The notes beneath the pieces are model-generated. The model made no database searches and had not been told where the DNA came from. It saw only the letters and a list, made by a program, of their open reading frames with translations. This document shows, one piece after another, positions 1 through 64,000 of a stretch of DNA of 64,000 nucleotides; within the stretch, counting starts at the first letter, position 1, and every line of letters begins with the position of its first letter. Origin of the DNA: Arcticibacter eurypsychrophilus (GTDB lineage Bacteria; Bacteroidota; Bacteroidia; Sphingobacteriales; Sphingobacteriaceae); assembly GCF_001730525.1 (NCBI RefSeq), contig NZ_MDFN01000015.1:1-64000 (forward strand), read 5' to 3'. The translations under genes and the position numbers were made by a program.

Positions 1-151
1 CAATCTATATTTCAATTTAAGGTTTTAACCTTTTGAATTATGTCAATCTTATTTGGCTTCTTCTAAGCTGTTATTCTTAGTTTCAATCCTGTAATCCTGT
101 GTGCTTTAAGCCTTGCGCTTGCAGCGTTTTGTTATCCCCGATTTGGGATTG

Positions 152-181
152 CAAAGGTAAGAAGCTTTTTCATATTTGCAA
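152..181 (-). promoter_or_regulatory. Bacteroidota sigma-A promoter P1, leftward
   Basis: On the minus strand a perfect -7 box TACCTTTG (152-159) is preceded, 19 bases upstream, by TTG (179-181). This matches the Bacteroidota housekeeping consensus TTTG-N17-23-TAnnTTTG. The start site would be near 146. The box continues as ...TTTGCAATCCC, a stretch shared with the second promoter 125 bp upstream. Confidence 0.65.
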
Positions 182-276
182 GAAAAAAATGATTTTCTTT
201 TCCAGCTCCTCTTTCCATCTCTCTTCATCTTCCGCTCCGCCTCGCGCTTTGCTTTTCCCCGTTCCTTTTGGGATTG

Positions 277-307
277 CAAAAGTGCACATTCTATCCCAGT
301 CCTGCAA
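277..307 (-). promoter_or_regulatory. Second promoter P2, leftward, tandem to P1
   Basis: On the minus strand the -7 box is CACTTTTG (277-284, seven of eight positions match) and TTG lies at 305-307 with a 20-base spacer. The box and its downstream bases (TTTGCAATCCCAAA) repeat those of the promoter at 152-181, giving a 14-bp direct repeat. Tandem near-identical promoters are typical of highly expressed operons. Confidence 0.5.
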
Positions 308-693
308 GTTTTTCGCAGTCTTTTGAACAGGATAAACAGGCGCTATACGCAGGCAACAAGCAGGGACGCTTATCCGACAGCCTGTTAAGGGAAGAAAATA
401 AAGTGATTTATTTATAATTTTAAGATAAATAAAATGCGGATTCAGCATACAAAGAGCCCCACTGATGCGGAATATCAAGAATTAATGCTCAATCTTAATA
501 GCAAAAGGATATAATAGTGTAGATAATTAAAAAGATAATAAAGCTATCTTAATATTAAAAACAATTTAATAACCCAATCAATGCTAATACTTCAATATAT
601 GCTACTTCTTAATTACTGTTGTTATTATAGTATATTATGTAGTTTTGATTCCCCATTCAATTATAAACTTACAATACAAATTTAAGAAACTCA

Positions 694-2043
694 ATGCAGG
701 AAGATAATTATACCGAATTCAAGAGCAGTTTTTCAGATGCCGTAATAGAAAGTTTAGTTGCTTTTACAAATGCGAAGGGCGGTAAGGTTCTTATTGGTAT
801 TGATGATAAAGGAAATCCAATAAAAGACTTCAACATCGGAACTGAAAGTCTTCAAAAATGGGTAAACGAAATAAAGAATAAAACACAGCCCAGTATTATA
901 CCCGATGCCCAAATTATCCACATTAAAGGCAAAAAGGCTGTATCATTCTATATGCATGAATTCCCTATTAAACCGGTTGCTTTTAAAGGCAGGTACTTTA
1001 AGCGTGTTAATAATGCTAATCATCAATTATCTGTATTAGAAATAGCAGATCTCAGTTTACAATCACTCCAAATTTCTTGGGATTCATATACAGCTCATGG
1101 CAAAACTATTGATGACCTCGATTTTAAAAAAGTTGAACTATTCATACAAAAAATAAACATAACCAATAGATTTTTACTGACAGGAGATATTCCAGAAAAC
1201 CTTGAAAAGCTAAAATTGATTAAAGGAGAAGCTATTACCAATGCCGCTTGGCTTTTGTTTGGGAAAGAAAACACAGGGTATAATATCCATCTTGGCCGCT
1301 TTAAAACACCATCATATATTATTGATGATAAAATGTTTAACGGCACTTTATTTGAAATGGTAGAAGAAACAATGCGATATCTGATCTCTCAAATTAAAGT
1401 TGCTTTTGAAATTAAAGGAATGCCAACCCAGCGAACAGAGATATTTGAATATCCCCTGCCTGCTTTAAGAGAATTGGTATTAAATGCCTTAATACACCGG
1501 GATTATTTAAGCCCTATTGACGTTCAAATAAAAGTATTTGATAACAAGATTACTTTTTTTAATCCTGGAAAATTATTTGGAGACTTAACCATTGATGATT
1601 TAAAAAAGGACAGTTATCAGGCTTTCGCACGCAATAAGCTGATTGCTGAAGCATTTTACCTTACAGGTGATATTGAGAAATACGGAAGTGGTTTTTTAAG
1701 GATAAGAAAAGAGATTCAGTCATATTCGACAATGCAAATGAATTTTGATGAGATACCTAATGGCTTCTTAATATCGTTAAGCTATAATGAACAAAAAATC
1801 AATACAACGCATGTAAATGAGGGTGTTAATGAGGGTGTTAATGAGGGTGTTAATGAGGGTGTTAATGAATTATTGAATTTAATAAATTTATATCCAGGTA
1901 AAAGAGTTCCTTTCTTTGTAACAAGAATGCATATTCCGGCAAAAACCATTGAACGCTGGCTCAAAACATTAAAAACTGAAGGCAAAATTGAATTTAAAGG
2001 AGCACCTAGAACAGGGGGCTACTGGAATATTCAAAGAGGATAG
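694..2043 (+). CDS. AlbA_2/Schlafen-domain putative transcriptional regulator with ATPase-like domain (COG2865 type)
   Basis: 449 residues. Residues 1-120 form an AlbA_2 (Schlafen-type) domain: the N-terminus with TEFKSSFSD and FTNAKGGKVLIGIDDKG is characteristic. Residues about 240-365 resemble the HATPase_c_4 module of COG2865 proteins (ALRELVLNALIHRDY, later KYGSGFLRI). The C-terminus (about 395-449) looks like a winged helix (TIERWLKTLKTEGKIEF, then GGYW). Such proteins are usually annotated as ATP-dependent DNA helicase-related regulators; their substrates are mostly unknown. Between the ATPase-like and helix modules sit four copies of GVNE encoded by four identical 12-bp units. The gene stands alone, with no partner of a known defence or toxin system beside it. 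A stress or defence role is possible but not shown. Confidence 0.75.
   Translation: MQEDNYTEFKSSFSDAVIESLVAFTNAKGGKVLIGIDDKGNPIKDFNIGTESLQKWVNEIKNKTQPSIIPDAQIIHIKGKKAVSFYMHEFPIKPVAFKGRYFKRVNNANHQLSVLEIADLSLQSLQISWDSYTAHGKTIDDLDFKKVELFIQKINITNRFLLTGDIPENLEKLKLIKGEAITNAAWLLFGKENTGYNIHLGRFKTPSYIIDDKMFNGTLFEMVEETMRYLISQIKVAFEIKGMPTQRTEIFEYPLPALRELVLNALIHRDYLSPIDVQIKVFDNKITFFNPGKLFGDLTIDDLKKDSYQAFARNKLIAEAFYLTGDIEKYGSGFLRIRKEIQSYSTMQMNFDEIPNGFLISLSYNEQKINTTHVNEGVNEGVNEGVNEGVNELLNLINLYPGKRVPFFVTRMHIPAKTIERWLKTLKTEGKIEFKGAPRTGGYWNIQRG
1819..1866 (+). repeat. Four perfect 12-bp tandem repeats inside the regulator gene
   Basis: The unit GAGGGTGTTAAT occurs four times without a mismatch (1819-1830, 1831-1842, 1843-1854, 1855-1866), encoding (GVNE)n in the linker between the ATPase-like and winged-helix domains. 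Because the unit is a multiple of three, slippage would change linker length but not the frame. Confidence 0.95.
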
Positions 2044-2112
2044 AAAAATGGAATATTGCCCTAGACATAAATAGAACTGTATAAGCTCATAGAGTCTCAT
2101 GTTGCTTTATAA

Positions 2113-2174
2113 ATCAGACCATCAGCCAAAGCCCAGCCCAAATGGGAGCGCAGGCATTGGCTGATGGATCTGAT
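2113..2174. repeat. Long inverted repeat between convergent genes
   Basis: Left arm 2113-2129 and right arm 2157-2174 pair over 17 positions with a single bulged T; the core CCATCAGCCAA / TTGGCTGATGG (2119-2129 / 2157-2167) is perfect. The loop is 27 bases. It lies between the rightward gene ending at 2043 and the leftward gene ending at 2218, so it may be a bidirectional terminator, although neither side has a clear T-tract. Confidence 0.6.
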
Positions 2175-2217
2175 ATTTCTTAGACCGGTAACGCTATCAA
2201 AGCCACCTCTTTTTTAA

Positions 2218-3201
2218 TTACCATTCAATAGCCTGATCTTCATCAGGAATCTGAGTGTTTAATCTACGTTCTAATATCAACGATCCTTTAACCTTATTTC
2301 TGATTTCGTAGTTAGAAACCATCGTATAATCAGAATATTCATAATCAATGTTGTTGATAGTTATATAACGGTGCATTAGGTAAGGACGAACAGCGTCCAT
2401 CATCTCGTCTACAGTATAACTGGCATCTCTGTTAACCTTAAACTTTATGGCAGGATTGTCGGCCGAGAAGGTTACTCCACCTGTTGCATTGAAGCTTGCA
2501 TAGATCTTATAATTGCGGCGATCTTGCCGCTCTTCATCTATGTTTCCTGCGTAAAAGAAGATGGTATGCTCATCTACGACATAGCTCTTGATTTGACTTT
2601 TAACAGTAGGAGTTTCATTTTCATAGCCTGCCATATTTACCTTCAATGCAGTCCCGCTGTAAGTACCCGAATAATCATTGAAGGGATTTACACGCAAGAT
2701 TGCTTTCCGGTAGTATTTCCGGGGATTCGCTGTGTAACTATTAGAAGGATCAGCCTCAATTGTAAGGGGAAGTACCCACTTCTCTGCCATGTCAATACCT
2801 TTAAGTGTAAAGTTAATTGGCATTAATGCGACGCTCTCGCCAGCCTTAAACGCCACCGTTGAAGGAATGGAGAAATACTCACTTTTCATTGCAGTGTAAT
2901 AAAAGTCGTCCCTGTTCTGATAGCGTTCAAAGTTCAACACATTCAATGTATCGGGATCTACGGCAACATTTACTGTTAAGTCTTTTTCGTTTGCTTTAGA
3001 TCCACTCACTACCATAGGCTGCTGGAATGTGGTACTCACATCATCTTTGAATCGAACATAGATATTAGATACCCCTTCGTTTTCTAAAGGTGCCTTAAAT
3101 GAGATGAGATTTTTAAATTGTTCTTCTTCCCACTCGTCGTTGCAGGAGCCGCAGATTATTATCAGCGTGAGGAGAAAGAGCTGTATATATGATCTTTTCA
3201 T
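2218..3201 (-). CDS. DUF4973/DUF1735-like surface lipoprotein of a SusCD locus
   Basis: 327 residues with a lipoprotein signal: hydrophobic residues 6-16 and then CGSC, the last Cys (residue 20) being the probable lipidation site, followed by NDEWEEE, an acidic stretch that fits the Bacteroidota lipoprotein export signal. Residues about 30-165 resemble DUF1735, a domain of SusD-associated glycan-binding proteins; the rest resembles DUF4973. It is the last gene of a four-gene unit (IPT/NHL, SusC, SusD, this) with only 15 bp to the SusD gene. By position it would be a SusE/F-like surface glycan-binding protein; the ligand cannot be told. Family names are from recall of sequence style, not a search. 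Confidence 0.6.
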   Translation of the reverse strand: MKRSYIQLFLLTLIIICGSCNDEWEEEQFKNLISFKAPLENEGVSNIYVRFKDDVSTTFQQPMVVSGSKANEKDLTVNVAVDPDTLNVLNFERYQNRDDFYYTAMKSEYFSIPSTVAFKAGESVALMPINFTLKGIDMAEKWVLPLTIEADPSNSYTANPRKYYRKAILRVNPFNDYSGTYSGTALKVNMAGYENETPTVKSQIKSYVVDEHTIFFYAGNIDEERQDRRNYKIYASFNATGGVTFSADNPAIKFKVNRDASYTVDEMMDAVRPYLMHRYITINNIDYEYSDYTMVSNYEIRNKVKGSLILERRLNTQIPDEDQAIEW

Positions 3202-3216
3202 ATTCTTTATATTTTA

Positions 3217-5271
3217 TTAATCGTTATAATTCCATCCTGGATTCTGGGTAAGCCGCTTGTTTCGTTTAAGCTCATTCGGATCAATCGGCCAAAACCACAT
3301 CTTGTCGGCAAAAGTGCTTTTGAGCGACCATACGGCTACTGGCTGATGAAAAAGATCTCGCTCGTTGGAATTCATTAGTATATTACATCCATAGACAGGT
3401 AATGCCTCTTCTATAGGAGCATCCATCCAACGGCGTAAGTCATAATAGCGTTGCCCTTCACCCATAAGCTCTGTAAAACGTTCACGCTTTAATGTTTTCC
3501 TTAATTCAGTCTTGTCACTGTACACATTAGATGAATAGTCGGGCACACCTCCGCGAATACGGACAGGTTGAATACCTCTTTGCATTTGCATAATGTCACG
3601 ACTGATGGTATAGTTTTCCCCACGCCATGATGGAATGTTGTAACTACCACCAAGTTCATTTAGCGCCTCGGCATAGCCAAGTAGAATATCTGCATAGCGG
3701 ATAGCAGGTTCAGCTTTTTGCCGTATTTTTTCTCCTTTTCTTCCCTCAAAGGTATCATTCGGATGAACAAATTTCTTTATGCCAAAACCTGTACGCAACC
3801 AATATGCATTAGAAGAGTTAAATCCATTCCCTTTGGTATTATCTCGATAATAGAATACCTGCTGGTTCCTGTTTTCTGGAAATTCCTCGTCAAGCAAAGT
3901 CCAGAAACTGCCGTTGTAAGCTACAGAAGCATAAAAGCGGGGTTCGCGGTTTGCATACTGTAAAGAAACACCTGGTCTGAGGGGCTTATATCTGCCGGCA
4001 TCGAAATCTTCCTGCGTTACATAACCGGTTACACGTGCAGAACCGTTTCCCCGTCCAATTTCCTTGTCTTTCCCTGGAGCATCAGCCCCGTCGTTCATAT
4101 AGTAGGCATCGACGAGCTTTTGTGTCAGTCCATGCGCATTCCAGCCAGTGGCGGAACGTGGCAACTGGTGCTGAACCATATCCGCAATAGTTTCACCCGC
4201 CTGATTCTGGCCCCTTGTAAATATCAGTTCCGGGTTTCCTGATGGATTTAGGGTGCCATCAAATACCTGGGCGTATGATTTTGCAGGATCAATGTCTGCC
4301 CAGCCTCCTGGCCAGGATTTTTCTGAAAAATTGTTGTCATTCGGTGGTGCAATTGTGGCATCCGTTCCAGTTACCTGTTTACGAACATGGTATATGTCGT
4401 ATACGCCCAGTTCGATTACATCTCTGGCTGCTGCAGCGGCTTTAGCCCATTTCTCTTCATTATAGTCAGCAGAAAGTAGCATTTTCCCAGCATCATCGGT
4501 TAGTTTGGCAGCATAGCCAGACTTATTCCCATTAGCCAGAGGACTTGCTGCGTAGAGCAGAGCTTTGGCACGAGTTGCCAGTGCTGCACCGCAAGTAGGG
4601 CGGGCAGAGGCATCCTGGCCACGTTTCATTCCCAGTTCTTGCATTTCCTTTGCAGCAAGCAACATTTCATTGCTTATATATGCTGCACATTCTTCGTATG
4701 AACTACGGGGAGTCGCTATTTCATCATAACTTTCTGTATAGTCAATTCCTTCCTCAGGCAATAGCGGAATAGGACCATACTTGCGTAGAAGTAGCCAATA
4801 AAGATAGGCTCTTGCAAAGCGGGCCTGTCCCCGGTAATCTTCTATTTGGACAGGTTTCAATTCCGTATTCATATACACGTTTTGAATCATAGTGGACGCA
4901 TTGCGTATTCCGCGGTAGCACTGAAACCAGGTGCCTTGTTTATCGTATTCGTTGTAGAGCCCTTGTTTAAACAAGTTATAAGAAAGCTCATTCTTAGATG
5001 GATCAAATTCATGGTCTCTATCGCCGTAATACATGTCGTCAGCAAAACAATGAGGCGTATTGCCTTTACTTGCCACATCAGCATTGATACCTGCGAATTC
5101 GGAAAATATGTGGGCCAGCCACTCTTCTGTGTACACCTTGCTTTTAAATACTTTTTCAGTAGTGAGCCGGTCCTTGAAATATTGGTCGGATTTTAGATAA
5201 TCATCCTTGCAGGAAGAAATGATACCCATGCCGACTATAATCAATAGCACACAATATATCTTTTTTTGCAT
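3217..5271 (-). CDS. SusD/RagB family outer-membrane lipoprotein
   Basis: 684 residues, at the long end for SusD proteins. The N-terminus is a lipoprotein signal (hydrophobic 5-18, then ISSC with Cys21, then KDD). The N-terminal TPR-like half includes QARFARAYLYWLLLRKYGPIPLL, a segment nearly diagnostic of RagB/SusD. The C-terminal part has LKRERFTELMGEGQRYYDLRRWMD and ends NPGWNYND, the usual SusD terminal pattern. SusD caps its SusC barrel and hands glycans to it at the cell surface. It is 11 bp downstream of the SusC gene, so the two are co-transcribed. The unit's substrate is not evident. Confidence 0.95.
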   Translation of the reverse strand: MQKKIYCVLLIIVGMGIISSCKDDYLKSDQYFKDRLTTEKVFKSKVYTEEWLAHIFSEFAGINADVASKGNTPHCFADDMYYGDRDHEFDPSKNELSYNLFKQGLYNEYDKQGTWFQCYRGIRNASTMIQNVYMNTELKPVQIEDYRGQARFARAYLYWLLLRKYGPIPLLPEEGIDYTESYDEIATPRSSYEECAAYISNEMLLAAKEMQELGMKRGQDASARPTCGAALATRAKALLYAASPLANGNKSGYAAKLTDDAGKMLLSADYNEEKWAKAAAAARDVIELGVYDIYHVRKQVTGTDATIAPPNDNNFSEKSWPGGWADIDPAKSYAQVFDGTLNPSGNPELIFTRGQNQAGETIADMVQHQLPRSATGWNAHGLTQKLVDAYYMNDGADAPGKDKEIGRGNGSARVTGYVTQEDFDAGRYKPLRPGVSLQYANREPRFYASVAYNGSFWTLLDEEFPENRNQQVFYYRDNTKGNGFNSSNAYWLRTGFGIKKFVHPNDTFEGRKGEKIRQKAEPAIRYADILLGYAEALNELGGSYNIPSWRGENYTISRDIMQMQRGIQPVRIRGGVPDYSSNVYSDKTELRKTLKRERFTELMGEGQRYYDLRRWMDAPIEEALPVYGCNILMNSNERDLFHQPVAVWSLKSTFADKMWFWPIDPNELKRNKRLTQNPGWNYND

Positions 5272-5282
5272 CTCTTTTAAAT

Positions 5283-8200
5283 TTATAGGTTAACACTTAT
5301 GCCAAATGTGAATGATTTAGGCAGGGGATACTCTTCTCCTCTGGCACTGGCAAGTTCCGGATCCCAAAGCTTGAATTTTGACCAGGTAAGCAAATTGCTG
5401 CCAACCAGGAAAAGACGAATATTATTGGCTCTAATTCTGTTAACCAATTGCTTTGGAAGTCTATAACCAATATCTACTGTTTTGAGACGGAGATATTGAC
5501 CATTACGCAACCAGAAAGTTGACTCTCTGAAGTTGTTGCCGTTTCCACCAAAACTTAATCGTGGATAGGAGGCGTTAGGATCTTCCGTAGCAGGATCACC
5601 CGAGATATCAGCAGAAATCCAACGGTTATCTCCCATCACACCTTTCATTACCTGTCCCCACTCCCCTTCGCTGAATGCAAATACGGTTTTTCCGTAAGTT
5701 TGGAAGGTAGATTTACCAGCACCCTGGAAGAAGACATTTACATCCAATGATTTCCAACTGGCAGAGGCGCCTAATCCATATATAAGGTTGGGCCGTCTGG
5801 TAGCACCAATTGCCACACGGTCTCCATCATCAACCACACCATCGCCATTTACATCTTTATACTTGAGATCCCCTGGCTGGTAGGTCCCAAAATTTTGTCT
5901 CGGACTGTTACGAATGTCATCATAATCCTTAAACATGCCTAGAGATACCAGTCCTTTTGCTTGATCTACACGAAAGCCTTCATCATTCTGATATGGATAT
6001 ACGTTATTTTGTTCATCTCTTTCCAGAATTTCGTTCTTGCTATAGGTAAAGTTGCCTCTGGTAGTAAGGTTTACATTTCCAAGTTTCTGATTATATGCTA
6101 AACGTCCCTCGAAACCGCTTGATTTTACTGCTCCTACGTTGGCCCGAGGCGTGCTTTCCAAACCAACAATTCCTGGTAGAAAGTTTCGCCCCATGTAAAT
6201 ACCTTTGCGATCTTCGTTGAAGATATCAAAATTTGCGTTGATCTTATCTCTAAAAAGTGAGACGTCAAAGCCCAGATTTTGTTTAGTTGCAATCTCCCAG
6301 GTCACATAAGGAGAAGAAACCTGAGTATACCTCATTCCTCCAAAGCCTCTGTCAAAACCGTAATCGGCCCATTGATATCCGCTTGCACCCTCTCCCAACG
6401 AGTATAAATAAGGGAAGCGGTCACCACCCAACTGATCATTACCCACTTTACCCTTGGAATAGCGGATCTTGAACATATTAATCCATTTAACATGGTCCTT
6501 GATAAACTTCTCTTCCGACACATTCCAGGCAAATGAAAACGCAGGGAAAAAGCCATATTGTTGCCCGGTAGCAAAGTTCTCCGAACCGGTATAACCGAAG
6601 GTGAAGTCAGCAAAATAGCGGAACTTATAATTATAAGTCGCGCGCCCGGCCAAGGCTTCATTTCGTCTGGATATTCCATTTTTAATATCGTCGCCAAGAT
6701 TTACCGTTCTAATCAATGCGTCACGGGTAAACCTAGCTACGGCACCGAAATTATGGCTTCCAACACCCCGGTCGTAATTGAACATGAGATCCTGGAACGA
6801 GCGCCTGTCGCCATTTGAACCACTCCTCTGGAACAATTCACTTGGATTGGAAACATGCGTAAATATAAGTGCCCCTTCTGGCGTGCGGGCACGTTCAGCA
6901 CGCCACTGCTCTGGCCATTTAATTCGTTGAATATCACTGTAATTGTTTGTGTCAAAGCCAAAGATTCCTCTGAAACGGAGGCCTTTTGTAATAAAGTCGA
7001 AATTTTGCTCCAAAGCAAGATTGGTCTGTATCTTGTTCGCCCAATTCTGATTGAATCCTGTTTGCGTAGCAACCACCCAGGGATTCGTCTGATTTCCCGT
7101 CCCTATTGTTGGTACATAACCGTTGGAATACATAACTGGTGTACGTATGGGAGAATAACCAAAAAGCACGCCCCAAAAATCATTATCACCGATTCCAGGA
7201 CTGTTACGCGTATCGAGAGAGCCTGCTATACCAAGTTGCAATAACGTTGATTTCGTAATGTTTATATCCGTATTCACACGATAGTTCCAGCGTTTAAAGT
7301 TGGCATTTGTACTGTAATCCTTCTTCAGCGTTTCATCCGTTTTGTACATTCCACCCTCGTCTACATAGCTACCAGAAACAAAATAACGCGCTGTAGGTCC
7401 CCCTCCATTTATATTCAAGTTGGCACGATAAGTCATGGCACCGTCTTTCAATAATAGATCTTTCCAGTCCACATTAGGATATAAATCCGGATCCAGACCT
7501 AACCGCATGATATCCAATTCCTCAGGCTGATAAATAAGTGGCTGATTGCGGGTAATGCGCGATTCATTTAACAGGTTACTATATGTCACACCATCTTCAA
7601 AATCAGGTGTAATCGTACGGGTATTGTAAATGGTTTCGTCTTTCAAGTCAATGTTAATCTTGCCATCCTTACCACGTTTAGTGGTAATCAGTATAACACC
7701 GTTTGCTCCTCTTGAGCCGTAAATAGCGGTAACCGCCGCATCTTTAAGTACGGTGAAGGATGCGATATCTTCAATATTAATTTCATTCAGGCTCCGCTCA
7801 ATATTATCTATTAAGACCAAAGCTGCTGATCCACCTCCAAAGGTAGAGATCCCCCGGATCCAGAATTCAGAGACGTTCCTTCCTGGCTGACCCGATTGCA
7901 TCATGGCCATAACTCCCGGCACGTTTCCGGCCAGTGCGTTTGAAAGACTCGATGTCGGATTTGATTTCAGATCTGCAATATTTACTGAAGTAACGGCACC
8001 AGTAAGCGTTAGCTTTTTTTGAACACCTGTACCTGTCACGACTACTTCATCCAGTACGCTCAATTCTGATTCTACAAGCGTTACATTAAGAACGAAAGCA
8101 TCTTTTACAAGTATTTCCTTAGTTACGAAGCCAACGTATGAGAATCTCAGCTTCTTATATCGTTCCACTTTGATTTTGAACTTTCCATTTACATCGGTAG

Positions 8201-8360
8201 TTGTACCCAAGCCAGGAGCATCGGGGACACCGACAGTTACACCAATTAAAGGTTCTTTTTTTACATCGGCAACAACGCCGGTTACTTCTACTATTTCCTG
8301 AGCCAGAGCACTTACAGTGACACTGAGAAGCAACATACAGGTTAATAAGAATTTATTCAT
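5283..8360 (-). CDS. SusC/RagA family TonB-dependent receptor
   Basis: 1025 residues. A signal peptide (1-20, ending ALAQ) is followed by a carboxypeptidase-regulatory-like domain (about 25-100), the SusC linker LDEVVVTGTG (TonB-box-like, about 104-113), a plug domain with the conserved SIxxIxVLKDAAVTAIYGSRGANGV pattern (about 195-220), and a 22-strand type barrel ending in Phe-poor FTFGISVNL. It has no STN domain, so no direct anti-sigma signalling is expected. It lies between the IPT/NHL lipoprotein gene (15 bp upstream) and SusD (11 bp downstream) as one operon. It imports large ligands, usually glycans, using TonB energy. Confidence 0.96.
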   Translation of the reverse strand: MNKFLLTCMLLLSVTVSALAQEIVEVTGVVADVKKEPLIGVTVGVPDAPGLGTTTDVNGKFKIKVERYKKLRFSYVGFVTKEILVKDAFVLNVTLVESELSVLDEVVVTGTGVQKKLTLTGAVTSVNIADLKSNPTSSLSNALAGNVPGVMAMMQSGQPGRNVSEFWIRGISTFGGGSAALVLIDNIERSLNEINIEDIASFTVLKDAAVTAIYGSRGANGVILITTKRGKDGKINIDLKDETIYNTRTITPDFEDGVTYSNLLNESRITRNQPLIYQPEELDIMRLGLDPDLYPNVDWKDLLLKDGAMTYRANLNINGGGPTARYFVSGSYVDEGGMYKTDETLKKDYSTNANFKRWNYRVNTDINITKSTLLQLGIAGSLDTRNSPGIGDNDFWGVLFGYSPIRTPVMYSNGYVPTIGTGNQTNPWVVATQTGFNQNWANKIQTNLALEQNFDFITKGLRFRGIFGFDTNNYSDIQRIKWPEQWRAERARTPEGALIFTHVSNPSELFQRSGSNGDRRSFQDLMFNYDRGVGSHNFGAVARFTRDALIRTVNLGDDIKNGISRRNEALAGRATYNYKFRYFADFTFGYTGSENFATGQQYGFFPAFSFAWNVSEEKFIKDHVKWINMFKIRYSKGKVGNDQLGGDRFPYLYSLGEGASGYQWADYGFDRGFGGMRYTQVSSPYVTWEIATKQNLGFDVSLFRDKINANFDIFNEDRKGIYMGRNFLPGIVGLESTPRANVGAVKSSGFEGRLAYNQKLGNVNLTTRGNFTYSKNEILERDEQNNVYPYQNDEGFRVDQAKGLVSLGMFKDYDDIRNSPRQNFGTYQPGDLKYKDVNGDGVVDDGDRVAIGATRRPNLIYGLGASASWKSLDVNVFFQGAGKSTFQTYGKTVFAFSEGEWGQVMKGVMGDNRWISADISGDPATEDPNASYPRLSFGGNGNNFRESTFWLRNGQYLRLKTVDIGYRLPKQLVNRIRANNIRLFLVGSNLLTWSKFKLWDPELASARGEEYPLPKSFTFGISVNL

Positions 8361-8375
8361 AATTCTATTTACTGA

Positions 8376-9833
8376 TTACTTTTTAATTACTTCATCTACT
8401 TCTTCAAGGGCTATTTTACGAAAACGACGATTTGCGTAGTCTCCAACGTAAAAGGCACCTTCTGCTTCATTGTATGCAAGTCCGGTTGGCCTGTCAAACC
8501 TTGCTTCCTTTCTCAAATCACCATCGACATACCCCCATGGATCACCATTGATACTGGAACTGCCTCTCCCCGCAAAGGTTGTGACACTTCCTTGAGGCGT
8601 TAAAATCCGAATGTCATGGTTGTCCAATTCTGTGAAATAGAAATCATATTCATCAGGCTTTGCCTGAGCAACGTATGCCGGATTTTTCACGAACACGCCC
8701 TGATAAGGAACTCTGAGACGGGCAGTTGAGCCTACTCCATCTTCATAGCCGGCAGCTCCGAGCTGTCCGCATACCAGGTAGGGTTGGTTGAATACTTTCT
8801 TTTCCCAGTTGTAATCACAACGAAGAATATAATGCTTGTTAATGACGACAATATATGCGTAGTTTCCGGATGGATGTATGAAAACCTTATATTCCCATTC
8901 CGGATCCTGAACCACAAATTGAATGTCACCCTTGAATCCAAGTCCTCCATTGAAATATTGATTCAGGTCATAACGGAAAAATTCTCCGCTGCCATAGCTA
9001 TTATAATACATTTCACCATTAACCGGGTGAACGGTTGCGCCATTACACTGCCTGGATTTTGTCAATATTTCTTTATCCTGCCAATCATTTTCTCGCGATA
9101 ACAATTGGGTTGACGCCTCATCATTTCCACCGCGATCTTCCGCAATGATCATGTACTTGCCATCAAGAGTAAAATCAAGGCTACGGGGACGCTCAAGATC
9201 CGTACGCTTCTGAGTCACGGTGCTATCCTCGAAGTTGATCAGGTAAAGTCCCCTGTTACCATCAAATACCACCCAAAGGTGTTTCGGATTTAACGGGTCA
9301 AATCTCATGGTAGAGGGATTCCAGAATCCACTCGCCATTTTATTCTGATCCTTATCTTTGAATTTTCCGTCCATCCAGGGTTCGTCACCTCTGTCATTTC
9401 TGTATCCGATCACAGTTGATACCACTAGCTTGCGCTGATAGTCAAAAACCATATCTGTCTTGCCAATAACTTGTTTGTCATTAGTTCCGACGCGCACTTC
9501 AACGTCGCCTCTGTATGCTTTTCCCGGGACCAGGCAGTAGAGTGATTCACCCTCCACGCTGATGACAACTGCCTTTTTGCCTCCTATAAATACCGATACA
9601 CTATCGGGATCATTTCCGAAATTTTTTCCAAAAATGACAAGACGTTGTCCCATACCTCCCGCTTTAGGATTGAAATTCGATACTACGACAGGCTTGGATG
9701 GGTCGAAGGGAAGTGCATCTGCGATACTACTCCCGTTGTCATCCTTGCAGCCCCCTATCACACAAGTTAAGGCGATAAAGGCAGATAGCATCCAGCATAG
9801 GAGCCGACTATCTCTTTTCTGATTAGCTCTCAT
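8376..9833 (-). CDS. IPT/TIG and NHL-repeat lipoprotein, first gene of SusCD unit
   Basis: 485 residues. The lipoprotein signal is residues 14-29 with CVIGGC (Cys29) and then KDDNGSS. Residues about 45-130 form an IPT/TIG immunoglobulin-like domain (VVVSNFNPKAGGMGQRLVI...FGKNFG). From about 135 to 480 the chain carries NHL-type beta-propeller blades: examples are DGVGSTARLRVPYQGVFV and RFDRPTGLAYNEAEGAFYVGD, the latter being the usual NHL turn. Proteins of this build often sit beside SusC in Bacteroidota and are thought to bind glycans at the surface. The gene leads a four-gene operon; the long region upstream must contain the promoter. No enzymatic residues are visible. Confidence 0.85.
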   Translation of the reverse strand: MRANQKRDSRLLCWMLSAFIALTCVIGGCKDDNGSSIADALPFDPSKPVVVSNFNPKAGGMGQRLVIFGKNFGNDPDSVSVFIGGKKAVVISVEGESLYCLVPGKAYRGDVEVRVGTNDKQVIGKTDMVFDYQRKLVVSTVIGYRNDRGDEPWMDGKFKDKDQNKMASGFWNPSTMRFDPLNPKHLWVVFDGNRGLYLINFEDSTVTQKRTDLERPRSLDFTLDGKYMIIAEDRGGNDEASTQLLSRENDWQDKEILTKSRQCNGATVHPVNGEMYYNSYGSGEFFRYDLNQYFNGGLGFKGDIQFVVQDPEWEYKVFIHPSGNYAYIVVINKHYILRCDYNWEKKVFNQPYLVCGQLGAAGYEDGVGSTARLRVPYQGVFVKNPAYVAQAKPDEYDFYFTELDNHDIRILTPQGSVTTFAGRGSSSINGDPWGYVDGDLRKEARFDRPTGLAYNEAEGAFYVGDYANRRFRKIALEEVDEVIKK

Positions 9834-10531
9834 AAAAAATAAAATATGATTATTGGTTAAAATTTGTACTCCAGCTTTTTATAAAGTAGCTGTCAACTAC
9901 AGAGCGACCTATAGCCGCGATAATTTGGCTTATCTCTGATCCTCGTAAGCCACGCCTTTACTTAATTCGGGCAACTTGTAAGCACAGAGAACCGAGAGAG
10001 CTAAGGAAACGATTCGCGCTTCCAGCTAATAATGGAGATTTGATTCATGACTAATTGGGTATAAAATAACTTAGAAATTCCGGCTTATTGCCGTTGTGAT
10101 TAATAATGGCTGAATTTAAAAGGCTGATCTATTCATTTTTGCATATCGGTCAAAACTGGTAGGGTATGCACCATACCAAGAAACATCAACAATTGAAATT
10201 GGTCAAGCCTGTTTAGTACGAGAAAGAGGTGAAGTATCTCAGCCTGAAAAATGTAGAGTTGTTATCATATGTTATTGGTTTATTTTATTGATTGCTTAAT
10301 CAATTAATTGCTTCCTTACATCAGCATCAATTAATTTATACAAGCAAAGAAAAGGATTTAGCAGGATTATAATTAGCCCTTTTATCTCAATAATTCCTCA
10401 AATCGTCTCGAAGTTTGACACTATCCATAAAGGGAATTTATATATCACTTAAAAATAAATTAAATTAAATATTATGAATAAACGTGTGTTTCAGACACCT
10501 CTAAAAAGACGGATATTGATCTTTAAAGTAG
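9834..10531. other. 698-bp intergenic region holding the promoter of the first SusCD unit
   Basis: No RNA gene or credible protein gene is visible. It should contain the promoter for the leftward IPT/NHL gene, but I could not find a convincing TAnnTTTG with a -33 element on that strand, so an activator-dependent promoter is possible. One small perfect dyad GGTATG-CAC-CATACC lies at 10163-10177, about 330 bp upstream of the gene. A 42-codon frame on the plus strand at 10473 overlaps the end of the next gene antisense and is probably chance. Confidence 0.5.
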
Positions 10532-10891
10532 TTACTTCATTTTTTCTATCTGAATTTTATCAATCTTATATTCTTTCCCTTGCTTTACCACTCCAATGGT
10601 AATAGTATTCACATGAGAAAATTTCGTATACTGCATCTGGTAAGTATTTTGATCCACCTGCTTATACGTCATAGAAGGGATCCATAAACAGTCAAAATCA
10701 AAATCATCGATCAATATATCATAGTTAAGCTGACCATCTAACTTGTACTCATTCGCTGATTGTTCAAATTGCATCAGTGCACTAGGCATTAAATGTGCTT
10801 TACGCAATGCCACAAGTCGGGGTACTAAGCCTTCGGGCATACTGCAATACGCTGATAGGTAAGCGGCGTAAAAGGTTTTCAATAAAGACAT
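10532..10891 (-). CDS. Small hypothetical protein, possibly DUF3828-like
   Basis: 119 residues, MSLLKTFYAAYLSAYCSM... The opening (FY-x2-YL-x2-Y), a middle D-rich segment (DDFDFDCLWIPSMTYKQVDQNTYQMQY) and the strand-rich end ITIGVVKQGKEYKIDKIQI resemble the DUF3828/NTF2-like fold in which secreted relatives begin after a signal peptide. Here no signal is present and an in-frame stop lies six codons upstream of the ATG, so the start cannot be moved outward within this frame; the protein is either cytoplasmic or has lost its N-terminus. It stands alone between the SusCD unit and the BlaI gene. Family assignment is tentative. Confidence 0.5.
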   Translation of the reverse strand: MSLLKTFYAAYLSAYCSMPEGLVPRLVALRKAHLMPSALMQFEQSANEYKLDGQLNYDILIDDFDFDCLWIPSMTYKQVDQNTYQMQYTKFSHVNTITIGVVKQGKEYKIDKIQIEKMK

Positions 10892-11046
10892 AGGTGAAGA
10901 TGAGTCTATTGGTTGCTTAGGGGCTATTTAAAGGTCCAAAAGCTAAATTAATTAAAATATAAACAGACCGCATTACAGAGGTTATCCAGTCCTGATTATT
11001 ACCGATACACTTTATAAATCACCTCTTGAAAATACACAATTACGAT

Positions 11047-11093
11047 ATAACTGAAAATTAAGTTGTATAACTGCATTATCAGTTATATATTTA
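11047..11093 (+). promoter_or_regulatory. BlaI-type operator embedded in the promoter of the blaI-blaR1-like operon
   Basis: A perfect dyad ATAACTGcattatCAGTTAT spans 11067-11086, and a third half-site ATAACTG lies at 11047-11053, exactly 20 bp (two helical turns) upstream. The promoter elements TTG (11063-11065) and TATATTTA (11086-11093), separated by 20 bases, bracket the dyad, so a repressor bound there would block polymerase. Autorepression by the adjacent BlaI-like protein is the natural reading. The -7 box ends 3 bases before the start codon. Confidence 0.7.
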
Positions 11094-11096
11094 CAC

Positions 11097-11465
11097 ATGG
11101 AAGAATTAACAAAAACGGAAGAGCGCATCATGCAGGTCATGTGGAAATTAAAAAAAGCGTTTGTTAAGGATATTCTTGAAGCATTAAGTGACAACCCTAA
11201 GCCTCCCTACAATACGATATCATCAGTAGTACGCCTCCTTGAAAAAAAGGGTTATATTGGTTTTAAAGCCTACGGGAAAACTTATGAATATTTTCCTTTA
11301 GTTTCAAAGTCTGATTATCGTAATTCCTCCTTTAAAAAAATACTGTCCGGTTACTTTGATAATTCCGCAGAAAACCTTGTCTCTTTTATGGTTAAGGAGC
11401 AAAACCTTTCAAAAGAGGATATAGAAAAAATAAAAGATGTATTTAACCTAAACAAACGGCCATGA
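11097..11465 (+). CDS. BlaI/MecI/CopY family transcriptional repressor
   Basis: 122 residues, the usual length for the family. The start MEELTKTEERIMQVMWKLKKAFVKDILEAL and then PPYNTISSVVRLLEKKGYIGFKAYGKTYEYFPLVSK form the winged-helix DNA-binding domain (about 1-75); the rest is the helical dimer region where BlaR1-type proteases or chaperones cut or act in relatives. The start is fixed because the first helix begins immediately at residue 3. It overlaps the downstream M56 protease gene by 4 bp (ATGA), the standard arrangement of a sensor-protease/repressor pair. In Bacteroidota these pairs are rarely tied to beta-lactamases, and none is seen here, so the signal and targets are unknown beyond probable autorepression. 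Confidence 0.93.
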   Translation: MEELTKTEERIMQVMWKLKKAFVKDILEALSDNPKPPYNTISSVVRLLEKKGYIGFKAYGKTYEYFPLVSKSDYRNSSFKKILSGYFDNSAENLVSFMVKEQNLSKEDIEKIKDVFNLNKRP

Positions 11466-12853
11466 GAACATTAAGTTACCTGTTGGAAGTTTCAGTCTGT
11501 ACAGGAATATTCTTCCTATTCTACCAGCTATTTTTAAGTAAGGTAACCTTTTTTACTCTTAACCGTTGGTTTTTATTACTATCTCTTTTAACAAGCTTCT
11601 TAATTCCTGCCATTACTATTTCTGCTCGTTTATCTGCTGTAATTCCCATTAAAACATCTTCTATAATACGTACTAACCCGATAGCAAGCATAAGGACGGG
11701 GGATATAATACTATTTAAAGAGCCAACTCATTCCGCATTACTATGGCAAGAATGGCTACCTATCCTTTATTTTATTATTAGCGGGCTGTTTTGCTTAAAG
11801 CTGATCATTTCAATTTTTCTTCTCCTTCTAAAAATCAAAAGACTTAAAGTTGAAATGATAGTTGAAGGCGTAAAAATATTAAAAGCAAGTAAGAGTTTGA
11901 ATAGCGGCTCATTTTTCAGTTACATCTTCCTTAACAATAAAGAATTAAATGATACCGAAATTCACCAGGTGATTGCTCATGAATTGGCACATACCAGGCG
12001 CTTTCACTCCATAGATATAATAATTACCCAAGTGGTACAGGCCGTATTATGGTTTAATCCATTCATTTATTTATACATTAAAAGAATAAATGAAAATCAT
12101 GAATATGAAGTAGATCAAATCATTACACTAAAGGAGAACAAAAGCGATTATGCTGCTTTGATCCTTTATTTAAGTAGCAACAATAACCCCTCGCTATACA
12201 ATGAATTCAGTATGGTTCCTATAAAGAGAAGAATCTCAATACTATTTAAAAACCCTACATGTAAGATGAAAAAGCTAACCTATTTATTTGCGCTACCCTT
12301 AGTAGTAATAAGCTGCTTCGTATTTGCCAAAAAGAGCAATAAAACTGTTCCTAATCATACGGCAAAAACTGTTATATCAAAATTAAAAACTGAAAATGCA
12401 GTACTCATGGAGAATTCTTTAAGTACTGCGAATAAAAAAGGGCATGATTCTTACTTAAAGAGAAATGGGAAAATTAAACCGGCTTTAACAGTTATTTTTC
12501 TACACTCTGACAGCATAATAGAAGCCGAAAGTACCAGTGCGAAAATAATGGATAAAATAAGTTACTCTGCTTCAGATTCTATTAAATTCAGCAAGGATAA
12601 TATGTTAATCTATCTTTTTGGAAATGCCCATTTACAATTTGTGGATACAAATAAAGCAGTCTGTAAATTAGCTGCAGCTTACATCACCATAAACCGGAAA
12701 AGTCAGAATATTACAGGAATAGGCTCAACATATGATTCTATTCTCAAGGAGTATACAGGTTTAGCTCAGTTAGCCGTAGGAAATGAAATAGGAAAAGCAG
12801 GTACAATTAAACTGAATCTTAGCCCTATTCTTAAGCAGGTTTTACTTGATTGA
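11462..12853 (+). CDS. BlaR1/MecR1-type M56 membrane metallopeptidase with OstA-like C-terminal segment
   Basis: 463 residues. Hydrophobic segments lie near 5-20, 30-52, 95-122 and 272-290. Between the third and fourth is the zinc-protease motif HELAH (His173, Glu174, His177), preceded by VIA and followed by TRRFHSIDII, typical of peptidase family M56. In known systems such proteins sense an extracytoplasmic ligand and trigger cleavage of the BlaI repressor encoded just upstream. The periplasmic C-terminus (about 300-463) is not a penicillin-binding domain and not an obvious TonB domain. Around residues 355-415 it has SASDSIKFSKDNMLIYLFGNA, then a run of beta strands and ITINRKSQNITGIG, which resembles the OstA/LptC/LptD-N jellyroll repeat. 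That resemblance is my reading by eye. Confidence 0.88.
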   Translation: MRTLSYLLEVSVCTGIFFLFYQLFLSKVTFFTLNRWFLLLSLLTSFLIPAITISARLSAVIPIKTSSIIRTNPIASIRTGDIILFKEPTHSALLWQEWLPILYFIISGLFCLKLIISIFLLLLKIKRLKVEMIVEGVKILKASKSLNSGSFFSYIFLNNKELNDTEIHQVIAHELAHTRRFHSIDIIITQVVQAVLWFNPFIYLYIKRINENHEYEVDQIITLKENKSDYAALILYLSSNNNPSLYNEFSMVPIKRRISILFKNPTCKMKKLTYLFALPLVVISCFVFAKKSNKTVPNHTAKTVISKLKTENAVLMENSLSTANKKGHDSYLKRNGKIKPALTVIFLHSDSIIEAESTSAKIMDKISYSASDSIKFSKDNMLIYLFGNAHLQFVDTNKAVCKLAAAYITINRKSQNITGIGSTYDSILKEYTGLAQLAVGNEIGKAGTIKLNLSPILKQVLLD

Positions 12854-12889
12854 AAATAGAGTTAAGATTTAGCGTTAATATATTATTAC

Positions 12890-13828
12890 TTAAGGCATTC
12901 CTTTTCCTCCTGCGGAACCATAAATTTGTCCGGTTGCATAACTAGCGTCACTTGCAGCAAGCTGGACATAAATAGATCCAAGTTCTACAGGCTGACCAGG
13001 TCTTCCAAGAGGTGTATCGCCTCCAAAACCCTTTAATTTCTCCTGAGTGGCTCCTCCACTAACTTGCAAAGGCGTCCAGATTGGTCCAGGTGCTACTCCG
13101 TTAACACGAATACCTTTTCGTGCCAGCTGTTTGGCAAGCGACCTTACGTAATTTGTGGTAGCTGCCTTGGTCTGCGCATAATCATATAAATCTTCTGATG
13201 GATCGGTAGCTTGCTCAGATGTGCTTCCTATAATAACAGACCCAGGCTGCAAATATGGAAGAGCTGCTTTAATAATCCAAAAGGGAGCATAGATGTTCGT
13301 CTTCATCGTCCAGTCAAATTGTTCCGTCGAAATATCAAGAATCGAAGCATGGGCTTGTTGCCTTCCCGTATTATTAACAATGATATCCAAACCACCAAGA
13401 CCATGCAGGGCCTCTTCGACCAATCGTTTACAGAAAGCCTCATCACGAAGATCCCCTGGAATAGCTATTGCCTTCCGGCCTTCAGCCTTAATTAAGGCAA
13501 TCACCTCCTGGGCATCCGGCTCTTCAGCAGGAAGATAATTAATGGCTACGTCCGCACCTTCACGTGCATAAGCGATAGCAGCGGCCCTAGGATAATCAGC
13601 AGGCTCAGGAGATTGAAAGGTGCCGATGATGGCGCAAGGACTGAAGGCTTTGCAGTTTAGCAGGACGTATTCCTGTGTAGCATCAACATATTTATAAAAC
13701 AGCAGCGACATGCTGACCATCAGTATACAGGCTGGATTGATCGTGCCATTAAAGGTAACCGTTTGTCCGGCAAGTGTATCGTACTTATCCAAATCAATAT
13801 CCTGGATATCCAGACCATCAGTATACAT
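12890..13828 (-). pseudogene. SDR-family oxidoreductase lacking its N-terminus, fused to a foreign 5' end
   Basis: The open frame has 312 codons, but only residues about 80-312 are SDR sequence (YhdF/general-stress-protein-39 type). Present are NNTG, the catalytic Ser in IIGSTSEQA, YAQTK with catalytic Tyr and Lys, and RVNGVAPGPIWTPL with GRPGQPVE. Missing is the segment that should precede RAAAIAYAREGADV: the beta1 strand and the TGxDSGIG dinucleotide-binding loop. In its place the frame starts inside a copy of the neighbouring hypothetical gene (LDIQDIDLDKYDTLAGQTV..., then SMSLLFYKYVDATQEYVLLN...). The product could not bind NAD(P) in the normal way, so I treat it as a deletion-fusion remnant. 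Start at 13828 is arbitrary. Confidence 0.8.
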
Positions 13829-13910
13829 GCTGGATTGATCGTGCCATTAAAGGTAACCGTTTGTCCGGCAAGTGTATCGTACTTATCCAAATCAATATCC
13901 TGGATATCCA
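13715..13910. repeat. 98-bp tandem duplication at the 3' end of a hypothetical gene
   Basis: Copy A is 13715-13812 and copy B 13813-13910, directly adjacent, with one mismatch (G at 13730 versus T at 13828). The unit length is not a multiple of three, so the duplication shifts the frame of the leftward gene entering from 14448. Removing one unit restores a single open frame of 487 codons from 14448 to 12890. Confidence 0.95.
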
Positions 13911-14448
13911 GATGTTCATAGTACTCTTCCCGGAAGTTAAAGGCCACCAGGGTTAGCCTGATGCGGTATTTGTTACTTTGCTCGTTGAGCCATTTGGGCT
14001 TTTTGATGTCCGTTTGGGTGTTCAGCTCAGGAAGGGTGACAGAAATCTTTCCTTCGGCAGACTGCAATACCTGCGGTACTACACGGAGCACATCGGCCAG
14101 CTGGCTGTCCACATTAAACTCCATGCCATTCAGGTAAGACAGGTCCGCATCGTGCAGATCCCGTTTTCCTACAGCTGCGCTGGCACTGTTGCGGATGCTG
14201 TGGTATACATAACGGGTGCTGCGACTAACGGCAGCCCCATCCCGAAATAGATAGGCCGGATCAAATGCCCTGCGAATAATGGCCGCAGTCGAGCTGGAAA
14301 GCCCGAATTCGGTCGAAGTTTTAATACTTTCCTGCGTTTGTTTAAATGCTTTGGGCTTGCCTTGAATAAGGTTCTTTTTGCCGTAAGTTCGGTATATAAC
14401 GGAGCCTGCTTTACCGCGTATCATTCCATTTTTATCTACATGAGCCAT
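13720..14448 (-). CDS. Hypothetical protein, 3' end frameshifted by a 98-bp duplication
   Basis: 242 codons. I do not recognise a function. The N-terminus MAHVDKNGMIRGKAGSVIYRTYGKKNLIQGKP, followed by a Gln/Lys/Ser-rich helix-like stretch, resembles a group of uncharacterised Bacteroidota proteins of about 220-270 residues (DUF6266-like style; not verified). Residues 1-210 look intact and end in TLAGQTVTFNGTINPACILMV. The last 30 residues (WISRILIWISTIHL...) come from reading the second copy of the duplication out of frame and are probably junk; the original continuation (SMSLLFYKYVDATQEYVLLN...) survives in the chimeric frame downstream. No signal peptide or membrane segment is seen. Confidence 0.6.
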   Translation of the reverse strand: MAHVDKNGMIRGKAGSVIYRTYGKKNLIQGKPKAFKQTQESIKTSTEFGLSSSTAAIIRRAFDPAYLFRDGAAVSRSTRYVYHSIRNSASAAVGKRDLHDADLSYLNGMEFNVDSQLADVLRVVPQVLQSAEGKISVTLPELNTQTDIKKPKWLNEQSNKYRIRLTLVAFNFREEYYEHLDIQDIDLDKYDTLAGQTVTFNGTINPACILMVWISRILIWISTIHLPDKRLPLMARSIQPVY

Positions 14449-14586
14449 AATAGGTTTTTTTTATATTAGGGAGGTAAGGTAATCGTTATTAAAACCTTAA
14501 AGTAAAGTGGTTGCATAACTTCCTAACAAAGACAGAAAAGGGTAAGGAAACAGCAGATTTTTCTTAAACCCACATTTCAGAGATTT

Positions 14587-14602
14587 CGGATTAGCTAATC
14601 CG
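14587..14602. repeat. Perfect 16-bp palindrome
   Basis: CGGATTAGCTAATCCG reads identically on both strands, with no loop, about 140 bp upstream of the leftward hypothetical gene. Such a compact palindrome suits a dimeric repressor site rather than an RNA hairpin. Confidence 0.7.
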
Positions 14603-14650
14603 TTTAAATTCCCCTTAATGAAACCTCAAACAAACCCTGTCTAATCAGGT

Positions 14651-14686
14651 ATAAGTCCCATTTATGGACGTTTAGGTGGGACTTAT
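14651..14686. repeat. 10-bp inverted repeat with 16-base loop
   Basis: ATAAGTCCCA (14651-14660) pairs perfectly with TGGGACTTAT (14677-14686). No T-tract follows on either strand, so it is not a standard terminator. Confidence 0.7.
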
Positions 14687-14764
14687 CGCGGGATTATCTC
14701 TGCTTCATCTCAGCATAATTCAGTTCTTGTTTCTATAGCAATAGAGTGTCTTATATTAGAAACC

Positions 14765-14794
14765 AAAAAAGCCCCTAGCTTATCGCCAGGGGCT
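14765..14794 (-). terminator. Rho-independent terminator of the HtrA gene
   Basis: On the minus strand AGCCCCT..AGGGGCT arms (14788-14794 / 14770-14776, extended by GC pairs inside) form a GC-rich stem followed by six T. It lies 24 bp beyond the stop codon of the leftward protease gene. Confidence 0.9.
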
Positions 14795-14817
14795 AACATT
14801 TAAGTATTTAAAAATAA

Positions 14818-16371
14818 TTAATCAGCTAAAGGGAAAGTCATCATGACTCTTGAACCATCCGGAGATATTCCATTGATCCGGAGCATATTATTTTTACTTA
14901 CCGCTAAGGCGCCATCAATATCATCAACCTTAGTGATTGGTTTCTCATTGATAGAGGTAATGATAGTTCCCCTTTCTATTCCATAACTATTAAATAGACC
15001 CTCCTGGCGCACACCTGTTACAACCAAACCACCGGCAATACGGTAACGTTGTTTCTGTGCTGCCGAAACAGGGCTAAAGCTTGCACCAAGCGTATTGTAT
15101 ATTTCTGAAGCAGATTTAGTGTTCTTAGCAACCTTCAGTTCAGACTCACCTTTCAGCGTAACTGAAGCAAGGCGTTCCTTACCTTCACGAAGATAACCCA
15201 GTTGGACTTTATCGCCAGGCCGTAGACGCGCTACGCGTTCCTGAAGATCAGAACCGGCCATAATTTTATTACCATTGATATTTGTTAGGATATCACCTTT
15301 TTTAATACCTACAGCAGCAGCACCACCACCTTCAACAACCGTAGTTACTAACAGACCACTGATTTCTTTAATGTTCAGTTTTTTAGAAACGCTGGCGTCT
15401 AAAGGCATAAAAGTAACCCCCACAAAACCACGTTTAACTGTACCGAATTTAATAAAGTCATCCATGATCTTTTTAGCCAGGTTAACTGGAATAGCAAATC
15501 CATAACCTGCATAATATCCAGTTTGAGAGGCAATAGCGGCGTTAATTCCGATCAGTTCCCCCCGGGTGTTCACTAGAGCACCACCACTATTTCCGCGGTT
15601 AATAGCGGCATCCGTTTGAATAAAGGATTCAATTGCTGAATTTGTACGGGGTTCCTGAGATTGTCTGTTGCCATATCGTTGTCCCTGTTCCTGGTTTTGC
15701 TCATTCAAGATACCTATACTTCTACCTTTAGCACTCACGATACCCGCTGTAACAGTTGTTTGTAAGGTTAAAGGGTATCCTACGGCTAAAACCCACTCGC
15801 CTACCTGCACATTATCTGAGTTACCCAATTTCACAACAGGTAAACCTGTTGCGGCAACTTTGATCAGGGCAAGGTCTGTATTGGGGTCACGGCCAATTAC
15901 TTTGGCTTCGTAAGAACGATTGTCCGTTAAGATCACCTCAATCTTACTTGCTTTTTCAACCACATGATTATTGGTAATGATGTACCCATCCGGGCTGACT
16001 ATGACACCTGAACCAGATGCCATAGTTGGTTGTCTTTCGGCGTTACCACCTCTAGGGCTACCAAAGAAATCGCGAAACATTTCCTCCATTGGATCTCCGC
16101 TTCCTCCACCTTCCTCACCTTGGGATTCCGGTTGGGTACCTCCATAAGTGGTTTGAATATGCACTACTCCTGGCGTAACAGCTGCGGCAGCCTGAACGAA
16201 GTCTACCTCTCCTGTAGAAGAAACACTTACCGGGTTATTCGTAAAGTATACTTTCTGTTTATCCTCGATCCCCATTTTCGCGGATGTATTATTTTCAATA
16301 AGCTTGTATCCGCCTATTGCAACTGCACCTCCAAATAATGCAGTTAGGAACGCTAAACCTATTCTTCTCAT
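14818..16371 (-). CDS. htrA: Do-family (HtrA/DegP) periplasmic serine protease
   Basis: 517 residues. An N-terminal membrane anchor or signal (MRRIGLAFLTALFGGAVAIGGY) leads to the trypsin-like domain. The catalytic triad is visible: His136 in ITNNHVVE, Asp166 in NTDLALIKV, Ser262 in RGNSGGALVN. A long flexible insert rich in Gly/Glu (QPESQGEEGGGSGDPMEEMF) precedes the protease core, and a Gln/Asn-rich loop sits before the active Ser. Two PDZ domains follow: about 320-400 (GFVGVTFMPL) and about 420-510. The family degrades or refolds misfolded envelope proteins. The gene is monocistronic, with its own promoter at 16402-16433 and a terminator directly behind it. Confidence 0.95.
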   Translation of the reverse strand: MRRIGLAFLTALFGGAVAIGGYKLIENNTSAKMGIEDKQKVYFTNNPVSVSSTGEVDFVQAAAAVTPGVVHIQTTYGGTQPESQGEEGGGSGDPMEEMFRDFFGSPRGGNAERQPTMASGSGVIVSPDGYIITNNHVVEKASKIEVILTDNRSYEAKVIGRDPNTDLALIKVAATGLPVVKLGNSDNVQVGEWVLAVGYPLTLQTTVTAGIVSAKGRSIGILNEQNQEQGQRYGNRQSQEPRTNSAIESFIQTDAAINRGNSGGALVNTRGELIGINAAIASQTGYYAGYGFAIPVNLAKKIMDDFIKFGTVKRGFVGVTFMPLDASVSKKLNIKEISGLLVTTVVEGGGAAAVGIKKGDILTNINGNKIMAGSDLQERVARLRPGDKVQLGYLREGKERLASVTLKGESELKVAKNTKSASEIYNTLGASFSPVSAAQKQRYRIAGGLVVTGVRQEGLFNSYGIERGTIITSINEKPITKVDDIDGALAVSKNNMLRINGISPDGSRVMMTFPLAD

Positions 16372-16401
16372 CTTTTTTTCTAATTGTGTTTATTATAATA
16401 T

Positions 16402-16433
16402 CAAATATAACATCACTACAACGGTAAATACAA
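16402..16433 (-). promoter_or_regulatory. Promoter of the HtrA gene
   Basis: On the minus strand the -7 box is a perfect TATATTTG (16402-16409) with TTG 21 bases upstream (16431-16433). The transcription start would be near 16396, giving a leader of about 25 bases before the ATG at 16371. Confidence 0.65.
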
Positions 16434-16552
16434 CAGATGAATGCCATAAGTAATGTTAAAAAATGTTAAACGTTAAAAAACGACATATAGTTTTTCCCCA
16501 AGGCTTATCAACGATTTTTTGTAATCTTGTATAGGAATTGATTCGTATTCAA

Positions 16553-17368
16553 ATGAAAGTGCATTTTTACAAATACCAGGGGGCGGGAAATGATTTTATA
16601 CTTGTTGATAACCGCAATAACAGCATAAATCATCAAAATCCTGCTTTAATTGCTTCTTTATGTGATCGGCGTTTTGGGGTTGGAGGAGATGGATTGCTAT
16701 TTTTACAGCTTAAAGCAGGTTTCGATTTCGAAATGATTTATTATAATGCGGATGGACAGCCCAGCAGTATGTGTGGAAACGGAGGTCGTTGTATCGTGGC
16801 TTTTGCTCGACATCTGGGTGTCATCGGGTTGGAAACCAACTTTTTGGCAGTTGACGGTCCTCATTATGCCAAAATTTCAGACCAAGGTGATTTTGTAAGT
16901 CTGCAGATGAGCAATGTAAATGAAATTTCTACTGATGGCGCTGCTTCTGTATTAGATACAGGCTCTCCGCATTATGTAATAATGGCTTCTGATCTGGAAA
17001 ATAAAGATGTTTACACAGAGGGAAAGGCAATCCGCTATAATGATACGTATAAGGAAAAAGGGATCAACATTAACTTTGTCGAGGAAATGGACGGCCATTA
17101 CTTTGTGCGCACATATGAACGAGGAGTTGAGGATGAGACCTTTGCCTGCGGAACCGGTGCTACGGCTGTTGCTTTAGCGATGGCAAAAAGTAAAAACCAG
17201 ACAGGTGATGGATCGACTAAAATCAAGGTTCTGGGAGGAAAGCTGAATGTCCGTTTTAAATATGACGGAACAAATTTCGATTCCATCTTTTTGGAAGGTC
17301 CGGCACAATTAGTTTTTGAAGGGGATATATCTATTCCAGAAGTTCTTCCTTCCTCCGCTAACAATTAA
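16553..17368 (+). CDS. dapF: Diaminopimelate epimerase
   Basis: 271 residues from the ATG at 16553; the frame can be extended five codons to a TTG at 16538, but the family begins right at MKVHFYKYQGAGNDFILVD. It interconverts LL- and meso-diaminopimelate for lysine and peptidoglycan synthesis in the cytoplasm. The two catalytic cysteines are visible: Cys74 in SSMCGNGGRC and Cys199 in FACGTGATA. The length matches the family. It precedes aspS by about 100 bp on the same strand but aspS has its own promoter box. The region before the start has only a weak -7 candidate. Confidence 0.97.
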   Translation: MKVHFYKYQGAGNDFILVDNRNNSINHQNPALIASLCDRRFGVGGDGLLFLQLKAGFDFEMIYYNADGQPSSMCGNGGRCIVAFARHLGVIGLETNFLAVDGPHYAKISDQGDFVSLQMSNVNEISTDGAASVLDTGSPHYVIMASDLENKDVYTEGKAIRYNDTYKEKGININFVEEMDGHYFVRTYERGVEDETFACGTGATAVALAMAKSKNQTGDGSTKIKVLGGKLNVRFKYDGTNFDSIFLEGPAQLVFEGDISIPEVLPSSANN

Positions 17369-17442
17369 ATCAATATATATACTAAAAGAGAGGGTTTTTA
17401 AGGAAAGTTGAGTTCTTCATGGATTCTTATTTTCTAAAAAAT

Positions 17443-17450
17443 TACTTTTG
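17443..17450 (+). promoter_or_regulatory. -7 box of the aspS promoter
   Basis: TACTTTTG matches TAnnTTTG exactly and lies 19 bases upstream of the ATG at 17470; no clear TTTG is found at the expected -33 distance. It sits downstream of an alternative ATG at 17419, which argues against that start. Confidence 0.55.
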
Positions 17451-17469
17451 CAGGTCTAATAAAACTTTT

Positions 17470-19215
17470 ATGCATAGAACAAATACTTGCGGTGAATTAA
17501 GTTTAACTGATTTAGGTAAAGAAGTTATCCTGGCCGGATGGGTACAAAAATCCCGTGATCTTGGAGGAATGACCTTTATCGATGTCCGTGACCGCTACGG
17601 AATTACGCAACTTGTTTTTAATATGGAGGAGAATACCTCTTTATGTGCGAAAGCACGTGAGGTATCCCGGGAGTATGTCATTAAAGTAACCGGAACAGTT
17701 GTTGAACGCTCCAATAAAAACCCTAAAATAGCTACAGGAGATATTGAATTAAAGGTTTCTAACTTAGAAATACTGAATCCAGCCAAACTTCCTCCTTTTT
17801 TAATTGAGGATGATACAGATGGAGGTGATGACCTGCGTCTGAAATACAGGTACCTGGATTTGCGCCGTGCCCCCTTACGTAATAACCTGATCCTGCGTCA
17901 TAAAATGGCTCAGGAGATTCGCAAATATTTGGATTTGCAGGACTTTCTTGAAGTGGAAACTCCTGTTTTGATTAAGTCTACTCCGGAAGGGGCAAGAGAT
18001 TTTGTGGTACCAAGCCGCATGAATCCGGGTGAGTTTTATGCCCTGCCACAGTCGCCACAAACTTTCAAGCAGTTATTAATGGTTTCGGGATTTGACCGGT
18101 ACTTCCAGATTGTAAAGTGTTTCCGTGATGAGGATCTGCGTGCAGACCGTCAGCCGGAGTTTACTCAGATCGATTGTGAGATGTCTTTTATTGAGCAGGA
18201 AGATATTTTAAACCTGTTTGAAGGTTTAACACATCACTTGTTTAAGACGGTTAAGGGATTAGATATGGCCCCTTTTCCAAGGATGACATATTTTGATGCC
18301 ATGCGCCTTTATGGTTCCGATAAACCGGATACTCGTTTTGATATGCAGTTTGTGGAGCTCACTGAGTTAGCCAAAGGAAAAGGATTTCCCGTTTTTGATA
18401 GCGCAGAGCTTGTTGTAGGCATTAACGCCAAGGCGTGCGCACATTATACCCGAAAGCAACTGGATGAGCTGACAGACTTTATTAAACGTCCTCAGGTTGG
18501 GGCAACCGGTATGGTTTACTGCCGTTTCAACTCGGATGGTACGTTAAAATCTTCGGTAGATAAATTCTATTCAGAAGAAGATCTGAAAGCCTGGTCTGCT
18601 TTATTTGATGGAGAATCAGGGGATTTATTCCTGATCTTGTCCGGAAAGGCTGAAAAGGTACGCAAGCAATTGAGCGAATTACGTCTTGAAGTTGCAAGCA
18701 GATTAGGATTTAGAGATAAAACTAAGTTTTCGCCACTATGGGTTGTTGACTTTCCTTTACTGGAATGGGATGAGGAGTCTGACCGCTTCCATGCAATGCA
18801 TCACCCCTTTACTTCTCCTAAACCGGAAGATATTGCCATGCTGGATACGAATCCTAAAGAAGTAAGAGCAAATGCGTATGATTTGGTAATTAATGGAACT
18901 GAGATTGGTGGTGGTTCGATCAGAATCCATGACCGTACACTTCAGGCGTTGATGTTCAAACATCTTGGATTTACTCCGGAAGAAGCGCAGAAACAGTTTG
19001 GATTTTTGATGGATGCCTTTGAATATGGTGCTCCTCCGCATGGTGGGATTGCTTTTGGGTTCGATCGTCTGGTTTCTATATTTTCAGGATTGGATTCTAT
19101 CCGGGACGTCATTGCGTTTCCAAAAAACAATTCAGGAAGGGATGTGATGATTGATTCTCCTTCTACAATTGCGGATGTACAGATGAAGGAACTTTGTATT
19201 AAAACTACAGTTTAA
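17470..19215 (+). CDS. aspS: Aspartyl-tRNA synthetase
   Basis: 581 residues from the ATG at 17470; an upstream in-frame ATG at 17419 would add 17 atypical residues and lies before the promoter box. The N-terminal OB-fold anticodon-binding domain starts [44 protein letters not shown]. Class II motif 2 is [18 protein letters not shown], motif 3 is [12 protein letters not shown] near the C-terminus, and the bacterial-type insertion (GAD domain, about 300-410) is present, so this is the bacterial enzyme that charges tRNA-Asp. It ends before a bidirectional terminator. Confidence 0.98.
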
Positions 19216-19252
19216 GAAGATCTAAAATACGGTATAGTAAGATCTATAAATT

Positions 19253-19292
19253 AAAAAGAGGATGTATCCTGATTGGGTACATCCTCTTTTTT
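19253..19292. terminator. Bidirectional terminator between aspS and the DUF3109 gene
   Basis: AAAAAGAGGATGTA (from 19253) pairs with TACATCCTCTTTTTT (to 19292), an A-tract before and a T-tract after the stem, so it can end both converging transcripts. The stem core is GAGGATGTA / TACATCCTC. Confidence 0.93.
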
Positions 19293-19296
19293 CGTT

Positions 19297-19872
19297 TTAT
19301 ATACCTTTAGCTAATTCTTCAGCTGAGGTTTCCAGTTCGGTATACCACTCTTCACCATATTTACGGATCAGGGGTTCTTTTAAAAACCGATACACAGGCA
19401 CTTTTAATTCTTTGCCAAAGGCGCAGGCGGGTTTACAAATATGCCAGCGATCGTAGTTTAATACATCAAATTGGGGGTAAGCTGTGATACGGATGGGGTA
19501 TAAATGGCAGGAGATTGGTTTTTTCCAATGGGTCTTACCGTCCAGATATGCTTTTTCGATCGCACATTTACTGATTCCGTTTTCCCACATCACATAAGCA
19601 CACTCTTTATTATCATCTATACAGGGGGTAGTGAGATCTCCTTCAAAATCTTTTACCCATGTACCGGTACGCTCAATGGTTTCAATCCCTTTTTCAGTCA
19701 TATATGGCTTAACAAGAGGATAAATTTCTTCCAGGATCTTCAATTCTGTCATTTCAAGGGGAGCACCTGAGTCGCCCTCTACACAACAAGCACCTTTACA
19801 TTTATCGAGATTGCACACAAAACTCTCACTCAAAACATCCTCATGCACCAGGGTTTTCTGTACTTCTAACAT
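19297..19872 (-). CDS. DUF3109 family cysteine-rich protein
   Basis: 191 residues from the ATG at 19872; the frame extends to 19896, but relatives start near MLEVQKTLV. The protein has conserved cysteines in [20 protein letters not shown], near [12 protein letters not shown], and in [15 protein letters not shown] and WHICKPAC. The cluster resembles the zinc/iron-binding YkgJ/Fli-B group to which DUF3109 is related; metal binding is likely but the role is unknown. It is the converging partner of aspS and shares its terminator. Confidence 0.85.
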
Positions 19873-19930
19873 ATTATTTGAATTTGAAAGGAGCAAAGGT
19901 CGGAATAAAAGAACTAATTATCGTTCTATA

Positions 19931-20686
19931 TTAGTGTAGGAGTCCCTTTGCAGAAGTAATTTCGAGCGTAACAGAGCCTACGAGGATTTCTACCTGTGCC
20001 TTAACCGGGATTCGGTTTCCGTCATCTGTGATCCACAGGTATAACTTGCTTTCATCTTTGAAGATTCGGCCTGGTTTTATAGAAGGATTAAATTTAAGGC
20101 AGTTAAAGGTACCAATTGCGGTTTTGATCCGCTCTTTTCCTACATAAGTAATCTGCAACTCCGAAACCTCATCATTCAGAAAATAAGGAATGGTGAATTC
20201 AGTTCCTACACTGATACCGGAGAGGTCGAGACTACGGGCAAAGTAAAAAGAGGATACCAGGTCGAAAGTCATATCCCTGGCAGCAAAGATTCCTTTTTTG
20301 CCTGTAACCGTATTAGCTGATTGGTTAAACCGAACCTTATCCTGACGCCTGTAGTTGGCTTCCCTAATGTTTTCAGTGTATAAATATGGAAGGAGTGTAG
20401 TTCTGTCAATGTATGAATCGTACCTGTTTCTTACTTTATAAAAAAGGTTAAACGAGGCGGAAGTACGTCCTTGCACTAATAAATGATAAACAGGGTGGCC
20501 ATTAAACTTAATATCAGAATCCAGAACATTTAGTGTTCCTTCCGCAGCAGTAATAAAACCATACCTCAATCTATATTTAAGCTCTTCGCCGGGTTTAAAG
20601 GCAGGAGCTTTACGATACTTCAGGCTTTGAGAGAAAGCCCCTGTCATCAATAGTATCAATGGTAATAAAATAAGAAATCTCCTCAT
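19931..20686 (-). CDS. DUF3108 domain periplasmic protein
   Basis: 251 residues. A signal peptide (MRRFLILLPLILLMTGAFSQS) is followed by FKPGEELKYRLRYGFITAAEGTLNV, the standard opening of DUF3108 proteins, and a beta-rich chain with SYIDRTTLLPYLYTENIREANYRRQDKV and WITDDGNRIPVKAQVEILVGSVTLEI at the end. The family has a lipocalin-like or LolA-like flavour but no assigned role. It lies 9 bp behind the DUF2480 gene, so the two probably form one unit. Confidence 0.85.
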   Translation of the reverse strand: MRRFLILLPLILLMTGAFSQSLKYRKAPAFKPGEELKYRLRYGFITAAEGTLNVLDSDIKFNGHPVYHLLVQGRTSASFNLFYKVRNRYDSYIDRTTLLPYLYTENIREANYRRQDKVRFNQSANTVTGKKGIFAARDMTFDLVSSFYFARSLDLSGISVGTEFTIPYFLNDEVSELQITYVGKERIKTAIGTFNCLKFNPSIKPGRIFKDESKLYLWITDDGNRIPVKAQVEILVGSVTLEITSAKGLLH

Positions 20687-20695
20687 GCTAAATAT

Positions 20696-21211
20696 CTAGT
20701 CTTTACGCTTGTATACAGGCACTGTAGAACAAGGTTCACCATACATAATGCTTTTAACTACAGTTGTGAGTCTGCTGGTAAGCGCGGAGTAAGCAGAAAC
20801 AGGAACGAATATATCACCGCACCCTTTAATCACAACACGTTGATCTCTGAATTGTTCCATATCGAGTGACTGAACTGCGCGATCAAACAAAACGGTTTCC
20901 AGTGTTTCCAGAGAGCCGAAGATGACAGTTGCGGCAAATGGTTGCATCTTGTTAGCCAGTAACATATAAGCCCAGGTTGGGACTATAGCATCTGATGAAC
21001 AGATGACGGCTACATGTTTACCTAGATACTGCGACCAGTCGCATTGTTTAATAAATTCACGAAAGTCTTTTTCACGCAGTAAAAGGCCTTGGAACAAATT
21101 ATCCTTTATATCATATACAATTCTTTCTGCAGCCGTATTCAGGGAGGCGGGATCGAAACTAATCAATCCGCTTTGTGCTACTTTATTGACTATATTTTCC
21201 TGTATTTCCAT
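20696..21211 (-). CDS. DUF2480 family protein
   Basis: 171 residues, cytoplasmic by composition. The chain IVNKVAQSGLISFDPASL, later YDIKDNLFQGLLLREKDFREFIKQCDWSQYLGKHVAVICSSDAIVPTWAYMLLANKM, and a final GCGDIFVPVSAYSALTSRL matches what I recall of DUF2480, a Bacteroidota-specific family of unknown function. It heads the pair with the DUF3108 gene, behind the terminator of the PpiD-like gene. Confidence 0.8.
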   Translation of the reverse strand: MEIQENIVNKVAQSGLISFDPASLNTAAERIVYDIKDNLFQGLLLREKDFREFIKQCDWSQYLGKHVAVICSSDAIVPTWAYMLLANKMQPFAATVIFGSLETLETVLFDRAVQSLDMEQFRDQRVVIKGCGDIFVPVSAYSALTSRLTTVVKSIMYGEPCSTVPVYKRKD

Positions 21212-21309
21212 TATCTTCTATCAAAAACACAAATGTCGTGTATGTTTCGGCATTTGTTATAAGTTAAAAGTAAAAACTTACAACAGCAAATTGTTCTACA
21301 AGATAGTTT

Positions 21310-21355
21310 AAAAAAGAAAAATCCCAAAGAGTGATCTTTGGGATTTTTCTTTTTT
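21310..21355. terminator. Bidirectional terminator behind the PpiD-like gene
   Basis: AAAAAGAAAAATCCCAAAGA and TCTTTGGGATTTTTCTTTTTT pair perfectly around a GTGA loop, with T-tracts on both strands. It ends the leftward purQ-to-PpiD transcript 14 bp after the stop codon and separates it from the DUF2480 gene. Confidence 0.93.
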
Positions 21356-21369
21356 AAGCCTGTAGAGGA

Positions 21370-23472
21370 TTAAAAGAATCTTATTCTGTAATCTTTAACA
21401 TTCGCCTTATCACGTAACACTTCAAGAACTTGTCCTTGCGCACGTTGTTCTAAAGCCTGAGAAATTTGTTGTTTTTGATTCACTGTATTGGTTAAAGGTG
21501 CAGGATTAGTAAATCCATTCACCATCACTACATATACGCCTTGATCACCTTTGATTACTTTTGAAAGCTTTTTAGGCTGCAATCCGAATACGGTACCTAC
21601 CACTTTGTTTTCCTGAGCTATACCAGGAAGAACGGGATTGGCAAATACGATGTTCTGAACCGGAGTAACCGGACGGCCAACTTTAGATGCTACCTGATTG
21701 ATAGATGATGCTCCAGAAAGAGCAGCTTCAAATTTCTCAGCAAGCATATTTGCTTTTACACGATTACGAACCATAGGTTCAATCTGTTTTTTCACTTTCT
21801 CTAAAGGTAAGATTCCAACAGGTCTGATATCCGTCATCCTTGCGACAACAAAACGGTCACCCAGTTCATATACCTTTTCAGTCATATCGCCTTCTTTGGC
21901 TTCGAATGCCCAACGAACGAGTTCGCGTGGATTTTCAATTCCGGTTACATTAGACTGAGATGTTGTAAGATTTTCAGCAACCAATTTAGTCTGACCATCT
22001 TTTTTAACGCGTGCATCAAATGATTTGGCATCAGAAACAGAAGAAAGGAAAGCGGAAGCTTTAGAAAAAGCAGCGGATTGAGTTTGACTACTGCTCGTGA
22101 TCATTTTATCTACTACACCTACTTTAGCTACTCTGGAAGAACCAACTTGTTTGTCAATACGGATTACATGTGTACCATATTGAGTGGTTACTACTTTAAG
22201 ATCTCCAGTCTTGCCATTAAATACAGTCTCTTCAAAAGCAGGGATCATCGATCCTCTGGCGAAGGTACCTAAGTCACCTCCTTTATCCTTTGTTGCGTCA
22301 CCTCCAAATTTGGAAGCTAATTCAGCAAAATTAGCACCACCTTTAATCAGGGTATAAAGCGAATCCGCCTGAGCTTTTGCTCTTTCGGGACTGCCTGCTG
22401 TTGCTGCGGTAATTAAGATATGACTGGCTTTAACAGAATCAGGACTCATCCTGGTATCTAAAAGTTTAGCTACTTTATATGAACCATTGCTAAACACAGG
22501 ACCTACTACAGTTCCAACTGCAGCGTTGAATATGGCAGAATCAAGTGCAGGATCAAGCTGACCTTTTTTCATATAAGTCAACGGCATTTTAGTATCCGCA
22601 TTGATACTTACAAATAAAGAATCATTTGGCGTGGTTCTAAAGTCTGTAGCAATTTTTTGAATCATCTTCAATGTACCTGTAGAGTCACTTTTAGAAGGAC
22701 TACCATTAAAAGCTACATATTCAAATGAGCGGGCTTCTTCCTTATTCAGGAATAGCTTTTTATTCTCGTTATAATAATCACTGAAATCATTATCAGTAAG
22801 CTTAACCTTATTGTCGGGTATAGAGGCATATTCCAGATTCACGTAGTTGAAATTCGCCAGTTTATTACGTTGCGAATAATCTTCACGGGCTTCAAGAGAA
22901 GTAACATAAATACTATTCTTTACCAGGTTGTTATATTTCTGAAATAAGCGATTGCGTTGAATAGACAACAGAAAATCAACCCATTGCTTACGTACAGGAC
23001 TAGTTGGATCCTGTGTTTTCAGATTATTCTGAAAAGTAGCAAGTTGATTTCTATCCAACTGACCAGTTTGGGGATTACCAAAAGCCTGGATGATTTGAGG
23101 GTCAGGGTTCCTTCCTGAAACAAGATCTTCGCGTTCCTGTTCGCCTACGGTTAAACCAAGGCGTTCCACTTCTTTATTAATCAATACTTCGGAAACCTTT
23201 TGGTTCCAGGTATTTTCAAGTACGTAAGAGGCCATCTGAGGATTCAGATTAGCTTGACCCATTTGTTGCTTAAAGTTCGTTTCGTTTTGCTCTACTAAAG
23301 CTTTAAACTCATCTATTTGAACTTTTTCACCAGCAATCTCACCTACTGAAGTACGATCTCCGCCTAAAAACGGTCCACCTACTTTTACCACATCTCCAAG
23401 TAAAAATGCAACGATTGCGAAACCAATAGCTCCTACCAGGATCATCCCGGCACGATTTCGCAAGAAACTCAT
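21370..23472 (-). CDS. PpiD-like membrane-anchored peptidyl-prolyl isomerase/chaperone
   Basis: 700 residues from the ATG at 23472 (the frame opens three codons earlier, at 23481). One N-terminal membrane helix (MSFLRNRAGMILVGAIGFAIVAFLLG) anchors a large periplasmic part: a SurA_N-like chaperone domain (about 30-230) and a parvulin rotamase domain (about 345-450) with KASHILI, GGANFAELASKFGGDATKDKGGDLGTFARGSMIPAFEE and TQYGTHVIRID. The long C-terminal half matches the second chaperone part of PpiD proteins. It would help newly secreted outer-membrane proteins fold. It is last in the purQ-coaX-OMP-lptC unit, 95 bp behind lptC. Confidence 0.9.
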   Translation of the reverse strand: MSFLRNRAGMILVGAIGFAIVAFLLGDVVKVGGPFLGGDRTSVGEIAGEKVQIDEFKALVEQNETNFKQQMGQANLNPQMASYVLENTWNQKVSEVLINKEVERLGLTVGEQEREDLVSGRNPDPQIIQAFGNPQTGQLDRNQLATFQNNLKTQDPTSPVRKQWVDFLLSIQRNRLFQKYNNLVKNSIYVTSLEAREDYSQRNKLANFNYVNLEYASIPDNKVKLTDNDFSDYYNENKKLFLNKEEARSFEYVAFNGSPSKSDSTGTLKMIQKIATDFRTTPNDSLFVSINADTKMPLTYMKKGQLDPALDSAIFNAAVGTVVGPVFSNGSYKVAKLLDTRMSPDSVKASHILITAATAGSPERAKAQADSLYTLIKGGANFAELASKFGGDATKDKGGDLGTFARGSMIPAFEETVFNGKTGDLKVVTTQYGTHVIRIDKQVGSSRVAKVGVVDKMITSSSQTQSAAFSKASAFLSSVSDAKSFDARVKKDGQTKLVAENLTTSQSNVTGIENPRELVRWAFEAKEGDMTEKVYELGDRFVVARMTDIRPVGILPLEKVKKQIEPMVRNRVKANMLAEKFEAALSGASSINQVASKVGRPVTPVQNIVFANPVLPGIAQENKVVGTVFGLQPKKLSKVIKGDQGVYVVMVNGFTNPAPLTNTVNQKQQISQALEQRAQGQVLEVLRDKANVKDYRIRFF

Positions 23473-23576
23473 TATTCCCATATTAACTTTTAATTATTCT
23501 TCTTTAAAAAGAGCGCGCAAGATACAATTTTTACAAAACTATCTGAACACAAAAATGCAGATGATCTGTATCGTAT

Positions 23577-24137
23577 TTAATTTACCAGATTACCGCCTGA
23601 AGGAAAGTTCCCTGTAGCATTGAAAATCCTTGGTTTTTTAAAGGCTTCGTCACTTTCAAAACTGGTCCCAAACAGCACATTGCCGTTTTTTTGATTAACC
23701 TGGACTAACTTATTGGAATAAAACTTATGTTGTTTTTCGTCCCATATTAGTTCGTCTGATTTGTAAACATCGCCCTTCACATTGGTAGCCACTACATTTT
23801 TTTTCAACTCCACAATGCCCTGCGCCTCCCGCCTTATTGCGTAATCGGATACAATCCGACTGGTTTCTTTTTGATTTTCGTCATAAAATATGATGGTAAC
23901 ACCTTTTACCATTTCATCATATTGTTTGTCTTTATACCTGTCAACCTGGGGGGCAAGCATCTTTGCCTTCACAATGGCAGAGTCACTATAGATCACTTCA
24001 ACGCCATAAGATTTATCAACGGGAAGTAAGCTGTTATCAGCAGATACCTTTTCTACATCCTTCAAATCGTTCTCGCAAGAACTGAAGAAGAAGCAGATCA
24101 GTAAACTAACAGATGCCCAGGTTTTGAGACTTTTCAA
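23577..24137 (-). CDS. lptC: LPS export protein LptC
   Basis: 186 residues. The signal (MKSLKTWASVSLLICFFFSSC) reads as a lipoprotein signal with Cys21, unlike the proteobacterial membrane-anchored LptC; this is the usual form in Bacteroidota. The beta-jellyroll core includes VEVIYSDSAIVKAKMLAPQVDRY, then GVTIIFYDENQKETSRIVSDYAIRREAQGIVELKKNVVATNVKGDVYKSDELIWDEKQHKFYSNKLVQV, the canonical LptC pattern. It links the LptBFG transporter to the periplasmic bridge. The gene is 2 bp behind a gene for a beta-barrel outer-membrane protein. Confidence 0.92.
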   Translation of the reverse strand: MKSLKTWASVSLLICFFFSSCENDLKDVEKVSADNSLLPVDKSYGVEVIYSDSAIVKAKMLAPQVDRYKDKQYDEMVKGVTIIFYDENQKETSRIVSDYAIRREAQGIVELKKNVVATNVKGDVYKSDELIWDEKQHKFYSNKLVQVNQKNGNVLFGTSFESDEAFKKPRIFNATGNFPSGGNLVN

Positions 24138-24139
24138 GA

Positions 24140-25432
24140 TTAATCAAATTTATATTTTCTAAACCACTGATCGTTTAATGTAAATCCTAAACTGAAGTTA
24201 ACATAACGTTCGCGCACCAGAGACATAGATTCGGGACCACGTTGTCCTAGTTCGGCAGAAAAGTTTACTTTGTAAAAAGTGGTACGGGTAGGACTTGCCT
24301 GGAGAGGGAAACCGAATCCAAGGGTTATGGCCATATCATTGATATCGGTATTATTGATATTAATGTAAGTCTTGTCGTATCTGAAACCAAGTCTGTAATC
24401 GATCACTTTTAAGTAACTACCAACTGAATTAATATCGGGAGTGATCTGAGTACCAATAGCAATACCATAAGAGTTTTGAAGGCCCATATTTGTCCCTGCT
24501 TCCTTATAGTCTTTCCATTGTCCGTATTTAAAATCGGCACCAATCAACCAATTATTAGTTTTTTCAATAGTAAACCCGGCAGTATGCATCATCGGTAACT
24601 TGATAGTTGATTTTGCAGCTTCATTAAAAAAGGTGGTATCAGATGCTACATCTTCACCTTCGGCAGATTTAAGGTATCGGGTAACGACAGTGCTTCTTTC
24701 TAGATTTAAGTCGGGGCTGGCACTGCCTGAGTAACCCAAGGTTAATTTTACTTTTGGAGAAAGATTGGTAAAGTATTGTAAGCCATAGTCAAAGTTAAAT
24801 CCCCCGATGCTACTATTTTGCTGTATTCTGGAATTATAAGCGCTATAATCATAAGGGAATTCAGCCGAACTGGTCTTTTCCAGTTTTCCAAATACATAAC
24901 CGGCATTGAAGCCTACACTTAAGTGCTCGCCCAGTTGTACACCGTAACCCAGGTAGAATTTGGATAACCCTCCATCTCCTCCATAAACTTTATCTATGGT
25001 TGTGGAATCTACCTTGCTGCGCTTTCTGGACTGGTAACCTAAACTGCTGTAAGGAATTAACCCGAAGCTTAATGCTGATTTTTTGTTTACCGGAACGGCA
25101 AAGATAAGGTGACTGAGGGAACCTGTAAAGTCAGTTTCTGAAGCACCACCCTTACTTCTGCTTAAATATTCAGAGGAAAGACCAACATCAAACGTAGTCA
25201 GTCTGATTGATGAATAAGAGGCGGGATTAGCCAGGTTGATGTTGTTATAAGACCCTGGTTTACGTAGACCAGCAGAGATTCCACCCATTGCTCTGCTTTG
25301 AGGAAGTAAAGAACCATTTAAGGATCCTATTCCAAATTTCGAATAAGCGGAACCAGTGGTAGTTTGGGCATAGGCACTAAAGCTACCGCAAACTACAAAT
25401 ATTACTAATAAATTTTTAAAAATTCTACTCAT
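24140..25432 (-). CDS. Outer-membrane beta-barrel protein (OMPP1/FadL-like)
   Basis: 430 residues. After a signal peptide (MSRIFKNLLVIFVVCGSFSAYAQ) the chain shows the FadL/OMPP1-like opening SAYSKFGIGSLNGSLLPQSRAMGGISAGLRKPGSYNNINLANPASYSSI, then alternating amphipathic strands to a C-terminal FTLNDQWFRKYKFD. No ligand is evident. It overlaps coaX by 8 bp and is followed by lptC after 2 bp, so it is firmly within the operon; a link to envelope lipid or LPS assembly is inference from that position. Confidence 0.8.
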   Translation of the reverse strand: MSRIFKNLLVIFVVCGSFSAYAQTTTGSAYSKFGIGSLNGSLLPQSRAMGGISAGLRKPGSYNNINLANPASYSSIRLTTFDVGLSSEYLSRSKGGASETDFTGSLSHLIFAVPVNKKSALSFGLIPYSSLGYQSRKRSKVDSTTIDKVYGGDGGLSKFYLGYGVQLGEHLSVGFNAGYVFGKLEKTSSAEFPYDYSAYNSRIQQNSSIGGFNFDYGLQYFTNLSPKVKLTLGYSGSASPDLNLERSTVVTRYLKSAEGEDVASDTTFFNEAAKSTIKLPMMHTAGFTIEKTNNWLIGADFKYGQWKDYKEAGTNMGLQNSYGIAIGTQITPDINSVGSYLKVIDYRLGFRYDKTYININNTDINDMAITLGFGFPLQASPTRTTFYKVNFSAELGQRGPESMSLVRERYVNFSLGFTLNDQWFRKYKFD

Positions 25433-26168
25433 TATGCTGATGAATAACTTCGTTTAAACCAATAAGCACCAGATTGGGTTCAGGGTTTATAATTCGCGCA
25501 AAGATGCTATTTTTCAGTTGTCTGACAAAAAAATTTGCATCTCCTCCACATATTAAGACCTTAAGATCGGGCCACTTTATAAAATAATCATTTATAAATC
25601 CATACATTTCATGCACGGATCCTTTTAATACACCCGCAAGTAAAGACTCTTGTGTATTTCTGCCATAACTCGCTTCAAAATCTTCATCAAGCTCTACCAA
25701 CGGTAACCTTTCCGTAAAGGCATGCATAGATTTGAGTCTCATTTTCAATCCAGGGGATATTATACCACCTGAATACCTGCACCTAGTATCTAAAAAATCA
25801 TACGTTATACAGGTACCAGCATCGATAGCCAGACAATTTGATTCAGGAAATATTGCTTCAGAACCTATAATTGCAGCAAATCTATCGAGCCCTAAAGTAT
25901 GAGGTGTTTGATATTGGTTATCAATACGCGAAGAAACAGCTGTTGTAAAACGTATAAAATTACATCTTGACTTTAAATATTCCTCATATATTGATGATTG
26001 CTCTTTTACTGAAGATATGATTGCATTTTTGATAGCATAAGAATGCGAAAAACTATGTATAGCTTCCACGCTAAGGCTATCAATAACCTGTATATCTTTG
26101 AGTTCCCGGTTATTGAACAAGGCCATTTTAGAAAAAGTATTCCCAATGTCAATAACCAAATTAACCAT
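25425..26168 (-). CDS. coaX: Type III pantothenate kinase
   Basis: 247 residues, standard for the family. It phosphorylates pantothenate, the first step to coenzyme A. The ASKHA-fold motifs are visible: phosphate-1 loop LVIDIGNTFSK at the N-terminus, HTLGLDRFAAIIG in the middle, AIDAGTCITYDFLD, and GGIISPGLKMRLKSMHAFTERLP. It shares one base (stop/start junction at 26168) with purQ and overlaps the OMP gene by 8 bp, meaning translational coupling. Confidence 0.95.
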   Translation of the reverse strand: MVNLVIDIGNTFSKMALFNNRELKDIQVIDSLSVEAIHSFSHSYAIKNAIISSVKEQSSIYEEYLKSRCNFIRFTTAVSSRIDNQYQTPHTLGLDRFAAIIGSEAIFPESNCLAIDAGTCITYDFLDTRCRYSGGIISPGLKMRLKSMHAFTERLPLVELDEDFEASYGRNTQESLLAGVLKGSVHEMYGFINDYFIKWPDLKVLICGGDANFFVRQLKNSIFARIINPEPNLVLIGLNEVIHQHNE

Positions 26169-26860
26169 TAAGCATCAACCGTTTTCAAAATAGATTCAAA
26201 GATCCCTAGTCCGTCCTGATTGCCTAGCAAAGAATCTGCAGCACGTTCAGGATGAGGCATCACTGCAAATACATTACGCTGTTTGTTACAAACGCCGGCA
26301 ATGTTCTGAATAGATCCATTCGGATTAGATTCAAGAGTTACGTTTCCTGCTTCATCACAATACTTAAAAAGGATTTGATCCTGGTCATTCAGCATTTTAA
26401 GTGTATCTGCATCAGCAAAATAATTCCCTTCACCATGAGCGACAGGAATTTTCAGTGCTTTATTCAGATCCAACTGGTTTGTGACGAGTGAATCCAAAGT
26501 TTGAGGCTTCAGAAAAATATTCTTGCAATTAAATTTTCTATGATCGTTATGTAAGAGTGCCCCTGGTACAAGTCCGGCTTCTGCAAGTATTTGAAAACCA
26601 TTACAGATTCCCATTACATACCCACCTTTATTGGCAAACTGAATAACTTCCTGCATGATAGGAGAAAACCGGGCGATAGCGCCTGACCTGAGATAGTCGC
26701 CAAAAGAAAAACCTCCAGGAAGAATAATAAAATCGCATTGTTGAAGATCATGGTCTTTATGCCATAATTTAACAACTTCCTGACCTAATATATTTCCTAA
26801 GACATCAACACTATCCTGATCACAGTTTGATCCCGGGAAAACAACAACTCCGAACTTCAT
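26168..26860 (-). CDS. purQ: Phosphoribosylformylglycinamidine synthase subunit PurQ
   Basis: 230 residues: the separate glutaminase subunit (PurQ), as in Gram-positive and many Bacteroidota genomes, rather than the fused PurL. The class I amidotransferase features are present: VVVFPGSNCDQDSV at the start, the nucleophile Cys in VMGICNGFQIL (near residue 87) and the His/Glu pair in VMPHPERAAD near the C-terminus. It supplies ammonia for purine synthesis. It leads the purQ-coaX-OMP-lptC-PpiD run. Its -7 box ends 4 bp before the ATG, suggesting a leaderless message. Confidence 0.96.
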   Translation of the reverse strand: MKFGVVVFPGSNCDQDSVDVLGNILGQEVVKLWHKDHDLQQCDFIILPGGFSFGDYLRSGAIARFSPIMQEVIQFANKGGYVMGICNGFQILAEAGLVPGALLHNDHRKFNCKNIFLKPQTLDSLVTNQLDLNKALKIPVAHGEGNYFADADTLKMLNDQDQILFKYCDEAGNVTLESNPNGSIQNIAGVCNKQRNVFAVMPHPERAADSLLGNQDGLGIFESILKTVDA

Positions 26861-26864
26861 GATA

Positions 26865-26872
26865 CAAAACTA
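26865..26872 (-). promoter_or_regulatory. -7 box of the purQ promoter
   Basis: On the minus strand TAGTTTTG matches TAnnTTTG fully and ends 4 bases before the ATG at 26860. No TTG lies at the usual -33 distance, so the promoter is only partly supported. Confidence 0.45.
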
Positions 26873-26937
26873 TTTAAATTTTGATTGCTAATGGCTTTTA
26901 TTTTGTTAAAAAAGGTTAATGTAGGACCGTTGGAGCG

Positions 26938-27915
26938 TTAAAAAAACTGAAAATACAGGATGCAAGTGACTAGAATGAAGTATAAAGATTCATAAAACCA
27001 TCGTTTTTGAGCAGAAATGAAATAATGAGCCATGAAAACAGACACTGGTGCAACGGTAAGTAAAAAATGGTTCGTATGATATGGATTTTTGATATATACC
27101 GAGATTAAGGCAAAGAAAAACATAAAGAGAAGCGTTAAGTACGACTTTCTAAGATGCACATTACTCCGGTTTAACTTCTGACTGATGGTTAAAAGAGAAA
27201 AGAATAAGATGAATAGCACAGGCAGAAACACCCAATAATCCTTTATATCTATTGCAGAGGAAGGTTGAAGGGCTTTGGCGAAAGGAAAGGCATTTTGAAT
27301 AAATATCGCCCATGAACCATTCAAATAATTGATCATGGTAAGAAGAAGACAAACGGTTAAAAAACCAATAATGCCGGCTACCCATTCGCGCCAGTTAAAT
27401 GGTCGGAATATAATCAATACAAACCACAAGAGCGGCAACATAGCCAGGAAAGGAAAATACACCAAGGTTCCTGCACCTACAATCATTCCCATATCAAAAA
27501 TAACGCTTATTGCTTTGTCCTTTCTATAGATACTAAGAAACTTTTCTATCAGCCATAACATGAAAAAATTAGCAATTAATACCTGGCTTAAAATCAGGAA
27601 GGAAGGTAAAAGCGCTGACATGGTCATGAACATCAGTGCAGGCAGAAAAGTCGGCTTGGGCAGCAGATTATAATTATTAACAATACGATTTAGGAGCAAT
27701 GATTGAAAGAACGTGAGGATAAGCGCATAAAAAACAGCACTAAAGGGACTAAAAAAATCGGCAGGCAAGTTAAATAATGTTCCGGTATAGGGCTCAACAA
27801 GTGATATATCTACAGATTGGGGTAAATTATAGATCACTCCAAGTCTGAGAAATACAGCTACTAATACAAGAAGAAGCAGGTTAAAAGGATTTAATGTTCT
27901 AAATTGATTGATCAT
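26938..27915 (-). CDS. DUF6427 family multi-pass membrane protein
   Basis: 325 residues with about nine hydrophobic segments, starting MINQFRTLNPFNLLLLVLVAVFLRL, which is the recognisable opening of the Bacteroidota DUF6427 family. Short loops such as RPFNWREWVAGIIGF and the final HYFISAQKRWFYESLYFILV are typical. It has some likeness to glycosyltransferase-associated or O-antigen-type membrane proteins, but no function is known. It is the last gene of a run upp-yjjG-dinB-DUF6427 with gaps of 9, -4 and 31 bp. Confidence 0.8.
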   Translation of the reverse strand: MINQFRTLNPFNLLLLVLVAVFLRLGVIYNLPQSVDISLVEPYTGTLFNLPADFFSPFSAVFYALILTFFQSLLLNRIVNNYNLLPKPTFLPALMFMTMSALLPSFLILSQVLIANFFMLWLIEKFLSIYRKDKAISVIFDMGMIVGAGTLVYFPFLAMLPLLWFVLIIFRPFNWREWVAGIIGFLTVCLLLTMINYLNGSWAIFIQNAFPFAKALQPSSAIDIKDYWVFLPVLFILFFSLLTISQKLNRSNVHLRKSYLTLLFMFFFALISVYIKNPYHTNHFLLTVAPVSVFMAHYFISAQKRWFYESLYFILVTCILYFQFF

Positions 27916-27946
27916 GCCGGATGAATACCTAATAAGAAAGGCAATA

Positions 27947-28462
27947 TTATGAACTTTTTCTTATCCTTTCTAACTGCTTTAAATGATGACGGGTATGAAT
28001 TTCAATGAAGCGCAACCATTCATGCGAATTGAGTCTCCCAAACCGGGGATGGCGGATCCTATTATCTTTAGGTGTTTTAATTAGTTTAGGAAGAAGCTCC
28101 TTGATTTTATCATTAGATTTAATCAGGTCATTTTTAGCTTCTTCTTTACTGATGCATTTTACTATGAAGGCAATATTGGGTGGTGACTTAATTTTTAGTG
28201 GAGGGAATATTCCCATAAAAAAAATCAGGCGTGCAATTAAGTTAGGACCCGAACTTCTATGTTTGGGTTTTGCGTGAATACACCTCTCCAGTGCCAGTAT
28301 AGACCTTGCGTTTACCTGGAGCACGTGGCAGTAAATCTCCGAAGAGGACCAGCCCCCATGCGGTGGTGGTTTAATAAAATTATCCTCATCTATTTCTTTC
28401 AATAAAGCCAGGTAAGAAGTGATGGCCTCTTTTATAGAAAGCGCACTTGCGGGAATACTCAT
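27947..28462 (-). CDS. DinB family protein
   Basis: 171 residues, helical, about the expected length for DinB/YfiT four-helix-bundle proteins. Conserved-looking histidines are in WSSSEIYCHVLQVNA and in HEWLRFIEIHTRHHLKQLERI near the C-terminus, which would form the metal site of the family. Members include thiol-dependent enzymes and proteins of unknown role; no substrate can be assigned. It overlaps yjjG by 4 bp. Confidence 0.82.
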   Translation of the reverse strand: MSIPASALSIKEAITSYLALLKEIDEDNFIKPPPHGGWSSSEIYCHVLQVNARSILALERCIHAKPKHRSSGPNLIARLIFFMGIFPPLKIKSPPNIAFIVKCISKEEAKNDLIKSNDKIKELLPKLIKTPKDNRIRHPRFGRLNSHEWLRFIEIHTRHHLKQLERIRKSS

Positions 28463-29151
28463 AGGATAAGTAGTAAATCGTCCAAATTGTGTATTTCCTT
28501 AGTCACATCAGAGGGTTTTTGCTGAAGGGTAGGATTAAAAAAGATGGCATCCATTCCAAAATCCATTGCGCCCCTTATATCAGCTTCAATACTATCCCCG
28601 ATCATAACACTTTCTTCTTTAAGTGCCCCCGCTCCGTTTAGTGCATACTCAAAAATGTCACGATGCGGCTTATTTGCCCCTACATTTTCAGATATCACTA
28701 CGGTTTCAAAATATTGACCCAAATTGGACAGGTTAATTTTCATTAGCGCCTGCTCCCTAAAGCCATTGGTAATTAAATGAAGTTTGTATTTACTAAACAG
28801 ATAGGAAAGCGTTTCATGAGCCTGTGGGAATAAATTAGTCTTGGTGGAACAGGTATGCAGATAAACATCCTCAAAATCCGTCGGAATCTGATCGGCACAA
28901 ACGCCCATGGCTTCAAAGGTATTTTTAAAACGGGACTGCCGCAATTCTTCTTTAGTAATTTGACCAAGATGATACGATGCCCATAACGCGTGATTATGAT
29001 AGGTATAATGCTCGACAAATGAATGAACACTACTTAATCCAAGTTCCTGTAATGAATAAGTGAGATAAAGTTCGTGAAGCGTTTCTGCTGCATTCTTATC
29101 GAAGTCCCAGATGGTATGATCCAGATCAAAAAATATATGATTGTATTTCAT
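28459..29151 (-). CDS. yjjG: YjjG-type noncanonical pyrimidine nucleotidase (HAD family)
   Basis: 230 residues. HAD motif I is FFDLDHTIWDFDKNA at the N-terminus (nucleophile Asp), motif II is LHLITNGFREQ, and motifs III/IV are NKPHRDIFEYAL and VMIGDSIEADIRGAMDFGMDAIFFN. The combination with the helical cap matches the YjjG/YfnB group, which removes phosphate from nucleotides including noncanonical pyrimidines. Its place 9 bp behind upp fits a pyrimidine salvage or clean-up role. Confidence 0.88.
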   Translation of the reverse strand: MKYNHIFFDLDHTIWDFDKNAAETLHELYLTYSLQELGLSSVHSFVEHYTYHNHALWASYHLGQITKEELRQSRFKNTFEAMGVCADQIPTDFEDVYLHTCSTKTNLFPQAHETLSYLFSKYKLHLITNGFREQALMKINLSNLGQYFETVVISENVGANKPHRDIFEYALNGAGALKEESVMIGDSIEADIRGAMDFGMDAIFFNPTLQQKPSDVTKEIHNLDDLLLIL

Positions 29152-29160
29152 TCAGAGAAT

Positions 29161-29802
29161 TTAGTCTTTAATTCCATAAGCAATATCGCCAGCGTCGCCT
29201 AAACCAGGTACGATATAGGCTTTAGTCGTCATTTCCTCATCAATGTCGCCTATCCACAGTTTTGCCCGGGGAAGATTTGCTTTGACATGCGCAATTCCTT
29301 CTACGCTGGCTATAACGGAAACGATATGAAGCTGCTTAATGTTATAGCGGGCAATGATTTCTTTACAGCTCAGTACCATACTTTGGCCTGTAGCAATCAC
29401 CGTATCAGAAACAATAAGCACTTTGTCGTTCAAGTCCGGACTGCTTACATATTCCTTTTGAATAGTAAAAGTACCGTCTTTTGTGGTTTTACGATACGCG
29501 GCTATAAAGGCTGAATCGGCACGATCAAAGTAATTCAATAAACCCTGTTGTAAGGGCAGCCCCGCCCGAAGAATGGTTGCAATTACGGGATAGTTATCAA
29601 TTACCGGGACGGAAGCAATACCTAGAGGTGTTTCGAAATCTGTTTCAACAAAATTCAATGTCTTGCTGATTTCATAGGCAAAAATCTCACCTATGCGTTC
29701 TAAGTTTCTACGAAAGCGCATGCTGTCCTGCTGAATCTGAGCGTCTCTCAGTTCAGCAATAAAGTTGTTGGCGATGCTGGATGTATTAGTCAAGATAAAC
29801 AT
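29161..29802 (-). CDS. upp: Uracil phosphoribosyltransferase
   Basis: 213 residues from the ATG at 29802; the frame opens at 29820 but MFILTNTSSIANNFIAELRD fits relatives better. It makes UMP from uracil and PRPP. Type I phosphoribosyltransferase features: IATILRAGLPLQQGLLNYFDRADSAFIAAYR, the PRPP-binding loop VLIVSDTVIATGQSMVLS (with Val-Ile in place of the more usual Pro-Met), and the uracil-binding C-terminal YIVPGLGDAGDIAYG. First gene of the upp-yjjG-dinB-DUF6427 unit, divergent from uvrB. Confidence 0.95.
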   Translation of the reverse strand: MFILTNTSSIANNFIAELRDAQIQQDSMRFRRNLERIGEIFAYEISKTLNFVETDFETPLGIASVPVIDNYPVIATILRAGLPLQQGLLNYFDRADSAFIAAYRKTTKDGTFTIQKEYVSSPDLNDKVLIVSDTVIATGQSMVLSCKEIIARYNIKQLHIVSVIASVEGIAHVKANLPRAKLWIGDIDEEMTTKAYIVPGLGDAGDIAYGIKD

Positions 29803-29924
29803 TAAGTTAAAAATAAGCATTTTAATACATGAAGTGTAAAATTTTTGGGGCTAATTTTGACCAATTTCTTCAAGCTATGCAAAGCATTGTTTTTTTATAT
29901 CCCTGCCTTATCTATTCATTTTTA

Positions 29925-29961
29925 TTTGATATGTTTTCGTCCTTATAAATACGTATTTTTG
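29925..29961 (+). promoter_or_regulatory. Promoter of uvrB with very short or no leader
   Basis: A perfect -7 box TATTTTTG lies at 29954-29961, 5 bases before the ATG at 29967. A TTTG lies at 29925-29928, but the 25-base spacer is longer than usual, so the -33 element is uncertain. Confidence 0.5.
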
Positions 29962-29966
29962 AGTTG

Positions 29967-32015
29967 ATGGATTTTAAGTTAATATCAGATTATAAGCCGA
30001 TGGGTGACCAACCGGAAGCGATCAGACAATTAGTAGATGGTGTAGAGAGAGAGGAAAACTATCAAACTTTACTGGGGGTAACCGGTTCGGGGAAAACATT
30101 TTCCATAGCCAATGTGATTCAACAGACGCAAAAGCCAACACTTATTCTAAGTCACAATAAAACCCTGGCGGCTCAATTATATGGAGAGTTTAAACAGTTT
30201 TTTCCGGAGAATTCGGTTAATTACTTTGTTTCCTATTACGATTACTATCAGCCGGAGGCCTACATTGCCACCACAAATACGTATATAGAAAAGGATCTTC
30301 AGATTAATGAAGAGATTGAGAAACTCCGTTTAAGGACGACCTCGTCTTTGATGTCTGGACGAAGGGATATCATTGTCGTTTCTTCAATTTCCTGCATCTA
30401 TGGTATGGGAAATCCTGAAGATTTTAGCAATTCAGTATTTAGTTTTGCAGTAGGCACAACGATCAGCAGGAATGCATTTCTGCACCGTCTGGTAGAAATC
30501 CTTTATTCGCGGACAACAGCTGATTTTAAAAGAGGGACATTCCGGGTAAAGGGTGATACGGTAGATATTTATCCGGCCTATTTAGACTATGCCTATCGGA
30601 TTTCCTTTTTTGGGGATGATATAGAAGAACTGATGGCAATAGATCCTGAGACTGGTAAAACACTGGAGAAAATGGTACATATGGTCCTTTATCCTGCAAA
30701 TCTGTTTGTAACGCCTAAAGAACGTTTCACAGAATCTATCTGGGCCATTCAGGAAGAGCTGGAGATCAGGAAAAAGCAGTTATTGGATGATCAGCGATTT
30801 TTAGAAGCAAAACGTCTCGAAGAACGGGTTAATTATGATCTGGAGATGATGCGTGAGCTTGGCTATTGCAGTGGTATTGAAAACTACTCCCGCTTTTTTG
30901 ATGGACGGACACCAGGAATGCGACCATTTTGTTTGCTTGATTATTTTCCGGATGACTACCTGATGGTGATTGATGAAAGCCATGTAACCGTACCACAAAT
31001 CAGAGCAATGTATGGTGGTGACCGTTCAAGAAAGATGGCATTGGTTGATTATGGATTCCGTTTGCCTGCAGCATTAGATAACAGACCGCTTAATTTTGAA
31101 GAATTTGAACGTCTTGCACCTCAAACTATCTATGTTAGTGCAACCCCTGGAGATTTTGAACTGGAAAAATCAGGTGGTGTGGTTGTGGAACAGGTAATTC
31201 GGCCGACAGGTTTACTGGACCCTCCTATCGAAATCAGACCCGTTGGAAACCAAGTAGACGATTTACTGAACGAGGTGGATAAAACGGTTAAAGATGGAGG
31301 TCGAATACTGGTGACTACACTAACCAAGCGCATGTCTGAAGAACTTGCCAAATACATGGACAGGTTGGGAATTAAGGTTCGCTACATACATTCGGAGGTT
31401 AAAACACTTGAAAGGGTAGAAATACTGCGTGGTCTTCGATTAGGCGAGTTCGATGTGCTGATTGGGATTAACTTACTCCGCGAAGGATTAGATCTGCCAG
31501 AAGTATCCCTGGTGGCTATTCTGGATGCCGACAAAGAAGGGTTCTTACGTTCACATCGTTCTTTAATTCAAACCATAGGAAGAGCTGCGCGAAATGTACG
31601 CGGAAGGGTGATCATGTATGCAGATAAAACGACAGAGAGCATGCGGATTACGATAGAGGAGACGAACCGGCGTCGTGAGAAACAGATGCTTTATAATGAA
31701 GAGAACGGAATTACACCGACTACGGTAGGAAAGTCCAGGGAAGCAATTATGGAACAAACCTCTGTAGTAGATTTTAAAGGTGGCATTCAGAAAGTGTACA
31801 CGGGATATGACGAAGCAATTAGCATTGCGGCAGACCCTATCGTGCAGTATATGACGAAAGCTGAGCTTAAGAAGGCCATAGAGAAAGCGAAAAAAGATAT
31901 GATGGTGGCAGCGAAAGACATGGATTTTCTGATGGCAGCCAAAACCCGTGATGAAATGTTTGCGTTGGAGAAGATGATGGAAGAACGATTTGGCGATAAG
32001 AGAATAAAATCATGA
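29967..32015 (+). CDS. uvrB: Excinuclease ABC subunit B
   Basis: 682 residues from the ATG at 29967 (the frame can begin one codon earlier at a TTG). It is the damage-verifying helicase-like subunit of nucleotide excision repair. Walker A is GVTGSGKT (about 38-46), the beta-hairpin region NYFVSYYDYYQPEAY follows, the DEAD-type box is VIDESH, helicase motif VI is QTIGRAARNVRGR, and the C-terminal UVR motif that contacts UvrC is MDFLMAAKTRDEMFALEKMM. Length is full. The ywbE gene overlaps it by 4 bp. Confidence 0.98.
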   Translation: MDFKLISDYKPMGDQPEAIRQLVDGVEREENYQTLLGVTGSGKTFSIANVIQQTQKPTLILSHNKTLAAQLYGEFKQFFPENSVNYFVSYYDYYQPEAYIATTNTYIEKDLQINEEIEKLRLRTTSSLMSGRRDIIVVSSISCIYGMGNPEDFSNSVFSFAVGTTISRNAFLHRLVEILYSRTTADFKRGTFRVKGDTVDIYPAYLDYAYRISFFGDDIEELMAIDPETGKTLEKMVHMVLYPANLFVTPKERFTESIWAIQEELEIRKKQLLDDQRFLEAKRLEERVNYDLEMMRELGYCSGIENYSRFFDGRTPGMRPFCLLDYFPDDYLMVIDESHVTVPQIRAMYGGDRSRKMALVDYGFRLPAALDNRPLNFEEFERLAPQTIYVSATPGDFELEKSGGVVVEQVIRPTGLLDPPIEIRPVGNQVDDLLNEVDKTVKDGGRILVTTLTKRMSEELAKYMDRLGIKVRYIHSEVKTLERVEILRGLRLGEFDVLIGINLLREGLDLPEVSLVAILDADKEGFLRSHRSLIQTIGRAARNVRGRVIMYADKTTESMRITIEETNRRREKQMLYNEENGITPTTVGKSREAIMEQTSVVDFKGGIQKVYTGYDEAISIAADPIVQYMTKAELKKAIEKAKKDMMVAAKDMDFLMAAKTRDEMFALEKMMEERFGDKRIKS

Positions 32016-32218
32016 ACGGACAAAATAGAAAAGATATATATCCGGGACTTGAGGTTGATGTTATTTTAAAACAAGATCAACGCTCAGGTAAATTAACAAG
32101 AGGCATTGTGAGTAATCTTCTTACCAGCTCTTCTTTTCACTCAAGAGGGATTAAAGTTAGATTAGAAGATGGCCAGGTTGGACGTGTTGCCTATATTACA
32201 GACGAAAATGAGGATTAA
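32012..32218 (+). CDS. YwbE family small protein
   Basis: 68 residues, MNGQNRKDIYPGLEVDVILKQDQRSGKLTRGIVSNLLTSSSFHSRGIKVRLEDGQVGRVAYI, the full YwbE (DUF2196) pattern. The role is unknown; the fold is probably a small beta barrel. It overlaps the end of uvrB by 4 bp (ATGA) and must be co-expressed with it. Confidence 0.9.
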   Translation: MNGQNRKDIYPGLEVDVILKQDQRSGKLTRGIVSNLLTSSSFHSRGIKVRLEDGQVGRVAYITDENED

Positions 32219-32227
32219 TTACCGTCG

Positions 32228-32257
32228 TACAAATGTAAATGTTAAAGTGCATTTGTA
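32228..32257. repeat. 8-bp inverted repeat overlapping the DUF4834 promoter
   Basis: TACAAATG (32228-32235) pairs with CATTTGTA (32250-32257); the right arm contains the TTTG -33 element of the next promoter. No T-tract follows, so a terminator is unlikely. Confidence 0.5.
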
Positions 32258-32286
32258 ATAAGTAACCAATTTTATCGTCATATTTG
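32252..32286 (+). promoter_or_regulatory. Putative promoter of the DUF4834 gene
   Basis: TTTG at 32252-32255 and CATATTTG at 32279-32286 are separated by 23 bases, the -7 box differing from consensus at one position. The ATG follows 10 bases later at 32297. Confidence 0.45.
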
Positions 32287-32296
32287 CAGATTAATT

Positions 32297-32575
32297 ATGA
32301 CAGCTTTACTTAAATTTTTACTTATAACAATCCTCGTCATGTGGCTTATCAGAATGATAGCCAAACTTTTACTGCCTTTTCTGTTTAAAAAGATGGTGAA
32401 AAAAGCGCAGGATAAATTTAATTCATCAACCGGGCAACAGCCTTTTGGTCAGCAACAGGCTCATCCGCCCCGTACTAATGGGAAAATTAGTATAGATTTT
32501 ATCCCTCCGAAGGATAAAGAAGCACGGGCAGCTGATAAAGCAGGCGATTTTATTGACTTTGAAGATTTAAAATAA
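32297..32575 (+). CDS. DUF4834 family small membrane protein
   Basis: 92 residues. One N-terminal hydrophobic helix (about 4-31: FLLITILVMWLIRMIAKLLLPFLF) is followed by a basic stretch (KKMVKKAQDKF), a Gln/Pro-rich linker and the conserved tail GKISIDFIPPKDKEARAADKAGDFIDFEDLK, the recognisable mark of this Bacteroidota family. Function unknown. It sits between ywbE and the yfhO-like gene. Confidence 0.8.
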   Translation: MTALLKFLLITILVMWLIRMIAKLLLPFLFKKMVKKAQDKFNSSTGQQPFGQQQAHPPRTNGKISIDFIPPKDKEARAADKAGDFIDFEDLK

Positions 32576-32595
32576 GCAAATTACCCATATAGCTA

Positions 32596-32625
32596 TTTGC
32601 TATACCCTAAAAAGTTCTATTTTTG
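32596..32625 (+). promoter_or_regulatory. Promoter of the yfhO-like gene
   Basis: TTTG (32596-32599), an 18-base spacer and TATTTTTG (32618-32625) match both promoter elements exactly. The start site would be near 32631. An apparent TTG start codon at 32597 lies inside the -33 element, so translation must begin at the ATG at 32645. Confidence 0.75.
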
Positions 32626-32644
32626 GTCTTCAATTAAAGATCGA

Positions 32645-35131
32645 ATGAGTAACTGGTTTAAACGAAATGGCGTACACGTAGCCATTATTGTATTTTTCAT
32701 AGTATTATGCTTTGTTTACTTTAGTCCGGCCATACAGGGGAAGGTATTGTATCAGGGTGATGTTTTGCAGGCGAAGGCCATGCAGAAGGAAATCATGGAT
32801 TATACCATAAAGGACGGGAAAGCTCCTTTGTGGACAAACTCCATGTTTGGAGGGATGCCCGCATTTCAAATATGGGCGCAATACCCCAAAAATGTAACTT
32901 CTTATTTTATACGCTTCTTTACTTCTGTATTTCCAAACCCGGTATATAATGTTCTGCTTTATCTGCTTGGTGCTTATTTATTATTTATAGCACTTAAGGT
33001 CAGGCCGGCACTCGCATTAGCAGGTGCCATTGCCATTGCATTTTCATCGTATAACTTCATCATCATTGAAGCCGGGCATACCAATAAAGCTTTTGCTATA
33101 GCATTTTTTGCACCTATCCTGGCAGGAGTCTTACTCACATTCAGAGGGCGGTATTTATGGGGGGCAATGCTTACCGCACTTTTCCTCGCTATAGAGATCC
33201 GGGCGAATCACATCCAGATGACCTATTATTTATTCATTGCCTTGCTGATACTGGCAGGTATTGAACTATATCACGCTATTAAAAATAAAACGCTGCCTGC
33301 TTTTACAAAAAGCGTCGGCTATCTGGCTGCTGCAGTATTATTGGCGGCGGCTGTTAATGCTGGTACGCTATGGGTAACTTATGAATACGGTCAGGAGACG
33401 ATACGTGGCAAATCTAACCTGAGTCAGGACGCCAACGCTGGTAAACCATCTTCAGGTTTGGATCGTGAATATGCTTATGGATGGAGTCAGGGTGTTGGAG
33501 AAACGATCACTTTTCTTATTCCAAACGCGTATGGCGGAGAGTCAGGACATAAGCTGGATAAAGATTCGGAAGTTGGAAAGACACTTGCAGCCAAGGGCAT
33601 CCCACAGGATCAATTGGAAGGCGCTGTGCAACAATTACAACAATATGGACTGCTGAACACCTATTGGGGTGATAAACCTTTTACATCAGGCCCATATTAC
33701 TTTGGTGCTGTTATATGCTTCTTATTTGTCGCCGGTTTATTTATAGTTCGTGATCGGATTAAATGGTGGATTGTGGGTGCTACACTTTTAAGTTTGTTTT
33801 TATCCTTTGGGAAGAACCTACCTTTTATTTCTGATCTATTTTTCGACTATTTCCCATTATACAATAAGTTTAGGGCTGTGGAGTCTATATTAGTCATCGC
33901 TGGCCTGTTGTTCCCTGTTCTCGCTATCCTGACGATTCAGGAGATTGCTGAAGGTAAACAGGATGCAAAAGATCTCTTAAAGAAGACTTTATATTCTTTG
34001 TATATCACTGGCGGAATTCTACTTCTGATCATTCTGCTGCCGAGTGTATTTCTGGGTTTCAAAACTGTAAATCACGAAGAAGTATTAAAAGGGCTTACTC
34101 AGGCTACCGGAGATCAAGGATTTGCTAATTCTTTAGCAAGCGCATTGATTGAAGACCGGGTAAGTCTGGCTAGAACGGATGCATTCCGCTCACTGATTTT
34201 CGTTCTTATTGGTGCTGGTCTTATTTGGGCACTGATTAAGAAATCGATCAAGCAGGAATATGTCTACGGATTGTTTGCAATTGTTATATTAATCGATATG
34301 TGGGGGGTAGACCGCAGATATTTGAACAATGATAAGTTCGTAGATAAAAGTACCATTGAGCAAAACTTCAAACCACGTCAGGTTGATGAGTTGATATTAA
34401 GGGATCCTAGTTTGGACTATCGTGTTCTTGATTTAACCATCAATACTTTTTCCAGTGCCAATGCATCTTATTTTCATAAAACTATAGGTGGATACCATGC
34501 TGCAAAACTTAAACGTTTCCAGGAAGTGCTGGATAAGCAGTTTAATAATTCCATCAATGAGGATGTGCTGGATATGCTGAATACCAAATATGTGATTACC
34601 AACGATGAAAAGGGACAATCGCAACGGATTCAAAACAGAAGCACTACTTGTGGAAACGCCTGGTTTGTATCTAATATCTTATATGTTAAAAACGCTGACG
34701 AGGAAATGCAGGGCATCAGTAGCTTTAATCCATCGAAAGAGGCAATTGTGGACGAAAGCTTCAAACCTCTGATTGACGGGAAAAAAGTAGGAGCACCTGA
34801 TCCTAATGCAAAAATAACGTTAACAGATTACCATCCTGATCACCTGACATATGACTATACTGCCGGTAAAGACATGATTGCTGTGTTTGCAGAAATATGG
34901 TATGATAAAGGATGGAATGCTTATGTTGACGGTGAAAAGATCCCTTATTTCAGGGCAAACTATATTCTTCGTGCTGCACAGCTTCCGGGAGGAAATCATA
35001 AATTGGAGTTCAAGTTTGAGCCTGTATCCTATTATGCCGGTGAAAATATCTCTTTGGCAGCTTCTATACTTCTTATAGGAGGAATAGGGTTTGCGGGATA
35101 CAAGGAGAGGAAGAAGGGTATTAAAAAATAA
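32645..35131 (+). CDS. YfhO-like large membrane protein
   Basis: 828 residues from ATG 32645. It has about 12 predicted membrane helices in the first 560 residues, with loops such as YQGDVLQAKAMQKEIMDYTIKDGKAPLWTNSMFGGMPAFQIWAQYPKN near the N-terminus, the family signature, and a periplasmic C-terminal beta domain (YDKGWNAYVDGEKIPYFRANYILRAAQLPGGNHKLEFKFEP) followed by a last helix. YfhO proteins are GT-C-like membrane enzymes implicated in glycosylation of lipoteichoic acid or related envelope polymers in Gram-positives; in Bacteroidota the acceptor is unknown. Monocistronic, ended by a strong hairpin. Confidence 0.9.
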   Translation: MSNWFKRNGVHVAIIVFFIVLCFVYFSPAIQGKVLYQGDVLQAKAMQKEIMDYTIKDGKAPLWTNSMFGGMPAFQIWAQYPKNVTSYFIRFFTSVFPNPVYNVLLYLLGAYLLFIALKVRPALALAGAIAIAFSSYNFIIIEAGHTNKAFAIAFFAPILAGVLLTFRGRYLWGAMLTALFLAIEIRANHIQMTYYLFIALLILAGIELYHAIKNKTLPAFTKSVGYLAAAVLLAAAVNAGTLWVTYEYGQETIRGKSNLSQDANAGKPSSGLDREYAYGWSQGVGETITFLIPNAYGGESGHKLDKDSEVGKTLAAKGIPQDQLEGAVQQLQQYGLLNTYWGDKPFTSGPYYFGAVICFLFVAGLFIVRDRIKWWIVGATLLSLFLSFGKNLPFISDLFFDYFPLYNKFRAVESILVIAGLLFPVLAILTIQEIAEGKQDAKDLLKKTLYSLYITGGILLLIILLPSVFLGFKTVNHEEVLKGLTQATGDQGFANSLASALIEDRVSLARTDAFRSLIFVLIGAGLIWALIKKSIKQEYVYGLFAIVILIDMWGVDRRYLNNDKFVDKSTIEQNFKPRQVDELILRDPSLDYRVLDLTINTFSSANASYFHKTIGGYHAAKLKRFQEVLDKQFNNSINEDVLDMLNTKYVITNDEKGQSQRIQNRSTTCGNAWFVSNILYVKNADEEMQGISSFNPSKEAIVDESFKPLIDGKKVGAPDPNAKITLTDYHPDHLTYDYTAGKDMIAVFAEIWYDKGWNAYVDGEKIPYFRANYILRAAQLPGGNHKLEFKFEPVSYYAGENISLAASILLIGGIGFAGYKERKKGIKK

Positions 35132-35186
35132 TTTTAATAGAGCGTCTTTATTGGATTTATACCAATAGAGGCCGAGTGATTGCATT

Positions 35187-35234
35187 AAAGCCTAAGCAAC
35201 AGGATCAGTATAATTATCCTGTTGCTTAGGCTTT
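35187..35234. terminator. Bidirectional terminator between the yfhO-like and PLDc_N genes
   Basis: GCCTAAGCAACAGGAT pairs perfectly over 16 bp with ATCCTGTTGCTTAGGC around a short AT-rich loop; TTTT follows on the plus strand and AAA precedes, so both converging transcripts can end here. The right end touches the stop codon of the leftward gene. Confidence 0.9.
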
Positions 35235-35464
35235 TAATTTACCTGTTGCTTCTTTCCCAACAAAAGATATAATATTGATCCTAATATTGGCATTAGAATA
35301 ACTATAAGTACCCAAATCAGTTTAGTTGTTTCATCTGTAAACTTCGATTTTATAATATCTAAAAGGCAAAGAATTATTAATACGATTGGGATTAAGGCAA
35401 GCATAATTAATATTAATTCAGCGCTTCCTACATTCAAAAACAGCAATTGAGTTATACCTAGCAT
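35234..35464 (-). CDS. PLDc_N domain small membrane protein
   Basis: 76 residues with two hydrophobic helices: about 15-37 (AELILIMLALIPIVLIILCLLDI) and about 48-68 (LIWVLIVILMPILGSILYLLLG), followed by GKKQ. The spacing and the W-V-I-x5-P-x2-G motif are those of the PLDc_N domain (phospholipase D-nuclease N-terminal), here as a free-standing protein, a common form in Bacteroidota. Function unknown. It lies alone between two terminators. Confidence 0.85.
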   Translation of the reverse strand: MLGITQLLFLNVGSAELILIMLALIPIVLIILCLLDIIKSKFTDETTKLIWVLIVILMPILGSILYLLLGKKQQVN

Positions 35465-35536
35465 AGTGATCTAATTTAGACCCAATTATAACAAATTTTT
35501 CAGAACAATCGCTGAATTGGTTTATGCTAAGTGATC

Positions 35537-35578
35537 ATAAAAAAGCCTGCTACGTTTTTCTCGTAACAGGCTTTTTTA
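35537..35578. terminator. Terminator behind the DUF4374 gene
   Basis: AAAAAAGCCTGCTACG and CGTAACAGGCTTTTTT form a stem (one mismatch) around a T-rich loop, with runs of A and T on the two sides so that it works in either direction. It follows the stop of the leftward lipoprotein gene by about 13 bp. Confidence 0.9.
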
Positions 35579-35590
35579 TGATTCCTTTTA

Positions 35591-36811
35591 TTATTTTAGT
35601 CGGGCAATACCCCCAAGGAATGTAGCCTGAATGGTTGCACCTTTAGTAGCTGTTGCTGTTGCAAGATCTACCTGGTATATATTGCATACGCTGTTTACAG
35701 TCGCGGCAGCATATACCTTTCCATCTTCCAATAATGCGGCGAAACTTCTTCCACCATTACCATCGAATAAAGGGGAGTTAACTACCGGAGTAATCGTTTT
35801 CGCGCTTAAATCTACAATAGCAAATTTAAGGCTTGCATCAGCCCACTGACCGGTACTTGCAACATTAGTGATTTCAGCAAATAGCTTATTATTTCCTACG
35901 TACATGGCATGAATAATCTTACCACCGTTGGTTGCTGTTTCGGTGTTAAAATAATAGTTGGCATCGAACACAGTGGTTCCGGAAGCGATTTTAAGAATCC
36001 CTGCTGCTTTGGTCTTTTTAGAATACCCATAGCTATTGTGTGAAACGGTATAAAGGTCGCCGGATTCGGTTTTGAAAATACCAGAGCGGGTATTGAAACC
36101 ACCTGAGGGGCCTGTACGGGTATCGGTGATGACTTTCTCCAAAACGAAACCGGGATAACTATAAATGGCTACGTAATTATTGTCTGTATTTTGGGTTACA
36201 TAGGTCGTTGCGTTGATTGGATAAAAGGTTTGATATAACCTGGAGCCGCTTACTTCCAATCCTGTATGCAAGATCCAGTCCTGTGCACTTGGATAAATGC
36301 TGTTCACAGGTACATTAACTTTAGTAATAATAGCATTTGTAGCCACATTAACAGTATAAAAACTGGCGTTTAGTCCCGCAGTTGGTCCACCTGGTGAAGA
36401 TAGCCCGATCATCGTTTTTCCGGTACCATCAACATCTTTAAAATCTGTATTTCCTGCGTCAAAAACAAGACCTGTCTTGGTTGTCAATTTGTCGGAAGCA
36501 TCCAGAGAGATCGTATTTACGTCCGTTACACCAAGACCACCTACACTGTAAAAAATGGTACCACCAAAAGCATAATCACGGTAACCTGTTTGTAGAAGAC
36601 CATTGCCTACCGGGCTGATAGTACCACTCATGAGATCGCTCGTTTGAATGACATAGTTAGTCGTTGCTTCTGTAGTAGTTACACCTACACCCAGTGCATA
36701 TACTTTTGTACCTGCGTCAACGGTGGTATCATCATTATCTTTACTGCAGGATGCAAGGCTAACTGCTAACGCAGCAAAAAAGAGAGTGTTAAATAGATTT
36801 TTATTATTCAT
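35591..36811 (-). CDS. DUF4374 family lipoprotein
   Basis: 406 residues. The signal MNNKNLFNTLFFAALAVSLASC has Cys22 as lipidation site, followed by SKDNDD. The rest is a beta-propeller-like chain with repeats such as YALGVGVTTTEATTNYVIQTSDLMSGTISPVGNGLLQ and a final AATVNSVCNIYQVDLATATATKGATIQATFLGGIARLK, matching DUF4374. Family members typically stand next to TonB-dependent receptors for iron compounds, as here: the receptor gene lies 33 bp upstream in the same operon. Surface ligand binding is inferred. Confidence 0.85.
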   Translation of the reverse strand: MNNKNLFNTLFFAALAVSLASCSKDNDDTTVDAGTKVYALGVGVTTTEATTNYVIQTSDLMSGTISPVGNGLLQTGYRDYAFGGTIFYSVGGLGVTDVNTISLDASDKLTTKTGLVFDAGNTDFKDVDGTGKTMIGLSSPGGPTAGLNASFYTVNVATNAIITKVNVPVNSIYPSAQDWILHTGLEVSGSRLYQTFYPINATTYVTQNTDNNYVAIYSYPGFVLEKVITDTRTGPSGGFNTRSGIFKTESGDLYTVSHNSYGYSKKTKAAGILKIASGTTVFDANYYFNTETATNGGKIIHAMYVGNNKLFAEITNVASTGQWADASLKFAIVDLSAKTITPVVNSPLFDGNGGRSFAALLEDGKVYAAATVNSVCNIYQVDLATATATKGATIQATFLGGIARLK

Positions 36812-36844
36812 TGCTTTAAAAATTATTTTTTAAAAATTGATTGA

Positions 36845-39019
36845 TTATTTACTGATGAAATACCTGAGTTTAAGGAAGACTGACCTGCCTGGTTTTTGTA
36901 GTTTGTAATTGTCAAAAAGATCGTTATTCCCGATATTTCTACATTCGAGGGAAATGTTATACTTTCCGTCGTTAAGGATGTAGGTTGCCATAAGGTTATG
37001 AGCAAACTGCCGGGGTATAAGGTCATCGTTACCATTGCCTAACTGATTCGGGCTGAGATAATACTTCTGTACAAAGTTCAGACTGTAATTCAAACTCAAT
37101 CGATTGCTGCTGCCGGCAACTTTATTAAAACCATATCCCAGATCGGCATTACCAAATAAATAAGGCATATTGGGAATCCGATAGTTATGATTTAAATTGA
37201 CAGAGGTTATTGTTCCTGAAAGATTAGTACTGGTAATAAACTTTTCTTTATCAATGATGGACTGGTAGGTCATGTTGACCGATGCCGTCAATTTGTCCAT
37301 CCAAGAATACCTGATTTCTCCTTCGACTCCATTAGTCGTTACCTTACCGATATTGATATACTGGCGGTCAATGGGCTGCACTTGTGACTGGTCTACACGT
37401 ATAAAATCATCTGATTTCCGGTAGATGTAATTGGCTTCTAGGTTGATCTGATGATTTTTCAGATTCAGCCCATACAAAGCACCTAAATTGACATTATCAC
37501 TTTTCTCAGGTTTTAATGCGGAATTTCGTCTGTAGTAAAGTCCGTCGCCTAACAATTCAGTTGCCTCTGGTAAACGGTAGGTATGTTCGTAAGAGGCTTT
37601 GGCCTGTAAAGTTGGAAGGATGAAATAGGCTGTAGCTGCTCCATAACCAAGATTATCGGTATTTGTAGAGGTAGCTTGGTATTCGGGATTATTGTTGACT
37701 GATATAGACTCGTAGGAATTGGCTTTCAGTAAGTACAATTTTGAGAAAGCTGTTGCGCTAAAATTGTTGTAGGTGGTCTGCCATGCTAATCCCATTACGC
37801 TTTTATTCAGCTTTTGAGGGTATTTGAAGGTGATATTGTCAGCGTCTTCTATGTCACTTGGCTTTCTCTGAAAAATGGCCTTGGTGATGTTGTAGGCTAT
37901 TGTATGATGCGAGGCGACCTGATAAGCCAGATTTGCTGTAAACAGACCTTCGTTATCTTTATTTTTTAGCTGACTAAGTCTGGATTCGCCTCCAGTACTT
38001 GATACCGTTTCCTGCAGCCAGTTATATTTGACACTGGAGGTGTCAATAAAGTTATTTCTTGACGTGTTGTAGGCCGTATAAAAACTTAGATCGAGTCCTT
38101 TTACAAACAGGTTTATCTTTTTATATTTTAATGAAGGAATCAAGGAGGTAGAATTGGTCGTTCTGGCACCATAAACTTGTTCCATGGTTACACCTGTTTG
38201 GATATCTTTATCATTCCCGGAAACGATAAGGCCGAATAGTAACTTGTCGGCATATTTACGACCGGTAAGGCCAGCCTCTATTTGTGCCGTTGCGGACTGA
38301 TATCCATCATGAAATCGTTCAATTTCTTGTTCTGGAGTCGTTTGGTTGTTTACTATAGGTTGCACTTTAACCTTAAAATTGTTATCAGAATAATTGTAAA
38401 AGGCATTTGCACGAACAGTAAAGCCATTCTTTAGATTGGTATAGGCCATGTTGATGGATGCCTTATGAGTGTTGAAAGATCCATAACCATAGGATACATC
38501 CAGGTAGTTGGGATCAGTTCGGGTGATTATATTTACGGCTCCACCCAAAGCATCGGCGCCCAGGTTTATTGGAAGCACACCTTTATATACTTCTACCCTT
38601 TCGGACATATTCGCCGGAAAATTATTCAGGGTAAGGGAAGATCCAAAGTTGTCCATGGGGATGCCATCAAGGAAAAACTTTACCTGTCGCCCTGAAAAGC
38701 CATTTAGTGAAAAGGTAAAGTTCGATCCGACTCCTCCATCTTCTCTGACCCGGATACCGGATGTGGTGCTTAATACCTGATTTAGATCAGCAGAGCTATT
38801 GTATAGTTTCTTAGCGTCGATGACATTGACATTGAAAGCCTGCTCTTTTGCGGCACGGCCTACTGTTTTACCAGCGATGCTCACCTCATCCAACTTTTGG
38901 TTTTTGAATGATTTTAGGGTGTCTAAAGACTGCGCATGGGCTATGGAGCCTAAAATTGAGAGTGTAAAGAAGGTATAAAATACACTTTTTTGAAGTTTGA
39001 GGCTTACTGTCAATTTCAT
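36845..39019 (-). CDS. TonB-dependent receptor, probably for iron/siderophore
   Basis: 724 residues, smaller than SusC receptors and without their N-terminal carboxypeptidase-like domain. Signal peptide 1-29 (ending AHAQ), then LDEVSIAGKTVGRAAKEQAFNVNVIDAKKLYN with the TonB box region, and a plug with TTSGIRVREDGGVGSNFTFSLNGFSGRQVKFFLDGIPMDNFG and VEVYKGVLPINLGADALGGAVNI. The barrel ends GRSVFLKLRYFISK. The partner is a DUF4374 lipoprotein and a Fur-like dyad lies about 120 bp upstream, both pointing to iron acquisition. The exact ligand is not visible; no PepSY protein is next to it. Confidence 0.9.
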   Translation of the reverse strand: MKLTVSLKLQKSVFYTFFTLSILGSIAHAQSLDTLKSFKNQKLDEVSIAGKTVGRAAKEQAFNVNVIDAKKLYNSSADLNQVLSTTSGIRVREDGGVGSNFTFSLNGFSGRQVKFFLDGIPMDNFGSSLTLNNFPANMSERVEVYKGVLPINLGADALGGAVNIITRTDPNYLDVSYGYGSFNTHKASINMAYTNLKNGFTVRANAFYNYSDNNFKVKVQPIVNNQTTPEQEIERFHDGYQSATAQIEAGLTGRKYADKLLFGLIVSGNDKDIQTGVTMEQVYGARTTNSTSLIPSLKYKKINLFVKGLDLSFYTAYNTSRNNFIDTSSVKYNWLQETVSSTGGESRLSQLKNKDNEGLFTANLAYQVASHHTIAYNITKAIFQRKPSDIEDADNITFKYPQKLNKSVMGLAWQTTYNNFSATAFSKLYLLKANSYESISVNNNPEYQATSTNTDNLGYGAATAYFILPTLQAKASYEHTYRLPEATELLGDGLYYRRNSALKPEKSDNVNLGALYGLNLKNHQINLEANYIYRKSDDFIRVDQSQVQPIDRQYINIGKVTTNGVEGEIRYSWMDKLTASVNMTYQSIIDKEKFITSTNLSGTITSVNLNHNYRIPNMPYLFGNADLGYGFNKVAGSSNRLSLNYSLNFVQKYYLSPNQLGNGNDDLIPRQFAHNLMATYILNDGKYNISLECRNIGNNDLFDNYKLQKPGRSVFLKLRYFISK

Positions 39020-39136
39020 GCTTGGAAGATCATTGTTTCAGATTAAGTCCTCTCATTCTTATAAAAGCTAGTCTTTTATTTAGACTAATTACTAAGAGTG
39101 CTCGAAACTAGTGTATTTTATTGAAATAATGAAGAA

Positions 39137-39157
39137 TATTTAGAATTATTCTTAATA
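39137..39157. promoter_or_regulatory. Fur-box-like dyad upstream of the TonB receptor
   Basis: TATTTAGAAT-T-ATTCTTAATA is symmetric at 9 of 10 positions around a central base and looks like the iron-repressor sites of Bacteroidota. It is 118 bp upstream of the receptor ATG at 39019 and 20 bp from the intron end. A second TATTTAGAC half lies at 39078-39086 within another dyad TAGTCT-N7-AGACTA (39069-39087). Confidence 0.5.
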
Positions 39158-39188
39158 AGAACGTAAAAATTGGTCAATTGAGTAGGAA

Positions 39189-39251
39189 GATAGCCATTAT
39201 TTGGCTATCTGTCCTCTCACACCACCGTACGTACCGTTCGGTATACGGCGG
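39189..39251 (-). ncRNA. Group II intron domains V and VI
   Basis: Read on the minus strand, domain V arms CCGCCGTAT and ACGGTGG (39251 to 39222) close around ACCGAACGGTACGT, followed by GTGAGAGG. Domain VI is GATAGCC..GGCTATC (39209 to 39189) with the branch-point region CTTCCTACTC just after. The exact branch adenosine cannot be fixed by eye. Confidence 0.8.
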
Positions 39252-39255
39252 TTTG

Positions 39256-40593
39256 TTAGAATAACTTCTTTTGGTGTTCCGTTTTCCAATAGTAGTAGTT
39301 GGCGAAACCTGTGTATTTCAGCTTTGTAAAGTAGGCATTATTTAGTGTACGGCTTAATATTGGGCTATGCGCTATCCTGCAGTATGATTTCCGGCTGTTT
39401 GACCATTCATAGGCTTTCTCCTTTGAGATGCCCAGTTTGATCAGGCTCCGCATACGGGTATGAACTTTCTTCCACTGTTTCCAAATGATCATCCTTAGTC
39501 TTATTCGAACCATTTCGTCTAATCTAAGTAGCTGACTTTTGGCTTTAGCGATCTGAAAGTAGTTTACCCAGCCCCGTATTACACTTTCCAGTTTAGCGAT
39601 CCGTTCATGGGTGCTGATCGGGTGGTTTCGTTTGGTCTGTTCCTTTATCTTCCGTTTTATTCTATTCAGAGATTGGGACGCAATCCGCATTTGCCACCCT
39701 GCTTTGCTCCTGTAGAAAGAAAAGCCTAGAAGCGTACTGCTAGTTGGTCTGCTTATTTTGCTCTTTTCCCGGTTTACCTTAAGTTTTAGTTCCTCCTCCA
39801 AATATCCTGTGATTCCTTCCATGACCCTGTAAGCAGATTTCCTGCTCCGTACGTAAATACTGCAGTCATCTGCGTAACGTATAAAGTGATGACCCCGCTC
39901 TTCCAGTGTCTGGTCTAATTCATTCAGGATAATATTGGACAATAAAGGGCTTAAAGGACTGCCTTGCGGTGTTCCTTCTCTTCTGGGGATGACCAGTCCA
40001 TTCTCCATGATACCGCTGCTTAGGTAAGAACGGATAAGCTTTAAGGTTCGCTTATCTTTTATCCTTCCCGATAGCAGGCTCATCAGTTTGTCGTGGTTTA
40101 CCTTGTCGAAGAACTTTTCAAGATCCAGTTCTACTACCCAGGTATAGCCTTCATTGAGGTTTACCTGTGCTCCCAGCACTGCCTGATGGGCACTGCGTCT
40201 CGGACGGAAGCCATAACTGTTTATCGAAAAGTCGCCCTCGTACTTAGGGCTTAGCCATTGGGAAATGGCTTGCTGTAGTAACCGGTCGGTTACCGTTGGG
40301 ATGCCCAACATTCTCTTTCCCCCGCCGGCTTTGGGTATCTCTACCTTCCGCACCGATTGGGGATGATAACTGCCTGTCAATATATCAGTCCTTAATGTTT
40401 GCCAGTTGGTGTTCAGGTAGTCACGAAGTTCTTCGGTCTGCATACCATCAATACCTCCGGCTCCTTTATTGGCAGTAACCTGCTTAAAGGCTTTTTGTAC
40501 ATTGCGGATGTCTAATATTTCTTCAAGCATACTACTAAAAAAAAAACTTTTAATCCCAGGCATTGTGCACATTGGTTGCATGGCTCTGCTCAA
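39256..40593 (-). CDS. ltrA: Group II intron reverse transcriptase/maturase
   Basis: 445 codons from the first ATG at 40593; the conserved protein starts near MLEEILDIRNVQKAFKQV (ATG at 40530), so the first 21 codons may not be translated. The reverse-transcriptase core is complete: NKGAGGIDGM, RMLGIPTVTDRLLQQAI, SYGFRPRRSAHQAV, the catalytic YADD at residues 240-243, GTPQGSPLSPLLSNI and LGFSFYRSK. The maturase (thumb/X) part follows (SVIRGWVNYFQIAKA...) and the chain ends in SRKSYCRIAHSPILSRTLNNAYF, without an HNH endonuclease, as in class C introns. The stop is 5 bp before domain V. Confidence 0.93.
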   Translation of the reverse strand: MSRAMQPMCTMPGIKSFFFSSMLEEILDIRNVQKAFKQVTANKGAGGIDGMQTEELRDYLNTNWQTLRTDILTGSYHPQSVRKVEIPKAGGGKRMLGIPTVTDRLLQQAISQWLSPKYEGDFSINSYGFRPRRSAHQAVLGAQVNLNEGYTWVVELDLEKFFDKVNHDKLMSLLSGRIKDKRTLKLIRSYLSSGIMENGLVIPRREGTPQGSPLSPLLSNIILNELDQTLEERGHHFIRYADDCSIYVRSRKSAYRVMEGITGYLEEELKLKVNREKSKISRPTSSTLLGFSFYRSKAGWQMRIASQSLNRIKRKIKEQTKRNHPISTHERIAKLESVIRGWVNYFQIAKAKSQLLRLDEMVRIRLRMIIWKQWKKVHTRMRSLIKLGISKEKAYEWSNSRKSYCRIAHSPILSRTLNNAYFTKLKYTGFANYYYWKTEHQKKLF

Positions 40594-41113
40594 CTCCTCC
40601 TACGCTTTACTTTAAGCTTCCGGCTTATCCTCCTGCAGGTAGTCCTCTGATGTGGTTCTGTTGTTATCGCTTCGCCATAAACGTCCTGTTTCCTTTGCCA
40701 TTCTAACATTCAGTCCTTCCTGTTTGTTAATCAATCAGTACTATGACTTCTGCTGACTTCTGACTGTATCAGTTAACCATTATTATTCTGGTTACTGTTT
40801 CTTCTCCGGCATTCGCGCATACCATTGACAGATTATAGTCAGATCTCCCGGGGTAAGATAATCCGCTTTCTATGGATGTGGCATCTGTATTTACGTGTTG
40901 ATGGTCTGTGCAGTATTGGGCTTTTGTTTGTTTAGCAACATTACCCCCATCATCCCGCCTTATATACAGTTTCTGTTCGTATGCCCCCATATTTGCCGCT
41001 TGCTTCCTTCAGATTCGCAGTCACCTGCAACACCCTTGCTTTTGGCTAACCCTTCCTACTGCAAAGTGGGTTCGGGACTTGCACCCTATAGCTGATTGCC
41101 ATGCCCGGCACAC
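40594..41113 (-). ncRNA. Group II intron 5' ribozyme portion (domains I-IV)
   Basis: The 520 bases before the reverse-transcriptase frame hold the ribozyme 5' domains. Recognisable are the 5' end GTGTGCCGG, the ATAGGGTGCAAGTCCCGA stretch, and G-rich stems such as GGGTTAGCC and GGGTGTTGCAGG. Short frames predicted here are part of the RNA and not genes. Confidence 0.8.
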
Positions 41114-41114
41114 T

Positions 41115-41155
41115 AAAAAAAGAGGCTACCACATATGCGATAGCCTCTTTTATAT
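41115..41155 (-). terminator. Terminator of the ECF-regulated SusCD operon, target of the intron
   Basis: On the minus strand AAAGAGGCTA and TAGCCTCTTT pair perfectly around a 12-base loop and are followed by TTTTTTTA; the intron's first base comes next. It ends the SusD transcript about 36 bp after the stop codon. Confidence 0.92.
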
Positions 41156-41190
41156 TAAAAAACCTTTTTATCAAATCATCTTTTTAAATC

Positions 41191-43161
41191 CTAATAACCT
41201 GGATTTTGCATAGCTGTTTTTTGATCTGCAGTTAATGCTTGTCCACCACTCTTAATTATATCCAAAAATGTTTGTGGAATTGGGCGCAAATAATGTTTGC
41301 TTTCAACCGGTGCTGCTTCACTATTAAATGCTTTAGCACGAACGAATAATGTTTTGGTTCTGGATAGATCTTCCCAACGCATCAACTCGCCCATCAATTC
41401 GCGGGAACGTTCGTTTAGTATAAAAGCAAGGAACTTACTGGCATCACTGGTAGCACCAAGTTTGGTATAAAATTCGTTGCTTGAATTGAAGATGTCTGCC
41501 ACACTGTTTAAGTGCATAGTGGTTAACGAACTTGCTACTGTGTTGGCCATATTGTTTGACTCATAGTAGGTGTTCTTATCTGAATATGAAACAAAGGCTG
41601 TTGATGTAACGGCATTAGTCTTATAAGCTACACCTCCATCAGCATAACTGGAACGGTCTTCACCAGCTTTGTAAGCTGCTCGGTCACGAACTTTATTCAG
41701 GTAAGGTAATGCTTGAGCATATTGGCCTAAACGACCATAAGCTTCCGCTGCGATCAGATAGGTTTCTGCTACTCGTGCCAATATTCCGTCACGTTGTCCA
41801 AATTGAGAAGCAACCGCATTCCTTGATCCGTCCATGAACTTAGAAAGTGCAACACTCCGGCTTACGGTATAATTTCCATGTACTCCTAACAGATTCTCGT
41901 TTTCTCCATTGAAATAGCGAACAAACATGAAAGGTGCACGAAGATTAAGATTCGCTGCAGTATAACGGGTGTCTCCAGGATTGTTGATGATATACAGGAT
42001 AGATTCTTCGCCACCGGCAAACTTTGCCTTACCCACTAAAGCAGTACTTGGTGCGTATGCTGCTGTCCAAACTGGTGCGCCTGCTGGTTTATTACACAGG
42101 TACCTGGTCTTAAAGCTTTTCCAAAAACGGGAATCATTAACCCGGTCATAAACGCCTAATGCGAAATCTGTTGCTTTCAATCGCTGAAACTCACGGTCAC
42201 CTGCAAGATCTCTCTGCATCCCGGCCAAATTAGAATATAGCGATGGGTAGTGTAAATGAAGTTGGTTTCCATAACGCCCCTGGGTAGCGGTATTATTTGA
42301 AAATTGTGCAGCCAGAATAACTTCAGGTAGTTTTTCGTTGGGTCCGTCTACAGTTGTAAACTCCCATAAGGAACGAAAATCAGTTGCCAGTGCATTACGA
42401 CCGCTGTTGATTACGATATCGGCATATTTAATGGCGTTTTCCAGATCGGATTGTTTAGTAGCTGTATTCCAGCCGCTGTATAATTCACTGGCACGATATA
42501 AATAGGCTTTCGCCAGAAAATGTGCTGCTGCATTTTTGGTAATACGTCCTGTTTGTGCAGCGGTTTCTGGCAAGTACTCATAGGCTTGAATAAAATCACT
42601 GATGATCTGCGTGTATACTTCCTGATCTGTAGCACGTGTAAACTCAAACTCTGCAACCGTAGATGGGATCAGCTTTAATGGAACTCCACCAAATTGTTTT
42701 ACCAGTTTAAAGTAATCGAATGCCCGCATGAAATAACCTTCACCTAAACGGGTATTTTTATTTGCTCCATCGCCATAAAACAAAGGAACGTTCTGAATTA
42801 ATATGTTGGCTGAATTAATATTACCATACATATTGTCCCATACACTTCCTGCATCACCTGTTATCGAATTTAGATTTGCATCGTAAGAATTCCACATTTG
42901 TTCTGTGCGGTCTCCTCCTACTTCAAATTCATCTGTTCCATAGTTAGTGGTGGCATAGGCCCATTCATAGTTAAAGTGATAGCGGAGCGATTGATACATA
43001 CCAGTTGCCACACCATCAAGTCCTACAGCGGTTTCAAAATCACTCGTATTCCTTGCTGTAACATATTCTTCATCCAGAAAACTCTTGCTGCATGAGCTGG
43101 GTAAAACCATGCAAATGACTACAAGAATACTGCTATATATTAGTTTTAATAGATTATTCAT
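41191..43161 (-). CDS. SusD/RagB family outer-membrane lipoprotein
   Basis: 656 residues. The lipoprotein signal is ICMVLPSSC (Cys24) then SKSFLDEEY. SusD hallmarks are GEGYFMRAFDYFKLVKQFGGVPL in the N-terminal half, RVAETYLIAAEAYGRLGQYAQALPYLNKVRDRAAY in the middle, and FILNERSRELMGELMRWEDLSRTK towards the end, with the terminal MQNPGY. It is the last gene of the sigma-FecR-SusC-SusD operon, 32 bp behind its SusC, and binds glycan with it at the surface. Confidence 0.96.
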   Translation of the reverse strand: MNNLLKLIYSSILVVICMVLPSSCSKSFLDEEYVTARNTSDFETAVGLDGVATGMYQSLRYHFNYEWAYATTNYGTDEFEVGGDRTEQMWNSYDANLNSITGDAGSVWDNMYGNINSANILIQNVPLFYGDGANKNTRLGEGYFMRAFDYFKLVKQFGGVPLKLIPSTVAEFEFTRATDQEVYTQIISDFIQAYEYLPETAAQTGRITKNAAAHFLAKAYLYRASELYSGWNTATKQSDLENAIKYADIVINSGRNALATDFRSLWEFTTVDGPNEKLPEVILAAQFSNNTATQGRYGNQLHLHYPSLYSNLAGMQRDLAGDREFQRLKATDFALGVYDRVNDSRFWKSFKTRYLCNKPAGAPVWTAAYAPSTALVGKAKFAGGEESILYIINNPGDTRYTAANLNLRAPFMFVRYFNGENENLLGVHGNYTVSRSVALSKFMDGSRNAVASQFGQRDGILARVAETYLIAAEAYGRLGQYAQALPYLNKVRDRAAYKAGEDRSSYADGGVAYKTNAVTSTAFVSYSDKNTYYESNNMANTVASSLTTMHLNSVADIFNSSNEFYTKLGATSDASKFLAFILNERSRELMGELMRWEDLSRTKTLFVRAKAFNSEAAPVESKHYLRPIPQTFLDIIKSGGQALTADQKTAMQNPGY

Positions 43162-43193
43162 AACTGTTTCTTTAATATTTACCGCTTTAAAAA

Positions 43194-46100
43194 TTAAAAT
43201 CCAACATTAACACCGAATACAACACCTCTGTTAAATGTTGATCCTCCTAGATCAGGATCGATCCAGTCTACTTTTGAATAAATCAAACCTGGATTCATGA
43301 TCTGTGCATATAGCTTAAGATTGCTCAAATGAAGTTTAGTAGCTACTGCCTGAGAAAAATTATATCCCAGAGAAATATTACGGAGCTTAACGAACGACCC
43401 ATCCTGGTAGTTCATGGAGCTTTTGAAAGAATCCCCGGATGCACTTGCATAATTAGGGGCAGGATAGTCATTTGTTGGATTGGTAGGTGTCCAGTAATCT
43501 ACAACACGTTGGGCAAAACGTCCTTGAAGCGATTCTGCTCCTGTTTCAATAGTAAATCCCATCCTTGCATATATGAATAAGGATAGATCAAAGTTTTTGT
43601 AACTAAAGGTGTTGGTTAAACCGCCTGTCCAATCTGCATTAGTGTCTCCAACGATTTTGCGGTCATTATTCGCATCAATTTTATAATCACCGTTTAAATC
43701 TTTAATCCTAATACTTCCAGGAAGAAATGTATTTCCATTGGCTTTAAATAAGGCCATCTCAGCAAGGTCAGCCTCTGTATTCTGCCAAATGCCTACTTTT
43801 TCGTAATCATAAAATACTGCCAGACTTTGGCCTATAAACCATTTGTTGCCAATATCATTTACTTTACCATTCGATGTTTCGTCAATTTTTCCTTTGTTGG
43901 CTGAGAAGCTGATATTACTGGACCAGTTAAAATCTTTTGTCTTCACATTAATGGTATTCAGCGTGATGTCAATTCCCTTATTGGAAGTTCTCCCAATATT
44001 ATCATTGGTTACAGTAAAGCCGTTAATAGACGGGATGCTCTTAGGCATCAACAAATCGCTTGTTTTAGAGGTATAGGCATCTATACTTCCATTTATTCGT
44101 CCATTAAAGATGTCAAAATCAAGACCTAAGTTCCATTGTGTAGTGTGTTCCCAACCAAGGGATGGATTTGCCATGGTAACAGGTTTTGCTGATGAAGGAT
44201 CTGATGATACATAACCTGCTTCGACTAAACTTGCCCAAGTATAATACAAGGGCTGCAATCCTCCCAGAGTGGAGTAAGGATCAATAGCCGAATTTCCTGT
44301 TGTTCCTACTCCTAACCGTAGTTTTAACTGATTAATTGCAGACAGACCTTTCATGAAATCTTCCTGATCGATTCTCCATGCAAGAGCAGCGGAAGGAAAG
44401 AAATCCCACTTGTTGCCCTCTGCCAATTGGGATGCGCCATCCCATCTGGCGGATGCGGTTAATAAATAACGGTTGTCAAAGCCATAATTGAAACGCCCCA
44501 TATAGGAGTTAAGGGAAGATTCAACTAAATTGGTTCCGTAAGCATCTAAGGCTGGCACAGAATTCATCTGATGCCACTTTTGACTGTTCCAGGGAAGATT
44601 GGTCGCCGTCATCGTAGATGTTTCCTGATTGTAAGAAGAGGCACTTTGAAGTAAGGTCAATCCTACATTATGCTTTCCGTTAAATGTCTTATCAAAATAA
44701 AGCAAATTGTCTAATGTCCATGCAAATTTTGATTCCTCATTCAGTTGCGCATAGTTTGTAGAACCGGATTCACCTGCCCCTCTGTTAATGGACATTGCAT
44801 CCATCCATCTTCCATTCGTTCTCTTATAAAAGTCAGGACCGAAGTTAACGCGATACTTTAAGCCATCCATAATTTTCACTTCGGCGTATAGATTTCCCAA
44901 AGTACGAAGGATCTTTCGCTCATTTATATTGTATTCATCTTCGCCAATTGGATTTTGAATATTGACATCTCCTCCAGGAAGATTGATACGTTTTCCGTTA
45001 TCGTCAAAAGGAACAGCATAAGGCAACATGCCTCTTGCTGCAGCATATAGATTACCGGGACCTGTTGCACTGCTGGTTGCATAACCATAATTTTGAATGC
45101 CGTAAGTTGAAGTGATACTTCCTCCCATAGAAAACCATTTAACGGGATTCAGATCTGCACTGAACTTTCCTGTATAACGTTTATAGTCCTGACCAAGTTG
45201 AGTACCTTCCTGATTTAGGTATCCAAATGATGCATAGGATTTTATTTTATCCGTTCCTCCACTGGCACTTAAGGTATGATCTTGAGTCAATCCTGTTCTT
45301 AATACCATGTCGCCCCAGTTGGTAGTAGGAATCAAACTTCCATCCCATGCTCCGTTTGCCCAACCTTTTTGGATATTGGATAATGCATAAGTATCTCCAG
45401 GGAACAAAAGCACGTCTGATGCAAGGGTTGCTGTTTCGGCGGTTATACCTTTCGAGGCGCGACGAAATGCCACATATTCTGCAGAATTCATCATGTCAGC
45501 AAGGTCATACTGTTTTTCAATGGTTGCGGTACCTACATAATTTAAGGATACACTTCCAGTTTTACCTTTTTTGGTACTTACTAATACGACACCATTAGCA
45601 CCTCTGGAACCATAAATAGCGGTTGCGGAGGCATCTTTAAGGATATTAATGGTTTCGATATCATTCGGGTTTAAGGCCTCAATACCACCGGCAGCTAATG
45701 GAATTCCATCTACTACATAAAGCGGACTGTTGATGGCCAGAAGAGAACGGGTACCACGGATAAAGATCTTTCCTATTTCTCCCGGGCGCTCATTTGAGGT
45801 AATGTCTACCCCTGCAGCTTTACCTTGTACGGCTTGCAATGCATTTTGTACAGGACGGGAACGGATCTGATCGGCTCCAATGCTTACTACTGCTCCGGTT
45901 ACATCTGATTTCTTCACGATGTTATAACCTACGACCACCACTTCATCTAATGCTTTTACATCTTCTAATAAGGTTACATCGATGTTTGAACTTCCCTTAA
46001 TGGCAATTTCTTTTGTGATGAAGCCCATGTAAGAAACAACTAAGGTTCCATTCTCATTGGCGGTAGGAACTTTTAAGGAGTAAACGCCATCTACATTACT

Positions 46101-46613
46101 GGCTGCTCCCATTGAAGTTCCTTTGATTTTGACACTTACTCCGGGAAGAGGAACGCCCTTGCTATCGGTCACTTTACCCCTTAAAACGAGATCAGCGGCG
46201 CTAGCGACGGAGATCTGGTTTTCTGCGACGGCAATGATAACCGCTTCAGGCATTGCTTTATTTAATACGATCTGATTATTGATCACTTCGTATTGGATAC
46301 CACGGCTTTTCAATAAGTTGTTCAGCACATCTGAGAGTTTCAATGCTGTTGCTGAAATTGAAGCTTTTTGTTTAGCATCAATCATATTGACGCTGTATAC
46401 AAACTTTACGCCTGTTGATTTCTCTATTCCCGTTAAAATAGTTTGCAGTTTTACGGAGTGATAGTTGACATCAACTATATTATTTAATACCCCCTGGGCT
46501 TTTCCTGAAGATGCGTAGGACACGCAGCAAAAGACTGAAAACAGCATGAACTGACTGAGTGTAATTTTCATAATGTACCAAAAGTCTTTGGAACTGTTTA
46601 AATAAAATTTCAT
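43194..46613 (-). CDS. SusC/RagA TonB-dependent receptor with N-terminal STN signalling domain
   Basis: 1139 residues. After the signal region (the frame opens MKFYLNSSKDFWYIMKITLSQFMLFSVFCC; a later ATG at 46571 would also work) comes an STN domain (about 45-115: VKLQTILTGIEKSTGVKFVYSVNMIDAKQKASISATALKLSDVLNNLLKSRGIQYEV), then the carboxypeptidase-like domain (about 145-225), LDEVVVVGYN, the plug with SIxxIxILKDASATAIYGSRGANGV, and the barrel ending VFGVNVGF. The STN domain is the part that contacts a FecR anti-sigma factor, matching the fecR and sigma genes directly upstream. Expression is expected to depend on ligand binding. Confidence 0.96.
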   Translation of the reverse strand: MKFYLNSSKDFWYIMKITLSQFMLFSVFCCVSYASSGKAQGVLNNIVDVNYHSVKLQTILTGIEKSTGVKFVYSVNMIDAKQKASISATALKLSDVLNNLLKSRGIQYEVINNQIVLNKAMPEAVIIAVAENQISVASAADLVLRGKVTDSKGVPLPGVSVKIKGTSMGAASNVDGVYSLKVPTANENGTLVVSYMGFITKEIAIKGSSNIDVTLLEDVKALDEVVVVGYNIVKKSDVTGAVVSIGADQIRSRPVQNALQAVQGKAAGVDITSNERPGEIGKIFIRGTRSLLAINSPLYVVDGIPLAAGGIEALNPNDIETINILKDASATAIYGSRGANGVVLVSTKKGKTGSVSLNYVGTATIEKQYDLADMMNSAEYVAFRRASKGITAETATLASDVLLFPGDTYALSNIQKGWANGAWDGSLIPTTNWGDMVLRTGLTQDHTLSASGGTDKIKSYASFGYLNQEGTQLGQDYKRYTGKFSADLNPVKWFSMGGSITSTYGIQNYGYATSSATGPGNLYAAARGMLPYAVPFDDNGKRINLPGGDVNIQNPIGEDEYNINERKILRTLGNLYAEVKIMDGLKYRVNFGPDFYKRTNGRWMDAMSINRGAGESGSTNYAQLNEESKFAWTLDNLLYFDKTFNGKHNVGLTLLQSASSYNQETSTMTATNLPWNSQKWHQMNSVPALDAYGTNLVESSLNSYMGRFNYGFDNRYLLTASARWDGASQLAEGNKWDFFPSAALAWRIDQEDFMKGLSAINQLKLRLGVGTTGNSAIDPYSTLGGLQPLYYTWASLVEAGYVSSDPSSAKPVTMANPSLGWEHTTQWNLGLDFDIFNGRINGSIDAYTSKTSDLLMPKSIPSINGFTVTNDNIGRTSNKGIDITLNTINVKTKDFNWSSNISFSANKGKIDETSNGKVNDIGNKWFIGQSLAVFYDYEKVGIWQNTEADLAEMALFKANGNTFLPGSIRIKDLNGDYKIDANNDRKIVGDTNADWTGGLTNTFSYKNFDLSLFIYARMGFTIETGAESLQGRFAQRVVDYWTPTNPTNDYPAPNYASASGDSFKSSMNYQDGSFVKLRNISLGYNFSQAVATKLHLSNLKLYAQIMNPGLIYSKVDWIDPDLGGSTFNRGVVFGVNVGF

Positions 46614-46653
46614 ACTTTTATTTTGTTTTATTTAGCTATAAATGAGACAATAA

Positions 46654-46732
46654 CCACCTGTGCACGTTTTTATGCAGGTGGCTTGAGATTGAGATAAAGG
46701 TTAAGAATTGTGTCAGCAATCTTAACCTTTAT
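46654..46732 (-). promoter_or_regulatory. Two tandem hairpins between fecR and susC
   Basis: Inverted repeat 1: CCACCTG (46654-46660) with CAGGTGG (46675-46681), with a further TGCA pair inside. Inverted repeat 2: ATAAAGGTTAAGA (46694-46706) perfectly matching TCTTAACCTTTAT (46720-46732), 13 bp around 13 bases. They lie in the 196-bp gap between fecR and susC. Neither is followed by a clear T-tract on the minus strand, so attenuation, mRNA stabilisation or protein binding are all possible. The susC promoter must be near here too. Confidence 0.55.
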
Positions 46733-46809
46733 TTAATGGCTTGACCTTTAAGGTTTTGGTTTCCAGTTTTAGTTCTTATATTTCATATATTTCAGGTTTG
46801 TTATTTTGG

Positions 46810-47793
46810 TTAATTCCTATTTTCAATAATTATAGTTTCATCGCAAAAACCGAAGTTGACATTTAATGATTTATTCATCAATTTCAGGATCACCGGGAGG
46901 TTTAATCCTGTAAAATCTGCCTTCAGTGTGAGATGATCTATTTCTGTTGGATCGACCTTAATCTGCACATTGAAATTTGTTTTTAAGGCTGACAGCACTT
47001 CTATTACAGGTACATTGTCAAATACAAAACTTTTCTTGTCCCAGATCCGCAGTTCAGGGTCTGTTTCCTTACTCTTTTCCAACTGATTTTGAGTCGGGGC
47101 ATAAATTACTTTCTGCTTGGGTAATACAATAACACCTTTAGATGCCTTACCATTTCGGAGAGGGACATACACGAAGACTTTCCCTGAAATAACGGATAGT
47201 TTGGCTGTCCCCTTTCCACTGGAGTTGATGGTAAAACTCGTACCTAATACGCGGGTGTCAAAATCTTTAGTGTGAATGATAAAGGGATGAAGGGTATCGT
47301 GTTTAATATCAAAGAAAGATTCGCCTTTGAGGGTTATTTCCCGGTTTTTTGTTCCGAATGGAATCCGGTAATTGATGATGGCCTGGGGTTTAAGCCATAG
47401 ACTGCTTCCGTCAGGAAGAATGTGGTTTTCTAAAAGTCTTGTGTTGTTCACAATAATTACCAGATTATTGTTCTGACCTGCACTGCTTCTGGAATTAATA
47501 TAGCTTATTGTGTATACAGCAAGGATTAAAGTTGCGGCAACTCCGGCAAGGGTATAATATAAACGGCGTACTCTGGAGGTTTTGGTTTGAATTTCGGAGC
47601 TTTTGTGGTTAACCTGACTTTTGATATTCTGAAGGATCCTTTGTCTGATTGCATCGCTTTCGCTGGCATCAAGAAGTTCTGCAGGCTCGGGATCATTTTC
47701 ATAAGAGTTATACCATTTTTGAACATAAGCCTCCTCTTCTGGACTGCATGCATTGTTCAGGTATTTATCTATCAACTGATTTATAATTTTCAT
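46810..47793 (-). CDS. FecR family anti-sigma factor
   Basis: 327 residues. A cytoplasmic N-terminal part (MKIINQLIDKYLNNACSPEEEAYVQKWYNSYENDPEP) binds the sigma factor in relatives; one membrane helix lies at about 78-103 (RLYYTLAGVAATLILAVYTISYI); the periplasmic part holds the FecR domain (ILPDGSSLWLKPQAIINYRIPFGTKNREITLKGESFFDIKHDTLHPFIIHTKDFDTRVLGTSFTINS) and a C-terminal DUF4974-like domain (FDNVPVIEVLSALKTNFNVQIKVDPTEIDHLTLKADFTGLNLPVILKLMNKSLNVNF). It would pass the state of the STN-SusC receptor to the sigma factor encoded 69 bp upstream. Confidence 0.95.
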   Translation of the reverse strand: MKIINQLIDKYLNNACSPEEEAYVQKWYNSYENDPEPAELLDASESDAIRQRILQNIKSQVNHKSSEIQTKTSRVRRLYYTLAGVAATLILAVYTISYINSRSSAGQNNNLVIIVNNTRLLENHILPDGSSLWLKPQAIINYRIPFGTKNREITLKGESFFDIKHDTLHPFIIHTKDFDTRVLGTSFTINSSGKGTAKLSVISGKVFVYVPLRNGKASKGVIVLPKQKVIYAPTQNQLEKSKETDPELRIWDKKSFVFDNVPVIEVLSALKTNFNVQIKVDPTEIDHLTLKADFTGLNLPVILKLMNKSLNVNFGFCDETIIIENRN

Positions 47794-47862
47794 TGAATAC
47801 GCGAAGGGTTATTGCTGGTATATAGTAGAGTGTGCTAACGAGGGCCTACCCCCCAACAGATA

Positions 47863-48429
47863 CTAAAATAAAAACAGGAAAAGGGTTCCGGTCTCTTTTA
47901 ATCGGATGCGCAAGGATTTTAGCGCACGGGTAAGATGGTTTTCTACTGTCTTTTCTGAGATGCCTAATGAAGAGGAGATTTCTTTATTTGAACAATGTTC
48001 TTTGCGGCTCATTTCATATACCGCTTTGCATCTTTCCGGAAGATTCTCGACGATTTTAGCAAGGTTTTGCTGCAGCTCGTTCGATGCTATAACTTCCTCT
48101 GTGGAATTATCACTGTTTTGATTCATTTGAACGATATAGTTTTCGTATGATCTTCGGCTATTCTCCTTTTTAAAAGTGGCGAATACCATATATTTTACCG
48201 CAGTAAATAGGTAGTGCTCAAATGATGTGCTGATGTGCAACACGGTTCGCTTGGTCCATATATCTGTAAAAATATTTTGAACGATCTCCTCTGCATCCTC
48301 CCGGCTCTTGATCCTTTTATATGCGGCAGAATATAGCTTTGACCAGTACCTGTCATATAATTCGTCAAAAGCAGGGACATGATCCTCCTTAAGCAAATTT
48401 AACAGTTCCTGATCCGTATATTGATTCAT
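47863..48429 (-). CDS. ECF RNA polymerase sigma-70 factor (Bacteroidota FecI-like)
   Basis: 188 residues. Region 2 is FDELYDRYWSKLYSAAYKRIKSREDAEEIVQNIFTDIWTKRT (-10 recognition) and region 4 is IVENLPERCKAVYEMSRKEHCSNKEISSSLGISEKTVENHLTRALKSLRIRLKE (-35 recognition helix-turn-helix). The phrase SLGISEKTVENHLTRAL is typical of the Bacteroidota ECF group paired with FecR and SusC. It heads the operon sigma-fecR-susC-susD and is divergent from the GH97 gene. It presumably turns on its own SusCD pair when the ligand is present. Confidence 0.95.
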   Translation of the reverse strand: MNQYTDQELLNLLKEDHVPAFDELYDRYWSKLYSAAYKRIKSREDAEEIVQNIFTDIWTKRTVLHISTSFEHYLFTAVKYMVFATFKKENSRRSYENYIVQMNQNSDNSTEEVIASNELQQNLAKIVENLPERCKAVYEMSRKEHCSNKEISSSLGISEKTVENHLTRALKSLRIRLKETGTLFLFLF

Positions 48430-48685
48430 TTGTTCTTATGATTAACAGCTCCGGGTTTATGGTTAATAACTCCTGAGAGCTTTTCAGGCTTTTAAGACCT
48501 GTAATTCTTGTATTCAGATACCGCCGGATGATCAGGCAACTCATTAAAGAGTAAAGTAAGGGATAATTAAGTAACAATATCAAAAATATTATATAATTGT
48601 TAGGAATGGAGATTTTCAGGCGATCTATTTTCGTTATATATATTTTGCTAAAACGTTTAACATTATTTAGATTTGATTTCCGATT
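48430..48685. other. Divergent promoter region between the sigma-factor and GH97 genes
   Basis: 256 bp with no gene. It must contain both divergent promoters. Near the GH97 start there is TATATTTTGC at about 48638-48648, a weak -7 candidate with one extra base, but no clear -33 element. Confidence 0.4.
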
Positions 48686-50644
48686 ATGAATAAAGTAAAA
48701 CTAATATTGCTGATGCTGCCTGCCTTGTTGGGTACTTCTGTTCTTGCCCAAAAGAGATATACTCTTAGCTCACCGGATAAAAGTCTGGAGGTTAGGATTG
48801 AAATAACGGATAGCATTTACTACAGTGTCTTCCTGGATAAGAAAGAGCTGGTAGCGCCTTCTGCGATATCATTCAGAACCAGTGTTTTAAAAGGAAATAA
48901 CTGGAAGGTATCTGCTGCCAAAACTTCTTCTCATTCGGCTGTTTTAAAGCCGGTCATCCAACAAAAAAGTAGTACTATAACAGACAACTACAATCAGCTT
49001 CATCTGGATTTTCCGAACGGACTTTCGCTGGAATGGAAAGTGTACAATAATGGTACTGGTTTCCGTTGGATCAGCAACCATAAGGGCTTATATACCATAT
49101 CTGAAGAACGCGCCTCGTTTAACTTTGATAAAAACGGGCATTCCTGGTATCCTCAGGAAGATGGATTCTATTCGCATAATGAAAGAGCGTACCGGAATTA
49201 CCGGCTGGACAGCATTGATGCTCAAAAATTGGCTAGCTTACCTGTTCTTTTTGAACTCAAGGGTGATGTCAAGGTGCTGCTAACGGAATCTGACTTATTT
49301 AATTATGCCGGCATGTGGGTAAGAGGTAAGGGCAATGGTGGGATTCAAGCCGTATTTCCGCATTATCCTAAGACTAAGAAAATTGACAGTGACCGGGACG
49401 AGAAAGTGGAATCAAGGGAGGATTATATAGCTAAAATATCAGGCCCAGCTTCTTTTCCCTGGCGCCTGCTTATGGTCGCCCGTAAGGATAAAGATCTGCT
49501 GAATAATCAACTCGTCTATCAGTTTGCAAGACCTGCTTTGGGAGACTACAACTGGATAAAACCGGGTAAAGTGCAATGGGATTGGTGGCATTACAACAAT
49601 ATTTATGGGGTCGATTTTAAAGCGGGGATCAACAACGATACATACAAATATTACATTGATTTTGCTTCGAAAAACGGGATCGAGTATGTGCTGCTTGATG
49701 AAGGCTGGTGCGATACCAGGGATCTGATGAAACAAGCACCGGACATTGATGTGCAGGAGTTAGCGGAATATGCGAAACTGAAAAAGGTCGACTTGATCTT
49801 ATGGACCAGCTGGCTGGTGTTGGATCAGCAACTGGATACTGCACTGGATCAGTTTGAGAAATGGGGTATTAAAGGCATCAAAGTAGATTTTATGCAGCGC
49901 GATGACCAGGATATGGTGAACTATTATGAGAAGATTGCGCAAGCGGCAGCTAAACGAAAAATGATGGTTGACTTCCATGGTGCCTATAAACCGACTGGAT
50001 GGATGAGAACGTACCCTAACGTGATGTCATCTGAAGGGGTGCTCGGAAATGAGATCAGCAAGTTTGCAGCTGCCATTGATCCGGAGCATACTACTACTTT
50101 ACCTTTTATACGGATGGTAGCCGGGCCGATGGACTTTACTCCTGGTGGAATGCGCAATGTGCAAAAAGAGGCATGGGCGGCAAATCCGGCTGAGCCGATG
50201 ACGCTAGGGACCCGCTGTAACCAGATGGCTATGTATGTAGTTTTTGAGAGTCCGCTTCAAATGTTATGTGATATCCCGACGCATTATATGGAAGAACCTG
50301 CCTGTATGGAGTTCCTGAAAGCGGTTCCTTCTGTGTGGGATATTACTGTTCCGCTGGAAGCGAAAGTGGGCGACTATGTAGTGATGGCCAGAAAAGCAAA
50401 AAATGGGGATTGGTATTTGGGGGGCATGACGGATTGGACAGCTCGTGTAATTAAGGTTAGCGCGTCTTTCCTCGGTGAAGGCAACTACAAAATGCTGGTT
50501 TGGAAAGATGGGATCAATGCGGATCGGAATGCCCGTGATTTTAGAATGGAGACTCTAGAAGTGAATAAGAATTCGGTTATTACGTTGCCAATGGCAAAAG
50601 GAGGGGGTTATGTAGCGCGGTTTGTAAAAATTGGCATACTGTAA
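48686..50644 (+). CDS. Glycoside hydrolase family 97 enzyme, retaining (alpha-galactosidase-like) residue set
   Basis: 652 residues. A cleavable signal peptide (MNKVKLILLMLPALLGTSVLAQ) directs it to the periplasm. The N-terminal beta-sandwich domain (about 25-275) has LSSPDKSLEVRIEI and FPNGLSLEWKVYNNGTGFRW; the (beta/alpha)8 barrel (about 280-560) has LDEGWC, GIKGIKVDFMQRDDQ and MVDFHGAYKPTGWMRTYPNVMSSEGVLGNE; a beta domain ends the chain. Asp401 in KVDFM and Glu450 in SSEGV align by eye with the nucleophile and acid/base of retaining GH97 alpha-galactosidases (D415/E470 of the Bacteroides enzyme), whereas inverting SusB-type alpha-glucosidases lack this Asp. It starts the rightward locus. 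Confidence 0.92.
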   Translation: MNKVKLILLMLPALLGTSVLAQKRYTLSSPDKSLEVRIEITDSIYYSVFLDKKELVAPSAISFRTSVLKGNNWKVSAAKTSSHSAVLKPVIQQKSSTITDNYNQLHLDFPNGLSLEWKVYNNGTGFRWISNHKGLYTISEERASFNFDKNGHSWYPQEDGFYSHNERAYRNYRLDSIDAQKLASLPVLFELKGDVKVLLTESDLFNYAGMWVRGKGNGGIQAVFPHYPKTKKIDSDRDEKVESREDYIAKISGPASFPWRLLMVARKDKDLLNNQLVYQFARPALGDYNWIKPGKVQWDWWHYNNIYGVDFKAGINNDTYKYYIDFASKNGIEYVLLDEGWCDTRDLMKQAPDIDVQELAEYAKLKKVDLILWTSWLVLDQQLDTALDQFEKWGIKGIKVDFMQRDDQDMVNYYEKIAQAAAKRKMMVDFHGAYKPTGWMRTYPNVMSSEGVLGNEISKFAAAIDPEHTTTLPFIRMVAGPMDFTPGGMRNVQKEAWAANPAEPMTLGTRCNQMAMYVVFESPLQMLCDIPTHYMEEPACMEFLKAVPSVWDITVPLEAKVGDYVVMARKAKNGDWYLGGMTDWTARVIKVSASFLGEGNYKMLVWKDGINADRNARDFRMETLEVNKNSVITLPMAKGGGYVARFVKIGIL

Positions 50645-51017
50645 TTGAACTAGCTAATAAAACATGAACTTATTCAGTTACATAATTACAACAGTAACAT
50701 GAAATATCCACAATAACATGGTTGATGTTATTGTGCGTAATTAAAGCAGTTTCATACTTATTTTTAAAAATAATAAAGATTTATTAAAAAGGCACCATTA
50801 TGAACTTTTTGCAATCAGGTTATTAATAAAATCAATTAAATTTTAAACGATAAAATAGTCTTTGAAAGAAACTTAACTAATAATTCAGGACAATTAGTAT
50901 TAGACAGGCATATGTAAGTAAAAAGCAGGATGCCACAGGATGGTTACGTAACAATTTCAATATATGTTCGTACATCAATAAAAACTGCTGTGCAGACTAA
51001 CCAATAAAATTAATTTC
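50645..51017 (+). promoter_or_regulatory. Intergenic region between GH97 and susC with an 11-bp perfect dyad
   Basis: 373 bp, no gene. CACAATAACAT (50709-50719) and ATGTTATTGTG (50725-50735) pair perfectly around GGTTG. The half-site motif also recurs upstream as CAGTAACATG at about 50692-50701, beside CAATAACATG in the dyad. The site is 65 bp behind the GH97 stop and about 280 bp before the susC ATG. It may be a hairpin ending or stabilising the GH97 message, though no T-tract follows, or an operator. I saw no convincing TAnnTTTG promoter. Confidence 0.55.
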
Positions 51018-54000
51018 ATGAAAGGACTATTACTCACTCAAAGGTGCATCCTCCTGCTCTTACTGTTTTTTTTCAGTACACTAGATTCTAACACAGCTCT
51101 CGCACAAGAACTAACAATTAAGGGTACTGTAATTGACAGCAAAAAAATACCGGTACCCGCGGCTTCGGTAAAAATCAAGGGAACTCAACTTGGTACTATT
51201 GCTGATGTGGATGGTATATTCACAATTAAGGTTTCGAAAGGGCAGGTATTATCAATTAAATCAATTGGATATGATGATCAGGAAGTGATCGTAGGGGATA
51301 GAACGAGTTTGATCATTACCATGACGGATAACAATAACCAGCTGAATGAAGTGGTTGTGGTGGGTTACGGTACTCAAAAAAGAACGAATGTAACCGGTGC
51401 TTTAGCCACCTTCAAAGCGGACAATCTGGATGAGCGCGGTATTGTACGTGTGGATCAGGCTTTAGTTGGTCAGATGGCCGGTGTTTCTGTTAAGCAAACT
51501 ACGGGTGTACCGGGAAAGGCTTTCAGTGTAAGTGTTCGTGGTAGTGGATCCATTAGTGCCGGTAATGAACCCTTATATGTTATTGACGGTTTTCCTTTAG
51601 CGGTAACTCCAATAGGCAGCGGTGGTAGTTATGGTTCTGGAAACCCATTGGATAATATAAACCCAAATGATATAGAAAACATCCAGGTATTAAAGGATGC
51701 GGCAGCTGCTGCTATTTATGGCTCAAGAGCTTCGAATGGGGTTGTTTTAATTACCACGAAAAAAGGAAAAAGCGGGAAAGCTAACCTTAGTTATAATGCG
51801 TTTTACGGTTATAATGCGGCTAGTAAAACCTTGCCGATGTTGAACGGGGATCAATGGATTGACCGTGCTACTGAAATGATCAACGCAGCGTATGTACGTC
51901 AATTTGGCGCTAAAGGTGCTTTAGCAACAGATGCAACAGCTACACGCCAAGCCTTTAATGCAGGTGCTTTCAGTGCGGCCTATATGCTTGATCCGAGGTG
52001 GGCTCAGGATGGTCACCCCGGGTTAGAATATGTAGATTGGCAAAAGGAAATTGAGCAAAATGGTGCCATGCAAAATCATGCGCTGAGTGCCAGCGGTGGT
52101 ACTGATGCGGTTAATTATTTCATTTCGGGTAATTATGCAAATCAGGATGGTTTTGTGAAAGGGCTTGGATATGAGGCCTTTTCTGCCAGAGCGAATATCG
52201 AAGTTAAAGCGACAAAAAAATTAAAGTTTGGGTTAAACATAGCGCCTACTTATTCGATCACCAAAGACCCTGGTGTGGAAGGTAAGGACAATATCTTCCA
52301 TCAGGCAATCAGCCACAGTCCGGTACAGGAAGATTCTGTAGGTGTTTATACCAATTCTTTTAAGAATGCTCAGTATTTCTGGAGTAATACCACAAACAGT
52401 CCTGTTGCGAAACTGGAAAACAAAGTGGGGGAAAGTAAAAAATACAGAACCCTGGCCACTATTTTTGGAGAATATGAAATCATTAAAGGTTTGCGCTTTA
52501 AAACATCACTGAATCTGGATAATGTGGACAATGCCTCCAGTGGTTATACGCCTTTTACCATTGCGGGTACCCTGGCTAACAGGACTTTTAATGAGATTAA
52601 AAACCCCAATGTAACAGTTAATACTTCCGGATCTTATAACACTTTTAAAAGGCAAACCTTCGTAAACGAAAATACGCTGTCCTATGATGCCAATTTCAAA
52701 GCGGTGCACAGCTTGAATATATTAATTGGTCAATCATATAATACGGATCGTTTGGATGAATCCACAATGTCTTCTGTTGGAGGGTACACCAGTAGCGTGA
52801 TAAAAACGTTAAATGCTGCAGCAGCGGTGGCCGGTAATTCTACTTCTACTAAAAACGTATTGCTTTCTTATTTTAGTCGTGTTCAATATGGCTATAAGGA
52901 TAAATATTTATTGTCTGCCAGTTTACGTGAAGATGGTTCTTCCAGGTTTGGAGCAAACACCAAATGGGGTATTTTCCCTTCTGCCTCTATCGGATGGAGG
53001 ATCGTAGAAGAGAACTTTATGAAAGACCTGACTGCTGTGAGTGATTTGAAACTACGCGCTAGTTATGGGGTGAATGGAAACAACAGTATTGCCGATTACG
53101 GAAGTATTTCCCAGATTGGAGTATACGGTTATGTAACAGGTACTACACCAGCTTCGGCAATCGCCAAGGCTCCAAATGGCATTCCTAATCCTGATATTAA
53201 ATGGGAAAAATCGCAGACTTATGACTTCGGTCTGGATTTTGGTCTGTTAAAAAACAGGATCACCGGTTCATTTGATTATTATAACAAATTAAATACAGAC
53301 CTGTTACTGAATGTTCCGATCCTTGCAGCAACAGGATTTGACTTCCAGCTGCGTAATGCAGGTTCTGTCCGTAATATTGGTCAGGAACTGGAAATAACCA
53401 CGCATAACTTTGTAGGTAATTTTCAATGGAATACATCAATCAACATCAGTCACAATACAAATAAAATCGTCTCCTTATATGGCAACCAGCAACAAATTAT
53501 TATCCCGAATGCTTTTGATGTAACGGATAACATTTTACGTGTGGGACAGCCTTTGAATAGTATTTATGTAGTGAGACAAACAGGCATCCTGACTCAGGAA
53601 GATATTACTAATAAAGTGGCTCTTTATGGTACCGGACAAACTGTCGGTGACCCTAAATACCAGGATTTAAATGCTGATGGTGTGATTACAGAAACGGATA
53701 AACAAATAGTTGGTCATCCAAACCCGAATTATACCTGGGGTATCACCAATTCATTCCGTTACAAAGGTTTTGATCTGAGTGTATTGGTTCAGGGACAAAA
53801 CGGAGGATCGATTTACTCTTTATTAGGAAGAGCGATTACCCGTACTGGTCAGGGTTTCACTGATAATGCACCTGCATTTTATGCCAACCGCTGGAGATCT
53901 GCTGAAGATCCTGGTGATGGCAAGGTTAGTAAAGCTTATTCTACTTTTGGATTTGTGGCCAATACAGACTGGTTATATTCATCTGACTATGTCAGAGTGA

Positions 54001-54236
54001 GAAACATTACGTTAGGTTACAACTTAAAAAGTGTAATGAAAGTGAAAGCACTAGGTGCTGCACGTCTTTATATGACTGCTGAAAACTTCTTTGGTCATGA
54101 TAAATATGATGGTGGTTTCAATCCTGAAGCGCAAAATACGGCAATCAGCTCGAGCAGCGCCTACCCGCAAGCAGGTGATTACGGTGGATTACCATTAGCT
54201 AAATCATTAATATTCGGGGTAAACGTTTCATTTTAA
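51018..54236 (+). CDS. SusC/RagA family TonB-dependent receptor
   Basis: 1072 residues. Signal peptide about 1-29 (ending ALAQ), carboxypeptidase-like domain about 33-105 ([39 protein letters not shown]), TonB-box-like [20 protein letters not shown] at about 110-130, the plug with [31 protein letters not shown], and the barrel ending [11 protein letters not shown]. No STN domain. The SusD gene follows after 19 bp. With the GH97 gene upstream it forms the catabolic part of the locus, probably under the hybrid two-component regulator downstream. Confidence 0.96.
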   Translation: [1072 protein letters not shown]

Positions 54237-54255
54237 TTATTTCAACAATTCCACA

Positions 54256-55779
54256 ATGAAAAAGATATTTTTTATATCAACTATATCGGCCGTAATCATG
54301 ATGACTTCCTGTAATAAGGATTTGGATCTGGTCCCTATTTCAGCGTCAACTACAGCTACCTTTTATCAATCCCCAAGTGATTTTGTACAGGCATCCAATG
54401 CGATATATGCCGACCTGCATAATTACCCGGTCCGCCTGGCTAATATGTCAGAGATCCGCTCAGATAATATTTACGGAGTGTCTGTGACAGTGCGTGACTG
54501 GGATCCGATAAATGACTTTTCACCATCATTGGCCTCGAACGCGTATGTGATCGAAGCATGGGCAGCAAACTTTAACGGAATCTTCCGGGCGAATACCCTG
54601 CTGGATCAGATCGACAAAAATGGCAGCTTTATTGGTTCCACTACTTTGGCAACCAGGCTTCAGGCGGAGGCACGGTTCCTGCGTGCTTTCTATTACTTCG
54701 ACCTGGTTCGCTATTTTGGTAAAGCGCCTATTATAGATCATCCGGTATCGTTAGAAGAAGTCAATGTGATTGACCGGAGTCCTGTGGCTGATGTGTATGC
54801 TTTCATCACTGCCGACCTGCAGTTTGCAATTGCTAACCTACCTACCAGTTATACTGGTGTGAATGTGGGTCGTGCAACCAAATATGCAGCCGAAGGTTTA
54901 TTGGCGCAAATGTATATGGCTAAATCAGGACCTACTTATGGGATCGAAGGACCAGGTCTTGCATCCAACGAATGGAATCTGGCTTTACCCCTGTTGAATG
55001 ATATTATCAACTCTGGTCTGTTCGTTTTTAACACCAGCTACCCTTCTATCTTTTCGTACACGAATCAAAATCCTACAGTAAATAAGGAAGCGATCTTTGA
55101 TGTGATGTATTTGGACAAAATCAGCGCGAACAGCGATCTTTACGGAGCTTCTTTCCCTTGGGCTTTGACTCCTAATGGCTATTTTTCATCCCTTGGGGAT
55201 ACGAAAGCAAATGGAACTTTAGAGATCATCCCAGTATCGAATGACTTGTTAACCAGCTATGCTACCGCTGATATACGTAAAGCATTCACGATTTACACAG
55301 CTGGTTATACCAACGCAGGCAGTACTGAAAATCGTCCTTTCTACAAAAAATGGCTTGATATTACCAAAATCCCTGCTACAAGTCGTTTTGACTGGGGGAT
55401 TAATTTTATCGCAATGCGTTATACCGACATCCTAATGCGCAAGGCAGAATGCATTTTACGTGGAGGAGCTGGTACACAAGCTGATGTAGATGGCATTGTG
55501 AACCAGGTTAGAGTAAGAGCCGGCTTGCCTGTTGTTACTGGAACTACACTAACCACTCTTTTTGTTGAACGCCGTAAGGAGTTTGCAAATGAAGGAACGC
55601 GCTGGTTTGACCTGCAAAGAAGTGGTGACTTATTGACCATCATGAATGCATGGATCGCTAAAGAGGATACACAACAGAAGGCTATAAAAACGGTTGTTGC
55701 TAATTATGTGATCTACCCGGTACCTCAAACACAGTTAGATGCTGTCCCAGGCTTATATACTCAAAACCCAGGTTATTAA
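54256..55779 (+). CDS. SusD/RagB family outer-membrane lipoprotein
   Basis: 507 residues, typical SusD size. The lipoprotein signal is MKKIFFISTISAVIMMTSC (Cys19) then NKDLDL. Hallmarks are LQAEARFLRAFYYFDLVRYFGKAPII, then GRATKYAAEGLLAQMYMAKSGPTYG, MRYTDILMRKAECILRGGAGTQADVDGIVNQVRVRAGLPVV and FVERRKEFANEGTRWFDLQRSGDLL, ending YTQNPGY. Partner of the SusC gene just upstream. A strong terminator follows, separating it from the regulator gene. Confidence 0.96.
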   Translation: MKKIFFISTISAVIMMTSCNKDLDLVPISASTTATFYQSPSDFVQASNAIYADLHNYPVRLANMSEIRSDNIYGVSVTVRDWDPINDFSPSLASNAYVIEAWAANFNGIFRANTLLDQIDKNGSFIGSTTLATRLQAEARFLRAFYYFDLVRYFGKAPIIDHPVSLEEVNVIDRSPVADVYAFITADLQFAIANLPTSYTGVNVGRATKYAAEGLLAQMYMAKSGPTYGIEGPGLASNEWNLALPLLNDIINSGLFVFNTSYPSIFSYTNQNPTVNKEAIFDVMYLDKISANSDLYGASFPWALTPNGYFSSLGDTKANGTLEIIPVSNDLLTSYATADIRKAFTIYTAGYTNAGSTENRPFYKKWLDITKIPATSRFDWGINFIAMRYTDILMRKAECILRGGAGTQADVDGIVNQVRVRAGLPVVTGTTLTTLFVERRKEFANEGTRWFDLQRSGDLLTIMNAWIAKEDTQQKAIKTVVANYVIYPVPQTQLDAVPGLYTQNPGY

Positions 55780-55802
55780 AATTATTACAGATTGAGCTTA
55801 AT

Positions 55803-55832
55803 AAAAAAAGCGGCCGTAATGGCCGCTTTTTT
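55803..55832 (+). terminator. Terminator of the GH97-SusC-SusD unit
   Basis: AAAAAAAGCGGCC and GGCCGCTTTTTTT pair perfectly around GTAAT, a GC-rich stem with an eight-T tail. It lies 24 bp behind the SusD stop codon and before the regulator gene. Confidence 0.96.
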
Positions 55833-55913
55833 TATGCTTACTTATTTTTATTACCTTTATATGAATCAATTCGAACTGCTACCAATCTAACAAAACTTAA
55901 AACCTGATAATCT

Positions 55914-58900
55914 ATGAAGAGAGGGTTAAGCCTGAGCTTATTTTTACTCTATTTTGTGATTTCACTCAACGGGGCAATCGCACAGGTATGGAACAACACC
56001 CTGGTTAAAGGTTTAAGGCCAGAGAATTATGCGATTAAAACTTATACCACTAATGATGGACTACCATCTAAAAACACCACCGCTGCGCTTAAAGATAGAC
56101 GAGGTTTTATGTGGATCGGTACGGAGAACGGCCTTTGTAAATTTGATGGCTATACATTTAAGACTTTTGTCAACATTCCCGGTGATCCTACTTCCATTAC
56201 CAATAATTACATCAATGCGTTAATTGAAGATCAGCGTGGCCGGATCTGGGTGGGGACGATGGATGGACTCAACCTGCTCAATCCGCTAACAGAAAAATTC
56301 AGTCGGTTTTACCATGGCGAAGGCATAACCGGCTCCATCAGCAATAATAAGATCTGGTCTGTACTGGCGGATCAGGAGGGACTCATTTGGATTGGAACAG
56401 ACGACGGGTTTAATCAGTTCGTTGAAAAAAACCATTCATTTATTGTCTATCAGCCTGATACGTCAAATCGGTATGCGATGAAGGGAAAGTCGGTTAATGC
56501 GATCGTTGAAGATCGGTTCCATACGCTCTGGCTGGGAAACTGGAGCAGTGGACTGAATAGTTTCAATAAAACCACCCGGCATTTTACGAACTACATACAG
56601 CCCCATCGGTCTGGTGAGAAGAATCCGAATGATGTATGGAACTTGTGTACAGATGATCAGGGAATGATTTGGGTAGGCACGTACTGGAAGGGTCTTTTTC
56701 AATTCAACCCTGCTACCGGAAAGTTTACTGCACTTAAATGTCCCGATCCTGGTAATACTGCGGTGTTTACTGTTAAAAAGGCAGGAAAGAATCTTCTTGT
56801 AGCGGGTGGTAATGCCGGCTTCTATTGGATTAACACGATGCATAATACCTGGACAAAGCTTCCGGAATTAGCTAACAACCCCTTTGGTGATACCTATACG
56901 GACCAGAATGGGCTGATTTGGATTTGTGGATCTGATGGTTTGACCAAGATCGATTACAAACAATATAAGTTTGAGCTGCTGCGCTTATCCCTTGGCCAGA
57001 AAATAGTAAAAAGTATAGTACTGAAAGATTCAGTGCTTTGGCTGGGTACGAATAACGGGTTGTATCAATTTGATTATAAAAATGGCAGCTCAAGGTTGTT
57101 CCTGCATACCAGTGATTCAAAAAGCCTGGCAAGTAATGAAATCAGCAAGTTGTACCTAGATTCGGAGGGAACTATATGGATCCTGACGGAAAACGGATTT
57201 GATCAGTACAGCGAAAGTACGGGCAATTTTATTCATCATTACCATCATTCTTCTATAGGGAACCTCTTTAATGAAGATGTTTTCAGAGATATGGTTGAGC
57301 TGAGTTTGGGGGAATACGCCCTGGCAACAGACGCAGGTTTGAAGATTTATCATAGCCGCAGCAATACCTTTACTCATTATTACAATAACAAAAAAGATTC
57401 GTACTCCATCAATAACAACCATTTGTATAGTTTGTTAAAAGATGCGGATAATGCAGTGTGGATTGGTACTTATGGTGGTGGATTAAACCGCTTTGACCCC
57501 GTAAAAAAGCGGTTTACGGTATACACAAATAATGAAAAAAATAAAGGCAGCATCAGCAATAATATTGTCAGGGATCTTTACCTGGATTCAAAGCATACAA
57601 TCTGGGTTTGCACACCCGACGGATTAAATAAATACCTGAAAAAGAGCAATTCTTTCCAGGTATATACTAAGAAACATGGATTTTCAAGCAATGTCTTTAA
57701 TGAGATCACGGAAGACAACAAAGGGAACATGTGGGTGCTGACGGAAAATGGGATTACGACCTTCAACCCTACGACCATGGCTATTAAGAATTTCGATGAG
57801 GCAGATGGTGTATATTCCAGCACGACTATGTGTAAAGCCCCTGATGGAAGTATCTATTTAGCAGGTAAACAAGGACTTGTTTATTTTGATCCGCTTCGCA
57901 TTAAGTACAATAAACAGTTGCCTCCGGTTTATTTTTCAGATTTTCAGATCTTTAATAAATCTGTTTTACCGGGCAAAAACTCCCCATTGAAACAAGCGCT
58001 GAACTCAGTAAAAGAGATCACGTTAAGCCACGATCAGAGCGTATTTTCCTTTGAATTTGTGGCCCTGAACTATACCCATTCTGAAAAAAACGAGTACGCA
58101 TACAAGCTGGTTGGGTTTGATGAAAAATGGAATTACGTGGGCAAACAGCGCAAGGCCACGTATACGAACTTAAACCCGGGGAGATATGTTCTCTGGGTAA
58201 AAGCCTCTAATAACGATGGTCTCTGGAATACTGCGGGAAGAAAATTAGTCCTGATTATTACTCCCCCATGGTTTCAAACCTGGTGGGCTTATTTGATCTA
58301 CATGAGCATAATTGGGGGCTTGATCTACGCTTACATTTTATATCGCGACAGGCAAGCGCAATTGAGGTATAAAATTAAAGTAGCTCATATTGAGGCAGAA
58401 AAAGAGAAAGAGCTGAATGAACGGAAATTATCTTTTTTTACTAACATCTCACATGAGTTTCGTACGCCGCTTACCTTAATTATTAATCCGGTAAAAGAAC
58501 TCCTGTATAAGGATGATAAAAATGTGGACACCACGAACCTTAACATCGTTTACCGGAACGCAAAAAGACTTTTGAGTCTGGTGGATCAGCTGTTGTTATT
58601 CAGAAAGGCTGATTTAAAAGTGGATAAGCTAAAGGTATCGAAGCTGAATTTGGTTAATTTAAGTAAAGAGGTTTTCCTGTGTTTTAGTCATCAGGCGAAG
58701 TCAAAGGATATAAATTTTGTGTTTAGCAGTATCCTTACGCTAATTGATGTGTATGCGGACAGGGAAAAACTGGAGATTGTGTTGTTTAATTTGCTTTCAA
58801 ACGCGATTAAATTCACGCCTGAACATGGTTCGGTAAACTTTAGTTTGAGGGAGGATTCCGGTGTAATTCATATTGAGATCAAAGATACCGGTTGCGGAAT

Positions 58901-60053
58901 CCCTGAGAGTACTGGAGAAAAGCTCTATAACCGATTTTACCAGGAACCAGGGAGCAATGACTCATTGAAGGGAGGCTTTGGGATCGGTTTATTTATCGTC
59001 CGGAACTTCATTGAAAGCCATGGTGGATCTATCTCTTATGTAAGTAAAGAGAGAGAGGGTACCACCTTCAGGATCCAACTACTAAAAGGCAAAACGCATT
59101 TAAATCCTGAGTTGATTCTGGATGATTTGGATGATTTGGAGACCAGCTCTGTATTTCTTAAAGAACTGATTGAGGATGAAATATCGGCAAATGCTATTGT
59201 GGAGGCGGCTGATGAAACTTTTTTTAATGAAGAGCTGACCTCAGATATGAAGCGCATGCTGATTATAGATGACAATAAAGATATTCGTGAATACCTGAAA
59301 CAGCTTTTCAAATTGGAATATAAGCTTTACGAGGCGGATAACGGGCATGATGGATTGCAGCTGATTAAAGAATTTGTCCCTGATATAGTCTTGTGCGACG
59401 TCATGATGCCTGGAATGAGTGGAATTGAATTATGCAGTGTGACTAAAGAGGACATTACCTTATCTCATATTCCGTTCATCCTATTAACAGCAAGTTCATC
59501 ATCTGAAATAAAATTGAAGGGTATTGAAGGGGGAGCGGATGATTATATCAGTAAACCTTTTGATAAAGAGATTCTTATTGCCAGGGTAACGAGTATCCTT
59601 AAAAGCAAGAATAACCTGCAAAAGTATTTCTACAATGAAATTACACTGAATGCGCATAACTTAAAGATCTCCAACGAGTACAAAGATTTTCTGGATAGCT
59701 GTATCCTGATTGTGGAGAAACATCTGATTGATCCAGAATTTAATATCCAGGTATTGGCGGAGGAGATTGGTATGTCGCGTTCAAAACTCTACAAAAAGAT
59801 CAAGTCGATTTCCGGACAGTCATCCAATAGTTTCATCCGTTTTATACGTCTGAGGAAAGCAGCAGAGATCTTCATCAACACGGATAATACTATTCTGGAA
59901 ACCTCTTATCTGGTAGGAATTAACGATTCCAAATATTTCAGGGAACAGTTTAACAAGTTGTTCAATATGAATCCTTCGCAGTACATCAAAAAATATCGTA
60001 AAACTTTTTCTAACAATCTATCTTTAAATCAGGATTTAATGCGATTTAAATAA
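55914..60053 (+). CDS. Hybrid two-component system sensor/regulator with periplasmic propeller and AraC output
   Basis: 1379 residues, one-protein two-component system (HTCS). A signal peptide (MKRGLSLSLFLLYFVISLNGAIAQ) is followed by two seven-blade reg_prop propellers (about 40-690, repeats such as GFMWIGTENGLCKFDG and GRIWVGTMDGLNLLN), a Y_Y_Y domain (about 700-782), one membrane helix (about 789-809), HisKA with phospho-His847 in ISHEFRTPL, HATPase with NLLSNAIKFTPEHG and GFGIGLFIV, a receiver domain (about 1112-1225) with phospho-Asp1162 in LCDVMMPGMSG and KPF, and an AraC helix-turn-helix (about 1270-1368). Such sensors bind oligosaccharides and activate adjacent SusCD loci; two flank it here. 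Confidence 0.97.
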   Translation: MKRGLSLSLFLLYFVISLNGAIAQVWNNTLVKGLRPENYAIKTYTTNDGLPSKNTTAALKDRRGFMWIGTENGLCKFDGYTFKTFVNIPGDPTSITNNYINALIEDQRGRIWVGTMDGLNLLNPLTEKFSRFYHGEGITGSISNNKIWSVLADQEGLIWIGTDDGFNQFVEKNHSFIVYQPDTSNRYAMKGKSVNAIVEDRFHTLWLGNWSSGLNSFNKTTRHFTNYIQPHRSGEKNPNDVWNLCTDDQGMIWVGTYWKGLFQFNPATGKFTALKCPDPGNTAVFTVKKAGKNLLVAGGNAGFYWINTMHNTWTKLPELANNPFGDTYTDQNGLIWICGSDGLTKIDYKQYKFELLRLSLGQKIVKSIVLKDSVLWLGTNNGLYQFDYKNGSSRLFLHTSDSKSLASNEISKLYLDSEGTIWILTENGFDQYSESTGNFIHHYHHSSIGNLFNEDVFRDMVELSLGEYALATDAGLKIYHSRSNTFTHYYNNKKDSYSINNNHLYSLLKDADNAVWIGTYGGGLNRFDPVKKRFTVYTNNEKNKGSISNNIVRDLYLDSKHTIWVCTPDGLNKYLKKSNSFQVYTKKHGFSSNVFNEITEDNKGNMWVLTENGITTFNPTTMAIKNFDEADGVYSSTTMCKAPDGSIYLAGKQGLVYFDPLRIKYNKQLPPVYFSDFQIFNKSVLPGKNSPLKQALNSVKEITLSHDQSVFSFEFVALNYTHSEKNEYAYKLVGFDEKWNYVGKQRKATYTNLNPGRYVLWVKASNNDGLWNTAGRKLVLIITPPWFQTWWAYLIYMSIIGGLIYAYILYRDRQAQLRYKIKVAHIEAEKEKELNERKLSFFTNISHEFRTPLTLIINPVKELLYKDDKNVDTTNLNIVYRNAKRLLSLVDQLLLFRKADLKVDKLKVSKLNLVNLSKEVFLCFSHQAKSKDINFVFSSILTLIDVYADREKLEIVLFNLLSNAIKFTPEHGSVNFSLREDSGVIHIEIKDTGCGIPESTGEKLYNRFYQEPGSNDSLKGGFGIGLFIVRNFIESHGGSISYVSKEREGTTFRIQLLKGKTHLNPELILDDLDDLETSSVFLKELIEDEISANAIVEAADETFFNEELTSDMKRMLIIDDNKDIREYLKQLFKLEYKLYEADNGHDGLQLIKEFVPDIVLCDVMMPGMSGIELCSVTKEDITLSHIPFILLTASSSSEIKLKGIEGGADDYISKPFDKEILIARVTSILKSKNNLQKYFYNEITLNAHNLKISNEYKDFLDSCILIVEKHLIDPEFNIQVLAEEIGMSRSKLYKKIKSISGQSSNSFIRFIRLRKAAEIFINTDNTILETSYLVGINDSKYFREQFNKLFNMNPSQYIKKYRKTFSNNLSLNQDLMRFK

Positions 60054-60094
60054 TTATATCCGTTTACCGCTCTATTTATCCCTGTTTGCCCCCT

Positions 60095-60129
60095 TTTGAT
60101 TTATTTTTTTACCTCGAATTTAGCTTTTG
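60095..60129 (+). promoter_or_regulatory. Putative promoter of the third rightward susC
   Basis: TTTG (60095-60098), a 22-base spacer and TAGCTTTTG (60121-60129), the latter with one extra base between TA and TTTG. The ATG follows at 60165. Weak to moderate match; activation by the neighbouring regulator is possible. Confidence 0.4.
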
Positions 60130-60164
60130 TAAAACCAATTATACAAACTAAATTATTCAAGGAC

Positions 60165-63100
60165 ATGAAAAAAATCATACACTTTTGTTCGTCCCCACCT
60201 ATTTTTAATTATAAATATGGCATAGCAATTACTGCATGTGTTCTTATTTTATTCACGGTGGAAGAGGGGTTTGCGACTGTGCCAACTGGAATTAAAACTA
60301 CTCCCCTGACCAATTCAGTAAGGCAAAACGCGGTGACCGGGACAGTAACAGATGAAAAAGCCACTCCATTGCCGGGGGTAAGTATTCAGGTCAAGGGCAC
60401 CGCGACCGGTACGATAACAGATGCAAACGGAAAATATTCACTTCAAACAAGCAATCCCAATGCGATACTTGTATTTTCCTTTATAGGTTATACGAGCAGG
60501 GAAGTTCATCTCGCCGGAAAAACCATTTTAAATATTCAGCTTACGCCTGACGCAAAATCATTAAATGAAGTGGTTGTAGTTGGTTATGGAACACAGAAAA
60601 AAGCCACTTTAACAGGATCTATTTCCCAGGTTAGAGGTGCTGAACTGGTTAGAAGTCCGCAGCCCAACTTGTCTAACTCTTTAGCAGGACGATTCTCAGG
60701 TGTGATCGTGAATAACCGGGGTGGTGAGCCGGGTTATGACGGTTCCAACATCACGATCAGGGGTTTGGCTACAACAGGAAGCAACAGTGTACTTGTTGTT
60801 GTAGATGGGATTCCAGGACAGATTGGCGGATTGGAGCGGCTTGACCCAAATGATATTGAAAGTGTATCGGTTTTAAAGGATGCATCGGCGGCGATTTATG
60901 GGAACCGGGCAGCAAATGGGGTTATATTAGTAACCACCAAGAGGGGCAAATCGGGCAAGCCGACTATCAACTATAGCTTTAATCAGGGCTTTAGTTCACC
61001 AACACGTTTACCTCAGATGGCTGATGCACCCACCTATGCGCAGATCATGAATGAGATCAATTATGACTCAAATCCAAATGGTGGTCTGAATCAGTCGTAC
61101 TCAGATGAGCAGATTCAAAAGTTCAGGGATGGATCGGATCCTTTGTTATATCCCAATACGGATTGGATCAAAGAAACCTTAAAAGATGTGACCATGCAGA
61201 ATCAGCATAGCCTATCCATTAGCGGTGGAAGTGATGATGTGAAGTATTTCTTATCCATGGGTACCATTAACCAGGATGGGTTGTATAAGAATGGGGCAAC
61301 TACCTATAAGCAATATAATTTCAGATCCAATGTAGACGCTAATATCTCAAAGATTTTAAAGGTTGGAATGTCTTTATCAGGAAGAGAGGAAGACCGTATG
61401 TATCCTCTGGTGGGTGGAGGGGATATTTTCCGATCCATTTATAGGTCTAAGCCAATTGCAGCGACCTATTATACCAATGGCCTGCCGACAACAGGTATTG
61501 AAAACGCAAACCCTGCAGCACAGGTAACTGATATTGGTGGAACGGTAAATAACCCTACTCAGACATTCAACGGGATCTTAAGGGCTACTTTACTGATTCC
61601 GGGAGTTGAGGGATTATCGGTAGACGGGTTCTTCTCTGTTGATAAGTCTAATATGTTCAGTAAAAGTTTTAACAAACCTTATCTGCTTTACCGTTATGAC
61701 GCAGCAACAGATCTATATAACAGTGTAATTGTTGGCGGTAACAACAATAAGGCGACGTTGATCGAAAAACACAGTAATCAGGCCTTGCTTACTTCGAATA
61801 TTAAATTGAATTATGCCCGTCGTTTTGGATTACATGACCTCAGTACTTTTGTTGGTTATGAACAAAGTGACGACCATTACGAGTACTTTGACACCCAACG
61901 CCTGAACTTTCTATCTACTTCATTACCTGAATTATCTCAGGGTGGTACTGCTGCAACCGATTTTTTAAATTCTGGCTACAGCACTAACTATACACGACGA
62001 AGCATTATCAGTCGTATCGCTTATAATTTTGATGAGAAGTATTTATTTGAAGGTCAGTTACGTGTGGATGGGTCCTCGATCTTCCCTCAGGGTAAACAAT
62101 GGGGGTACTTCCCTTCTGCATCTGTAGGATGGCGTATTTCGAAAGAAAGGTGGTTTGAAAGTAATGTAAAATTCATTAACGACTTGAAATTGAGGGCTTC
62201 TTATGGTTCATTGGGTAATGACAATGTAAAAGGCTTCCAGTATTTTGATAATTATGTTTTGGTTGGGAACGGTTTCGTTGCCAGTTTACCAGCGAGTGGA
62301 TCCTCTACGATTCAGCCAGGGGTTAACCTGGTTAAGCTAGCTAATCCGGATATCACCTGGGAGGTATCTAAAAAACTGGATGTTGGAATCAATGGTATTA
62401 TATTTAAAAATATATCTTTTGAAGCGATCTATTTTAACCAGAAGAGAGCTGATATTCTGACCACACGAAATGCCTCTTTACCGGGTTCTTCAGGCATCGT
62501 AAATCCTTTTGTTACGGATACTTCGCAGCCTTTAGTGCCCTCTGAAAATATAGGCAAAATAAATAGTGAAGGGTTTGAAGGCACTCTGGGTTACAGTCAG
62601 CAGGGCCATGAATTTAATTGGGGGATTTCCGGAAATATCACCTATGCGAAGAATGAAGTCATCTTCATTGATGAAGCAGCGGGTACGCTTGATTATCAGC
62701 GGAAAACAGGACGTCCACTCAACACTTCCCTGCTGTATAACAGCATTGGCCTTTTTCGTACACAGGCGGACCTGGATGCTTATCCGCATGTATCTGGTGC
62801 TAAAATTGGTGACCTGATCTACGAAGATTATAACGACGACGGGCAGATCACAGCGGACGACCAGACGCGTTCAAAATATGCGAATATCCCACAAATTACC
62901 TACGGTTTTACTTTAAATGCATCTTATAAAAGCTTTGACCTGTCTGTGCTCTTTTCCGGACAAGCGCGAGTGAGTCAATACGTTTTACCGGAAGCAGGCA
63001 GTGTAGGTAACTTTTATAGCAGCTGGGCCGATAACCGGTTTAGTGCAACCAATTTAAACGGCACATATCCGCGGGTTACGGATCGTGCGTCAAATGCCAT

Positions 63101-63359
63101 CAGCGGCGGCCAGTTCCCTAATACCTTTTGGTTAAACAATGTTGCTTTTTTGAGGCTTAAGAATGTGGAGTTAGGTTATAACATCAAAGCTCCTTTTCTT
63201 TCCAAGATTAAGGTATCGGGATTACGATTATATGCCAGCGCCTTCAACTTGTTCACTTTTACCAAGGTGAAAGATTATGATCCAGAAGGGGAAAATGGAA
63301 GCGGACAGTTTTATCCACAGCAACGAATTATCAACCTGGGCGCTAACGTTAAATTTTAA
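60165..63359 (+). CDS. SusC/RagA family TonB-dependent receptor
   Basis: 1064 residues from the ATG at 60165; the frame can open at 60096, but that ATG precedes the -7 box and its extra residues look unlike a signal. From 60165 the chain is [40 protein letters not shown], a long signal. Then the carboxypeptidase-like domain ([38 protein letters not shown]), [24 protein letters not shown], the plug with [35 protein letters not shown], and the barrel ending [10 protein letters not shown]. Followed 10 bp later by a SusD gene that leaves the window. Confidence 0.95.
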   Translation: [1064 protein letters not shown]

Positions 63360-63369
63360 ACAGAAGACC

Positions 63370-64000
63370 ATGAAAACTCGATATATAAAGCCACTATTTT
63401 TAATGTTATGTGCATTACTGACGTTATCGGCATGTAAAAAAGATTTTTTAAACGTAGAACCTACCGATCGGATTGCAACCTCAGCTATTGAAACGGACAC
63501 CTCTGTTTTTGAAGCGTATGTCACCAACCGCTATATAGGTACCCGGTTACAGGATAAGGAAGCAGATGGATCAGATCCTGGTTTTGGAAGGGGATTTGAG
63601 TACAGTATGATGAGTTCGTTTACAGATGAATCGGTCTATAACAATGATGATTTTACCTGGCTGATCCAAAGAGGACAGCTGGCACCAGAAAACTTGGGAA
63701 GTGCAGGCATCTTCTGGGCCAGGAGCTATAGGGGGATCCGTGAAATAAACTATGCTTTAAGTGTTCTTACCAAAATTGAAATGAGTGCGGGCCATAAGCA
63801 AATGATCGATGGCGAACTTAAATTTATAAGAGCTATGCGCTATCAGGATCTGATCAGGAATTATGGCCGCGTGGTTTTAATGGGCGATAAAGTAACAAAT
63901 CTAACAGATGACCTGCAGAATCCTTCCCTATTTACCAGGGCTACCCTGAAAGAAGGGATCGATTATGTGGTGGCTCAGTTAAATGAAGCCGCTGCGGAAC
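63370..64000 (+). CDS. SusD/RagB family lipoprotein, cut by the window end
   Basis: The frame opens at ATG 63370 and is still open after 210 codons. It begins MKTRYIKPLFLMLCALLTLSAC (Cys22, lipoprotein signal) and KKDFLNVEPTDRIATSAIE, the classic SusD N-terminus, and includes WARSYRGIREINYALSVL and GELKFIRAMRYQDLIRNYGRVVLMGD, the SusD helix with the paired RAMRY/NYG motif. About 40% of the expected length is visible. It is the partner of the SusC gene 10 bp upstream. Confidence 0.93.
   Translation, partial: MKTRYIKPLFLMLCALLTLSACKKDFLNVEPTDRIATSAIETDTSVFEAYVTNRYIGTRLQDKEADGSDPGFGRGFEYSMMSSFTDESVYNNDDFTWLIQRGQLAPENLGSAGIFWARSYRGIREINYALSVLTKIEMSAGHKQMIDGELKFIRAMRYQDLIRNYGRVVLMGDKVTNLTDDLQNPSLFTRATLKEGIDYVVAQLNEAAAE

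Follow-up and report, generated by a model that had tools for sequence, protein, structure and literature searches.

The question raised by positions 12890-14448 of the 64,000 bp stretch of Arcticibacter eurypsychrophilus DNA analysed here (the window; contig NZ_MDFN01000015.1) is whether the gene fusion that is apparent at this locus, and the 98-bp duplication by which the fused frame is interrupted, are features of the chromosome or products of its assembly. Read on the minus strand from 14448 to 12890, the locus starts as an uncharacterised protein and ends as a short-chain dehydrogenase (SDR), and our analysis indicates that two separate things are probably superimposed here, namely a recent, dead-end chimera and a 98-bp duplication that was made by the assembly. 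The locus and its immediate surroundings comprise the following features:

13589-14448, minus strand: family-derived part, representing residues 1-254 of a 321-aa protein and containing the 98-bp repeat (assigned by paralogue identity, codon comparison and residue count)
12890-13588, minus strand: SDR-derived part of 232 aa, corresponding to residues 104-335 in the intact homologues
13586-13591, minus strand: fusion junction, with a Pro codon at 13591-13589 on the family side and an Arg codon at 13588-13586 on the SDR side
13715-13812, minus strand: repeat copy 1, on the SDR side, with the own-locus base at 13730
13813-13910, minus strand: repeat copy 2, on the gene-start side, identical to the C26 paralogue
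13813-14109, minus strand: 297 bp without a difference from the C26 paralogue, from the tandem junction on; probably a collapsed repeat in the assembly
14651-14686, strand not given: upstream inverted repeat with 10-bp arms, of a kind common to most family members
14818-16371, minus strand: HtrA-like protease (Trypsin_2 and PDZ), a conserved neighbour

Two open reading frames, both on the minus strand, were found at the locus (13720-14448, 242 aa, and 12890-13828, 312 aa). Inside the fusion gene the 98-bp units at 13715-13812 and 13813-13910 are arranged head to tail and were reported by TRF as 13715-13912 (period 98, 2.0 copies, 99% match, score 389), one of just two tandem arrays in the window. 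The preliminary description of this DNA had noted adjacent 98-bp copies with one mismatch, and both TRF and alignment confirm this, the mismatch being G at 13730 versus T at 13828; in addition, a 12-bp palindrome (13802-13813) crosses the boundary between the units. The starts of the two reading frames lie 620 nt apart, and as 620 and 98 both leave a remainder of 2 when divided by three, a single 98-bp unit accounts for this offset and thereby for the frameshift between the frames. Removal of one unit leaves 1559-98 = 1461 nt, or 487 codons including the stop, exactly as had been calculated before, and the parental boundaries, which were located independently, agree with this arithmetic (254 + 232 = 486 aa). 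The order of htrA followed by a member of the family is also present in Arcticibacter svalbardensis, and the HtrA protein is 91% identical to its counterpart in A. svalbardensis MN12-7, the best value among the 12 named loci found.

The first part of the fusion belongs to an unnamed family of approximately 320 aa present in Arcticibacter and its relatives, in which the core (RDLHD, FNFR) is strongly conserved and most members end in a GKRVSF-like sequence after a variable linker. Protein searches returned 29 family matches at 28 places in the own genome, the fusion locus being counted twice, and 25 of these places are frames of 282-335 aa, the other three being the fusion itself, a truncated copy (C14:72022) and a fragment (C4:44319); five relatives within the genus yielded 9-24 matches each. 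The closest member, at G000:C26:19322-20284 (the C26 paralogue), is intact, specifies 321 aa and contains a single 98-bp unit with the same frame on both sides, and the fusion is 97% identical to it at the amino acid level over residues 1-218. The fusion shares the 254 N-terminal residues with this family, including the core motifs GxAGSVxYR, EFG, RDLHD and FNFR, but differs from it by the loss of the last 67 residues, which include Y277, G279 and N280, invariant across the family, and F318, nearly so, such that the SDR part stands where the YxGN motif and the C-terminal GKRVSF-like (GxRVSF-like) end would be expected.

The 232 residues of the SDR part match residues 104-335 of homologues in other genera, the closest of which (76% at the DNA level) is present in genome G007, whereas elsewhere in the genus the top SDR match reaches an identity of no more than 52%. 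For comparison, seven intact homologues from six genomes were used, six of 334-336 aa and one of 379 aa with an earlier ATG, and in all seven the matching part begins at the R that directly follows TGGDSG(M/I)G. The fusion is accordingly devoid of the signal-like N-terminus (a TAT_signal match below the cut-off), of the first strand and of the TGGDSGMG loop. Its match to profile PRK06128 (NF004782) starts at position 68 of 300, covers 68-299 and scores 348.9 bits against a cut-off of 481, and its PDB match covers residues 79-309 of 5jyd. The earlier statement that the SDR frame lacks its first beta strand and cofactor loop is thus supported by the profile start and by the seven intact homologues. 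Catalysis in SDR enzymes involves a Ser and the YxxxK motif, and a working SDR without the cofactor loop is not expected, given what is known of the family. As compared to PRK06128-type SDRs (solved relatives 5jyd, 3r3s and 3i3o), the fusion retains the predicted catalytic Ser and YxxxK, with GSTSEQ and YAQTK aligning with the seven intact homologues, as well as the C-terminus, but it is without the N-terminal Rossmann strand and its TGxxxGxG cofactor loop and carries A to T in the NNAG/SNAG motif, where the A is invariant in all seven intact homologues. A literature search returned no SDR fusion without the glycine-rich loop.

The join between the two parts coincides with a codon boundary, and the parents share almost no homology there. 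Identity with the C26 paralogue breaks at 13589, the codon comparison places the join at 13588/13589, and the long SDR matches in other genera start at query positions 873-876, equivalent to window positions 13588-13585, shorter ones starting later. Between 13590 and 13729 the family-derived sequence differs from C26 at 8 of 140 positions, and this stretch therefore represents a locus of its own. In our judgement, the join is probably genuine, and we hold this with considerable confidence; a misjoin is unlikely because there is no repeat at the join that could mislead a short-read assembler. The contrary reading, in which the assembly is wrong at the join as well and the SDR lies apart from the family gene in the chromosome, is consistent with a draft of 93 contigs that was probably gap-closed, with the exact 297-bp repeat, which leaves the pairing of 5′ and 3′ halves (C6 or C26) uncertain, and with the synteny, which left this pairing unsettled: the 148-aa gene and the trpE-like gene occur together in four further genomes of the genus, where the 11-13 kb inspected contained neither a moeB-like gene nor a family member (moeB-like and trpE-like being names read off the sequences rather than the outcome of a family search). 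We nevertheless consider a misjoin distinctly unlikely, as the join is situated approximately 140 bp inside the locus-specific sequence, a k-mer assembler would have no reason to misjoin sequences that share next to no homology, and a search of the assembly for the missing SDR start, with the first 124 residues of an intact homologue as query, gave nothing outside this locus but weak matches (best E 0.001).

A DNA search of 60 genomes including the own genome, in which at most six candidates were scored per genome, gave any match in 14 of the 60, and no match that spans the join was obtained in the 59 other genomes. Within the genus, none of the family matches in the five other genomes falls into an open frame of more than 455 aa, and searches covering all 6 of its genomes likewise showed no such fusion in a relative. 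The preliminary description had proposed that related genomes be searched for the intact parents, and had named relatives with the identical chimeric order and a normal cofactor loop as a refutation; no relative with the identical order was found among these 59 other genomes (at most six candidates scored in each), and both parents were recovered, the intact 321-aa C26 paralogue in the own genome and intact SDR homologues in other genomes. Its claim that the two genes were fused by a deletion stands as far as the in-frame join of two genes is concerned, as is evident from the C26 paralogue and the intact SDRs, but the deletion is unproven. The join may have arisen by deletion, by insertion or by some other rearrangement, since the sequence beyond the join matches the sister species A. 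svalbardensis just in short stretches: window positions 1000-10500 gave 8 short matches only, each of about 130 bp or less, and positions 10400-13700 gave matches in the family-derived part only.

The 98-bp duplication has a different character. Copy 2 together with the next 199 bp (297 bp in total) shows 0 differences from the C26 paralogue, as compared to 12 of 339 positions in one flank of this stretch and the above 8 of 140 in the other. Copy 1 differs from C26 at exactly one base, which is also the sole mismatch between the copies; copy 1 therefore carries the own-locus allele and copy 2 the C26 allele, and identity with C26 begins at the tandem junction. This is the pattern expected of a false duplication, the copies differing as two near-identical loci do and the boundary coinciding with the stretch that these loci share. 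The duplication is probably a short-read assembly artefact, because the mismatch between the copies equals the difference between the own locus and C26, with identity starting at the tandem junction, and because a second tandem duplication in the same genome shows the same allele signature. At this second site (L142:1654-1880), a 113-bp duplication, both differences between the copies are differences between the own locus and the C15 paralogue, and from copy 2 on there is no difference from C15 over 276 bp.

The way in which the genome was assembled is compatible with such an artefact. The own-genome draft comprises 4,686,437 bases in 93 contigs, and the window very likely derives from the draft of A. 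eurypsychrophilus MJ9-5, for which the genome report gives 4,687,084 bp, 97 contigs and 30-bp CRISPR repeats, and Illumina HiSeq 2000 sequencing with assembly by SOAPdenovo (k=31) and SOAP GapCloser (PMC5435697). In vertebrate genomes, PMC9516828 describes false duplications that were joined when gaps were filled incorrectly, as well as a SOAPdenovo assembly with high k-mer duplication; the present case resembles these in that the copies are adjacent and differ as two similar sequences do, and departs from them in that the two similar sequences here would be bacterial paralogues. At the locus, the short-read assembler would have reached the stretch shared exactly with the C26 paralogue, whereupon an SDR-side contig with the own allele would have been set head to tail with a repeat contig bearing that of C26, instead of the two being overlapped.

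In an alternative scenario the duplication is real, slippage or end-joining having doubled 98 bp with a 2-bp overlap after the fusion, thereby shifting the frame and leaving both pieces to decay. The duplication is, after all, present in the deposited sequence, the palindrome across the unit boundary could promote slippage, and the own genome harbours other degraded copies of the family (C14:72022 and C4:44319), and identical letters would result if a real duplication had subsequently acquired one mutation or undergone gene conversion from C26. It would, however, take a separate coincidence to place the C26 allele in copy 2 with identity starting at the tandem junction, and the same coincidence again at L142, and we regard this scenario as rather unlikely, albeit with an appreciable chance of being correct. 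The earlier proposal that a biological duplication broke the fusion at a later point is consequently not supported, given the 297 bp of identity with C26 and the allele signature that recurs at L142, and the assembly error that had been named as its refutation is the likelier case, as judged from the sequence comparison and the assembly method.

To determine how frequent such repeats are, the same thresholds were applied throughout (period 40-500, 1.9-2.3 copies, match of 97% or more). In 864 kb of the own genome 6 repeats were returned, including 2 from a CRISPR-like array, and in a further 320 kb none, as compared to 1 repeat, of 297 bp, in 1,200 kb of three other genomes. Outside the array, this represents 4 in 1,184 kb versus 1 in 1,200 kb, and with both the window and the array excluded, 3 in 1,120 kb versus 1 in 1,200 kb; as this difference in rate is weak, the case for an artefact rests on the allele signature, which was observed in 2 of the 4 near-exact two-copy repeats (window and L142). 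The remaining two, which like the L142 repeat lie in open frames, do not show it. One, a 122-bp duplication (L144:6649-6895) with no DNA paralogue in the own genome, interrupts a response-regulator/SpoIIE gene that has a single unit in A. svalbardensis; the other is a 126-bp repeat (L139:7483-7734) with identical copies, in which the frame is kept and to which a stretch 7 kb away is 94% similar. The CRISPR-like array (L166:12435-17816) consists of 70 exact copies of a 30-base repeat, and 53 of its 69 intervals are distinct, which means that some units are repeated; perhaps this array was also inflated by gap closing. The MJ9-5 genome report lists no CRISPR for A. svalbardensis (PMC5435697).

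Paralogous copies of the family gene in the sister species may bear on the behaviour of both assemblies. A copy linked to htrA and a copy linked to moeB are present in both species; over the first 339 bp, 12 positions distinguish the two copies in the own genome (96.5% identical), whereas the identity between the htrA-linked copy and its counterpart in A. svalbardensis is only 88% over 372 bp. Gene conversion between the two copies, or their partial collapse in assembly, would fit these values. In A. svalbardensis contigs end inside two copies of the gene, one of them linked to htrA, at positions that agree to within one base, and the assembly of this species is described as a 454 assembly (PMC3709154). 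Concerted copies may explain the trouble that both assemblies had at this gene. Separately, a different SDR in A. svalbardensis was observed to be split between two contig ends, the end of G005:C140 (L127) and the start of G005:C8 (L114), with the break at the same conserved codon (GGDSGIGR) and a 4-base overlap, GCGC; this possibly represents an inserted repeat element, and a DNA search with the end of its first part gave no second copy in the A. svalbardensis genome.

As for the fusion itself, the reading that we favour is that a recent and nearly homology-free rearrangement would have joined the family member that follows htrA to the 3′-terminal two-thirds of an SDR gene, in frame by a 1-in-3 chance. 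The chromosome most likely carries a single unbroken frame of 254 + 232 residues, and as this frame is without the conserved ends of both parents it would most likely represent a non-functional chimera. The earlier view of decay as the conservative explanation is supported. Only 2 private changes were observed in the SDR part, versus 1-9 in the seven intact homologues, and most codon differences from C26 are silent (19 of 21 in total, made up of 10 of 11 on the 5′ side and 9 of 10 on the 3′ side); the damage would therefore appear to be recent, or the frame still constrained, and we favour the former. A function of the fused frame is conceivable, as the SDR part shows no sign of decay, and there is a slender chance that, with the join real and the duplication false, the 486-aa chimera is made and its first half works.

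The preliminary description had also raised a new protein arrangement and a reversible switch, and no sign of either was found. For a new enzyme architecture, the fusion is without the conserved ends of both its parents and was seen in none of the 59 other genomes searched (at most six candidates having been scored per genome). In the switch, gain or loss of one 98-bp unit would toggle between the fused 486-aa protein and two split products, and the frame arithmetic permits this, 98 leaving a remainder of 2 on division by three. Phase variation by tandem-repeat copy number is a known system, which the locus resembles in having a repeat unit that is not divisible by three within a reading frame, but from which it differs in that there are two long copies only, the fusion was not seen in relatives and no functional fused product is expected. 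The genomes searched yielded no other isolate of this species in which copy-number variants might have been seen. Since no match spans the join in the same 59 genomes (again with at most six candidates scored in each), the fused product would be without its cofactor loop, and similar repeats in the same assembly sit in other genes, a switch is extremely improbable.

For the family to which the first part belongs, no confident match to Pfam, NCBIfam, PHROGs or PDB was obtained. Pfam searches with 44 family members gave weak matches in a few, the best at E 0.0011 in one member, with ApbE in three (best E 0.0086), and NCBIfam gave one match (E 0.06) for the same 44; PHROGs searches with 4 members gave E 0.037 or worse, a PDB profile search with the family gave one match at E 0.24, and a scan of viral contigs gave no confirmed relative. 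A divergent member at L093:1577-3095 lies directly upstream of a DUF6266 protein (PF19781), the N-terminus of which looks similar; this neighbour matched the family profile at E 0.012, yet with a probability of 3.5% over 31 columns, and the literature search returned no paper on DUF6266. With L109 and the duplicate L027 left out, 34 of 45 family members have an AAGTCC/GGACTT inverted repeat in the 450 bp upstream of them, as compared to 0 of 45 downstream and a mean of 0.65 of 45 in shuffled upstream sequence. Its 11-base core is present in 11 copies in 1,184 kb, 6 of them upstream of family genes and the other 5 at four sites between ORFs of 90 aa or more, and since 5 of the 11 copies sit away from family genes, the repeat may be a dispersed palindromic element.

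Near-exact two-copy repeats within genes of this draft should not be taken for biology before the reads have been checked. The fusion, if confirmed, would represent an ordinary truncation of a gene by rearrangement within a strongly expanded and uncharacterised family, and it is this family, with its upstream palindrome, that merits study above the fusion itself.
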